A stretch of DNA of 64,000 nt from Anas platyrhynchos (taxonomy: Eukaryota > Chordata > Aves > Anseriformes > Anatidae), in the NCBI RefSeq assembly GCF_047663525.1, contig NC_092592.1, positions 21,938,501-22,002,500 on the forward strand. The letters run 5' to 3'. Both the position numbers and the translations under genes were made by a program. Positions 1 through 64,000 of this stretch are shown one piece after another (the stretch's first letter is position 1; every line of letters starts with the position of its first letter). Below the pieces are notes generated by a model that was given only the letters and a program-made list of their open reading frames with translations, was not told where the DNA came from and searched no databases.

Positions 1-2043
1 GGAGGGAGCTTTTGAAAGCTGCTGAAATAGGGGAAGGTAGCAGGCAGCAGTAGCTGGCTGGAAGGGGGTGTGGATTTCTTAGATCTTGGTATTGGTGCTT
101 TGGCTGGAATTTCTGGACAAAGGGAAGAGATTTACTGCACACAGGCAGCAACCCATCCTCTTCCTTAAAGCGTGTGTGCTCAAATTCAGCATCTTTGACT
201 CCTTTCCCATCACAAATTCAACCTTGAGGGCCTTCAAAGGAATCAGGAGGTTCTGTTTCCTCTGGAGGGACAACAGTGTAGCCAAGGCACAATGCTCTCC
301 TGGTTTACATGGAGACATTCAGATGAATTTCACAGAAAGGGGAATCTTAGTGAGAGGATTTGCCTTCTAAGGTCATAAGTGGATAAATAAAATAATGTTA
401 GAAAGGATTAGGAATTTTAGATTTATTTATTTTTCTTTCTTCTGATAGTTAGAAACTTGTATTTTTATGTATTATTATTATTTTTTAATGTGACTTGACT
501 GTTTTCATTTATTAAAAAATAATATAATTTAAATGGAAACGTGCATATGAATGTGCTTATGTGCTTATGTGTTTATTTAGGTAGATTCTATATAGTGCAC
601 AAATATACACATACAAGACATCATTTCGTTCTCATAGCAATAGTAACTTCACCGGATTATCGGGAAACCAGGCAGTGAAACTCATCAGGAACAGAAAGCA
701 GAGACCCATTCTATCCTCCTCTTAATGATTAATATCTGGCAAGCCACTTGAACTTTGGTTGTCTTTTTTTTTTTTTTTAAGGCCATCTTACTTCAGAGGC
801 TTACAATGTTCTGTATACATAACCATGCATTTCAATATTTTCAGGGTAGGGATTTAGACTTGCCTACCAAGAGGAAATTATTCTGAATTAACTATACTGA
901 TTTAGAAACTGATTTAGTTAAATCAGTGCAACTCTCCTGAGCACTTTATATCACTTCTGTTTAAGTCATGAGTCAGTGAATAACAAATCAATTCTGTTGG
1001 CAGAGAGTGAGAAAGATTAGACTGGATCTTCAGCCCTTCTATCTCAGTATTTATTAGGCTAAGGACTCTTCAGGGCTTGTTGCTGTTCTCTTTAATTTTC
1101 TCTGCCTAATGGACCTGATCCATCTCTTGATGGCGTAAATGAGGGTTTTTCCATGACCTCCAGATGGGAGCTGGAGATGGCAATAACTTTATTAAAAACC
1201 TAGAGAAGCTTAGAATGACAAATAACTCAAAACTGCCTCCTTGCTATGTATACAGTTCTCAGACTGAGGCTCATAATGCAGAAATTGCCTCTGCTCTGAA
1301 AAATGTAATATTCTATATTCAGTGCAAGAAAATTCAGTCCCTAAGTATACCAACCTCTACTAACATCATGCAAAGAGTCATAATCTCATTCCATTTTCCT
1401 AACAATAGCTAACAGCTAAAATCTCACATACATTTTGAGATGGGATGAAAATAATCCCTGTGTCAATCTACAAAGATTTTGTGCATTCAGGCTGAATAGA
1501 TTTGGGACTCAGGCTGTTCCTGGTTTTGTATCTGCTTAACCAGAACATGGACTGATGTTACACTTACAAATTAAAAAGCACAGCTTTTTCAAAACCTATT
1601 TGGTAAAGCATCTGCTTTTTTGTTGTTCTCTTTCTGCATTTTTCTTCGCGCTTATAAGGACTACTAAACAAGAAATTTATCTGAGAATATGTTGAACAAG
1701 AATATTCTGAGTTCCATGTACTGAAGATTTTGCTTACTCTTACCAAGGCTTTTTACTGCTGGCTGCAGAGAATACAGTGCAGAAACAGTTGAGCTCTTGG
1801 ATGGTCTCACTAGTCCAGAAAAGAGTAACTAAGTTGTTTACAAACCTAGTATTTTGGTTTATTGCAAAGCCTTTTTTCTCTTTCAAAACTGGATGTTAAT
1901 AAAGCTCTGTGTAACCAACAATCTTCTGACATGGTCTTACAATTCACCTCCAGTTAGTTCCTAGAAACCTTTATATTGTAAGTAGTGGTGCTCCCTTCCA
2001 TTTTCATCTGTATTACAAGTGTGATTTCTTACTCATTTTACAG
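1..2043. other. Non-coding sequence upstream of the ZNF488 coding exons
   Basis: I see no supported coding exon here. The sequence is AT-rich with a T15 tract at 764-778 and short open frames without family resemblance. Because the first coding exon of the zinc-finger gene opens with a splice acceptor (TTTTACAG ending at 2043), at least one 5' untranslated exon and the promoter must lie further upstream, either here or left of the window. I could not place them. Confidence 0.6.
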
Positions 2044-2050
2044 GTTTATA

Positions 2051-2266
2051 ATGGAACTCACATCTTTGCCTAAATTTCTGTGGACAAATGACAACAAACT
2101 TCTTCATCACCATTTTCCGGATGTATTGGCTACTGTTCACACCACACAAGACATTCCCGAAGAAGCTGTTTTTGGACCATGTATGCTCCAAAACACCCTA
2201 GTGGACACTGTAGCTTTTATTGCCCTCAAGTGTTCTGAAAGACGGAGCATCCATTACGTATTCAAG
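2051..2266 (+). CDS. ZNF488: ZNF488 coding exon 1 (PR domain, N-terminal half)
   Basis: The exon begins at 2044, after an acceptor with a T-rich tract (CATTTTACAG), and has a 7-base leader before ATG at 2051. It encodes residues 1-72 (starts MELTSLPKFLW, ends HYVFK) and stops in phase 0 before the donor AAG|GTAGGA at 2267. The N-terminal half of the PR domain, including the IPEEAVFGPC core, lies here. An in-frame upstream extension to 1985 is intronic. Confidence 0.9.
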
Positions 2267-5200
2267 GTAGGAGAACGCAGCAAGTCATGTCAGACAGGAT
2301 CACACCATCTCGCAGGAGGTGACTATGTCAGGGGGTAGATTTTTGTTCTGTTCAGCACAACTAACAGCTCCTCCAAAAGGGAGAAGTAGCCAGTGTGTTT
2401 CTAATTATGAGCTGTATACTGGAGGGACCTCAGTGAAAACTGGCTCCTTTGCAGGAATACAAAGTTCCACTGCTGTGCTGACTATTGATGACTTGGCTTT
2501 TAAGTTTAGTCCAAAAAGGAGCCCTGTTTTTTTTTTCTCATCCTCTTGGAGACCCTAATTTGAACTCCTTGGTCCAATTTGTATGCTTGGGTAAAGACAA
2601 TGGCCACCATTGGCACAGGTTGTTCTTCCCAGCCAGCCATTTACCCCAGCAAAGCAAACCTGCCCCTAAGCTGTCTTTCCCCTTTGAGTTCCTCTGAGCC
2701 TTACAGCCTCTCGTGGGGTTAGCCTCCTGGATCCAAGGAACAGCCTTATCTTCACCCTTCTTCTCCAGCCTCTGTCAAGGAAGCCAGACCATGTCCATTG
2801 CACAGCTCTGACTGAACCTGTTGTGCAGTAAAGCCCCTCCCTCATTTATGAATGTAAAAGATTCATATGAGGGATTTCCATCCCAGGAAGGGGGTGGACT
2901 TGCATCTCTTGTAGTGTCTCTGCATGCACGGAAAAACTGAAGCAGGCTCATGCTTGCAGTTAAGTGTACCCAGGTCTTCTGTTCTGCCCTGTATTCCTCC
3001 CCACCTCCTTCAAACTCTCTCAGCTCCTTCCCTGCAGGCCTGGTTCCTGGAGGAGCTGTGTTCCCTTTGACTTTGCTTAGAGCTCCGGGTGGGTACTTGG
3101 TATTTCTGAAACACTGAAACTAATAAATGACAGCCTCTGTCAAAGCTATTAGTTGCAAACACTGTGTGTGTGGGTGGGTGTGCTTGTGTTGCTGTCAGAC
3201 TTTTGGATTTCTCAATCATTGTTAATTACCACGGCGTTTAGAGAGAACCAGTTACAGGGCATGCTAATTTATTTTCTCCCTTATAATAATTAACTCTTAT
3301 ACTAATGCCCCCTTAATGTTTTATTCTTTTATTCAAGCTCCTACCGTGGTCATACTTTTCATGGTAGGTAATCGTCAAACTGAGCTAAACACAGAGAAAG
3401 AAAACCAAAATACTGTTTCTGATACAAAACACCAATGAATGGCTGCCCTGCAATTAGTGGAAAACAAAGAGCTATACATTGCTTGGGGTGAAATTTGGAT
3501 CATACTTGTCATTAGACATTTTTCATTTCCAAATTTCTTCCTTTCAAAACAATGACTTAGTGCTTCAAAAATTAGTTGAGGCTTTTTATGTGTATAAGTG
3601 TTGCCCTTGATCGCCCTGTGTTTCAGCCTCCGAGCTATGAAAATCTTCCCCATCCTTCAAATACTGCTGAGGACATAGATCTGCTGTGGTAAAAACCAAG
3701 GAAAAAACCTATAAATAAATAAATCATTCCCTATTCAAAGCAAATGCAATCAATTAAATAAGATGGGAGCCACACACTGAATGAGGAAGACAAAACCAAA
3801 TGTTTTACAGTTATATTATTTCCAGAGCATGGTCAACCTGTGACTAAATGACTCAGGAGTCCTGTGGAGAAAGGCATTTATGCAACTGAGGGCTATGTTG
3901 TAACATGTACACAGAAGGGAGATTTAATTTGAGCAGTAGGCTTAATATTATGTTTTTAACTTTTGAGTGCCTGACCTTCCAACCTAAGTGAAATTTTCAA
4001 ATTAAGCTGTTTGGTATTCCTGAATACACACATACTGAAAGTAAATCAACCCCTCACTACACTCGGAAGTAATGTAATGAAAAGTATTAATCAAATGAGT
4101 TTTTGTCTGTTCGTATACCCTGAAATGAATTTAAGCTATTTATCGAAGGAAGAAAGGGGAATATGTCAATGTCATTTTATTTCTGAAAAAGGAAAGTGAT
4201 AATAAAAGTACTTCCTAGCTGTATTTGTTAAAATCTAATATTTACATAATTTAGCCAGTAGTAAATGTGGAAGTTGTCTCCTTGGGATGTCGACTCAAAT
4301 AATCAAAATGATTCCTAATTTACCCCTCTTCTGACACATCCCATGGGATTGAGACCCCTTCTTACAGAGGATCACGCCATCTGTACCTCTAAGATCCACA
4401 CCCAACGCAGCCTCAGGAGACAACCAGCATCAGCAGAGGAGAGCACCTTGCCATGAGGGGGCTGGAGATGGGCCAAGGGAGCAGCCCTGGCACTGCTGGC
4501 CCAGAGCAGGTTCATGTGAAGAATGGTGTCCCCTTCTGGTCCCACTCAGTGCTCCCAGAGCTCTAAGCACTCACATGAGGGAAGCCTTCTCCCTCCCATG
4601 ACTTTGAGTTTGATTACAGCCGTGTGTGATTTGGGGTTGCAGCTTTGGCATGGGCTCTGTGTGAGGCAGAAAATAGGCTTTTTCTTGAATTTCATGGAAA
4701 TCTATTTGGGGTCACAGGACTTCAAACTTGCATTTTTTGTGTCCTGTTTCACAGGTGGATGTTACGTCTGTGCACAGTCCTACAGGGCTGCCTTGGATGA
4801 GACTTGTACAAGCAGCTGCCAATAGCAAGGAGCAAAACTTAGAAGCTTACTTAGAAAACAGTCAGTTATATTATCGCTCTACCAGGAAAATCAACAAAAA
4901 TGAGGAGCTGCTTGTCTGGTATGATGAGGAGCTTTCCAGCCTCTTGGGTTTCAATGAGATAAAAGCTCAAAGTCCCCAAAATGGTAAGTACCAGACTAAT
5001 GGTTCTGCGGGGGTCACTGAGGACTGAAGTGAGTCTGCAACATTAGCATGGGTGATCCTGTAATGCAGGAAATAAAACCAGTCTAAATCCTTAGCAGTCA
5101 GGTAAGAAAAGAGAAAAAAAAAGAGCAATCAGCTAAGAAAACATTCTGTTTTAGGGACTGAGCTGGAGGCATCCAGTGAGAAGAAATTTGTAGTTCTCTA

Positions 5201-6808
5201 TACCAGTTTAGTTGTTACTTTCCAACAGAGGACAGTGCACTAGGGAGCAGTGCTGAAGTTTTTAAACTGTGCAATGGAGATCTATGCACCTGACTACCTT
5301 GGACTCCTAAAAGCCTAAAATATCCATTGGAAATATGCCTTTAAAATAAAAATATGCCTTTAAAATAGCAATTTTATCTAATACAAACATGGCTGGAGAA
5401 TCTAAATGAGAGCATTTCTGCAAGGAGCACATGGAGGTAAATACAAGTGAACCATTTTCCATAACAGCAGGGGACCTGACTCTGCACTGGCATTACCTTT
5501 ACCATGTATAGTCTTGTATGACATAAGAGATGTTTCTGGGTTTGTGTTTTGTTTGTTTGTGTCAACAGCAGGGTCAGGATTTGCATCCATCCATGATTCT
5601 AACTTTGCAAAACTCATCATTTGTTGTCTGTTTCTGCAGAGCTGAGATGCCAAGAATGCAACCGAGTCTTTAAATGTGAGCATTCGTATCTCTCCCATGT
5701 CCGCTTCCTATGCGGACCAGAGAAGAGTGCCCTGCTATGGAGAAACTTCCAGGATGGCAAGACTGAAAAAGGCAACTTAGAGGACCAGACCACAAATTTC
5801 CACAGCCTGGCAAGGGATCTAGAGGTCAAAATGGCAGCTCATAAAGATGATGCCCATGGTCTCACTGGAGAAAAGAGAGCAAAACTAGAAGAGGCTGAGA
5901 ACAACAGGAGCAGAAAAACAGTGTTGTTGGAGAAAACAAATAACCTGAGTGAGGGACGTAACTGTGGGGGCAAGGAAGAAGTTGGGGGAGAGCGCTCACT
6001 GGCAGGTTCTTTCTGGAAGCCTAGTTCAGGGAGGCAATCAGCTAGGAAGGATGCTTTTGAGCAGAAGCAGAGTGCTTTCACTGAGGTCAGGAGGGTGAAA
6101 GAGAAGATGAGGAATGAGAAACCCAAGGAATCAGAAGAGGAGGATGACACAGTCCCAGCTAGTAAGGAGCAGGTATCAAAGGAAGTGTTGCTGAACTCCT
6201 CTGGCAGTGCATTCTCCTTTGTGTGGCCCACCAGAGCCCGAGGAGAGCAGAAGAGTGCTTTCAGCAAGCCTAGTAAATGTCTAGCAGAAAGAGCTGCAAT
6301 AAATTCTTCTCATCCCATGAGTGAGTCACCAAAGAGCCTGGGGGAGCTGTCCGGCTTCATTGCCACCACAGACATCATGTGCTGCAGCACTCTTCTCAAT
6401 TCCAAGTTCTTCGTCAGTGATTTGTGTAATGCTCAGATGCTGCAGACTAGCATCACTCGGAGCAATGTTTTCCCATATACCTCAGACCTGTGGTCCAAAC
6501 AAGCAGGAGGACAGTTACAAAACACAAGCACCACTTCTTCCTCCTCCTCCTCCTCTTCCTTGACTCTTCTTCCCCCTACCTTCACGTCATTTGGAGTGGC
6601 TGCCCAGAACTGGTGTGCCAAATGCAACCTGTCCTTTCGCATGACATCTGATTTAGTCTTCCACATGCGGTCACATCACAAAAAAGAATACTCCTCAACT
6701 GAATCCCAGAGCAAGAGGAGACGAGAGGAGAAGCTAACATGTCCAATTTGTCATGAGTACTTCCGAGAACGCCATCATTTATCCCGGCACATGACCTCTC
6801 ACAATTAG
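2051..6808 (+). CDS. ZNF488: ZNF488 (PRDM8-like PR-domain zinc-finger protein), whole coding span
   Basis: Join 2051-2266, 4755-4983 and 5640-6808: 1614 coding bases, 537 aa plus stop, with every junction GT-AG and in phase. Seen: a PR (SET-like) domain in residues 1 to about 140 (segments IPEEAVFGPC, FIALKCSERRS, EQNLEAYLENSQLYYRS, EELLVWYDEEL); a C2HC finger with C152, C155, H168, C173; a charged Lys/Glu-rich middle; a serine run; then two C2H2 fingers (C474/C477/H490/H494 and C516/C519/H532/H536) joined by a basic KRRREEK linker and ending HMTSHN. This is the full PRDM8 architecture. The position beside RBP3 identifies the ZNF488 paralogue rather than PRDM8 itself. Family knowledge: a nuclear transcriptional repressor; ZNF488 is linked to oligodendrocyte and neural differentiation, and PRDM8 to neural and retinal circuits. 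The start at 2051 is the first ATG after the acceptor at 2043, and it aligns with the PRDM8 N terminus. The gene converges on RBP3. Confidence 0.92.
4755..4983 (+). CDS. ZNF488: ZNF488 coding exon 2 (PR domain, C-terminal half)
   Basis: Acceptor TTTCACAG ends at 4754; donor ATG|GTAAGT follows 4983 and is near-perfect consensus. The exon encodes residues 73-148 plus the first base of codon 149 (phase 1). It carries the conserved PRDM8-type segments PWMRLVQAA, EQNLEAYLENSQLYYRS and NEELLVWYDEEL, which close the PR fold. Confidence 0.9.
5331..5367 (+). repeat. Two-copy 19-bp tandem duplication in ZNF488 intron 2
   Basis: AAATATGCCTTTAAAATA occurs twice with a 19-bp period. The copies are identical, so the duplication is probably recent. 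Confidence 0.85.
5640..6808 (+). CDS. ZNF488: ZNF488 terminal coding exon (three zinc fingers)
   Basis: Acceptor TTTCTGCAG ends at 5639. The exon restores codon 149 (Glu) and reads to TAG at 6806-6808. It holds the C2HC finger (LRCQECNRVFKCEHSYLSH), the acidic/basic disordered centre with short conserved motifs resembling PRDM8 (SAFTEVRRVKEK, KSAFSKPSK), a TCC/TCT serine microsatellite near 6536-6560, and the two C-terminal C2H2 fingers. The open frame continues upstream of 5640 to 5621, but that part is polypyrimidine tract and intron. Confidence 0.93.
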
Positions 6809-7038
6809 AGCTGTGCAGACAGATCTCACCAAGGGACTGGGCAGGTTGGGTGAAGAAGGGAAACATTATTCAATTGTATCAATTTCTTTTTGCAGTTACA
6901 TTAATTTCTTACAGGAGATCACTGTTTACAGTAATTTATAATAGATGCTTTGCAAAAAATATAAAATGTTTACAAAAGTCTGAGTGGGTTGTTAGATCTG
7001 AAAACTCAACCTAGCCCTTTTCAATCTATTTTTGAGGA

Positions 7039-7044
7039 AATAAA
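7039..7044 (+). terminator. Candidate polyadenylation signal for ZNF488
   Basis: AATAAA on the + strand 231 bases after the stop codon, the first canonical hexamer seen downstream. The T/G-rich sequence further downstream is compatible with a processing site. A longer 3' UTR is equally possible. Confidence 0.45.
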
Positions 7045-10000
7045 GTAGTGAAATGAATGCACATGCAGTATTAATTTGCAAAGAGTTGGGAACAAAGGTA
7101 TCATTTTTCAGATAGAGTTTGCTTTGCTTGTATCTGATTTGCTGGTGTATGTGCAGTACAATGTAAATACAGAAGTAACACACTCTTTACTGAATGTGGA
7201 ATCTTTAAACACTAAAAAAAAAAAAAAAAAAAAAAGTGTTTATATGCTTAAAGAAAATAAGTTACTTTTCCTAGTTTTCCTAGCAGCTTTGGTGGACTCA
7301 CTCCTTTGTGTTAGCTGAATTTGCTCTCTTATCAGATTCATCTCACTGTCTCCTTGGCTTTGGAAGGGACTACTTAAAGTTAAGACTACCTGAAAATAGT
7401 GGTTGTCAAAAAGTGACCAACACACAGCCAAAGAGGATGTGAGTCGTAAATCAGTACATCTGAGTTCTGTTCTATGCTCTGCCGCTTTTGAAATATCTTA
7501 CACAAAACCAAATCAAGATGGATCTGCATCAAAATGTGACCTGTTGTCAACACAATCATGTAGACAGGGAGCGCAAATTCTTCCCTGAGGTGTGCTTGCA
7601 AAATGTGTGTGACTTTGGTAGGCATATAGATCGGATAGGGGCAGAGTTTAGCTTGTGGTTTTCAGTTTCTGGATATACTAAAGAAAGTACCTGGGATGTC
7701 TGAGTTACTGCTATCTACTGGTAGACAGAATCTGCACCCTTTAAGTCTGGATGAGAGGCTCTGTTCTGCTGACAGCTAGAAGAGGAACATCCTTCAGAAA
7801 ATGACAGAAGCATTAATTGCATTGGATGAGACCATCTCTATCATTTGCTTTCTACATTGGCCAATCCATCCATTTTAAAGAAGATGCCAAAGTCTCTCTG
7901 TAGCCAGTCTATATGAGACAGTTTTCCGTTGCCTTCTTTGGTTTGTGCTCTGCTTAATCTCAATCAGTTTATATTGCTTGAAGGGGAGGGGAGGGAAAGC
8001 AAGAACCCTGCCTGTTGTTACTGCAGCTCATCTAATTAGCCCTTCATTACTTTCTAAATCCATTTAGGGACTTTCTCTTGATAGCTTATGACAACATGTT
8101 ATTCAAGTGAACATTTATGTCTCTCTTGAAGGGGATTTTTTTAAGGCTGTCTCCTGTTTTTGTGGCCTGTCTCTGAGCTTCATCTGCAGTTATTCCCTTT
8201 CAGAAAGAGAATTGTTAAAAACTGCTTATTTCTCAAATAAGAGTACCCCTAGGATTTGTATAGGACATTACAATATACTCCTTTTAACTTCATGCTGATG
8301 ATACAGTCCAGTGTTTGTCTGCAGCACACTGGACAGAATTTTTTATTGAGTTCCCATGATGATGCTTAGGTTGATAATGCAAGTATCGGACAAGTGACAA
8401 GAGACAGCCCTAGAGTCTTAGGCTGTCAATTGGGATCAACATATTACCCTCATTGCCATCTCTTGGGAGATTTCTCTAAGTCAGAGACCATATTCTTATA
8501 TTATTATTTTAATAATAATATACTGTTTGTTATTAATACATGGCTGTTTCCTGTTAGCATAAACATTTGACTTATTGTAGGCCAGTCACCGGCTGTGCAC
8601 TCCAGTTTTATTTTCCCAACATAAAGTGATTAAACCTTTACATTATGCCTTTGAGTTTAGAGGACATAAATTGAGACTGGAGGTCTGGTTGGACTGCAAC
8701 ACAGCTTTCCCAGGTCAGTGGTGGAACTTCTTTCATTGGAGTCATTAAAAACCAAAGTGAACAAAAGCTTTGAAACATGCAGCACAGGGAACAACCTTGC
8801 ATTGAGTAGGGGATGATGTGGTTTCCTCCTAATCTTTCCATCTCTATTTTGTGTCCAATAACATTTACTGTGTAAGGAATATATTTATGGCAAGGTTTTA
8901 CAGGCCAAATTTCACTCCATCTGGTTTTATCTGGGTGCCAGCCAGTTTACTGTGAAGTCAGTGTCCATAAAGTGTAATAAAGGACTCCATGGTGTAACTG
9001 CATTCATATGTGGTTAGGGTTATAGTTCCCATTAGTAGTTTAGGCCAGATTGTGATCTCACTTATTCCAGTGCAAATCCAGAATAATTCCATGTTGCTAC
9101 TCCTGATTTACATCAATAATATTCAGATCAGTCTGACCCTGTATGAATAAGACTAAAGATTTATTTATTTATTTTTCATACCATTACTGCCAAATATTCT
9201 CCTCTGTGCTTTCTATAAAATGCTGTTGTCTTAACAGTTGTATGTTAGAAACTTAGCTTCAGATTTCTTCTGGAAAAAGACAGGAGCAGCTACGCAATGC
9301 TTCCCTGTATTATGTTGGTTCATTGCTTCACCACTCCAAGGGCCTGTTTTTCCAGTGCGCTACACTTGGTTATCATTTAGGTCAGAATGAAGCAGTATCT
9401 AACTGGCTACATGGTTTCACTGATTTTGTGTTGGTATAAGTGATACTGGGAAAGCGTGGAAAAACAGCCACTGATAAAAAGCTGCTAAATCTCCAGATTT
9501 CTTCCAATGGTGTGTTAGATCTACATCCTCAGAGCTCTCATTAGTAATTAAACTTCATTCTGCCCATCCTGTGAGGCTTAAGTAAGCAGCAAGACTACGG
9601 GGAGAGAGAGCTTTCCTTTATATCATGAAGTTGTTTTCTTTGGTGAAAGAAAAAAAGAAAAAAAAAAAAAAAAAAAAACAGCACAAAAAATGACCTATAA
9701 CCTAGTTTCTTTGTGGACATATCTCAGCCACATAACTTAGATACTGTGATGACAAACCCTGTATAAATGCCTTCTGTGCATAGAAAGAAAAGAGAAACAG
9801 TTACAAAGAGTGTCAGAGCTGATTCAAAATACAAAAATGAAGAGGAGAGGTTTCTAACTAGCTTTCCCTCTGACATTGTCCTTATCTCCTCCAGTTGCAG
9901 GAACAGCATGGATTACGCTAGCATGTAAAGATTGGGGGGTTTCCTCTTGCAAAACAGAAATCCCACTACAGGGAAGCGTGTACTGTCCTTACCCCTCTTC

Positions 10001-10734
10001 AAATGGCCAATGGCACAATGATTGAGTGAACAAATTGCTTTTTACACCGACAATTACAGTGTTTTGTGAACTAAGACCTGTTTACACACACTACTGTCCA
10101 GTATCACATTCTTTTGCCAGCTACACCTGTGCTGACATCAGAGCAAAATATCATCGGCGCCAGCAGAATCAGACCTTGATTCCTATGTGTGAAATAAGCT
10201 CTTGTGCAAAGCCCCTCATGCAACTGGGGGGAATGTCTTTTATGTGTCTCATGTTTAACTGAGTGTCTCATCTAAGTTGGGCTACATAAACCCTTGCACT
10301 TAGCCAAAATTCTGGGAGATTTTATTTCTTTATATGAAAATATTCATATTAAAGCTGAGTGAACCAAGGCAGCGCAGGCAGAAGGAAGCCTAACGAGACA
10401 AAGAAAAACAAACTTCCTGTAACTGAGTCATGCTGGAAGCTTTTTTTCCTAATGTCTGGAAATCTGAACATTTAAATTGGTGCGCATGAAAGGAAATCCT
10501 GCTGGAAGAAAAGCACTCCCCTAGATGTTCTTGAAGAAATGAAGGGACTTAAGGAATTCATGAAGGACTGCATCCAGTCCCAGTGCAATACTGTGATTTT
10601 ACTGGAGGGATCTTTGTCTTTTGTATGACTAGAGATACTTGGAGGAAAAAAATGGAGATGTGTTTCTTTATCACAACCACACTCAGATTTTTGAAGAGTA
10701 TGCATGTGCTTGTTTTTAGGAGTAAGTTTTCACT

Positions 10735-10787
10735 AATTCCTTACTGAATCTGTGGGCTCCCTACAGACCACAGTTTGAAAATCACTG
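10735..10787. mobile_element. Possible hAT/Charlie-type DNA transposon remnant
   Basis: The segment ending CAGTTTGAAAATCACTG resembles the reverse complement of the CAGTGGTTCTCAAACT terminal inverted repeat common in Charlie-type hAT elements. Only one end is recognised. No paired end or 8-bp target duplication was established, so this is tentative. Confidence 0.35.
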
Positions 10788-13492
10788 GTCTAGGGCAGTT
10801 TTTGTGGTGTGATCAAGGAAGACTGCATTAGAAGCACTCTCCAGAGAGCAAGAATGCAGCATTCTGTAGCAAAAAACAAACAAAAAAAAAACAAAACAAA
10901 CAAGCAAATAAAAAACAAGTAAGCTGGCCGCCATTTCTTGGTTGGAGTCCTGTGTACTCGAAAAGGAGAAGGATCATACTGCTAGGAGGCCTGGTACACC
11001 AACTTCTGTCTTCCTTTCTTCGAAAGGAACATTATTAGAATTAACGATTAGGAAGTTGTTCTAGGTTGGATGGTAAGGAAATTGTGCTACAGACTGTTGA
11101 ATGTCCATGTCAGCTCTGGAACCAGAAGGGACAAGCGTGATGGTTTCAATGTGTTTCCTGTTGTATAAAGAGCTGGAAAAGCACTTCAGTATTTACCAAG
11201 TCCATCCCCAAGACAACATCTGTCTAACTTTCTCATTTAAACCACAAATCGTGGATTTTCCATAACTGATTTTCATTTGTAATTTGGTGATATTCTAGTC
11301 TTTCACTGCAGTGTAATTTTCTAAACAATTACTCTCTATTGAGAGAGCATTACAGCATTATTGATATCAAATGGATTCACCAGCAAATGCATTTTCTTTT
11401 TCTTTTTTTTTTTTTCCCCAACTGTTAAACATTTATTATTCATAAGTACTTATCATATTACTCAGGCGAAGAAATTATTTATTATTTTTGCCCATTTGGT
11501 ATAATTTTTGGTCCTTGAATGGATGGCTGAAGTTTTTAAATGTTGGGTTTGACAACCACTATTGTTTGTACATGACAGCACAACAGATTGTGTTTAGGAA
11601 AAAGGAAGCAGTATATTTGGATCATTTAGATATTAAAGAGACTTAAAAGACATTAGAAGAAATACATCAGTGTTGTTTACTCATTCATGACTAATCCAGT
11701 CTTTTCCATATTAAGTATCTTTAATATTCTTCATACATATATCACTTTACACAATAGACTGTATGAGTTTTAATCCATTTAAATGGTTCTGCAAATCTGA
11801 CAAATTCAACAACTGGCTACTGCATAAAAATCAGAATATGAAAATGACTCAAAAGAGCCCAGGTTAGTGATCACACCAAATGTAACTGGAAAGATAAACA
11901 AGTAGTAAAAAAGATGGAAAGTCTACTTTGTTGTTAACATTATTTCCTGTAAATACTGAAAGAGATTCTCTGCAGCTAGATGTTTAAACATGATTTATAA
12001 AAAATGGCAGTTACTTACAAATGAGCAAGCAAACAGCAATGTGTGACTACTACTGTCTCTAACTGACAGAATTTGGGGGGAACATTTTCCTAAGCTTAAT
12101 GCCTTACAGGTGGTATTTTGCTGAGACAAAGAATGTTGAGATCTAGATTAGAATTATATGTATTTTTAAATCATTACAGAGACATACGGTTAGATAAAAA
12201 TTGTAATGATGACAAGGAATGTAGGGCATTGATTAGGTTCATGTGAATAATATGAACTGTTAGTTCACATTATCAACCCTGTTATTTGCCCTGAAATACA
12301 CTATCAGTTAATAACTAGCTTGTTATCATGGTGCAAAGGATATTTCTTTGCTTTCCTCTGGTCTTTGGAGTAGGGCACACAACCATCTGTTTTTAGCCTT
12401 TAGTAAAAACCTGATTCTTTTTCCTCAGTGTTGATCTGAGCACTGGGTTAGTCAATGTACTGCCTTTTCCCTCCTCATTTCCCATCCCTCTGCCAGATAC
12501 TAGGGGAGAAGCAGACATGCACCAGGAATCTGGGCAACCCTGACAAACTGGGAAAGATTATTTTTGGTACAACTAATGATGAAATGGAGAAGACACTTAG
12601 CTCTTGCAGTTTGGAAAACAGACAGTCACAACTACTGTTAATTCTGCTTTAAGATGTGTGAATGGGAGTGTGCACATTTTCCAAAGGAGCAGATGTGCAT
12701 TTTCTATCTTTGCATGAATGCTTTGAGGTGGCCCACATGCCTTCAATACTGAGCTGGGATTTTCTAAGGAACCAAAGGAAATCTCTGTGATCTGGAGCTA
12801 AATCTAAGACAGACAGTGTAACAACTAGCATTTACATTTCAAGCCAGGAGAGAAATCCAGAAACCCCGCTGAATTATCCAAGTATCTCAACCATGCTGAG
12901 GAAGAGTTGGATTCCTCAGAATAGGGTGAAAATGCAACATGTTGAAAAGGGAGTCACTTAGAGCTATGTACAGGGAAATGATGACTACAGAGATTGAACC
13001 CAAGTTCCTACTCCTTTTTGTCTCTGGAGGTGGCTTTCTTCTCCAAGACACTAGGTTACTAGAAAATTAACACAAAAAAATGAGACTTTGGTGTGAAGCC
13101 TCCATTCTCTTTTAAGAACTCAAATCCACTTCTGCTATCCAGAACAGTACCATTCCTGACGCTTGTGAATTATTCTGTGTAGCAGAAGGGCCTTAAAATA
13201 ATTTCTCCTGTGGGAACTGAGCTCTTGTGCAGTAAACAACCCATCAAGCCAGACAGATAATGCATAGAAAAACACCTGTGCCCTGCACATTCCCTCACAT
13301 GCAAATGCACACACACACACACAGTGAGATTTTGGGGGTATCATTTTTGCATTAGTTACCTAAATTATGGCTAAACACTGTTCTGGGCTCCCCAAACCGT
13401 TATTGGTTCAGCTCCTGAGAGCGTAAGTCCCCTCAGGCTTCTTTGAAAATTACAGCCTACCTTTTTTTCTAGGAGCACATGCCCCTGCTGGG

Positions 13493-13821
13493 CTATCTAG
13501 AGCTGTGCAGGTGAGCACTGAGCATCTCCTTTGCTTTGATAAGTGCTGTTGCAGCCGGTGTTTCCATGTGAGGAGGCACCCCTTTCCCTTCCCAAGAAGT
13601 GCTCTCTGCAGAGATGACTGATCTGGAAGTGGGGATGATGATGTAGAAGTTGGTATCATCTACTTGGTATGTCTGTGGGGAATGGGAGCCACCACTTGTC
13701 TGTTCCCCAATGATGAGAGCTCTGCCCAGCCTCTTCATTATGGATACAAACTCCTCAGCAGCTCCAGATGTCACAGCACTGGTGAGGATTACCAGACCTT
13801 TTTGAGACCCGTACCTCTCCC
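13493..13821 (-). CDS. RBP3: RBP3 exon 4 coding part (module 4 C-terminus)
   Basis: Acceptor TTTCTGGCAG ends at 13822; the exon completes Gly 1128 and reads [20 protein letters not shown], later [20 protein letters not shown], to a TAG at 13493-13495. The tail (LSAHLHSSR) is shorter than the human one, which extends about ten residues further. The frame upstream of 13821 is intronic. Confidence 0.94.
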
Positions 13822-16800
13822 CTGCCAGAAAGGACAAAAAGCATCACAAAATGTGTCCATTTTCAGAGATTCGTTTGCATAACTGAGCCAAGATACACTT
13901 CTTTCCTTACTTGCTATTAACAACCAAAGAAATTTTAAAATATACTTTTCAACTATGATGTTATTAGAGCACTTTTTTATTATTATTATTTTTTTATTTT
14001 TTCTCTGTAGCCCAGCTGTACTGTAAAAAAGACTGTCACCCTATGCGGTACTCCTGAGCCATCAGTTTCTGGATATGAGTTCCAACAGCTGATGGTTACT
14101 ACTGCTGGATCTCCGTGGCTTTTACTTCTACAGCAGCTCCTGGAGCAGTAGGATAGTCAGGCAAGGAAAGCAAACTTCTCCATTGCTCCTGCAGGGTTAC
14201 TCAAAGCTCAGCCAGCAGCATCTTCAGTTTCATTCTCATCCCTGCTCTAGGAACATGGCTGTCATAGTGCTTGGCCTGCAGACTACGCAGGCGGCATATT
14301 ATGAAATTATAATTATAGTGGTTTCCCACAGGCTTTTTGTAGTCTATAAATGGAAGATGTTGCATGGCCTTTGTCCCAAGCCCTTCAACAAATACCCTCA
14401 TATTTTTGGGATGCCATCCAAGTTATCTCATTCTCTTACATAAGCCAGCTGACAGGAGGAGTTTTCTTGCACCCTATTTTCAGTATATCTGAACACACTG
14501 GATACTTTTCAAGGGCTTAGTTCCCTTGAAAATGAAGTCAGTGTGTCATAACTGGGACCTGATAACTTGAAAGGTAATCTAAACTGCTTCAAAAATGCCA
14601 TTCTTTAAGTAAGTTGCAGTATGACATCTAATTCTCATAGTAAATCATAAGAGAGGGGCCAATAGCATGGTAATTAATTTTCACACCATCTTTGGTCTTC
14701 TCATTTCACTGTAGATGTAATATCCATTAGAAGACCCTTTTCACGGTAGATATATATAATACAGGACCACATCCAGCTCCTTTGAAGTTAGTATGTGTCT
14801 GCCTGTTCTCTTTGATGGGAACTGGAATGTGTCCATAGTAATCATACTCCCTTAACACAGCTCATCTCTAACTGCCTGGAAAAATAGATGGACACTGCAG
14901 CCTGCTACTGAGTTTAACCTTTTCAGCATGCTCCAAACCAATAACTGCAGACACCATGGTGGCACCTCTTTCAGTGGCTTGAAAGGGGAGAAGAATTAAA
15001 ACCATTGTTTAAGGCTGTTTAGTACTCCTACTGCACTTTATGAGCACCAAAGAGCTTTGTTTCTGCATATTGCAGCGTTTCTTCAACTTCCATGGACAGC
15101 AAGGTGGGGAGCGACACACTGACAAGTGCTCCAGACTTACTCAGATGTGCAGAACTTAGTGCTTCTCTTTGCTTTTGCATTCTCTGGACAAACTGGGCTA
15201 TTAAGGGTGTTTTCATTTATTGAAATAGCATCTGATAGATCGCACAGGTAGGAAGTGAAGTGCTACATGTAAAACTATAAGTGAGTTTTGGAAGAGGTGT
15301 TACCAGAGTTTTAAGCAGCATGGGATTTATTTTTAATCTTAGCAACTTCTATAAGCAGTCATAACTGCTGTGTACTCTATTCAACTAAACTTCTGAGAAC
15401 CAGTTTACAAACCTATGTGTCCAGTCTACCCCATTCCTAGGAGTTATTTATAAATTGCATTAAGGACAGGGCTGAGATGCACATTTTTGTTTTTACATTC
15501 TCTGCACAGCTTGAGCTAATTGCAGCAGACGCTTTCACCAAATGAGTTATGGTGTCTAATGGTTCACTTTAAAATACACAAAGAGGAACCTCTGAAATGA
15601 AAAACTATTCTCAAAATAAATTGTCATTTTACCTTTGAGCTGGGGCTGGGTCCATATTTCCTTTACTGAGTCACTGGGTCTGTCATAAACTTTGTCCAGG
15701 AGAATATGTTGTCCTTCATCAAAGAAGTATGAGCATAGGATTGGTATTGAAGTGGTGTCACCTCCAATATTGTACCTTTTCAGAAATTTAAGATATTAAT
15801 AAAACAAGTAAAAATTTGTGGCAGATGACAAATCTTCCTTCCAAATTTTTTTTCTTAACATCACTGCTGAAAGGGCTTAAAGCTACGTTTTGATGCATTT
15901 ACATTCATTCTCCCCTATCAACATTGGAACATCTATCAGAGAAACAAAATCCCATCTAACAGGCTGGGACTGTTATTGCCCACAGTTGGCTACAAAAGCA
16001 AACAGAATTCTGAATGGAATGTTTTTCTCTTGATTCAACCTGAGGAAAAAAACAAATCAGGAAGTACACAAAGGCTTTTATTTGTAGAGAAACATCAGAT
16101 TCTTTTTCTTCTTCTGATTTGAATATTGTTATATATTTGAATATTAGGGTTACATATGTACTCATGCTTCCTATGTCATTAGTGATATTTAAAGGTAGAC
16201 CCCAGTTTAAGCAACATCCAGCTGACATGGGTTCTTATTTCCTGCTGTACACAATAAAAACTACTGGTATTTGGCACCTCATAAGAGCAAGCATTTGTTT
16301 TTGTGCCTAAAGACTTTTTTAGCTGCTAAATTTACAGCCATCATGTTTGAAAACTTGGTTGTAATTTCATTTCATATCCATGTCTGAAGATTAAAGTCAC
16401 AGAAGTGCCTAAATGTCAGTGGAGAACCCCTGCTATGTATACACATAGCAGAGTACCAAATTATTTTTTTGTCTGCCACTTCTCTCTGATAATAGAGCAC
16501 ATATGACACTGAAGTATTTGCACTTTGTTGACTATTGGGAGATAGCATGCAGTGATCTCCCGTTGTTGATGTTAGGAGTGCCTGGCACAGACATTCCAGC
16601 ACAGACCTACTAGAAAGGGGTGTTTCGTCCAGTCCATAACTAAGTTCTTTTCATCTCCGGGAAAGGATTAGACAACCCAGGAGATCTCTGTCCCAAACAG
16701 TGAAGATTCCTCATTTTTCTGCAGCATTTGGAAGCTGTGTGCTGGGCTCACACTGTGACTGTCCAGAGCTGCAATGAGCCTCTTTAGTGTGTCCTGGGGA

Positions 16801-19800
16801 GCGCTGTGCTGCCATGAGGTGCTGCTGCTGCATGGCCCAGGAGGCAGCTGGAGCCAGCAGAGCCCAGTTCCTGCAGCTGCCATCCCAGCTGAAGAGAGTG
16901 GCAAGCAGCCAGCTAGCTAGCTGCATGGCTGAGGACAAAGCAGCTGTCTCTGCACAAGGTTAAGAGGCAATGATCTGCTGAGTTATTGCCAAAAAAGCTG
17001 AGTCCTTCCACCTCTGTTGGTGGCATCAGACAGGGCAAGGTGGATGAGCACTGAAATTCGTTGTGTTCTTGGTGCAGTCACCCATCTCCAGGAGGATTTA
17101 TTTGTCTGCTAGATGTAGCCTAGAACACATTATCTCCTCATGCACTTGGAAGGAAGGAAGGAGGTCTTTAAGGTACATTTCTGGGACCCCATCTAGCCAC
17201 AGTTATGCTGCAGTGCCAATCTGGGACAGCTGGCTGGGCAGCAGAGAGGCAAAAGTATGCAGCCAGTGTGAAGCCAGGCAGCAAAATGGCAGAGCAGCTG
17301 CATGCCCTACAGTGCACGTCTTACACAGACTTGAGCTGAAGAAGTCTACAAGATTTTGAGGGAAAAGCAAATGTCAAATATCTCCCTTCTCTGTGAACAT
17401 AAGTTTAGAGGCTTCTCTGATTATCAAACTTCTTGTCAAGAGAAAGAGACAGGGTGGGTGACAAAGACAAGAAATATTTTGACAAGACAATAGAAATAGA
17501 GCAATGCTGGAGAGCTCTTCCTGCGACTCTCTAGGGCAGGGAAACTGGAGAAACTTTATTCAGTAATAACAACGGAGCAATTGTTAGAATTTTAGTTTAA
17601 CTCTTGGAGGCAAGTTCTTCATTCACTACAGACTTCTCGTGTGACATTAGGGAAGTGGTTTAGATACCAACGAGTCTCTTCTCTAAGCTATGATATTTAA
17701 AAGTAAGGAGCTTGTGATTGGCCAGGTGAGAGACATTATGCATTATGGAAATCATCCTCCCCTTAAAATCATTGGATTGGTTTAGGTAGAATTTGAAAAC
17801 ATAAAATGCTTATGGTTCTTTTTACATGACTTCAGAGACTGAGTCTTTTAAGTGCTCTCAACTCTGCTTTCTCAAAGGGCTAGAAATAAGATTTCTACCA
17901 AGGAAAGGACTATAATGACACCATTTGGTACCTAGGGCATGATGTTACCTTTGCTGCTTTGTTACCCCAGCCCTGGTTTGAGTTCTGACTTGAGAGAAAA
18001 CTGGGACAAGAAAGAGGAAAGTGCTGGTGCCATCTCAAGTCTATTGGAAGATGGCAATGTTAAGAGCAGGCATATGGTGCTGCAGCAAGAGTGCCACAGT
18101 ATCTTGAGGCAATAGTGCCTTTAAGCCACCTTTGTGCTCTGCACAAGGACCATTGTGTACAGGGCCAATTGCCCAGCATAATTTGGCACTGAGGATATGG
18201 CAGACTAGATGCTGTAACACAGACTTATGCATGGGCTGTTTTTTGGACCATTCAATCACTTGACCGCTGCCAGCAGTGAAGGATTTAATTAAAACAAACA
18301 TATATAATTAATACAAGACACATGCAGAGTCAGATTAGAAAGAAATCAGAAAAAGAAAACAGATGTGACGTCCAGGATTGCATCCTGCAGCGTAAACCCT
18401 AAATTTGCTTATTTAGTTTTAAACATGTCAAGTGATGGTACAATTTCTCTTGAGATATATTTCCCGACTGTTATTGTTTTCCTTGGCTGTTTTCCTTTTC
18501 TCATTTAATCCCAGTGATGTTAGGCTGTAAACAGGATAGCAAGCCATGTAAAGATAATTCACTGTTACAAATAAAATGCTGTTTTGAAAGAGGTTTGGTT
18601 ATTTGCCATTCAAAGGTTTACCTCATGTCTATGATTAAAGCATCTGTATGAACAATTTTCTTCCAAACATGCTCTACCAGTAGGTCGGACACCTGGGTTA
18701 GAAGTTCGTAGTCTCCAAACATATCAAATCTCAGATGGCCGATGTTGTTTTCAAATACATTTGTGTGGAATGAAAATTTAATCAGATCTTCAAATACTTC
18801 TGGGGAAGGGATCTGAAAGAGTTTGGAAAAAAACAGAACAAATCATTTGCTGGCATCAATAGCTTGGCATAAGTTTTAAAAGGAATTACATGGGTCAAGT
18901 TTAGTTCAGGTGGGACATATGTGAGAAATATGACCAAGTCTGAAGTACAATAATGTAACAACATTAAGACTTCTGCATATTAAGCTTAGGTTAGCATGGG
19001 CTGCCAACCAGTACTGTTTGCCCAGTATTGGATGCCTTAACAGCATACACAGAATCCAGATCAGGCCCCCATTTGTCAAGGCTTAGCTTATTTTTCAAAT
19101 ATACAAGGGAAATTCTTGTGCCAGTAAGACTAAGAAGGCTACAAGAACAAGCCCAGGCCTGTAGCACAAGTCATTATTCCAGATCTGCCACCCAAAACTG
19201 CTTGCTTCCATTCTCAGGAAGGCACTTGAAGCTTTTATAGTCTCATTGATTGGGCTTAGCTGACAAACAGCTGCTGGCTGCAGGTGAGGCTGGCCCCAGC
19301 CCTTGTTAATGAACCAGTCCCTGTGACAAGGAGGAATCTCCTGTGTTGGGTATGTGCTGGGATACTCATGAAGTAGACATGTGTTAAATCTCTTAAATGG
19401 TGGCTATGTGCCTGGAATTTCATGTGTTAAGCTGTGATTAATTTCATTTTGTTTATCTGGATGTTAGCAGACATTTTTTTCATAGCAATGTGTAGCCAAA
19501 TAATAAAGTTGTCCTAATAACCCCTATATGCTTTGGAGACAGAATCTTCTCCCTTTGCCAAACTTATGTTTTGCATGCATATGTCTGAAACTGGAAGACC
19601 TTCCAGCTTAAGGAGATAAGGTTTTCAGATATAGGGGTGACCTAGAAGGGTGACCTTCTGCAGCATGGGCTTTTCTCCTCAGGGTTGCTGTGAAACTGAT
19701 TTTATACTTGCTTTTTCATCAATTCCCCTCTGCTATATCTCAGCCCCAGACAATCCATGGTTTAATAGTGAAGAGAACAAAGAATCTGTAGTGTCATGTG

Positions 19801-22800
19801 CTAAAAGGTGCTCTCTCAATCCACAGTATGACCCAGAACTTGGGAGACATCTGTGTCTTCTGCAACTGAAGGAAGTCAGGCAACCTCCTGCCCTTTGTGC
19901 AGTGCCCTGGCCTGGGGTCTGTGCTCCTGCCAAAAGCACCTCTGCCGCTGCAGGCAGAGGGTTTCCAAGCTGTGTGAATGCAACTGTACTTGACATAGCT
20001 CAAACACATTCCCTTTACCTGAGGGAATGTTAGCTACCATATCACACTTCTGGCTGCCCTGGGCTTCTTCATCATTCAGTGCCTTCTGTATGCCAGAATT
20101 TCAAGAATTACTTCAAAAGTTCTGTTGGCCAGTAGTTGTTGATCTAGCGGTGAGAGCAAACTTGACTGAGCCCTTTCCTTTACTTTCTTTCTCACTGTAC
20201 CTTGTGAAAATAACCACTGCATCTGGACTGTAAACATATCAGTCCAAGCTGCTGAGTTTGTCATTTCCAATCCACTTCCCAGTGACAGCAATGCTACTTG
20301 ATCTGCTCGCTGTACTTTGATTAACAAATCACAGTTTTGAAGAATACATCCAGCATGCACTGCGTTGCTCTGACAGAGCTTATTTCTAGTTCAGAGGTAC
20401 TGGTCCCCCCAGGAGAAAAACTCATCACTCATTGGTAACATACAAATAAAACTGATGTGGTACTTTCAGCCACTTACCAATGATATTTTAATGAAACATG
20501 CACATTTCTTTCTTCTTTCTCATACAATAATTGCTAGATGCACACCCAGAAGCATGTTGATTAGGAATAACCTCTCGGTCTATGCCTGGTAATTTTTTTC
20601 TACTTTTTTTTTTTTTTTTTTTTAAGCGCTGTATCACATCTTGTGTTGCTATTTCTCACAAATTCATTACAGATTTCAAGGTAAGTTTCCCTTAGAGCAC
20701 ATCTCTTGGGCTAAAATGAATATGCAATGATCTCAAAAAAAAAAAAAAAAAAGAGAGAAAGTATGAAAATACATCTATTCCAAAGGCTCTGACTGAAAGT
20801 CGGACAAGAATCACTCAGTAAGCAATTTTCTTAAAAAATAAAAAACACAAAACAACAAAAACAACCAAACAACAACCACCACCACAACAACAACCATTTT
20901 AAGTAAAAGAGGGGAGGAGGCTGAGACTGACAGTAGAGGGTAATGGTCCTGGAAAACCCCAGGTTCATGACACTGGCTGATGGGCCACGTGCTGCTGGTA
21001 CTTACAGAGGTGAGTCTAGCTTCAGAGACCAACCGCGTACTCCCCTTTGAAAGGCAAGGCTCTGCTTGCAGGTCAAGAACAAGCTGGGACAGGATGCAGC
21101 TGAGACTAAGATCCTGCTGGTCAGTTAGGCAGTGTTTACAAATGACTTGATGGTTAAATATAAACCCTCAGGTGCCTTAGTAAGAACACTATAAGCAATG
21201 TGGCTAGACTAAAGGACCTCCAAGCTAACACCACTTAAGCCAAGAAGAATTTCATTTGGTTAACTATATAGAGTCTCCAGCTCTGTTCTGCAATTGCCTT
21301 CCACATGTGTGTGGCCTAACTGGAACAGGCAGTGTGACACAGAATAGGACTTAGATTGCTGCCCTGTGACTCGTGCATGGGGTTTTATCACTGGCTCTAC
21401 TACAGACACATACCCCAGCCATGGGCAAACTACTTTTCCAGCCGCACCTCTCTTCCCTCTTTTCTTCCCTTTCATGTCTCCCCTAAATTGTTTTGTTTAT
21501 CTTGATGGAAACTGTATTTTCATAGCTAATTATATACTGACCACTGTAGTGTAACTCTTCTCCATTAAGGTTGCTAGTGCTGTCAGCCTCCGGGTTAAAA
21601 TACTATCAGCCAAGATACCTGGGCCATTGGAAATCTGGAGGCTGGTTTAAGAACCATGAGATTTTGGGGAAGTAGGGGTTGTTGCTCCTTTCTTTCTCAG
21701 AATACCAATGGGTATCTTTGTTCACCCCCACAGGCTGAAAGGGTACCATCCATTTTAGTAGGTTCCCTAGAAAAAGGACTGAACAGGACCAGCAATATCC
21801 CTGACAGCTGCCTCTCAGTTGCTCTTAAAAACAACCAGTGATTGAGATTACGTGTTCTTCCCCAGGCAATCCAGTCTAGCACGTCACTAGCCTCACTATT
21901 ATAAGGATGTTCCTAACATCTTGTGTAAACAGTCTAAGTCTGCTACTTTCTACAGTTTAAGTGCATTACTTCTTGGCCTATTCAACATGGGTAAGGAAAC
22001 AGATTATTCTTTTAATATTTGAAACAGCTTCTTATGTACCTGAAGACTGTTTTCATATATCCCCTCAGTTTTCTTTTCTCCTGAATAAACAACTCAAATC
22101 CTTTAAGCTTTTTCAAGATAACTCTTACTCAACTCTTCTCGTTATTCTTTTTCCTCTTCCCCGGGCCTTCCCCAGCAGAGACACAACTTTCCAAAAAAGC
22201 ATTGCCCAAGATTGGGCACAGTGTGCTCCAGCTGAGGCTTCTTTAGAGCCGAATGTAGCAGAAGACTTCATGCATTTCACTGATTATATTCCTGCTTATC
22301 CAACCCATTTTGATGATGATTATTTTTTACTGTGACAACTTGATTCTGTGAACTTGTGTTCACGTTGTGGACTCTGAAGGACTTGTATACTTCTGTACAG
22401 GACTCCTTCTAAACAAGCCATTTTCCTCCCAGCATTGTGCAGCTAATTATTCCCACTCTAGAATCTGTGCAAAAACCTTGCTTGTGCTCTTACTTAACCT
22501 CATCCCAGTTTTCACAGATAATTTATCCAGTTTTTCCAAAACCATAGCTTTGAATTCTTATTCTGTCCTCTGTTGCACCCGGACAGCCAGGATGGAGAGG
22601 TTACCATAAGCAAAAGCTGAAATGCTCTGGAAAGGATTAAATGAGGTTATTTAAGGCTTTCAGTCCACCCTGAGGAGCTCAGGGCAGAGGGAGAAGCTCT
22701 CACAGCAGATGGCGCTGCACAGCGACCTGTCAGCCTGCTCTGACGACATACGGCTCCAAACACACTCACTGCAAGTCAGCGAGCAAGAGTTTAAAGCATT

Positions 22801-25800
22801 GTTGTTTTCTTGCCTGGAATAACCTGGAAGATTACATTGGAAAACATGACTCATGGATAAGTTTTGATTTTTCATCTAAAGCGCACTGAAATTCCATAAA
22901 ACTAATGGGGAAATCTACTGTAACACTGATGGCGATGGCAAAAAAATGAGCATAAACAGATTTCTTTGGTGGGATTATTGTAACTGCAAATGTAGCTGTA
23001 TTGAGCTTCATTATCAGGGTCAAAAGATGAAAGGTGCTAGCAAAAGAACAAAACTGATTAACAAAATGCCATTTTCTTCTCTGCAACAAATATAAGAGGC
23101 AAGCAAAAGGTGAAAAGTCAAAGTTAGTTCCACTGACTGCTGTGGTTATGTTATAAATCAGCATCAGAAAGGCCCACAACATTTTTTTCTACCTGTTAGT
23201 GACAGATGTAGCAATTTGTTTACCCATCTTGACACTCTGAGGCTGAGTATTTTGTTTTAGTTGTTAATGGAAGCATAAAAGCAAGCATACTCATTTCTGG
23301 GGGAATGCCTGTAACTATTACCTCCATCAGCACAGCAGAATCTCTGCTATAGGTATTATTTATCCATGAAAATTGGTACTTCAAATGAAGGAACAGCTTC
23401 TCCTTATAAAAGATTCCTTTTTATCTTTTACTAGGGATGTACAGTGCAGTGGGGAGACTTTCTTCATCAATTTCATCTGCATTTCTAAAACATTAGCACA
23501 GAAATTCCCTTAGGTGTGAAGACTACATTAAAAAGATTTGGGCATCATCAAGGGGCCACAAGAGTCACTCAGGGAGGGGCTTGTCACTTGAAGCTGGCAT
23601 AACACATTTGCCAAAATCAGGCAGCAATTCTTCTACAGGTAATCTACAATACTCAGATATTCATGAGTACATGGAAAGGAAGGTGTGATGAGAGAGAGAG
23701 ACAAACAGAGGAATAAGAAGCGAGGATTACAGAAGTGTTCATCACTGTGTTTACAGAGTTCTGCCTTACAAGCAAAAGGCAATTTTCTGTTTCACAAACA
23801 GTATATGCAACATTTGCCTCTGGGAAGTCTGACTTCAGAAAGAGGCATTTATGCAGCAGAGTGCTCCGGCTAGCATCGACCTTGCTGCTGTCACAGAGGA
23901 GACATACTACCCAGTATTATGCTTCAGCAGCTGTTCTACTACAGTAGATGCAAAGGTCTGCATTTCACTTGTCTGTCTCCTATGCCCCATTCCATCCCTC
24001 CTGCAGTTACTCATCTTCACTTTCAGTTAATTGTGTTGGATCTGCTTCACTGTCAAGGTCACTATCTAAAAAATCCAACTGTCAAGGGAAAGGTTGGTTT
24101 GGAAGGTTGGCAGCACAAGAGAAAAAATACCTCTTAGATCGTTAAAGTATAAGCATAGTACAGATTAAATAGCCACCGTGTCCTGTTTGAGACTGCCAAA
24201 AAAGTGAAAAAAAAAAAGAATTTATAAATGCATTTAGTGCCATGTTCTAAGCTTCACTGTAATCTTATGGCATGTGCTTTCTGCGGTATTGGTATGGGGC
24301 ATTTTCTGAACTGATTCATAGAAAACATTCCTCTTAGCTCTGCAAAAGCAAGGCAGAAACAATTATCCTGTAAAGTGAGTCAAGAAGATACAGGGACACT
24401 GTAGGAAAGAAAAAAAAAAAAAAAAAAAAAAGAGGAAATGAAAGTACTTTTGCTGCCCAATGCTCTGTGGAATAGGTGAATTTTCTTCTATCACAGGGAA
24501 AAACCTTTATGTCAAGTCTTAGTTCACTCACCGTCTTCTGCCTTAAAATATTTTAACACCATTTTCTTGTCTCTCTCCATCCCAGTTTCCTCAAGCAATG
24601 TGAAAGGATGCATACCTCCTTTGGTAGCTATTCTAGTTCCATAAGAGACCCATGCTTTTCCTCTGCTGTTTATTAATTATTCCTCCATAAAGAAATCTTA
24701 GTTTTGTCCTAATTTTCATTCACACTGCTGTGATTTCTTTCTGGTGGATAATAATATAATTTTATAATAATAATAATATATAATAATTTTCTAGTAATTT
24801 TTCTTTACAAAGAGTTCAGATAAAAAGTGGCATTAATTAGCATAATGACATTTGCTCATTAGCTCATTAGCTCTATCAGGATCAGAATTTCATACCATGT
24901 TAAAAATAAGGCTTGTCCTGTACATTCTGTTCTCAACTTTCAAGGTCTGAATAAAGTAAGTAAGGTCTGAACAAGTAAAAATACACAGCAATATCCATTA
25001 ACAGCCTGCAGCAAATATGGTGACTAAGCTGCAGGATAGGTCCACTTTGTAGGATGAAGAGAAGTTTATATCTATCAGTGCTAATATGCTGCTAATAATT
25101 TAATAGGAGGGGGAGAGTAATGGAATTTAAAAAAGAAAAAATTATTTATTTATTTATTTATTTTTGCTTAGAGGCATGAACGGAGCCAGCATCTCTTGGT
25201 TATCAAACTTGAATTGAAAAAATGTCCTCCCCTGGAAATACTTAGACTTTGTCCTTGACATTATTGTTGGGGATAATACCACAAAGCTCATGCCCACCTT
25301 AATTCATGCATGCCAAAGACTTCAGAGAGTGGAAGCCTGCAAATTTCCTCCCCCAGGAAACATTTAATAGTTACCTGACACTTGGTATACTCTGGTTCAT
25401 TGCAAAGGCAAATGCATTCTCTTCAAAAAGTAATTTTATGAGTCCCTTGGGAAAAGTCTCTGATAGCCACGCTGGAGCAGTAGCCAGAAAGGAGCTAACT
25501 CCATCCAAGAAAGGGATCAGGTTATCCTAACCCTCCTTTTTATTTGAATGTGGAATTTTAACAAGTGCTCCTGGGAGCTCCCTCCAGCACAACAATGAAC
25601 AAGAAAGATTGCCAAGACAGACCAATGAATAAATAGCCAGGCTCAGAACAAAGCGCAGACTGTTATGCAAACCATGCAGCAAAGGCAAAAGTAGATTATT
25701 AAAAATCAATTTCTCCCTGGGGCCACCTAACTTCCACCCAGATACTTCTTCCAAAGTATTTCTAGGTCACTGGGAAACTGTCTGATGTTGAGCATGAGAT

Positions 25801-28800
25801 ACAATCAGAACAACTTTCCACTGTCACTACAAAAGGAGTTGCTTGTTGTTCTAGTGTAATAGAATTAGAAATCAGGTATGGAAATCTTATATATAAAAAT
25901 CTATTGCAAAGTATGGGGCTATGTGTTTTGCAGGTCTATGCATTTACTCTGGACCAACCGCATTTTTCTCAGATTACAAACTCAGTTTGTAACCAGTGGG
26001 TTTCTGCATTAATTTATTACAGCTTGAAAAGCCGTACTACTCTTCTATGATCATGGAGATGAGATATTTTCACTGTAACAGGGAAGCCCTGTATCAGCAT
26101 CTTTTCTTGTGGTAGCCACAGAAAGAGATCCACAGCCTGAAGGCCATCGTCCCCAGAAAGTATGCATCCAGAACTACCATCTACTAACACAAGCTACTAC
26201 CCTGGTTTGCCTTAGTGTCAGAGAGAATTCTGTCTCCAAAACCCACTGAGGCACAGGCTTCTTTAATGGATACAGGTAAATCCTGACGGGTTGATGATAT
26301 GGTTTAGAAACAAGGTAAGATATCTGACTCAGTGCTCCCATTATAACTGGCATCAGTATAGCTGGCTACAGGAGAACTGTACCTGTTTTGGCATGATTCC
26401 TGGGATGTTGTCCTTGGCATGTTCAGGGATGTAGAGCATTTTGAGGTGTTCATCATCAGAAAGAGCTTGCAGGTTGGCAGTCACCTTCCTGGCCAACTCC
26501 TCTTCTGAATTAATCCTTTTGTAATTTCCTTTGTTGATATTCTTGGTGAGATTGGATGCTATAACAGCCCCAATGTCCACAAAAGCATAATTTTCTGCCA
26601 CAAGTTTACCTACAGTTTGAAGTGTCTGTGGCACCTGGGCACGCAGGTTGGCAATGTGCTGGGCTACAGCCATGGCTTCACTGGCTTGGATGGTGATGTG
26701 TGGCTCCACCCCAGACACACTCCACACTTTGCCAGTGACTGGGCTGAGAACCACTTGGCTGGGGATGGAGGCATACAGGGAGCTATTACCAACACGATAA
26801 ATGCCCACTGAGAGGGAACCTCCTACTGTGGGCTCACCGATAACTGTGGCCCGGTGTAGATCCTTCATAGAGCGAGTGAAGGCTTCAGCTGCTGAGCCAC
26901 TCATATGGCTTGTGAGGATGTAGACATCCTTGAGGGAGCCGTATCTCTTGCCAGTCACCTGAGGGAGAGTCCATACCTCAGTGCTGCGGGAGGTACTACG
27001 ATCAAAGACAGTGTAGAGGTGTTGCCGAGGCTCAGGCTCAAAGAAGTAGGAACAAAGTATTGGGACAGCAGTGGAGTAGCCACCCGTGTTGTACCTCATG
27101 TCAATAATCATGGCATCTGTGTTAACCAGCTTGTTCCACACCATCTGCACGAGCTGAGGCCCAATGGCCTTCACTGTTTCTGCCTCAGCCATCATATCAA
27201 AGCGAAGGTAGCCCAGGTTGCCTGGCAGTACCTCAATTTTGAATAGCGCCTCAATGATATAGCTGAGCTCCTCAGGGCTGGGAATCATGTTGGGAAGCTG
27301 TTCTTCTGGTGTTGGTTCCACATGGCTGTGGAAAACATGAAGCCGATGGTCTCCTGAGGCCTCCTGCAAGTCACTGGTAAGCTGGGAAGCCAATGTCTCA
27401 AAGTCTACAGCTGATCGATAACCTCCTTGGGCCCGTTTGGTGCTGAGCATAGCACTGGCCTTCCCAGCCACTTCTGGGATGGCATAGTGAGCTTCTAGGA
27501 GTTGCCCAGTACTTTCCAAAAGCATCCCCATCTTCCTGTGAAAAGCTAGCACCTCTTCAGCCTTCTCCAGTGCGTCCTCAGCCAGCACTATGGCATCAGG
27601 CACAACTCCTCCGCCCATCCAGCTTTCTCCATGGTTGTCAATGAAGGTGATAACTGGTACTGTGATAGTTAGGCCACGGGTTATTCCCTGCTCAGGCTGC
27701 AGCAGAGGGAACGTAGAGGTGTGTGAGAGGCTGCCTGCTGTGATCTCCCCAATCAGTGTGGCACGGCCCAGGGACTGCATGAGGTAAGCAAACTCCTCAG
27801 CAGCTGTAGCAGTGTGGTGGCTGGTGAGCAGGTAGATGCCACGCTGAGCTCCGTAGGGCTGGGCCAGCAGTTCTGCCTGGCTGTTGTGCTCCTGCGTGTG
27901 GTTGGTGCGCCTGTCATAGGTTGTGAAGAGATGGACAGGGCCTACAGCGGGGTCTTGGAAATAGGAAAGTAGCACAGGCACAGCAGAGGAGGAAGGGCCT
28001 CCAGGGTTGTAGCGTAGGTCCACGATCAGGTTCTCTGTATTTTGGAGGGGCTCCCACACTTTTTTTACTATGTAAGGTCCCAGTTTAGCAAGCACAGAGG
28101 CATCAGCAAACTCATCGAAGCGCATGTAGCCCACATTGCCTGGCAACACTGACACCTTGAAGACAGTATCCACCAAAGCATGCAGCAGTTGCTCATTGTC
28201 AGGCAAGTTGGCTGCCACTGCAATTGGTGTCTCAGCAGGGGGGACAGCAGTTTCACCTGGCATCATGACTCGGACCAACAGGCGAGGGTCCTCGGATAAG
28301 GTCTGCATCTCAGTGTTGAGCTTGGTGGCCAAGTCCTCTGCTGACTGCACAGAAGAGAAGTCAGAAGTGGTGAGGTGCCGCAGAAGCACTGGCACACGCT
28401 CCACTAAGCTGTAATAGTCCTTTAATATGTCTATGAGGCGGGTTAGAGTGCCAGGCACTGCTCTGCGCACTGCCAGGATATCCAAGGATTTCTGCAAGGC
28501 TTGCTCTGCCTCAGTAGCCACACATGGCATCACTCCATTAACCTCCCAGCTCTGCCCAACCCCACTCAAGGGGCTCACAGACCGTGACACGGGAACCATT
28601 AGATAAAAATTAGAGAGGCCAATACGCAGTTTCTGGATGTCCAGTGATCCCCCAGCTGTCTTCTCCCCAACAGTGATAGCTCTGTTCATGTGCTTGAGGA
28701 TGTAAGCCACATCTTCAGCCACTCCTGTGGTGTGGCGGCTGATCAAAACAATGACATCCTTTTCTTTGCTGTACCTCTCTCCCAACACTTTCGGCAATGT

Positions 28801-29430
28801 CCATATCTCTGTGGTGGTGTTGGAGGGCCGATAGTATACAGTCTCAACATGCAGCATCTTGTCTGCTTCATGCAAGTATGAGATGATGAAGGGAAGTCCG
28901 GAGATCTGTCCTCCAGTGCTGTGACGAAGATCTATCACCAGGGCAGATGTATTTATTAGTGTCTTCCATACCTTGTCCACCAGAAAAGCTCCAACTTTCT
29001 GCACAACATCCTGTCCTATGATATAATCAATCCTCAGGTAGCCAACATTGCCCTCCAGCTTGTCATATACAATCACATGCTCAATAAGACTCAGGAGTTG
29101 TTCACGAGTGGGGGAAGCCTCAGTTTCTTTTTCAGGAGCTGCATGTGGTGATGGCTCGTAGGAAATCACCAGTCTTGGGTCATTCAGAGCACCTTGCACT
29201 CCAGCTGTCAAGACGCTGGCCAGCAGTTTTGGATCTGAGATGTCCAGGATCTCCCCACTCTTGATGGCTTGTTCAATGGCTTCTTGCATTCCCACTAGGT
29301 TTTCAGGATAGCAGTAGTTATCCAGTAGAACTTTAGCCATGTCCAGCACTAGAGTTGGCTGAAAAATTTCCTCAGCTGATACGCTGCACATAATCAGAGA
29401 ATAAAATAGGAAAAAATGTGTTCTGAACAT
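13493..29430 (-). CDS. RBP3: RBP3, interphotoreceptor retinoid-binding protein (IRBP), whole coding span
   Basis: Join (minus strand) 29430-26383, 18812-18622, 15775-15633, 13821-13493: 3711 coding bases, 1236 aa (human 1247). All junctions are GT-AG and in phase. A hydrophobic signal peptide (about residues 1-19) precedes four tandem modules of about 300 aa (roughly 22-324, 325-634, 635-932, 933-1236). Each has the C-terminal-processing-protease/crotonase-like fold signature: GN(V/L/I)GYLRFD, (I/V)DLRYNxGG, ILTSxxTxxAAEEF, GRAxxIGExTxGG. Potential N-glycosylation sites include N204, N510, N882 and N960. Function (family knowledge): a secreted soluble glycoprotein of the subretinal space that carries and protects all-trans and 11-cis retinoids and fatty acids between photoreceptors, Mueller glia and pigment epithelium. 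Modules 1-3 lie in one exon; introns interrupt only module 4, the classical IRBP structure. No frameshift or premature stop is seen. Convergent with ZNF488 and tandem with GDF2. Confidence 0.97.
15633..15775 (-). CDS. RBP3: RBP3 exon 3 (module 4)
   Basis: 143 bp between acceptor CTGAAAAG and donor CTCAAAG|GTAAAA. It encodes [20 protein letters not shown], then [20 protein letters not shown], then WTQPQLK (residues 1081-1127), with split codons on both sides. It supplies the GG loop and the central strand of module 4. Confidence 0.95.
16430..16451. repeat. Short inverted repeat in RBP3 intron 2
   Basis: CTGCTATGT and ACATAGCAG form perfect 9-bp arms around a 4-base ATAC centre. No function is implied. 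Confidence 0.6.
18622..18812 (-). CDS. RBP3: RBP3 exon 2 (module 4)
   Basis: 191 bp between acceptor CTTTCAG and donor ATGAG|GTAAAC. It encodes residues 1017-1080: [18 protein letters not shown], then [19 protein letters not shown], then [10 protein letters not shown], with Arg 1080 split by the intron. It is read in phase with exon 1. The sequence aligns with human module 4 almost residue for residue. Confidence 0.95.
21800..22585 (-). mobile_element. Ancient CR1 LINE fragment (3' region, inverted)
   Basis: Read on the minus strand, this segment follows the 3' portion of a sauropsid CR1 consensus as I know it over nearly 800 bp. Recognisable landmarks on the + strand are AGTGATTGAGATTACGTG, CCTGAAGACTGTTTTCAT, CCCCTCAGTTTTCTTTTCTC, AGTGTGCTCCAGCTGAGGC and GTGCAGCTAATTATTCC. 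It has many substitutions and indels, so it is old and non-functional. It sits inside RBP3 intron 1. The open frame at 21961-22335 is only the complement of this element. Confidence 0.8.
22702..22716 (+). promoter_or_regulatory. Candidate CTCF-binding motif in RBP3 intron 1
   Basis: ACAGCAGATGGCGCT fits the degenerate CTCF core (CCASYAGRKGGCRS) at all but its first base. It lies just beyond the old CR1 fragment in a locally GC-richer, repeat-free stretch. This is a motif match only. Confidence 0.4.
25142..25165. repeat. (TTTA)n tetranucleotide repeat in RBP3 intron 1
   Basis: About six TTTA units; a second similar array is at 30948-30972 upstream of RBP3. Other simple tracts in this intron are T20 at 20604-20623, A18 at 20735-20752, a CAA/CCA-rich stretch at 20841-20897 and A21 at 24411-24431. 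Confidence 0.85.
26383..29430 (-). CDS. RBP3: RBP3 exon 1 coding part (modules 1-3 and start of module 4)
   Basis: ATG at 29428-29430 opens a signal peptide ([19 protein letters not shown]). The exon codes for 1016 residues and ends in phase 0 at CCAAAACAG before the donor GTACAG (26382). The open frame runs nine codons into the intron, which is not coding. A 3-kb uninterrupted exon holding three repeats is diagnostic for tetrapod RBP3. Confidence 0.97.
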
Positions 29431-29570
29431 TTTGTACTTGTATAGAATAAAAAATAAAATAGTATTTAGGAAAGAAGTCAGAAGCTCTTATCAGTCAGGA
29501 TGAGCATAGCTCTCCGCTGACCCTCTGTGAATCACACTGAATTCCCTGTGATGATTCCAGGTGCACTGAA

Positions 29571-29608
29571 CAGATAAAAATCTTTTATCTGCATTAAACC
29601 TTTAATCT
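29571..29608 (-). promoter_or_regulatory. Candidate RBP3 promoter elements (CRX/OTX-type site and AT-rich inverted repeat)
   Basis: About 175 bp upstream of the RBP3 ATG, TTAATCT at 29602-29608 (GATTAA on the RBP3 strand) fits the YTAATCY consensus of CRX/OTX2. GATTAA motifs of this kind are known in mammalian IRBP promoters. Next to it, 29571-29591 forms an inverted repeat, CAGATAAAA / TTTTATCTG, around a 3-base centre. The transcription start is not determined. Confidence 0.45.
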
Positions 29609-32600
29609 CATTAAAATGGAGTGCATCATCCGAAGTGCACCAATAGATGAAGTTCAGCTTCTTGCTACTTTACAGACCTCTTATGAAACAGCAACAAACT
29701 TCAGTCATCAAGGAACATTTTTCTGGCAGTTAATTGTTTTCAAAAAATAATGCATTGCCTGTTACAAACTGGACCTGGCTTATCCTGACAGTGAATTGCT
29801 TAAATCCAAAACTTTGATTTTAACCACAATTAGAACAGCAGTCATCCAGTCTTTTAGCATTATTTATGAAAAGCTTATACCAGAAGATTTTTTCAGTGAC
29901 TTAGTTGTATCAATATTTAATATTTTTTCAAAAGTTGTTGACAATACATTGTCTTTGGTGTTTTCCAGTCTGTGCTGCAAAGAACTGTTTTTTCATTCTC
30001 ACTAAAGTCTCCAAACAAGGAACTCCAGACATTTGGAACAGCTCATAAAATCCAAGGTAATGACAGCCTGTTAATTTCTGTGCTGAGAATTGCCAGCATT
30101 TTAAACAGGACTTTGAAATACATTTGCTTCAACATAATGCAGCTAAATGTGAGGTGACTTTAATCTTCATAATTTGCACTCAATTAGGATTTACTTGTAA
30201 TACCATTGAGTAACATATGGTCATGTCTGATGACAGCTCCCAGCCAATGGACTTTAGGCTCAACATACTAAAATAGAACGTGGGGGGTTGTTTTCTTCTG
30301 CTCACAATGTATTTGAGACCCTATTGTACTAAGAGTTTGAAAGAGGATCAGAATACGCGGGATGCAGCTGCAGGCTGTACCCATGTGAATTGTCAACACT
30401 CTTAGCTCCAGTATTACATGCCAAAGGCATACAAGAACAGATTCTTGGCTTTAAGTCTCAAAAGAGCTGCTACCCCAGCCATTCTGGTTGCTGGAGGTGG
30501 CTGTAGGAATAGACAAGGGCATGTGGGAAGGGCACGGTTTTGCATTGCTTTCAAAATGTCACTTGCTGCTACATATGAATACATGTGGAGGGGACAGTTT
30601 AGAGATGGCCTGCCCCAGCTGGGCACACTATTGGTGTCTTGAGCAATGCCTGCCTGAAACAAAAATCAGCCACTCACATGAACAAAGTTTAATGCAGTCC
30701 TCTTTCTGGGTCATTTAGTAGTAGGAATGAAAGAATTTTGGGAAGCTCCTTCCTTCAACATGTTTGTATAGGGATAGCCTAGTCTATATACGCAGGTTCT
30801 ATTTCATCCCATGCTTGATTTGTGCCTGTGTGTATGTAAATGTACAAATGATGGAAAGTTAAACATATTCTTGTGCCTTTTTTCTACCCATATAATGAGT
30901 TTTCAGAAAATGTCAAGCACTATATAAGCTTTCTGGGTACGAAAAATATTTATTTATTTATTTATTTATTTTAAACCTTAACCACAGATAATCTGTAAAG
31001 TGGTGAATATAAGTGTTGGAGACCTGAGAAACAGTTTAAGCAGTTTATCCTGTTGTGCCCCTTTGAGTCTGCTTAAAATTTCAAGGCCTGTGGTGTTTGT
31101 CAAAACTGACTGGAAATTCTATATTCATATATGAGGAATAAGAAAGTATGACATTTAAATGTTATGAAGATTTCCATATCTGTGTGCACTGCCTTTGTTG
31201 ACATTATACTAAAGATTAAAAAAAATATATATATCCAACAAAAGGAACAATTGAATTGTTCTAAGAGTCCATTAAAGATAGGACTGCTCTACGGCAAAAG
31301 CTATAAAACATGATGCTATAATCACAGGTATCTGTGATAACCAGGCTGTGCTCTCATTTTCAAAAATTAAATCCTAGTTTAAAAAATGTAGCCAATTACC
31401 TTGTCAAAGGAGAGGACTGGGATATAGCTGGAATTTTTGTTGATAATGTAGAAATAAGTAATTAAGCTCCAAGTTTGCCACATTTTGTGTGCCTGATTGG
31501 TAGTGAAAAAGTGAGATTCAGACTTGTTGCATCTTTGTAGTCTAGTGTGTGCATACGTGTGTGTGTTGGCTGCTCTGTGTTGTGACAATGTGTGATACCC
31601 ACCACAGAGCTGACTCCAGGACATTATCACCAGCTTGAATTGCTCTTCTTGCTTTCTTCTCGCAAAGGATAATCCAGTATTCCAGGGCAAAAGTAGCTGG
31701 GATAAAAATGCTCCAGCAAAACCACACTTTGTCCAGAAATTGACATTTGAGCTCAAGGATTTATTGCCAGAGCTGAATTAATTTCTCATGTGGACAATAC
31801 AGTGGACAGGGCTTCAAAAAAATGGGCTTCTGTTTCTAGCTCTGCCACTACCCTACTGAAACGACTTTGGGCAAATTGATTTCTATTGCTTTTCTAATCC
31901 AAGACTCTTCTGTCTGTTTAGTTTATAAAGTCTGGGGGGCAAGGGATCTCTCTTGCTACACTAATGTCTACCACATACGCTGCACTTCCAATGTCAGACT
32001 GTGCCTCTAAAGGCTGTTAACACAGGAATAATTGTGTACACTGCAGTGTATGCTAAGACAATTAGTTCAACAGGCAAGATATTGTACTTCATAAATCCCC
32101 AACTTAATTCTTAAGCACCATGCACTCTGTACACTGTCTAAAGCAGGGGACTTTCAAAATAAAACCACTAGGAGCTGTGGTACATAGTTGTATCACATGT
32201 GATCTTAATTCTGACACTTCACTTTGAAGTGCTTAACTCTTTAACCGTAATTCACTATTAGCATTTTGTTCTGCATTCCACCATCTTTCAATTAACTTGA
32301 AAGTGAAGATATAGATTAACTAATTTTGTTTTGATGGAGAACAAAGCATAATAATTAAGAAGAAAAAAAAAAGTGAGATCTAAAACAATGACATAAAAAT
32401 GTGTAAACATGAAAGAGAGATTTTGCCTGCTGGGCTAGGGGGTTGGGTTGTTTTGTGGGTCCCCTTTTCTTCTTTCTTCTTTCTTCCTTTACTCCCACTG
32501 GGTGCTGGAGGAGGGCATGCCCAGAAGCCAAGGAGCAGGGTTGCAAAATGGATCCATTGTGACAGGAATTGGGAAAAAAAGTACAATAATCCATGTCCCT

Positions 32601-34006
32601 AAGAATATGTCAAGATGGATCTCTATTTCTGTCTGTCTGTGCAGTAGCTCTGAGCATACAACTTTCTATCCCACAAAAAAAAGAGAATGACATTGCATGT
32701 TTAGAGAGTGTACATAGTACTTTCCTTTTCAATCCTTCAGTACATAGTACGTAATGGCCACCTATATGAATTAATGGTGCAAAAATTTAAAGTATTTGCT
32801 ATCAAAACTGTAGAAACTCAAAGTTTCTGGATTTCATGTAAGTAACTTAATTCTGATAAGTAAATCACAGTAAATCTTCAAAAACCTTTTTTTTTTTTTC
32901 TAGAAGGGCCTTCTTTTACACTGTATTCTTCTCTGTGACTTTCTACTTTTAGAATAGACATAACTTGAAAGGATAAAGGTTTACTCAAATTATCTCATTT
33001 TCAAACTTCTGTGCAAAGGGTAGCATAGAATGTTATGAGTGTTTTATATGAGGTGTTAATAGTCACCTCATCTTAATCTGAATATAACAGACATAGATGA
33101 ATAGCCGTAAGAACCATACTCAGAAAGAAGATAGCAATAAACACTGATCATTTTTGATCAATATACGTGCCAGATAGTTATCTTCCATAGCTAAATAGGT
33201 TCTATATATCCTACATTAAATTCATTATATGATTTTTTACTTAGCATTTAAGGAATTAGTTTCACAGATTTACAATATTCTTCTCTACTTTAGGCATATT
33301 AAGAGGCTAAAAATATTGAAATAACCATTTCCTGCCTGTGATTTTTGTGAAATCATAAGATTAAAACAGGAACTCTTTTCTGTTTTTCACATATATATTG
33401 TGCATTTTATTGTGTTCTAAAGATTTTCATATCAGGAAGACTGGAAAAGGTAGCTGAGGTTTATACAAAGCTAGGATTTTGAGAAATATGCATAAGATTA
33501 TGATTAGTTTCACCCAGTAAAATCCAAGATATGGAAACACTCCATACTGCAATATATTCCTCAAGTTCAGATACATGTTCTTCCTCATGTTTTTTGCTAT
33601 TGCCCTTTGTCTCTAGCACACTGAAACAAACCTCGTTTCACATTATAAATGTAAAATAAATGTTTTCTCAACATGTATGAATTAAAAGCTAGGACAGTGG
33701 AAAAGTTTCACACTGGATCTTTTCAGTGATCTCTGATTTCTTGTGCCCTGAATTCAATGTGATATGTACCACTCATTTCTACCTTTGTAATTTTTCTTAA
33801 ATAGTGTTAGAAGGTGAGAATCCTTCCTTATGTGGTGTGGATACTTCAGGCTTTGGAGAAGAACAATTTACTTACTCCTTTCTTCCTTCATAGAACTTAT
33901 ATTTTTATCAAATATGTTGTGCAATGTAATTCTGTTCATTGAATTATCAGTATCTAGCATGTAATTCTATCATGAAGTCTAATTTATAATATAACCCATA
34001 TATTAT

Positions 34007-34052
34007 TATGAGATATTATCTCATATATTATGAGATATTTTATATCTCATAA
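34007..34052. repeat. Pair of adjacent AT-rich palindromes
   Basis: TATGAGATA / TATCTCATA (34007-34025, 1-base centre) is followed by TTATGAGATAT / ATATCTCATAA (34028-34052, 3-base centre). Both share the TATGAGATA core. Confidence 0.8.
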
Positions 34053-34140
34053 ACTTTCATGACCCTTTAAAATCTGTCCATGAGTATTTCATTTTCTGAC
34101 TTCCTGTAGCTATGAACTTCCCACATGCTCAGAGAAGAGG

Positions 34141-34141
<1 letters not shown>

Positions 34142-34173
<32 letters not shown>
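34142..34173. repeat. Homopolymer T32
   Basis: Uninterrupted run of 32 T. No retroposon body was recognised on either side, so it is not claimed as a SINE or pseudogene tail. Confidence 0.9.
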
Positions 34174-34179
<6 letters not shown>

Positions 34180-35051
34180 AGTCTGCCTGCATGGTCTGAG
34201 TAATGGACAGAGTAAATATTTTGGTACTTGTCCGATACTCCCTGTTTGTCATCTGCAGCTCACCGTTCCTTTAGAGGACCACTATAAATCATTTGGTCAC
34301 TGACAAGCTGCAGTAGCAGGAAGCTCATCTGAAGGTGGCAGCAAGAGCTGCTTTCTCTCTGGGAGAAATAAATTCTTGAACCTAGAAGCTATGCCAATAA
34401 GGTAATGGTGAAATTTGGACACAAACTACTTTTCATTTTAATAGAGCCTCCTAATATAGACATATGTAAGAATTAGTATTAATTTAAAGGTGATATTGGG
34501 CTCCTAAATACTGAGAGGTAGGGTTTATTAGCTTAATCATGGGACTATGGTAATGAGAATGTTAATGTTTCCAGGACTTTGGTAAGTCTTTCTAGACAAA
34601 CCTCCCCTGTCTTTTATAGATGTACAAGTCTGGGTCAGTACTACTTCATGGCTGTCTGTGTCGGGCATAACTGAATTGCAAAGGTATGGTCTATGGCTGT
34701 CTTTTCTGTTCTGTTCTTGCAATTCTGGTACAAAGAGAACCTTGTACCTGAGAAGGCTTTCTAAGTTGCTTGGTAGTACAAATAACAAATAATATCACCC
34801 TAAGATTCCTTTATAACTTCTAAGCTAAAAAAAAGTAATGTTAGGTTTTTGTTCCTAAGTCTTGCAGCTTTTATGCTGTACAAACCTGTAGAGATTAAAA
34901 TTGAAGCTGGTGGAAGGCTTTTTTTTCTTTCTTTCTTAATGTTGAAAACTTTCCATTTTATGAAAATAACTCTAAAAATGAATAATGATTACATTTGTAA
35001 CAATAATACCTTAAATCCAAATTATGTTGGATATTAATTTTCTTCTGCTAA

Positions 35052-35217
35052 CCCTTTCCCTTCCCTTTCCTTCCCTTCCCTTCCCTTCCCTTCCCTTCCC
35101 TTCCCTTCCCTTCCCTTCCCTTCCCTTCCCTTCCCTTCCCTTCCCTTCCCTTCCCTTCCCTTCCCTTCCCTTCCCTTCCCTTCCCTTCCCTTCCCTTCCC
35201 TTCCCTTCCCTTCCCTT
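35052..35217. repeat. (TTCCC)n pentanucleotide microsatellite
   Basis: A pure array of 29 TTCCC units at 35071-35215, with a few imperfect units at the left end. One strand is entirely pyrimidine. A 5-base unit is not a multiple of three, so all frames stay open and give spurious LPFPS / GREGK repeat proteins. Confidence 0.98.
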
Positions 35218-36459
35218 TCTTTTTTTAGTGTCCAAGAAAGAGAAAAGCAAAGGAATAAAAGAATGAGAAGACAACTTATATTTTTTACTAAAAGATTGGG
35301 GAAGGGTAGAGGATGTATATTCCCATTTTGAAACATCTCTAATTTCAGCCAGGATTCATTGTATGATCAGGAACAGGTGGAGAGTCATGGCACAGTTGTA
35401 ATAAGCTCACATTGACAACTCTGCTGAACTGCCATATTCTAGATAAGCAGAAAATTCAGGAGGGTTTCAGATAAATGTATTGCAGCTATCCAGCCTGAGC
35501 TAATTTAAGCACACAGTTTTGCATTTTTGGGAAGTAATTTGTCAACAAAAATAGGAAATAGATGTGCAGTCCTTGGAGAACTGGTGTATTGTGTGTTTGC
35601 ACTATACTATCCGTATCCTGTAGATCCTACACTTCTAATGGACTTGTTTGTCCAGCATGATGAACCAAAACAGAGTTAACCGATACTAAGTAGTAAATAT
35701 TAAATATATCATCAGGAGCCCTCCTATCCTTAATATTTGAAAAAGTGAGAACTCCAGTAAGGCCTTTATTTAACTACCAGGTACTGCAAACAGCTTCCAC
35801 CAAACTCATTCCTAGAAACTGTGCTGCTGATGCCTCTCCAGCTCTGAGGGCAGATGAAAGCCACCCTGCTGCAGGTGTCTACTTCACTGGCCTAAAATGA
35901 ACATGCTTGGTATGTCCAGGCAGATGAGCCATTGCTGTCTTAAGCCATAGTGTTCGCCATAAAGAAGTATTTTCTCCACCACTACTCCAGAACTCCACCA
36001 GAAGCTTTGGTTCCCAAGGCCCAGACCGCCAGGTCATTGCTTGCTCAGCTCTTCTGGTGCACTGGGCCTGTGTCAGGACGTGTGAGGGCTACCAGCGGCA
36101 CGGCAGGGCTCTGGCCAAAGCTAATGTCCTGGTGAGGGGACAGACTCATGGCGTCCCATTTTCCAGGGCTACACTGAGGCCTTTCTCCTGCGAAGCTTTC
36201 AGCTTACTTATGATTGACTATCCAGCATAAGCTTTGTGATCAGGTACAAAAGAGAAACAGGGCCAGCTTGGCATCAACAGGCCACACAATGGCTCTGAGG
36301 CAGCCTGGTGGCAGCAGTCAGCGCACAAATGGCAGCAGGGCAGTTGAGAGACGTGAAAAGAGCAGAAAAGGCTGTGTCCAGCCCAAAGGGAGACAGACTT
36401 TCCACAAAGACATTAGATTAATGCACCACGACATGGGGAATAACGAAAGGCCATGGCAG

Positions 36460-36609
36460 CCCAGAGCTGGTGCTGAGGCAGCGCGTGGGCCTCTCACAGC
36501 CTAAACATGGCACTGAGACAACGTGTGGGCCCCTCACAGCCCAGAGATGGCACTGAGACAGCACATGGGCCCTTCACAGCTCAGAGGTGGCACTGAGACA
36601 ACGTGTGGA
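36460..36609. repeat. 40-bp minisatellite, about 3.75 copies
   Basis: Consecutive units start at 36460, 36500, 36540 and 36580, the last being truncated. Each has a core TGGCACTGAGACA (TGGTGCTGAGGCA in the first copy) followed by GTGGGCCC-like sequence and CACAG. The copies are diverged but register is kept exactly at 40 bp. The surrounding 36.0-36.7 kb is GC-richer than the rest of this interval. Confidence 0.9.
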
Positions 36610-38343
36610 TGGGACAGAAATTAGAGAATGTGAGGAACGCTGAAGAGGGCCCAAAAATGGCTCAAGGCATTTTGTAGGCCTCAGTCAGCGCCGGGGCCGC
36701 AGAGGAGATTTGCGTCTCAAGCACATCCAGCTCCACTCTCCTGCCCTACAGACAAGCAAGAAGAGCTCTTTGACCACCTTGCTCGCCAGAGACTGAAGAA
36801 GGACCTGCCCTGGTCTTCTCTGTGCTAAACACGACAAATGGTAAGTTGGGGAGTTCAAATGGGTAGAGGGAGGTGGTTAGCTCCAAGATGGCAGCTAGAG
36901 GGGAAGCAGAGCTTTTGTTACAGTGTTTGAGGACAGGACCTTCCTCACACAGATTGCTCATTTACTACATGTTGTCTTTGCCAGATTGTTCTGTATGCCC
37001 TTCTGTAGCTTTCCAGTCTTCCCTGCAGTAACACACATCAATTCAATGCTGCATATGGGCAGCTACAGTGAGGTGTTAATACCTCCTAGAGTGCGGGCCT
37101 ATGTGGACCTACATGTGCGTGATTACTGTGACCAGGCACAGAGGGAGGCTGGAGGAGACCCAGCTGTGGTCTGGGAGATGTGTTAGAGCACAATCGTGTC
37201 TGAAATTATAAGCCTCCTTGAGAGAGAGTCTAAAACCTGTTAATCTGAATTTCAGGAGTTGCCAGTTCTGGGTTAACATTTCTGTTATGGTCAAGGATAT
37301 TTCCAGCATAAAGGTATCTGAGCAGATGCCAGCTGACCACCTCCAGATTCCTATGAGGCTATTGTCTTTTAATCAGTAATCATGAAAATGGAGATCTTCT
37401 TGGCTTTTAGTGATCACTGGTGCTGTGTTGTTGTTAAGTGATAAGTTGCATCTGCTGTTCTTCCGTGTTGAGACATGACACAGAGGATATTTTGCCTGCT
37501 GCGAACACAGAAAATGTGGGAAGATGTGTAAAAATAGCAACAGTTTTATCTCCTGAACAGCTTCCACCAGCTCATCATTGTATCTATTAAGAATGGAGTA
37601 CTGCTGTGCAGCCTTAAAATTGTCTGTGGCCGTCAGCTGGTGATTCTGATGTTAAAATGGCCGTTGTTACACAGCTAATGGGTCTGAATAAGAGGAGGTA
37701 CTTCAGCCACATGTTTATGTTAAGCAAGTATGATTTGTTTTTAACTGTACGTGTGCTGGACATTGCACAAGCCCCAGCCTGCTCCTCAGTAGCAGCAAGG
37801 TGCTGGTCAGTATCCACCGTTTGGTGGTGAGGGGGGCTTTTCTCAGTGTCTGATGGGGCCTGGCTTGATGCAGGTGGCTGGGTGCTTTGCCTGCTCATGC
37901 AACCTGTATATTTTCTAGTGCTTTTTGGCCACCAGACTGATTCTTTGCACCCCAAGGAAATTGAAAAGTGAACTTGGGCAATTGTTTAAAATCAAATGTT
38001 CAAAACTACATAAATTGAGCTGCTAAATTTACAATGTAAAACATAACACCAATTTGACACATACTTCAGCCATGCTGTAGGTAGCATCTGTAGTCACGAC
38101 TGGGTTCTCATTCCTTCTTGACCCTGATCATCACCCTGTGGAAAGATTCATGTTTCAATTTACTGCTATACCAACCAAAATGTTAAGCCTTTGGGAACGT
38201 GATCATTAGAGCTGGCTGGAGGAGGAATTTTTGTTGTTGTTGTTGTTGAAATACAAAAGAGACTTGTACTACAGTTTTGGGAAAAAGTCTATAGAGCTTC
38301 ACTGGAATTCTGATAGCATAGCTAGGATCTGAATTTTTGAGCC

Positions 38344-38369
38344 AAAAAAAAAAAAAAAAAAAAAAAAAA
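38344..38369. repeat. Homopolymer A26
   Basis: Uninterrupted A run, about 100 bp after a (TTG)n stretch at 38228-38249. No associated retroposon was recognised. Confidence 0.85.
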
Positions 38370-40601
38370 GGCTTTAGATATTTTTATGTTTATTTTTTAT
38401 TCAAGTAAGTTTGGAAAACAAAGATTGATATTTGACTTCTGAGTGTGACAAAAAGAACAACTGATTGTAGAGAATTTCTCTCTGTGGGGACTGGTCTTTC
38501 TTCTTCCTTACTATTTCATTTTTTCATTTGATTATGGATGAAGTCCTGTGTTCGGTGAACTTGGAATTATAACAAGGACCTTGTGTTTAGATGACTTAAG
38601 AGCAGCACACAGTTGCAATTACCTTAACACATGGGTGAATAAGTTTTCTAATGTGTTCACACCACATACTTGTTTGGTGTTTTTTTTTTTTTACTTTAAG
38701 AGGACAAGTTGTACAAAATATCATGAGCTTAGGAGACATCAACAAAACAAGGAGAGAATACAGGGGGGTCTGAAAGGAGTAAGACATAACAACTGTAAGA
38801 TGACAGAAGCCAGTGGGGAGTGGTAAAATGAGAGGATGTCACAGGAAACCTAACAGTTTAATGACATGCATCTATGGATGGATGGAGTTTGCATGGACCC
38901 AGACCTCAGATCTGATCCAATTGCAGCCCAGTTCTAATGAAAAAGGCTATAAATCAGTCCCAGGATTCTGATGAATCGTGCTTTGTGCTCATGGTCTGTG
39001 ATATAACCATCAGTTCTCGATGGAATTACAACCATCCTACTCACACTCACCTGCTATTTTCTCTGTATTAAGTTAACAATAGTAAATAAACTGCATATTA
39101 GATTTCAAGCTGAGCTGTTCGTGCCGAATGAATTCGTCTTGCCCAAAGGCTGCCTTAATTTAAAACATATGTATTCATTTAAATCATGTTGCTTCCATAC
39201 ATTAAGCTTCTGTTCAGACAATATTCAATATTTTGTACAGATATATAGTTTGGTATGAGTTTGAATCAAAAATGTTCTCTGATAGATTTATTTATTTATA
39301 TTTTTTTTTTGGTGGAAGGTAGAGTGATAGAAATGAGGTGGACCATGAGAGCTTTGTACAGCACTTAAAACTAGCACCTGAAAACAACACAAGACACTGT
39401 ATTTTCTTGCATGGGCAAAACCTTCACTAAAATCAAAGAAAGTTTTCTTTAATTGCAGGAAAGATGGGATTCTTGTTTAGTGAAAATACAAGTGAAGTCA
39501 GGAGGATCATTGTATAATAGTGTATTTATCTCATGCAATAGCATGTGTCCCAAAACATAGACAGGAATTCTCAATTAATCACATTTCTAAGGCATGAAAG
39601 AATTTTGTATGTAAAATAGAGTTTCTCCCAAGAAAAAAATAAAGAAAAAGAAAAACAGTTTGGTGGCAGACTCCAAAAAAAATATTTAGACCCCTAAAAA
39701 TGAGTTCTTTTCACAAGTGCTGAGCACTGCCAACCCCCACTGGTGTTAGGATACAGCTCCTAAGACTGGACATTGTTTGACTGCATGTTCTTGCAAAGAA
39801 ATACTAAGAATATGCAGTAGGTCAAAGTGGCTCTTTATCTTTGTCCAGAGATAAGGGCTGCTGTTCCTCCTAGGAAACAGTGTCTTAGAAGCGGAAGGCT
39901 GTGCTTCTTATCATTCAAGTATGTGCCATAAAGGGGTAAAAATAGGGACATTGAGGATAAGAAAGATGAAACTGAGGCACCTGTTACCCACAGAAGGAAA
40001 CTTGGGAATGAAACAAGATGGAGAGTCTCGTCTGCTTTGGAAATTGAAAAACTTCACTTAGAGGAGTAAATAATTTGTCTTAAAATGATCTGTAAAAGCC
40101 GTTGAGATTACTGACATGAGAAAAGGCTTGCAGAATTTTGACTCCTGACTTTACCATGCAGACCAAATTCAGTTCACTGAGTTTTACAAAAGTTGAAAAT
40201 ATCAGAGTTGGATGAAAGAATTGTATTTCTCTGTCTATTAAACATGTACAGGACATCCTCAATCCCATAGGCTGCTTTGAAGATGCTTTGGTTTGTGACC
40301 TGAACTGAACTGATTTAAGAGAAAAGTTCAAATAAGGTATTCAGATTACATCACTGTTAGAAATAATGCATGGTTCTTTCAATCTCACAAAACTTGAATT
40401 CATGATACATAATGCAGACTATTTACAGCGATTGCGATTTTTTAAATGCCAGCTTTCCTTCAAAAGAAGCGGCACCAACAGCCAGCCCAATGCTGTGCTC
40501 CAAACCTTGTTTGCAAGGATTTTCATACTCATTACTAATGTACAGATTTACAGAGAGCAGAAGGAGGTGTATTCTTATTCTCAGAGCTCCTGCCTTGTAT
40601 A

Positions 40602-41542
40602 CTACCTGCAGCCACATTCTGCCACTTTCATCCCTTCATAGTTATATATCAACGTGGGCACCCCAGCATCATCCTTATAGAGAATGGAGATGGAATCCAA
40701 TTTGGTTGGAACACAGCAGGCCTTAGAAGCTTTTTTCGGGTTTTGGAGGTGCACCAGAGTTTGGACAATAGCATGTTTTGTTGGGGTAACGTTATCTGTC
40801 AGAGGGAAGAAGCAACCTCCTTTGCACTCAAAAGCCTCGTAGTCTTTGGGAGCGATGATCCAGGAATCCCAGCCAATCTCCTCAAAGTTCACATGGAGGG
40901 AAGTTCTCCGGCAGTGGTTGGCTCCGATGCTTCTCTTGCTTCTGGATGAATGCCGGCGGGGTCCAGTGACGGCCTTTCCCTGTCCCGGTTCTTCTTCTTC
41001 AGATGAAGTGTTGTTCTTTCCTAATTTATTTAGTACACTTTCTTGTTCATGAACAATCATCTCCCGGAGCTCCACCCTGGTCTCTTTTGTCCTATTGCTG
41101 CGGTCATTGGAGAACACTATTAACAGGGGCAGATTTTTATTGTCAGGAGTAACACTGATATCCAGCTTTCCACAATTGAAACCACCCAGAGCCTTACTCT
41201 CAATAACAACCTCTAGCTTGTTTTTAGTCTTCATTTTGTCTGCCCTGACCCATCTTTTCACAGCGCTGGATACTTCAAACATCTCCCAGCCACACTCCCG
41301 GATATTGTGGGAAACGAGGAAAGATTTTGTGCTTTCTGGGTTTTCCCAGTGGTCTCCATCTAGAACATCATAAATGACCATGTTGCCTTCCAGTCTAGAC
41401 AGAGACCCAACTTCCCTGTGACAGGAGATAAAAATTCTCAGTTCAGCTCTGGTGATTTCCTCATATCGTGGAATAGAGATGTTGAAGAGCAAGATGTGTT
41501 TCTGAAATGGATTTTCTTCTGCTGAAGCTAAAGAAACAACAT
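40602..41542 (-). CDS. GDF2: GDF2 exon 2 coding part (prodomain and mature ligand)
   Basis: Acceptor CCTATTGCAG ends at 41543. The first two bases complete Asp 116, followed by [20 protein letters not shown]. The exon carries most of the prodomain, the RSKR processing site and the entire cystine-knot domain, and stops with TAG at 40602-40604. An apparent start at 41492 is an internal TTG codon, not a true initiator. Confidence 0.95.
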
Positions 41543-42205
41543 CTGCAATAGGAAATTAAAAGACGTGGTTACAGTGCTTCTGACTGTCCAAATAACTTGC
41601 TTTTCAAAGATGCAGGATATATTTTGGGAGTGAAATAAGAACATGGTTACCTAGTAATAAAAAAAATAATCCTGTCTTCTGGCCAGGTTTCAGGAGCAGG
41701 GAGCAAAAAGCCAAAATGGAGGTCCCTGATGGTGGTGGTATTTTCACTAAGATTTCATGGTCAGGTGAGTATGGGGAGGAGTGGAGGGATAGTATCAAGA
41801 GTCTGCCTAGAAGAAGGTGTGGGTGATGCTGGTCAATAGTCGGTGAGTAAATAAAGCACCTAAAGCGTCCAGATTTAGCATTTTCCTGAAGAGATTTTTA
41901 CAGAAAGGATTCTCAAAAAAACAGTGGGAATTTACCACTGATCATCATGCAATGGGATGAACTGCTCCCCCAGTATGGAGAAGTATAGTACGTACTTGTC
42001 TCTTTCTAGAATTAATTGTGCTGAGGCTTTTGCCTCAGCTGTCTTCAGATAGCTTTGAAAGCAGCTTGGGTTACTGAGAGTTAGGGGAAATAGAAAAGCA
42101 TTTGAAAAACCTGAATCGAAGCTTGAGGGTCTGTCTAATTTGGCGCTTGGTGATAAACAGCCTTTCATGTTTGGGTCTGTTCCAGGCTGGACTCACTGAG
42201 CTTGT

Positions 42206-42244
<39 letters not shown>

Positions 42245-43610
42245 TTTCCTGCAAATGTATGTGCAGTACCAGCAGTCTGCTGCCTTGGGAGGGGCAGATA
42301 TTTGGCTGGAAGATCATACTGGTAATGTTTTAAAGTGATCACTGACTGATGTCTGTTTAATGGTCAATGTAAGATAATTACTCAAGCATCATTGAGTTTT
42401 AGGGTAATTTTAATTGGCTACTTTTGACACTTGGCTACTTTTTACACTTTTTCAGTGATCACCCTTTAAAGAAGTCTGAGAGGAGAGGGGGATGTGGGAA
42501 TTGTAATCTAGCTGTCATACTGTTAAGGTTTCTTTCCATTTCAGGACTAGGGTCACTGATTTGAGGATTTGGAGATCTCTATAGTTCTGTTACCTGCATA
42601 TGTCTATTTTGTATATAAACAGATTCTCCCTGTCTCATTTCTATCCCAAGAATTGCATTTACTTATAACTATTTTTTACTTCTTCTTTATGTAGAGCTTT
42701 CAAAAATCTATTTATTTTTACACAGATCTTGATCTTTTGTTGTTGTTGAGACAAGCTTGACTTCCACTTTCCCTGTAAATCTGCCTGCCTAACCCAGAAT
42801 CTGTGGGGAGCAGTGCTGTTCCTTGCTTGGATCCATAGCAAATTTCTCAGCTGGCTACTGTGTTTTTAAGGATGACAGGAGCCTATCAGAAAGAAGAGCT
42901 TTATTGCATGGATATCTCAGTTATAGATGATCAAAAGTATTCTAACACAGAAGCTCAGTGACAAATCTCTAGCTTGGAGAAACATGGTTCATGTAAATGC
43001 TGTATTCAGGGCATTGACTCAGTTGATGCATTTGAGAAGAGAATATTGTACAATAAGAACATCAAAGAAGAAAACTTAAGGTAATGGTATTTTTTAAAGA
43101 TGAATGAAATGATGGAGCAAGACTACAGTCCAAAATTTTAACCTGCTTAGTTTCTAAATAATCTGTGGACACTCAGTTTCCTCAGAAATTCAAAATAATC
43201 TGAGTAACTGTTGTCCATATAATTCTCCAAAAATTCTAGTCCACATATGCAGGACTTCTCCTACCTTCAGTACTGAAGCTCCTCACAATGTTGGATGCGG
43301 GGATGGAGGACTTGTCCGCAGTGTATCTGTTGTATAAATCAATCATGAATTGTGGTGGTTCTTCCTTGGTCTTCACTTGTGAGGGGACCCTTGATAAATT
43401 CAAACTCCGTAGTAAATCCATCTTCATATTCTCCAGGAAAGATTTAAAGTCAAAATGGGTCTCCTCTTCCACTTCCCCAGGATCGTGAAAGGGTGCGTCA
43501 GACTTTCCCATAGCTGATAACTTGTCCCAGTTTTCCAAAGGCTTGCCTCTTGTCAGACAGGCAATGATATTGAAAACAGACAGTGCAGCTAATACTCCAA
43601 AATAATGCAT
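40602..43610 (-). CDS. GDF2: GDF2 (bone morphogenetic protein 9), whole coding span
   Basis: Join (minus strand) 43610-43265 and 41542-40602: 1287 coding bases, 428 aa (human 429). Signal peptide about residues 1-21, then a TGF-beta prodomain with conserved [20 protein letters not shown] and [20 protein letters not shown]. The furin site RSKR (316-319) is followed by a 109-aa mature ligand starting SIGANHC. Cystine-knot cysteines are C326, C355, C359, C391, C392, C425, C427; C392 is the expected interchain one, and the chain ends AECGCR. The sequence [20 protein letters not shown] is diagnostic of the BMP9/BMP10 branch. Family knowledge: a liver-derived circulating ligand for ALK1 (ACVRL1), BMPR2 and endoglin on endothelium that drives SMAD1/5/8 signalling and vascular quiescence. 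No breaks are seen. It lies tandem with, and 11 kb upstream of, RBP3 in the reading direction. Confidence 0.96.
42209..42240. repeat. (AT)16 dinucleotide microsatellite in the GDF2 intron
   Basis: Thirty-two bases of uninterrupted AT within the single 1.7-kb GDF2 intron, flanked by TGTG on the left and TTATTTT on the right. Confidence 0.95.
43265..43610 (-). CDS. GDF2: GDF2 exon 1 coding part (signal peptide and proximal prodomain)
   Basis: ATG at 43608-43610; 115 codons plus one base to donor CTGAAG|GTAGGA (43264). It encodes [20 protein letters not shown], and later the conserved [19 protein letters not shown] and NIVRSF that precede the prodomain core. The ORF tail after FSTE is intronic. 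Confidence 0.94.
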
Positions 43611-45116
43611 TTCTTATATATTTACTTTCTGATGGAGAGACGAGAGGACAGGGGTATTTTAGCTGATTAAAAATGTTGTACTATTACAGACAGAGGAAAG
43701 GAGATGGAAGGCAAACAACTGGAATGCCCTTTGCAAATAACTTTCTTGTGTTCTTTTTGCAGTCTGCTTCAAACCCCAGCCTCTTGTCAGTTGTCAAGCA
43801 GATTGGTTGTACACTTGCCCTTATCTGAGTCATTGATGCCATGCTTCAGCTTCTGTTATCTAGCAAAGCTCTTAGTTAATGAAGATTCTGTAAACATCTG
43901 ACAAACACATATGGCTGTTGGGAAGGACATTGTATATTGTAAAGAATCCACATTTCACTTAAAGGTCATCATTGCTTAATTACACTCTTTTTATCATTTC
44001 CTTTCCAACACAGACAGAAGCTTTCTTAGGGACGTGGAGGATTACACAGTTTTCATCAAGACTAGAAAACAGAGATCTAGAACAAAATTACTCTATTGGC
44101 TATTAGTAAATAACATCTCACAAATCTCTGTCATGGTCCCATAACCTGCCATCAGAAAATCTCCAGTAATTTGATGGAGACCTATGATTCTGCAAGACAT
44201 GATCTCATGGCAGTGCAAACAACCTTAAAACTTAATTCGTTTATCAGCCAAGAGCTATTATTTGTACACAGTGAAATATCTGTTTTGTGTCAAGTTTGCT
44301 TCGTGCTGTTTGCAGGCTTGTCCACTTGCAGTTTGATTCCTTTGGTAGATGGGAATTAATTATTGTTTTTATAGTATCTTACGTAATATATTTCTTAGAT
44401 TCTTGATGGTCATTCCAGTCCCAGAGCAACCAGTCATTATTTTGGTGACCTCAGAATAAAGACAGAACTAGGCCTTCAAGGCTAGGCGGAAAGTAAGAGG
44501 TCTCTGTGAAGATTATCTATGCAGATAATGTTACCCATGAAAAGGAGTGGCCAAGAGAAAAATACAAGTTTGATGATATCATTTCTCATGATACAGAGGA
44601 AAATAAAAGGTGTATTTATAAGCAAAAATGGCACTTGTTATTTATCTGAATGAATCTCATTATCTAATCTAGTGATACATGTTCTGTCAATATTATTAAC
44701 GCTTCATTTTTAATAAGCACAGCTTAATCCACACTGCACATGTGCCACAAAGTCTGAATAGCACTAGGAGCTCTTACATTAAAAAAAAAATCGCAAAGAT
44801 ACAGACAAGATTTTGTCCTTCCTTCTCTAGATTTGTAGCAGGGCATATACGGTGTTTAAAGTGAGCCCAGACTTCTCAAATGCTCACTTTTGTATCTGTT
44901 CAGTTGACAACTGGGATCCGACAGTCTGGTAAACTGTGTTCCTAACCTGTAAAGTGAGAAAGGATTGCTTTGCACTGATGCTGTTCTCCTGAATTAGCAA
45001 GATTGTTATGTATCAGGTATCTTCTACCTGTGTGCAAGGGCCTGATGGCTTGTGTTTGGCTAAAGCATAACTTTTGAAGGGTCTCCAGAATATCTGAAGA
45101 TATCAAAAACTGGAGT

Positions 45117-45187
45117 GTTTTGTTTTGTTTTGTGTTTTTTTGTTTGTTTGTTTTGTTTTGCTTTTTTTTTTTTTTTTTTTTTTTTTT
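45117..45187. repeat. (TTTTG)-rich tract ending in T26
   Basis: Degenerate TTTTG/TTTG units at 45117-45161 run into 26 consecutive T at 45162-45187. It produces lysine/asparagine-rich spurious frames on the minus strand. Confidence 0.9.
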
Positions 45188-48059
45188 GTAGCACTTTTTC
45201 CAGAAGACCATCACTCACACTTAAAAAAATTCCTGGTACTTCATTTATTGTTTCATTGTGTCTGCCTTCACCTTCTAGACACTCGTTCTTTCCTGCTGGC
45301 TTAAGGAGCCCCACAGTGCAGGCATTTCCCCCCTTTCAAAGTACTTGCACAGTGTAATCAAGTTACTTCTCAGTTTGCTGTCTTATAAAATAAACAGCTA
45401 CAGAATATATTTTCCAGAACGTGTCTAAAAATGCACCGACTCTTCTTGTTTTCCCTGTGTCAGAATTTCAGTGCTTTTTTGAAAAGGTGAACCATGTGAG
45501 GCTACACATGGTTTTTCTAGTCCACCGGTACCACATGCAAAAATAAAATCTCATTTTCTTCTGGGGTTTGCTCCACTGTGCATCTTTTAAGGCTTTCATG
45601 TACCTCTTTTTACATAGTAGCATCACTGTGGATGCTCATATAATGCTATAAGACCATGACAACCACCAAAACTGTTTGAAAAGTCATGATTTTCAAGGAT
45701 GCAATCTTCTGCTCAGTAGGAACAACCTCCATTTCTTGTGCCTAGGTACAAAGTTCTGCATCTGTCTACCTTGAAATGAGTTTTGATTATATAGAGTGCA
45801 GCTAAATCAAGATGTCTATACAAATACTCCTCTCCTAAACACTCCTATGCAGATGCTGTGGATGTTGTCATATACAGACTTCCAGTTCATATACGAAGAT
45901 GTCACATAGTGTCAGGCCAAGTGTCATCTTTGCAGAAACTTTACAATGAACAGTTTCATTCAGTGACAATTGCTTTTGAAAGATGCTCTTTGAGGTTTGG
46001 CAGTGAGACAGTTGTTAATTCATTTGATAAACAAATACATTTATATTGTCCAGTGGTTTCTTCTAATTGTGCTGCCTTGTGAAAGTGAAGTGAAACAGTC
46101 CAACAGTCCGCAAAAACCTAAGTGCATTCTATCTGTTGCTTTTACCTCTGACAATTAAATTGTGATCTCAAAGAATGAAATGAATTTTGGTTTAGAAAAA
46201 AATGTCCTTTAAACTTCGCTGACTAGTATCAGCTGTTTTCCTGGCTTATCTGTCTTTAATCATGCAATATTACTATATCCTCAATTCTGTCAGGATTAAT
46301 TGTGGGATTATCTTGACCTGCTATTTTAAGTGTTTGTCAATAAAACTTTCTCAAGAAATTTTAACACTGAGTGGAATGGTTTATAGGATGGTCGTAGAGA
46401 CCAAAAGGGCTGTTGGAGGAGAAGAACCAAGAGAGCAGTGATGGTGATGTTTTCCAACAGCAGCTGACTGCATTTGTGCCATTTTAAAAATAATTTAAAG
46501 TGTTTAATGCAAAGCTCCCTTTTCTGAAGGAAGTTTAGATGTCAAATACCAAAGACACAGAAAGTAATAGCCACTTCTATACAAATAGTGGTTAAGGCCT
46601 TGGGCACATTTGAGAATTGACCGATACAGCTAAACCAGAAAATGCCTTGTGAAAACATGGGTTTCTACTCGAAGTTACACTATTCCCCTAAATGAAACAA
46701 ATTTTACTAATAAGAGAATTGTTTTGTTTGTATAGTAATTTTGGTTTGCCTGTGGTAAATTGCATAGTTATGCCAACAAACCTTTAAATGCATATTTATC
46801 TTTCAAGGTTTTCTAGGTATCCTAAAGAGTAGTAGGAGTAGCGTTTTACCTTATATCCTATAGACCTTACAATAGATTGTAGGATGGTATCTCTATTTTG
46901 TAATTGCTTGCATGGCACATCTTGGAAAGCAAATTTGTACTCAGTGACTAACTCAAGATACAGAAAAGATTCCCGGAGGAGAACAAAATGCAAAAGACCA
47001 TATCATAAATACACTACACTAATATGTCATTCTGTTCACAGCTGGTGCTAAATGGGATCAAGATGACCTACAAAAAAGGATAAATCTTCATGTAGAACAG
47101 AAATGGCAATGGCTTAACGTACTTTGGAAAGTGTTATGCTTAACGGCTGTTCTGTTGGAACAAATGATGGATTTCTGAGAAGTTTCTCATTTTTCTTTAT
47201 GCATCAGCATTACTCTGTCAACATGAGTTGAGTGTCTCTTGATTTATAAAAACATAAGACCCTACATTTTTAATGGAGGTCTTTAACAACAATAGTATGC
47301 AAAGGTTTGTCCTGGTAGTACGCATGTAAATCCCTGTAATGCTTTTAGAGAAGAAATGCCTAGCAGGATCCATGACCTTTGGGCAATTGCTACAAGGTCT
47401 TAGAGATAACTACTTCTTAATGAGAGCTGTTGGGAGGAACTGGGAAGAACTGTTGATAGAGTAACCTTGCAGACACTCCCATGTACACAGAATCTTGGTT
47501 TGGTGTAGGTTAGCAGGAAGGGCCACATTTACACACCCCCTGTTGTCTGGTAATCTGCACCCCATGAATATGGAATATTTATGGTAGAAATTACCTAGCG
47601 CTTTAGCAGGAGAGGAGCCTTCCAGGTCAAGTCATTCATTTGAGGGTAGTGTGTGTTTTGTCCTTTCCATGAGCAATACAGCTCCAATAAGATAAGCTGG
47701 TACAGAAGGTTGGACTGTCCCTTGAGTGAGAAAGGCTCCACAGCTTGCTCTCCGTACTACCTCACAGACCTCAGAAGGTTGTTCTGCTCCTGCTCCGCTC
47801 AGGTGGTTGTACAGCAGGTGGGTGAAAGTGGAGCACATCATCAGCATGTCCTGGCACTCAGGGATGCAGAGGAAGAGAATTGACTGGCTCAGTAATGGAA
47901 CAGCAGCTCTTAGAGGAGTGCTGCAGTTATAGGGGCTACAACAGATGCATCAGCAGAGGATTATGCAGGAGTTAGAGGGAAGCAGAGTTATTTCTGTTAA
48001 GACTTTTAATGGAACAACTGCCAAAGATTGTGTCCCATTTTGAAGTTCTCTGTTGGAAA

Positions 48060-48560
48060 GAGAATTTAATGAAAGTTCTGGAAAGACTTCAGAAAAGAGC
48101 CATGAGAAATTGTTTTGAGACTTGGAATAATAAGAAATCAAAGTACCTATTTAAATCTTAGCCAAAATGTAATTCGACCCTGCTCTATATACTAAAAATA
48201 CACAGTGAAAGTATTTTGGATAATAGACAAAAGGGATCTAATAAAAATAGGTTACAGTAAAATCCAGTGAATTGAAGCTAAAGCTTAATAAATTCAGACT
48301 AGGATTAAGCCACTGCATTTGAACAAAGAGCACTAACTTTTGGAACAACTACTCATAGTCTAGGAGAGATAGTCCATTACTTGAAATTGTTAAAGCCAAA
48401 TTTATGCAGTTTTTTCAAAGGTATTTCCAAGCTCAAAACAGAATATCCATAATACATGGTACAGAAACTACTGAGCAAAAATCTTTGAACTGTGCTGTGC
48501 AGGAGGTCAGTGCAGATGATCAGAGTATTCCATTCATGCTATAATCTGTTGAAGCACATT
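48060..48560 (+). mobile_element. Ancient CR1-type LINE fragment (3' end)
   Basis: Plus-strand landmarks in the order of a sauropsid CR1 3' end as I know it: CTGGAAAGACTTCAGAAAAG, GAATTGAAGCTAAAGC then AATTCAGACTAGGATTAAG, TTTTGGAACAACTACTCATA, and near the end TGTGCAGGAGGTCAGTGCAG followed by ATGATCAGAG. It is heavily diverged and truncated at the 5' side, with no coding capacity. It belongs to a different subfamily from the element in RBP3 intron 1. Confidence 0.75.
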
Positions 48561-48984
48561 ATGACAAGCTTAACATGCATTTACATGTTTCCATCTAATT
48601 ACCAGAATGTAGCAGAGTGGATTTATAGAAAGACAATTCAACTATTTTTAGATACTACTGTACCTTTAATTTATTAGCTTTTGTTAAAAGCATGTAACAA
48701 TCTAGAGGATATAAAGTATAATTTACAAAAATATAAATCTTGGTTATTTTATTTTTAGTATTTCAACATATTACTATAAAGAAAGTGTTACTCAGAGCAT
48801 ATGTTTAACAACCTGAAATTATATCCAGCAAACCAAAATTGTGGGATACTATATATGTCTTTCGTAGAACAAATTATATATTAGGGAAGGGTAACCAAAA
48901 ATGGCTGTATTATCATACTGTATATATGAAAGCTTATACAGTGCGCTATACTTGCATCCTGAAGAAAATATACATATTAAGCCC

Positions 48985-48990
48985 TTTATT
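48985..48990 (-). terminator. Candidate polyadenylation signal for GDF10
   Basis: TTTATT on the + strand is AATAAA on the gene strand, about 505 bases after the GDF10 stop codon. Confidence 0.4.
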
Positions 48991-49495
48991 ACAGCATTTT
49001 TCATTATAAATATGCAGATTAAGAGAATGAGTGTTTTAGGCAAAAAGTTTCGATCTGTTTACAAAAGTGATATTCTAAAACAAGCCTGCCTTTGCAAATT
49101 CACTTCCCATCTCCTTGGTTAACTGAAGAGATAAAATAGTCAGTAAGAATAGTGTATAAAAACATATTTTAGTCCACTGATTATGGAAAACTTTACATTT
49201 AAATTTCTCACTAAATACCATGTTTCTTGGCTAGGTGGGTTAGGAAGATACTTGCAAAAGTACTGAACTCCTGGAAGGTAAATATACAAGACAGATGACA
49301 ATTGTAAGACATATCCTTCCAGGTGAGCATGGGTATTGTTTTAACCTCTCCGCATGCTTTTTGTGGAGGAATTACAGGGATTGTAGAGGAATTGTAGGCA
49401 TCAACACAAGTGGATTCATCTCCCATTCACAACTTTCCCAGTGTGGTCAGGCAGGACGGGTAGGTAGGTCTTGTTAGAGATGTGTTTGTATGAAC

Positions 49496-49687
49496 TTATC
49501 GGCAGGCACAGGTTTCCACCGACATATTGGGATATACCTTCAAAACAACGTTTTTGTTCTCATCTAAGAACAGGACACTGAGGGAGCTCATTTTGTCAGG
49601 AACACAGCAGGGCTCTGGGATGCCGGGAATGATTCCCACTGCTTTTACGATGCTCTGGATTGTAGCATGGTTTGATGGTCGGACAAC
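49496..49687 (-). CDS. GDF10: GDF10 exon 3 coding part (C-terminal ligand)
   Basis: Acceptor CTGTTCCAG ends at 49688. The exon reads [40 protein letters not shown], then [20 protein letters not shown] and ACR, to TAA at 49496-49498 (63 aa). It was too short to stand out as an open frame and was found from the spliced ligand sequence, which matches human GDF10 closely. Confidence 0.95.
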
Positions 49688-52600
49688 CTGGAACAGAGAA
49701 GGAAATGGTTATTGCTTCACTGATAAGTAGCTGCTTTTCCAAAGCAGCTTGGGAAATGATACAATTCTGTTATTTGTCTTGAAAAATTTAATATATGTGA
49801 TTGAGTCACAGGGCCATGCAACATAGCCATGTGCTCACATTTTCAGCTTTTCTGCAGAGGATGTATCCAAGTTTGTACTCCGTATGCTGCTTTCATAAAT
49901 ACCAGAGGAGGGCACTGGTGGCACAGCCAACAGTCAATAGCTTAGAAAAAGAGAAATGTCCATGGCTGCACCTATTAAGTGCTGGAGACAGGCATGCAGG
50001 GAAAAGGGCTAAGGTGGGGCAGACTTCTCAGTTGCAAGATGTTCTCTCGTGTTCTTAACCTCTTATCTGACTGAGAAAATTGGCTCCTCTATTTCCAAAG
50101 TAAGTATGTTCCAGTACTGTTGCTCTTCACATACACTAACCTGGAACTAGTTACTTTTTCCCTATACTAATTACTCTGTTTTAAAAGAGTGCTCCAGAAA
50201 CAGCCTCAGCAAAGGGAAGTTGATCTAGAATAGACAAACAAGCTCACAGAGCCTTTTCAGATCATAAGCCTTTGCAAACTAGTACTGTTACCTACAGTTT
50301 TGATAGTTTTCAACAGATTTGGTGTACATGGCATCTGGGGGACAACAAACAAGGACTTTGCAAAAATCAACATGGAAGCAGATACTTTAAGTGAAAAGAA
50401 TTAGATTAAGTTAAGGAACAGTTGAAAGCTTTAATTTAAGTGACATCATTTGAGTCATTACAAGGATGGACTGTGAAATCACCTTTCTGCTTTGTTGTTT
50501 CAAGACAGCATCCATATCAAGACAGTCCCAAGAAATAACTGGTATTGGAAAGAGCCTTTCTGTAATTAGCATGTGTTTACATAATTAGCAACAGTTTGCT
50601 CTCTTAGATTTCAAAGCTGTCCAAAACCAAACAGCAGTGAATTAGCCTTGAAGCTGTGGCTTGAAGTAGAAATAAGCTTCTATCCACATTGGCCATGGCT
50701 GCCAATCTGGACAGCAATAGAGACAGAAGTAGCCTTCATGTATATAAACAACCGCAGAGTTTAGAAATTCAAAGAACTGGAGCTTCTAGAATCTAACTCC
50801 TGCATTAACCTTTACAAAAAGCTCCTCAAGGAGTCCTAGCTCCCTTATTATAGTGTTACTTGAAAGTCACAGATCTTAATGGGCTACTGAAAGAATTTGT
50901 TGACCCCATACCACAAATAACCACCACTGCCCTCAGTGCCAGTAGCTGTCTTGTAGAACTCCTTTTAATGAACCTGCAGAAGATCCTATTAGGACCTTCT
51001 CCAGCCATACAGCCTCTAGGATCTGCAGGGAACAAACAGATGTGGGCCAAGTCTAGTGAGAGCAGCTGTCACCCCTGAAACCAGTTAGAAACAATTCAGC
51101 TTGAGTAAATCAAGCTACTAAGACGACAGCACTAATTAGGTTTCTAATGCCTGCAAGCGTACACATTATGAGCAACAATGCTTAAAGAGAAAGCTGCTTA
51201 TTATGGACTATTACTTGGTAGAAAATCTGGCTGCCTGAGCCCTACATCCACAGTGGAGCCAAGCAGCACACCCATCCCACATCCAGCCAAGCTCCAAATG
51301 TTCCAGCCCTTCTGGAAATCTGGCCCAAGTGCTTAGTGATCTTGGGTTAGGCTTCACATTGGCTTTTGTACCGATGTGCTAGAGTGGAAAGCTTGAAAGA
51401 CCAAGATGAATGCCCGGTAGTGATGGTACTGGGCAGGCACTTGATGACTTAAATGCTGGCTACAAGTTAAATAAAGCAGGCTAGGTTCTGCTCTTTTTTA
51501 ACCTCTAGGACAGTCCTAGATGGGGGAAATTCTGAACCTCAGAAAACAGGAGGGTGGTGATGCAGTTGAAAAACAAGTCTGAAATACTTCAGCTCACCTT
51601 CCCTGGTTTGTACCCCTTCTAGAGTCTGCTTTGTCATGAATTTGCCCATTAGAAAACACCCTGTCACATCTTAATAAGCACATGGTCTGAACTTGGGTAG
51701 ACCTGTGCGGTGTCAAGAGTTGGACTTGATGATCCTTAAGGGTCCCTTCCAACTCAGGATATTCTATGATTCTATGACTACTTCTTAGCTTCGGGAAAGC
51801 TTTGTTTTCATTTCAAGAATGGAATTCAAACCTGAAACTCATAAATTGATTCTCTTACAAGGATTAAAAATTGAGTATTCTGATTACTGTAGATCAGGGA
51901 GAAGGTTTGGACAAACACTGGTTTCTGATGTTTAATGTTACCAAAATAAACTTATTACACTGTTCCAGCTAGAAACATGTCCATCGTGTTTTGGTTCTGT
52001 TTCCTCTTCTGTCATACTAGTTTGCCCTCAGGAAGCCAGGTGTTTGTTTTTTTTTTTTATTATTTATTTTGTATGTATGAACCATGCATCAGATTATGGC
52101 TGAGGACCCATATTCCCAGGCTGGGTTTTGCATTGGGTAAGTTAAATGGTCATGGTGCTGCATAATATCCTATACTACAACAGAGCAGTGAAATTGTATG
52201 TGAGCCTCTGCAAGCTCTAATTTTTACCAGATCATGTATGAGTTTGTGTACCTGGTTGAGCATTGGCCAGCAACACAAGAACATAGAGTCTGGGCAGATT
52301 TCTGCACCCCACCCTGAAATCCACATTTCTGCTGTTCCTGGACTTAAACTACTAGCCTGCGTATTCTCTCTTCCTGCAGTCATACTACTGATTTCAACGC
52401 AAACACACCAGACTCCCTGTAGGGCAGATTCCTGTCTCAGATCTTTGATATTCTTTGTTGTAAACCACTATCAATTATTCATGGGCAGATTGACCATGTG
52501 CAAAATTGGCAGTTAAATGAATAATCAGACCATTTGTAGGTAGAAACGTAAAATTATTAGTTTTTGAACATGCACATTATGCAGTGCTTTGAACCTCCTT

Positions 52601-55600
52601 CCCCCTTTATCTGAAAGCCCTGTAAAATGAGAGAACTTTTGTATTTTATAGAATTGCCAAAATCTCTACTTTTTGCCAAAGGGCAAGTGAGTTGGGAGTA
52701 GGCCAAATCAGAATTCCACTAGAATTCAAAAACTCTTTGCCTCTTTATTAGGAAATTTCACACTGCTTCTTGAGGAGGAATTCAAAACACCAAAGTCAGA
52801 GTGTTACAGACAGCTATTTGGCATTTTCAGCCACATATGGAAAAGAAACTTTTTTCTAGTTTGAGCAGAATTTTCTCAATTTTAAGACTTTGACAAATTA
52901 AAGAAGCACCAGAGAACTTTGAGACAAATATAAGTGTAAATAGCATTCCTCTTCTCAAGGTGACAGGCAGTTTCTTAAAGTATGTGTCACTACTCTGCAT
53001 TTTTTTCCTAAGGTATTACCAGTAGAATTCAGAAATACTCTGATAGAGTAACCTGTTTTATTAGTTTTAATACTGACTACTTCTGCTGCCACACAGGAGT
53101 AGTTTGATTCTTCAGTGTGCATAACCATATTTTAATGAACTGTGCAAGTCTGTTGTGGTTTCAAGATATAAAATAAGGATTTCTAGAAGAAGTTATTTTA
53201 CCTGAGACATTTTTCTTATAAAGTTGTTAAAAAACAATATTGCTTTTTTTCCCATCTAAACAAAGTATGGTGAGATGGTAAAAGTCTAAAGGTAAAAATC
53301 TAGCTAATGAAGTAGTTGGAAAGGCAGAGCAGTACTATTTGCAAGCTAACAAGAGTGAAAAGGTGTACTACCTTAGGCATTGGAAATTCACATGTCCCTG
53401 CACAATAGTAGGCATCAAATGATTTGGGAGATATGATCCATTCATTCCAGCCAATGTCAGCAAAGTCAACTTTCATATATCTTCTTGAACAAATCCGTGG
53501 CTCATTCCATTGTTTTCGCCTTGCCTTCTTCATTGTTTTCTCATCAAAATTTAGCACCTGAGACTTTGCAAGTGTTTCTGTGTTTTCTTGCCCTTTTCTC
53601 CTTCGGTCTTTGCGTGAGCCTTTTGGTTTCAAGGACTTGTAGGCATTTTCCCATATGTCATGTTTGTTGTATTTGTTGTTGTTATACTCTACCTCTGGCA
53701 ACTCATTGTTCTGAATAGAGCTAGAGAGGTATGTGTCCCTTCTCACTCGGGTATCAGTAGAAGCATTAGGCGAAAGATTTTGGTCCCCATCACTGGAGGG
53801 AAATGGGTCATAACGTTGTAGGGTGACTGCCACACTGTTGGGTTCAGAGATTGCAAGGTCATTGGCATAAACCAGAATATAAGGCAAATGGCTGGTGACC
53901 TGTTCAGGGAAGCCTTGGTGCTTCTCCCCAGAATCAAGCTCAGCACAGAGGATGAGCTCCGCAGCCTGTTTTGATTCTTTTATGATGTGTGAAATGTCCT
54001 TTGCATGCCAAGCACCTCGCCTTTGAATAAACACGGTGATGTTCCCTTTCACTAGTCTATAGGCAGAATTCTGGGGGATGGTTTGGAAAATGAGGTTGAG
54101 ACGCAGGATGGGAGGCAGGTGAAGGAGTCGGCAGGATGAGTTCTTGGACCGCTTACAAAACAATTCCCGGTGCCGAGGGCGTTTGTCAGCATAGAAGTGA
54201 AATGTGGCAGCAAGGATCATCTCTGAATCCTGCATGGATGTCAGGTTGAAGCAGTACAGCGGCTTCTGGGCCAAGAACTCTGCAAGAGAACGAGGAAAAC
54301 ATGGATAAATATGAGAAAAATGGTAGTCAAACCACTTATTCCTGAAAGCACATTAGCAAAGTTTGTTTTTTTGCTTACTCACTTCAAACCAAGGGACTCC
54401 AACAAGGTGGCTCCAACAAGGGAGCTTGTTGGAGTCACTTCAGCTTAAAACTGTAGTGAACGAGAAGAGGAAAAAACCCTAGCAGTATTTAGCAGCAATA
54501 TTAGATTTCAGAGGTGAAGAGAAGCACTATTTATACCATTATTCACTGATCAATAAGATCTCAAGAAAAAAAAAATACAACCATCTGAGGAACATACTGC
54601 TCTCTTTAAGCTCAGACTGGTACTAACAATGCTTTAAGGGACTAGAATGGGTAACCACTACATTGGTGCTTGCTGCCTTCCAGTTCAGAGGTATGCTAGC
54701 CAGAGCCATCATTTGGATGAAACCACAGCATGTTAGGATGTTCATCAATACCAGGACCACAGATATAGTCTGAGGTACTGAAATTCAAATAGGCAATTTC
54801 CATCCACACCATCTGTATTTCTTCTCCTCACGCAGAGGAGTGGAGAAGTCTGTCCTGATACCCCTGTAACATTTCCATAGGTGGCAGAGCAGCTGACAAT
54901 GTTCTGTGATGACAGCCTGTTTGTTTCAGTCAGTTCAGGACAGGATTCCTATCAGTAAACTTTTCAGTCAATTGTAGTTGGATTCACAGGTGCTCAGACT
55001 ACAAAAAAAGTTGAGTTCAAATTCTACTAAAATCTTTGGAGTAGTACACTGCCAGCACTATCTGTTCTATACTGAGAACTTGATTGTATGCATCACTTGG
55101 ATAAAAGTGTTTCAAACACCAGAGGTTCCAGGGTTTCTGATGAGAAGAGAATTTGGAATGAGAACTCAAAGAAAGGGAATTTTAGTTTTTCTGAATTGCT
55201 AATTTTTGCATTCCAAAGTGAAAGAAATCCTTCAAAGTCAACATTCTTTGTAGAAAGAGTGAATCAATAGCTACTGAAAATCCAGAACCCTGGAAGTGTG
55301 GGCTTATTAGGAATTGAGGAAGCCTGAGTTTTGGATGGAGTGCAGCCATATTTATTGTAATTCAACAGATTGCTCATGCTTTTACCAACCTGTCAGCCAA
55401 GAATTGTTATGTTTTCCAGGCCTACTCTGAATTAAGCTGTACTAGCTGCATGCATTAAAGCTATGAATATTTTACTGACTGTGTCTACCTCTGATCACTC
55501 CAGGCAACTTCAAGTTCAAAGTACAGGCAAGATGTATGGAGGGTGCATGCAAGAGATGGGTATAGAAAAAACAGACAAGTGACCAAGGAAAGAACATTTG

Positions 55601-58584
55601 CTGTTAGAAGGCACGCCACCTACTAGGAGAATATTGATTGCAGTAAGTGAAGATTAGCAATGCAGATTTACTGATAACACACTTGTGTGAAAACCAATAT
55701 GCAAAAAACCTAGTTTAAAATATTTTAAGCTATGAAATTATGTTAAAACAACTGAAAGCCTCTAGAGGCCAGAATTATAGTTCCTGAGAAATCTTAATTC
55801 GCTTTTCTTGCACATAAGCATTATGGTACTGTCTTAAACTGCTGCTATTTTCCACTCTTCACTGAGGCCTGGGCTTCATTTGGAGGATGGGTGGCATTCA
55901 GTGAAAGAGCCTGAGCTGTAAGAGGCAGTTTTTGCAGGAGGGTTTCATGGCTTAGAAAGCTGCTTGCTGCCATGAAGACCAATTCCCTTATCTCAGGTAT
56001 CTAGATGAAGTTGGACAATAACTTGTTATTTCACATTTGGTTACAAACTGCACTCCAAAACCACTTATGACTTGACTGTGCAGCTAGCTTTGGTCAATTG
56101 GTGCCATTTTCTAAAGCTACAAAGTTCCCTGAAAACAAGAAAAAGTCTATGAACTAATTTGCATTGAACTAAGGGAAAACTTGAACTGTGTGCCCATCTC
56201 TCAGCTCCTTCCCAGAGGAATAACCAGCTCCTGGGAACACAGGTGGAGGTGAGAGGCAATCAGAGGTTTGGGAAGCATTCTTCCTGAAGTTATTGGTACT
56301 GCTAGAGAAACATTAAGTTATATTTGGAACACATGCAAAAATCATATGCTATATAGCAATTACTTCACATTAATATCTAATGCTTTTCCATATTCAGCAA
56401 CCCCAGTCAACATCACCCATATCCTGTAAGAGATGTGTGGTTTCTCAGGGCTGTGGTAATACAACTGTGTAATTGAAGAGACTGCAGTGGCACATCTGAT
56501 AAAGGAGCAACGTCAACCCAAAATCCAGTGAGAGCCCTCATCTTGACAACCCTATCTTGAACACTGATGCTAGAATGTGCCCAACAAGCTTTAAGTTGCA
56601 GTGCAGGAACAGAGGGTTACAGGTTTTCTGAAGGGTACTTCATTTCTTTTTCAAATGAAGTAAATCTATTGCTTGGGATAACAAGAGGAAAGTTATTGTA
56701 GGTGTAGTCTTTTGTGTAGATAAGATCAGAAGTGTCATCTGTATTTCATAGAGAACAGATGTCCCCCATATCACATTAGAAGACTGTGCTGATTTCTTCT
56801 CTCAGAAGAATACTAGAATTTCTTTGAGGAGGTAAAGGAAACACTCTGCAAAGTGAGCTTCTCCCCACCCTTGGTCTTATGTCATTCCATGGTTGACTTC
56901 AGACTGCTCATCACTACTAGGTTGATGAATCACAAAGAAATAACATTTATTGTCACGAAAAGCATTGCAGGGGAGCTTTGGCTTTCATGCCACATTACTG
57001 GGGAGAGAGGAGATCCCACAGAGAAGGGATATGGACAGACTACAGGAAACAGGAGGTTTGGACACAGGTGTGCATGACCCTGGGCAAGTTACCATGCAAG
57101 CATCTCTCTCTGCCTTAGTTTTGTGATCTGACAGATGAGCAAAATACTGGTGTGCAGTATATGTAAGTAGGAAGCACTATTCTGGTGTTTTAAAACTGAA
57201 TTTAACCACTTGGATGCACCTTGCTTGTTGAGCAGAATAGCTAAATAAGAAGAATATGAAAGTGCAAGAGTTGTGCCACCAAATGGGGCTTGTGGCCCAG
57301 GGTCTTATTTGGGTAGCAGGCAACATCAGCTGCTCAGTTCACTGAGAAGGAAGAGCAGTAGTAGGCAGTCACAGAGCAACCATCCACCATGGCAGCTCCT
57401 TCCTAACCCCGTTAGTTAGTGGCTGCCTACTGGTCTAGCGCACAGAGATTTCCATCCCAAATGGCTGCAGTTGCTTACATCCTAACTCCTAGGGGGCTGT
57501 GTGTTTTAACAGCCACAGCCCTCTGTGGGATCTCTTTCTAGCAGGAGGACTTGTAATATTGCATCTGACATAGGAAAGATTTAATTTGTGCATTACAGAT
57601 AAGAGTTACTATGCGATATTCTAGTAACCACTCACTACTAATTCATCAGAGGTGCCTATAAAATCAGCACTTAAGTGTAACAAGTGCTGTTCTGGAAGCT
57701 GGTCTAATTCTTGTTTCAGATGTACAATGCTAGCTATAACCTGTAAGAGCTAACCAAAGAAGGAATAGACATTTTCCAGAAACGTTATTTTAAGTATCCT
57801 TGGCAAAGGATAACAAACATAAAGAGCATTAACTGAGCAAACAACTGATTTTAAAGAGAGACAGTGACAACGTAAGCATAGTTCCGCCCCGGTACATGCT
57901 GCTGCGCCCTCATAACGAAGCCGAGCAGAGCTGGGGAGCAGGAGGCAAAACGGGAGAGAGCCCCTCGGTTTCTCGGGGCCCGGCAGCGCAGCGAGCTCAG
58001 TGCCCCAGCTGCCAGAGGTCCCGCGGGCGGCACCGCTTCTGCACAGGAGCCGCGGGGAAGGTTTTGGGCCCCGGGAGAGGTTTTGTCCCCCCGGGGTTAT
58101 CGCAGGTCCTTCCCGCGGTGCCCCGGGCACCACCGGTGTGCTCACCCCTAGCAGCGGCAGCTCGCCGGGGGGACCCCCTCGGGGCAGATGCTTTCGGTGG
58201 AGGGCAGGGAGCGGCGACACCCGGCTGGGGGGCACCGAGGGACCTCGGGACTCGTGCAGGCGGCACCGTGAAGCCCCCCGCAGCCCCCGGGTAGGCTCCC
58301 TCCAAGCCCCTCTTACCTGGCTTGGCTTTGAAGCTGCGCACCGTGTTGCCGTCCCCGGGCCGGCTCCTGTGCCGGTTGTACTTCTCGTAGAGCTTAAGCA
58401 TGTGGACAGCGACCATGTCCTGGGCGAGGCCGCCCAGCGCGGGGGGCGGCGGCGGCGGGGAGCCCCCGCGGGGGGCTCTGCCGGCGGGGCAGGCGGGGGG
58501 CCGGCCGGCGGCGCTTCCCCCGGCGGCGGGGGGAAGGCGCAGGGCCCAGAGCAGGAGGCAGCAGCAGGTCAGGCGGCCGGCCAT
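49496..58584 (-). CDS. GDF10: GDF10 (BMP3b), whole coding span
   Basis: Join (minus strand) 58584-58317, 54279-53372, 49687-49496: 1368 coding bases, 455 aa (human 478, the difference lying mainly in the low-complexity N terminus). Leu/Cys-rich signal peptide, a Gly/Pro-rich stretch with six prolines, then conserved [26 protein letters not shown] and [14 protein letters not shown]. The prodomain has a dibasic site RVRR (267-270) and a second basic cluster KKARRKQW just before the ligand domain. Cystine-knot cysteines: C353, C382, C386, C419, C420, C452, C454; it ends [39 protein letters not shown] is diagnostic of the BMP3/GDF10 branch. Family knowledge: a secreted TGF-beta-superfamily ligand acting in skeletal and neural tissue (axonal sprouting after stroke, osteogenic modulation). 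Intact. It lies upstream of and tandem with GDF2, with the promoter in a CpG island. Confidence 0.96.
51690..51778 (+). mobile_element. CR1 LINE 3'-end fragment (young type)
   Basis: GTTGGACTTGATGATCC, GGTCCCTTCCAACTCAG and the terminal ATTCTATGATTCTATGA repeat are the hallmark 3' end of avian CR1 elements. Severely 5'-truncated, inside GDF10 intron 2. It is the best taxonomic marker in the window. Confidence 0.92.
53372..54279 (-). CDS. GDF10: GDF10 exon 2 (prodomain and first part of mature ligand)
   Basis: Acceptor TCTCTTGCAG ends at 54280; the first two bases complete Glu 90. The exon is 908 bp and ends phase 0 after Lys 392 (FPMPK) before donor GTAGTA. It contains the conserved [20 protein letters not shown], the RVRR site and the first three knot cysteines. 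The frame that runs on to 53300 is intron. Confidence 0.95.
54395..54436. repeat. 12-bp perfect inverted repeat in GDF10 intron 1
   Basis: GACTCCAACAAG (54395-54406) and CTTGTTGGAGTC (54425-54436) are exact reverse complements. Between them is a direct copy, GCTCCAACAAG. It looks like a local duplication combined with a template-switch inversion. Confidence 0.85.
58317..58584 (-). CDS. GDF10: GDF10 exon 1 coding part
   Basis: ATG at 58582-58584; 89 codons plus one base to donor CCAG|GTAAGA at 58316. Extremely GC-rich, encoding the signal peptide ([20 protein letters not shown]) and the start of the prodomain. The open frame continues to 57997, but the sequence beyond 58317 is intronic. The weakly conserved N terminus makes the exact start less certain than the other exons. 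Confidence 0.9.
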
Positions 58585-58752
58585 CGGGGGCTGCTGCTGC
58601 GGGCCGGCGGGGACCGAGCCGCTGTGTCCCGGGGCGGGGGGGGCGGCCCCCCGCTGTTAAAGCCGCTGCCGGGCCAATCCCCGGGGCTTGGGGCTGGGGG
58701 GGGGGCCGGGGAGCCCTCGGGAGGGGCCGCCGCGATCCTGGCGAGCGGCTCG

Positions 58753-58815
58753 GCCCCGCTCTTTTAAGCGGAGCGGGGCGAGGCCCCCCGCAATTAGCGG
58801 CCGGGCGCTGATTGG
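58753..58815 (-). promoter_or_regulatory. Candidate GDF10 core promoter (CCAAT box and TATA-like box)
   Basis: On the gene strand a CCAAT box (complement of ATTGG at 58811-58815) lies about 45 bp upstream of a TTAAAA TATA-like element (58762-58767). The TATA-like element sits in the loop of a 9-bp inverted repeat, GCCCCGCTC / GAGCGGGGC (58753-58761, 58771-58779). The spacing predicts a start near 58735 and a 5' UTR of about 150 bases. Confidence 0.5.
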
Positions 58816-60316
58816 AGACGCGCGGCCCGCCGGGGGCACGGCGAGCGGCGGGGAAATCGCGCCCCGAGGCGGAGAGCGGGCGGCGGTGGGTGGAAAGGAG
58901 GAAGGGAGAAGAGGAGAAGGGAGGAAGGGCCCCGCTGGAACCGCGATCGCTTCCCGGGGGCCGGGGAAAAAGGCAAATCCCCGGCAAGAGCCAGCGCGAA
59001 GCAGCCGGAGCGCAGCGGGGCACTGCTCGCTCCGGGCGGGCGCTCACGCAGTTGGGCGCAGGGGGCTGCGCCTGGGCAAACTTTCCTCGCTGGGCCGTTT
59101 CCACGGGGGATGTGAAGGAGGAGAGCACCCGGGCGAAGTTCTGTAGGGCTGCCACGGCTTAGGTCGGAGGGCGGCGATTCAGGAGTGGATGGTGCGCGGT
59201 GTGCTCATCCATCAGGTGACAGCAGCTCGGAGCCAGGCTTAGAGTCACCCAGCGGGCGCAGCAGCCGTCCTCGGGCAGGCAGCCTCCGAGGGAGAGTGCT
59301 GTATTCCTAGGGAGTTCGTTCATTCCGCCTCTTTTTAAGTCTTGTCCTCCGGTAGCCAAGACAGTTACTTTTCTTGGAGAGTATACAATGCAATAATTGA
59401 AAAATTGTTGGAAAAAGCTACTGTTGCTGTGTATAACACAACTCTTTTGTGATTTTTTTTAACCTTGGAGTGTCAAATCTGAGCAGATACTATTGAAAGC
59501 CTCTGAACCACAAGTTTGTAGCTTTTGGATCATTGCAAAGAAAGGTTCGATTCATTTTTAAAATTAGCACCAGGCCACATCTCTCTGTGCCCCTTGAACG
59601 TCTGAAATGACCAATTTGCAAATACAAATTTGTCCAAATGCACGTTGCTAAAATATCAAACTTCCCATTAATTACTCTTTGCTTATAAATAAGCCAAACC
59701 ATCCTTTGATGCTTTTTTTTTTTTTTTTTTCTCCATGGTAGCATGCTCATGACCTCCACTGGGGGTGTGAGCGAACCTTTTGTTGTTTGTGGTTTTTGTC
59801 TGTACTGTTTCTATACAATCAAGGTCCTGTGAAAAGGAGGAAGAGGCAGCAGGAGGTAGGAACAAGCTGGGCTATTTTGGACCAATGTCCCATTAAAACG
59901 TTCTCTCTCTCCTTAACTCACTCCAAACTCCTATTCAGGCATACACTTTGTATCAGTCTTTAACCTGCACTAAAACCTGTAGGACACTGATACTTTGACA
60001 TTGTTGGGAAAGAATTAAAGAATCAACCAGGGATGGCTAATATTTCTTGCCTTATTTTATTGCAGAACAGCAGGAATTCTAAGTCTTTAAAGCTCTGGTA
60101 CTTTGACTCTTTTATGCAGTTGAGATGATGAAATAAAAATGTGTTTGGTAAAGGAATTCAAATTAGCACTGGGTCACATAATTCCCCTGTTCTGAATATG
60201 GCCAATCAATGGCATCTCTAAGGCATCTAGAGGCAAGAGCTATGCAATTTCTGCTCATGCAGAATAATATTCCTAGCGTGGAAATTTCTGCTAATTAAAG
60301 CTCTTGCCAAGTAGAG

Positions 60317-60378
60317 TCTTTTCTTTTTTTCTTTTTTTTTTTCTTTTTTTCTTTTTCTTTTTTCTCTTTTTCTTCTTA
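60317..60378. repeat. T/C-rich polypyrimidine tract
   Basis: About 60 bases consisting almost entirely of T with scattered single C, interrupted by no G. Confidence 0.85.
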
Positions 60379-62143
60379 AATAGCTCAAGTCAAAGCTTTG
60401 CAAGCCAGGACTTGGAGAAAGTTTCCCTGTAGTTAGAGCAATGCATTCAAGATTTTAAATTGCAGATCTAAGCTTCCTGCTAAAACCATCAAGATATAAA
60501 TAGCATTACACACAGTTAATAACATCTTATATACAAAAACAACCCAAATAACATTTTCTTTCATTAGAATTAGAGACATCTATCCAAAGGAATTGTTGTG
60601 ATCCATGCCTCTTTTGTTGTAGAACACAGATGTAGGAAATATATACAAAATATATAGGAGGGGAGAAACATCACTAGGAAGGGAATCTATTTCCTTTGTT
60701 CTATGGTAAAATTGCTTACTAACTCCCTTTAATGTTAAAACTTTCAAATCTGTATTAAAATAGTTTTGCCTGACCCTTTTAATAGTAAAGTCAGTGGCAG
60801 GGATAATGATGGTTAAAACTCCAGGGAAGTTGATGAAACAAATTATTACTGAATTTGGGCTTCAGTCCAAATTTCTGGTTATTACTTATGGTAGGACGTC
60901 TCATTCAGTTTTCACTCACAAAAATACTGTGCTACGTATAATGCTGTGCAATTAGCTAGGACCGTACAGGACCATTTCTTAAATATATTACACGTTAATT
61001 GGAAATAAACTGGATGGAATGCAGTGGGCTGCAGGTTCTCCTGGAAACTGGTGGCAGAATTCTAAAAATCTCGTCACATACCTTCCAAAATCACACGGTG
61101 TGGCAAGAATGATATATGGTCAGTAAAAAATCACTTCCGTCTGTTGTTCAGTTTTTCTGAACAATAGTGAAATTCTCTTCATGCCCAAAACAGAAACAAA
61201 GCAGCGCAATGCTGTTTAGGTGTTCCAGCAGGTGGAATGGTCAGAGCTGATCCAGAGCCTTGGAAGGCTCCCAATGTTGAGAGGAGAAGTTTGGACATAT
61301 CAGGCAGTGCCCATTGTGGGCAGGGAAAGCTTTGCCTATCAAGGAGCAGCACTCACTGTCACAGTCCATCCCATCAGCTCAAGAACAAGCTCCCACCTTG
61401 GATTTCCACTCTGGATCCACGCTTTCATCTTCCAAACTGTTGCAAGCACAACCCCTGCTAGGTTTTCCATCCTTCATCTTAGTAACAACAGTTCATTTTT
61501 TTTTGTCTTGTTGAGAACCGAGAATTGCCTCTCTTCACCTGCTACCACACTGTCTACAGCGTATAACTACAAAAAGTAAGGAACTAGGAACCAAGAAGCA
61601 CAGACTCAGTTCCCATCATTTGCTGACACTCTTTGATTGCTGCTAGGACATTGGACCAGGTTTTACAGTGGTCCCTTTGGGAAATGAAAGAAAATATGCT
61701 GTGCCTTCACATCTGTGAAATGATAAACTTTATCTCAGATATGTGATGTGAGGACAGATGAATACAAGTGTAAGAGGTACCAATGGCTCTAGTCAGGTAC
61801 ATACCTAAGGATTGTCATTGTAGTGTAGTTTCTGAGTGTTTTCCTAAATGCTAGGTGTTCATACATACACTAAACAAGATGAATGATCGTTAACAGCAAT
61901 AATGATCAGCTCTGTAGTTAGGTTTATCAGGCCTGGAGAGCACCAATAGGCCCTAACTGTCCTGAGCAGCCTCACGTGGGGCTTCCAGCCCCAACCTGAG
62001 CTCATGACCCTGGAGCACTATTTAAGCCCAGACTGAAGGCTTTACCTTCTGTTTATGAGGTGTTCCTGAGTGTGTCTATTTCTAGTCTTGCTCATGAGAT
62101 GCTGTTTGGGTTTGGATTTCTTGGGTAATCTGTGGACTTACTG

Positions 62144-62183
62144 CTTTTACTGTCTCATCAGCAGACTGATGAGACAGTAAAAG
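62144..62183. repeat. Perfect hairpin, 18-bp arms and 4-base loop
   Basis: CTTTTACTGTCTCATCAG at 62144-62161 and its exact reverse complement at 62166-62183, separated by CAGA. No mismatch in 18 bp. Confidence 0.95.
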
Positions 62184-64000
62184 TACCCAGCTCAGGTACT
62201 GTGGGGCTGTGTTTGGTGGGGAGGTTCCTGCCTGGCTCCTCTAGGCTTGCTTTTTCTTGGGGAAGGGGGACTTTCTCTAGTCCCTGAGTAGTTAACCTGT
62301 ACTTCTGCAACCCCACTATGCTCCTAACAACCCCTATATTGTCCTAAAACACTAACAGTGCTACTTGCAGGCCCTGTAAACTGAGAGAAACCTGGAAAAG
62401 TCCATAAACCAGGGAGCTTATACTTAGTCACAAGAAGCAGCATTCATACATTTTCACTGCAATGTCTATATTCAAGGCAGCATATCTGAACTGCTGGTGT
62501 TGGGCTGCCTTTGTAGTCAGTGGGGGAGAAACAATGATGGATTCAGTGTAATTTGTTGCATCCTGTAGTAGGTGTCCAAAGATGTATGTACATAAGGTCT
62601 GTTCTCTTGGAGTGCCTGTAGCTCCGCCTTGGTTATAAAAGAAGTCATCTAGCTAAGATGTGTGGGACATGAATTTCACTGTACAGGACTGGCTGCATGA
62701 GGTGGAGAGCACCTTCCTCTTTCATTAGTTTCACTAGAGTATGATAGCAAGTGACACCTTAGCCTCAGGATTAACATTTTGTACAACTGGATTTAACTGC
62801 AGTTTCTCATCATGTAATTTGCATTTAACAGGTATTGGCATACTCATGTCTTACTCCATGAGTAATGAAGGTGTCCCAGGTTTCTCTTTTCCACCGCTGT
62901 CCCACTGGGAGGTTGGGATATATTTTTCCATATTTGAAGGATTTCAGAAACTGCTTTGTTTACAATAAGGCTGTCTATCTGGAGTCACAGAGTTGTGTTT
63001 CTGCCTTGAGGTTTGCTGTTTGTGCCCCTAATTAGGATAGCCTAGGCAATCATTAGACAAACACCTCTCATTTTGTTGCTACCCCCAATCTGCCAGGCTC
63101 TGTTGGAGAATTTTCTCTATTTTTAGGTTACTAAATGCAATCCCTTCATCTTGGCAGTTTAATCTAGCAGAGATGTCAGCAGGTATCAGCAAAAGTAGAA
63201 ATTCTGTGATGTTAGTAGGCGCTGGCCTGAAATATAGGTGATGTTTTATTTTATTTTATGGCAGGCACTTTCAACTTTTCAGTGACCCATGCGCCACCAC
63301 ATAGAGTCATTTAGGGAGAAAAAGGATAGATGTTTCTTTCCATTAAGAAAGGGAAATGAACTTTCCCAGTGGAAATTCCAGTGGTAATTCATATGAGTTG
63401 CAGAGCAGGTTGGTAATGCTGCCTTGGGACTTGTGCAAACTGCAGTAGCTCCTGTCATTGTCTGAGAGGCATCTTATTGTGAGATGCTGTGTTGGCTCTT
63501 GTACTTTCTGGGGTATGTACCCTCTCCTTCTGTGGGATGGAAAGCCACAGACCAAGCAGGAGGAGAGCACAAGGCAATCCAAACACTCAGACTGTGGCTG
63601 TAGCAAAAATACAGCTTTAGGGAGGGAAGGGGGGGGCTTAAATCCAATTTCCTGTTCAAAAGCAATTTTAAGGAAATATTTCAAGCAGCCCAAGGCAGCA
63701 GTCTTCATGTTCCAGCCAGCAACCTATAGGGCTCTGAATTCCCTGTCCTTTTACTCAGATTGTTTCCTAGGCAGCAAAGACTCTCGCTGAGGTCAGTGTT
63801 CAGTCCAAGTTCAGAGCTCAGCCTGGTGCGTTTAACAGGCAAGATCGATACCTGCTGGGCTGCAGCTGCCAGAGTAAACAGCTCTGCTTTCCAGCAGAGC
63901 TGGGGGAATGGGAGATGGGCTGGGTAGGCTTGGTGAGGCTGTGGCGTGCCCTTACACACGGCTTCAGTGCTCATGTGGCCAGCGGTAACGCGCATCTCCA

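Follow-up and report, generated by a model that had tools for sequence, protein, structure and literature searches.

An intact PR domain in bird ZNF488, a putative genome-duplication sister of PRDM8

The window is a 64,000-nucleotide stretch of Anas platyrhynchos DNA. It contains a gene of three coding exons, 2051-2266, 4755-4983, and 5640-6808 (+), that join in frame at GT-AG sites into a predicted product of 537 aa. The features of this gene are:

2044..2266 (+): first coding exon, N-terminal half of the PR domain (residues 1-72), with an acceptor at 2041-2043 and the ATG at 2051
2135..4946 (+): PR domain (Pfam PF21549), residues 29-136, split by the intron 2267-4754
4755..4983 (+): second coding exon, C-terminal half of the PR domain (residues 73-148 and base 1 of codon 149)
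4872..4874 (+): Tyr112, equivalent by alignment to PRDM9 Tyr341 (PRDM9 numbering derived from chain positions)
4920..4925 (+): Tyr128, the equivalent of catalytic PRDM9 Tyr357, followed by Asp129
5640..6808 (+): third coding exon including the stop, from the remainder of codon 149 to residue 537, with a linker and three zinc fingers
5648..5713 (+): C2HC zinc finger, residues 152-173, with Cys/His spacing identical to PRDM8 and not reported by Pfam
5831..5833 (+): in-frame Met213, with A at -3 and G at +4 giving a strong start context
6059..6271 (+): linker whose SAF motifs at residues 293, 338, and 354 correspond, in the same order, to three in PRDM8
6545..6805 (+): C-terminal block, residues 451-537, with two C2H2 fingers (6614-6679 and 6740-6802)

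The splice donors after 2266 and 4983 read AAG/gtagga and ATG/gtaagt, and the acceptors before 4755 and 5640 read ttcacag/GTG and tctgcag/A. The two coding introns are in phase 0 and phase 1, respectively, and the predicted product is stop-free up to its last codon. The initial annotation had described these exon coordinates, clean splice sites, an in-phase junction with the zinc-finger exon, and no stops, all of which are exact on the sequence. The single open frame predicted over the three exons would couple the PR domain to the zinc fingers, and PRDM8 is built alike.

When the 537-aa product is scanned, Pfam PRDM2_PR (PF21549) is found at residues 29-136 with 64.2 bits against a cut-off of 27 (E 1.2e-17), and Pfam SET is barely over its cut-off (23.6 vs. 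22.4). Exon 2 alone exceeds the PR cut-off, with 60.4 bits in a six-frame search of the genome. A PDB sequence search with the first 181 residues (E up to 0.01) returned 13 distinct sequences, and all 13 are PRDM PR-domain entries. The initial annotation had proposed a domain search of the product, which finds this intact PR domain, and had noted that about 140 residues align with the PRDM8 PR domain. Against the genome's own PRDM8, the alignment starts at the initiator Met and continues through the whole of exon 2. By its predicted PR domain, of the SET superfamily, the bird gene is a member of the PRDM family. Of the zinc fingers, the C-terminal one is the only one that Pfam reports; it falls below the cut-off in the whole protein (22.6 vs. 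27) and passes it with exon 3 as the sole query (30.2 vs. 27). The other two fingers were assigned by Cys/His spacing and by their match to PRDM8.

The best non-self matches of all three exons in six-frame searches of the whole genome lead to one locus, C4:49198849-49201040 (minus strand), taken here to be the PRDM8 of this genome. It is the best match of exon 1 (43% identity, E 2.7e-14) and of exon 2 (55%, E 9.2e-17), and the only match of exon 3 (62% over query 273-388, E 1.0e-38). Identity to PRDM8 amounts to 32/72 residues for exon 1, 39/76 for exon 2, 62/108 over the Pfam PR span, and 67/86 (78%) over the C-terminal block. The two proteins share a PR domain, a C2HC finger, three linker SAF motifs, and two C-terminal C2H2 fingers, and both coding introns lie at homologous codons in the same phases, 0 and 1. 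Over the PR domain and first finger, they are 46% identical. PRDM8 differs from bird ZNF488 in its length (622 aa vs. 537 aa), in its Gly-rich linker, and in having Gly, not Asp, after the catalytic Tyr.

A tree was built from 15 PR rows of the genome, made up of the window gene, PRDM8, and 13 of the 20 other genomic PR matches; most of the seven omitted are second exons belonging to these same genes. The window gene and PRDM8 form the sole starred pair (99/98) among these rows, in which PRDM12 and PRDM13 were not recognized. Rows with stops (L013, L023, and L026) were trimmed to their longest stop-free piece. The two genes are also mutual best matches by blastp of exon-2 segments, with rows L012, L019, L023, and L026 entered on the wrong strand. 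L013, a PR match on C1 with two stops, was considered as a possible pseudogene. This reading was dropped because both stops fall within the five opening codons of the match, ahead of the open stretch of the exon and most likely in intron sequence.

Three further exons in the window serve as synteny markers:

26353..29487 (-): RBP3 (IRBP) large exon, Pfam PF11918 with 408 bits in four stretches
40602..41555 (-): GDF2-like TGF-beta exon, Pfam TGF_beta with 109 bits
53300..54352 (-): GDF10-like exon, whose strongest paralog is near PRDM8

The names GDF2 and GDF10 for two of these exons are provisional. In the human gene order, RBP3, GDF2, and GDF10 are neighbors of ZNF488. The bird gene shares the window with all three types of exon, a ZNF488-type neighborhood. 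The sole strong paralog of the GDF10-like exon is on C4, ~240 kb from PRDM8, and scores 233.4 bits compared to 48.8 for the third match. Because of this paralog, ZNF488 and PRDM8 look like sisters from a genome duplication, as far as can be judged from the sequence. On C6, annexin exons lie ~87 kb upstream of ZNF488, and on C4 there are annexin exons at ~2.5 Mb from PRDM8. This pairing is loose, since both C6 and C4 carry further annexins. The description of the locus in the initial annotation as a second PRDM8-type gene with a PR and zinc-finger layout is supported, because gene structure, paralogy, and neighboring genes agree.

Mammalian ZNF488/Zfp488 is presumably a protein of about 340 aa that has the C-terminal finger module and no PR domain, as opposed to the 537 aa with a PR domain in the bird. 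The likeness between the two extends to the RBP3, GDF2, and GDF10 neighbors and the finger module, and to a neural progenitor and oligodendrocyte setting, described in a passage of PMC6588721.

The explanation favored here, in which we have good confidence as a whole, is that the bird ZNF488 orthologue is a genome-duplication sister of PRDM8 that is still a full PRDM protein with a corepressor role, and that mammals have a finger-only form. Bird ZNF488 would go back to a genome duplication early in vertebrate history and would keep the full PRDM build of PR domain, C2HC finger, linker, and two C2H2 fingers. In progenitors of the ventral neural tube and of oligodendrocytes, it may work as a transcriptional corepressor. 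Its fingers would bring it to chromatin together with a bHLH partner of the Olig family, as in the pairing of PRDM8 with BHLHE22 (Bhlhb5). The PR domain would be a protein-recruiting module, with methyltransferase activity that is weak at most. Mammals would have retained nothing but the finger part, a counterpart of the PR-minus forms known from some other PRDM genes.

Parts of the literature bear on this role. PRDM8 and Bhlhb5 act together as a repressor according to a passage in PMC4620005, and an excerpt of PMC6588721 reports chick Znf488 with olig2 in the p2/pMN domain. PRDM8 is present in the ventral spinal cord too (passages in PMC2585159 and PMC10907391), so expression there cannot separate ZNF488 from PRDM8. 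There is no new mechanism in the bird ZNF488 finding.

Met213 presumably corresponds to the human ZNF488 start and is a possible start of a form without the PR domain. A compatible arrangement, tentative and on the unlikely side, is that two promoters give two products, one PR-plus and one PR-minus from a promoter in intron 2 and Met213, of which mammals kept the second. The start context of Met213 fits such an arrangement, and PRDM2, 3, and 16 each come in PR-containing and PR-lacking forms (part of PMC2082429). However, exon 3 has no CpG-rich stretch nearby; over the 32 kb scanned, such stretches occur only at 9.7-13.5 kb upstream of the window.

An alternative to the corepressor explanation, also raised in the initial annotation, is that the PR domain methylates histones and that mammals lost this activity. 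Such an enzyme is improbable, although the equivalents of PRDM9 Tyr357 and Tyr341 are both kept. Cys44 of the bird gene stands where PRDM9 presumably has Tyr276, and Asp129, directly after the catalytic Tyr, replaces the Gly found in PRDM8, PRDM9, and PRDM14. This Asp hints at a relaxed or changed function, judging from the sequence. The H/RxxNHxC motif of SET enzymes was not found in the bird PR domain, which has RLVQAAA at residues 88-94, and PRDM8 is without NHxC too. The catalytic role of PRDM9 Tyr357 is described in a section of PMC4919437. Text in PMC4620005 reports both H3K9 methylation by PRDM8, which favors an enzyme, and the lack of the H/RxxNHxC motif in most PR domains. A PRDM8-like recruiting role seems more likely for the predicted PR domain than a lineage-unique enzyme.

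Codon positions 1, 2, and 3 of the PR span differ from PRDM8 at 39, 20, and 67%, respectively. The divergence of the PR exons from PRDM8 thus looks like that of sequence kept by purifying selection, in a comparison of two paralogs where the share of each lineage is not separable. In the PR tree, the end branch of the window gene is 1.4 times that of PRDM8 (0.48 vs. 0.35). A neutral simulation (4000 replicates, substitutions only) left the frame open in 0.75% of cases at 0.6 changes per site, the value assumed for the time since the bird-mammal split, in 8% at 0.2, and in 25% at 0.1. A stop-free frame alone is therefore weak evidence, and constraint was judged from codon positions and branch lengths. 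It is very unlikely that exons 1 and 2 are a relic, decaying or out of use and open by chance or recent loss, with the protein starting at Met213 as in mammals: the strong start context and the Asp in place of a conserved Gly would suit a relic, but splice sites and phases are intact, divergence is strongly biased by codon position, the end branch is 0.48 vs. 0.35 for PRDM8, and few simulated relics stay open at the assumed divergence even without indels.

The bird gene still has an intact PR domain, whereas mammalian ZNF488 is regarded simply as a zinc-finger protein. If the favored explanation is true, oligodendrocyte control by mammalian ZNF488 is a natural experiment with a PRDM8-type factor minus its PR domain. 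Data on bird, and perhaps fish, ZNF488 would inform PRDM8-type function, and the bird-mammal comparison would test the contribution of the PR domain. Matched partnerships are suggested, PRDM8 with BHLHE22 and ZNF488 with OLIG2.

ZNF488 would be easily missed by PR-domain surveys if its mammalian orthologue lacks a PR domain that could serve as a query. On balance, though with some reserve, we regard ZNF488 as an uncounted PRDM gene, with two PRDM8-type genes in the vertebrate ancestor, both intact in birds and one permanently PR-minus in mammals. According to a passage of a 2026 review, mice and humans have nineteen PRDM members (PMC13113268), and part of a 2007 survey that used human PR domains as queries gives 16 PRDM genes in birds (PMC2082429). 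Five papers name ZNF488/Zfp488 alongside PRDM8 or "PR domain," and passages in four of them draw no link between the two. ZNF488, Zfp488, and PRDM are all unmentioned in PMC4232242, and PMC10658979 has no match to the domain terms.

Zebrafish prdm8a (chromosome 13) and prdm8b (chromosome 21) form a PRDM8-type pair, like bird ZNF488 and PRDM8. Fish chromosome 13 presumably carries rbp3 along with prdm8a, and prdm8a is for this reason suspected to be, and may be, the ZNF488 orthologue. A survey of SET-domain genes derives both zebrafish genes from one ancestral prdm8 and gives both as orthologous to human PRDM8.

Joining 2051-2266, 4755-4983 and 5640-6808, the three coding exons of bird ZNF488, gives 537 codons and a stop in one open frame. 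The introns have GT-AG sites and lie in phases 0 and 1. Pfam PRDM2_PR matches residues 29-136 of the predicted 537-aa product (64.2 bits, cut-off 27; profile positions 16-120 of 123), and Pfam SET matches at 23.6 bits against a cut-off of 22.4. Among solved structures, all 13 distinct sequences matched by residues 1-181 are PRDM PR-domain entries (E <=0.01). A profile of the window protein and PRDM8 matches 17 distinct solved sequences (E <=0.001), 14 via the PR region and three via the finger region only. The frame, splice sites, Pfam score and PRDM-only structure matches bear out the initial annotation, which claimed a complete PR domain. Pfam detects only the last zinc finger, which scores 22.6 bits when the whole protein is scanned, short of the cut-off (27), and 30.2 bits in exon 3 alone; the remaining two were assigned by Cys/His spacing and comparison with PRDM8.

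Each exon was used as a query in six-frame searches of the whole 1.26-Gb assembly (42 contigs), in which the window is C6:21938501-22002500. The top non-self match for all three is a single locus, which we name PRDM8.

C4:49198849-49201040, minus strand, PRDM8, paralog of the window gene in the same genome

Exon 1 matches this locus at E 2.7e-14. For exon 2 the E-value is 9.2e-17, and the runner-up, on contig C2 (E 2.0e-5), is read as PRDM14. For exon 3, PRDM8 is the sole non-self match (E 1.0e-38). PRDM8 encodes 622 aa in three coding exons, with an acceptor two bases 5' of the ATG, and its introns share phases 0 and 1 and identical codon positions with those of the window gene. Identity is 32/72 in exon 1 and 39/76 in exon 2; within exon 3 it is 11/26 in the first finger region, 65/241 in the linker and 67/86 in the C-terminal block. 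The first finger has C2HC spacing in both proteins. The SAF motif occurs three times in both linkers, in matching order, and shuffling gave at least three in 4 of 20,000 trials for the window linker and 1 of 20,000 for that of PRDM8. In the window these motifs lie at 6059-6271, and they are matched in PRDM8 despite just 27% linker identity. SAF is possibly a conserved short binding motif.

The window gene and PRDM8 form the sole starred pair (99/98) in a PR-exon tree built from 15 short segments of this genome, 13 of them chosen from its 20 further PR matches. Most of the remaining forks lack resolution, and no row was recognised as PRDM12 or PRDM13. The window gene and PRDM8 are also mutual best matches in blastp of exon-2 segments, a comparison with reading errors in four other rows. 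Top matches of all exons, common introns and phases and the 99/98 pair thus support assignment to the PRDM8 family, as a second PRDM8-type gene, as first proposed.

Across the PR span, the window gene and PRDM8 differ at 39, 20 and 67% of codon positions 1, 2 and 3, a bias typical of purifying selection, read here against a paralog. The end branches in the PR tree are 0.48 for the window and 0.35 for PRDM8, so the window domain does not look unconstrained. A stop-free frame is by itself weak evidence for this: in a neutral simulation (substitutions only, 148 codons, 4000 replicates per rate), 25, 8, 3.5, 1.4 and 0.75% of frames were still stop-free at 0.1, 0.2, 0.3, 0.45 and 0.6 changes/site.

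The PR domain may or may not have the methyltransferase activity raised earlier. Tyr128 aligns with PRDM9 Tyr357, described as catalytic in PMC4919437, and Tyr112 with Tyr341. Directly after the catalytic-Tyr equivalent is Asp129 (4923-4925), where PRDM8, PRDM9 and PRDM14 have Gly. Cys44 occupies the position of PRDM9 Tyr276, and the H/RxxNHxC motif is absent from the window PR domain; PRDM8 shares both features. Judged from sequence, Asp129, Cys44 and the missing motif count against enzyme activity. A reference title in PMC6588721 names an oligodendrocyte-specific zinc-finger regulator that cooperates with Olig2, and the same paper, citing Rahimi 2016, places chick Znf488 in p2/pMN together with olig2. 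Because of the residues counting against activity, the Olig2 cooperation and this co-occurrence, the favoured proposal is that ZNF488 would act as a corepressor with a bHLH partner, its PR domain serving to recruit. We take the regulator in that title to be Zfp488. Ventral spinal cord expression cannot tell ZNF488 from PRDM8, because PRDM8 is reported there in mouse (PMC2585159) and human (PMC10907391).

None of the passages retrieved from papers that name ZNF488 or Zfp488 beside PRDM8 or the PR domain connects the two; the names occur separately, within gene lists, in different contexts or in the title of a reference. Annotation or papers beyond that search may record a connection. A 2007 survey lists 16 bird PRDM genes, by orthology to human ones (PMC2082429). 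Zebrafish prdm8a (chromosome 13) and prdm8b (chromosome 21) are both derived from one prdm8 according to PMC2200798, and prdm8a is suspected to be fish ZNF488. If so, the altered motor neuron and oligodendrocyte fate of the zebrafish prdm8 mutant (review PMC8666443; the paralog studied may be either) might belong to ZNF488. Loss of the PR domain in mammals, also proposed initially, is plausible; the human protein, of about 340 aa, is not known to carry one.

Also in the window are genes for RBP3 (four stretches of the Pfam IRBP domain) and for GDF2-like and GDF10-like proteins; in human, ZNF488 has RBP3, GDF2 and GDF10 as neighbours. The top non-self match of the GDF10 exon (233.4 bits vs 48.8 for the next) lies near PRDM8.

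C4:48958504-48959454, GDF10 paralog (L033), ~240 kb from PRDM8, taken to be BMP3

The zone within 250 kb of PRDM8 is by arithmetic ~0.04% of the genome, and chance placement is therefore unlikely. Within the aligned stretch L033 has one TAA, probably the exon end. Annexin exons lie ~87 kb 5' of the window gene on C6 and ~2.5 Mb from PRDM8 on C4; the pairing adds little because both contigs hold additional annexins. The simplest reading is that the two regions are one block copied in the early vertebrate genome duplications.

An acceptor (2041-2043) sits seven bases 5' of the window gene's ATG, and a non-coding first exon is therefore expected further upstream. A CpG scan covered 20 kb upstream and the window's first 12 kb, and all CpG-rich bins of these 32 kb fall in one region.

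C6:21925001-21928750, CpG-rich stretch of ~3.7 kb (L007 and L006), 9.7-13.5 kb 5' of the window

No protein was recognised by eye in the open frames of this stretch, which is a candidate promoter for the window gene.
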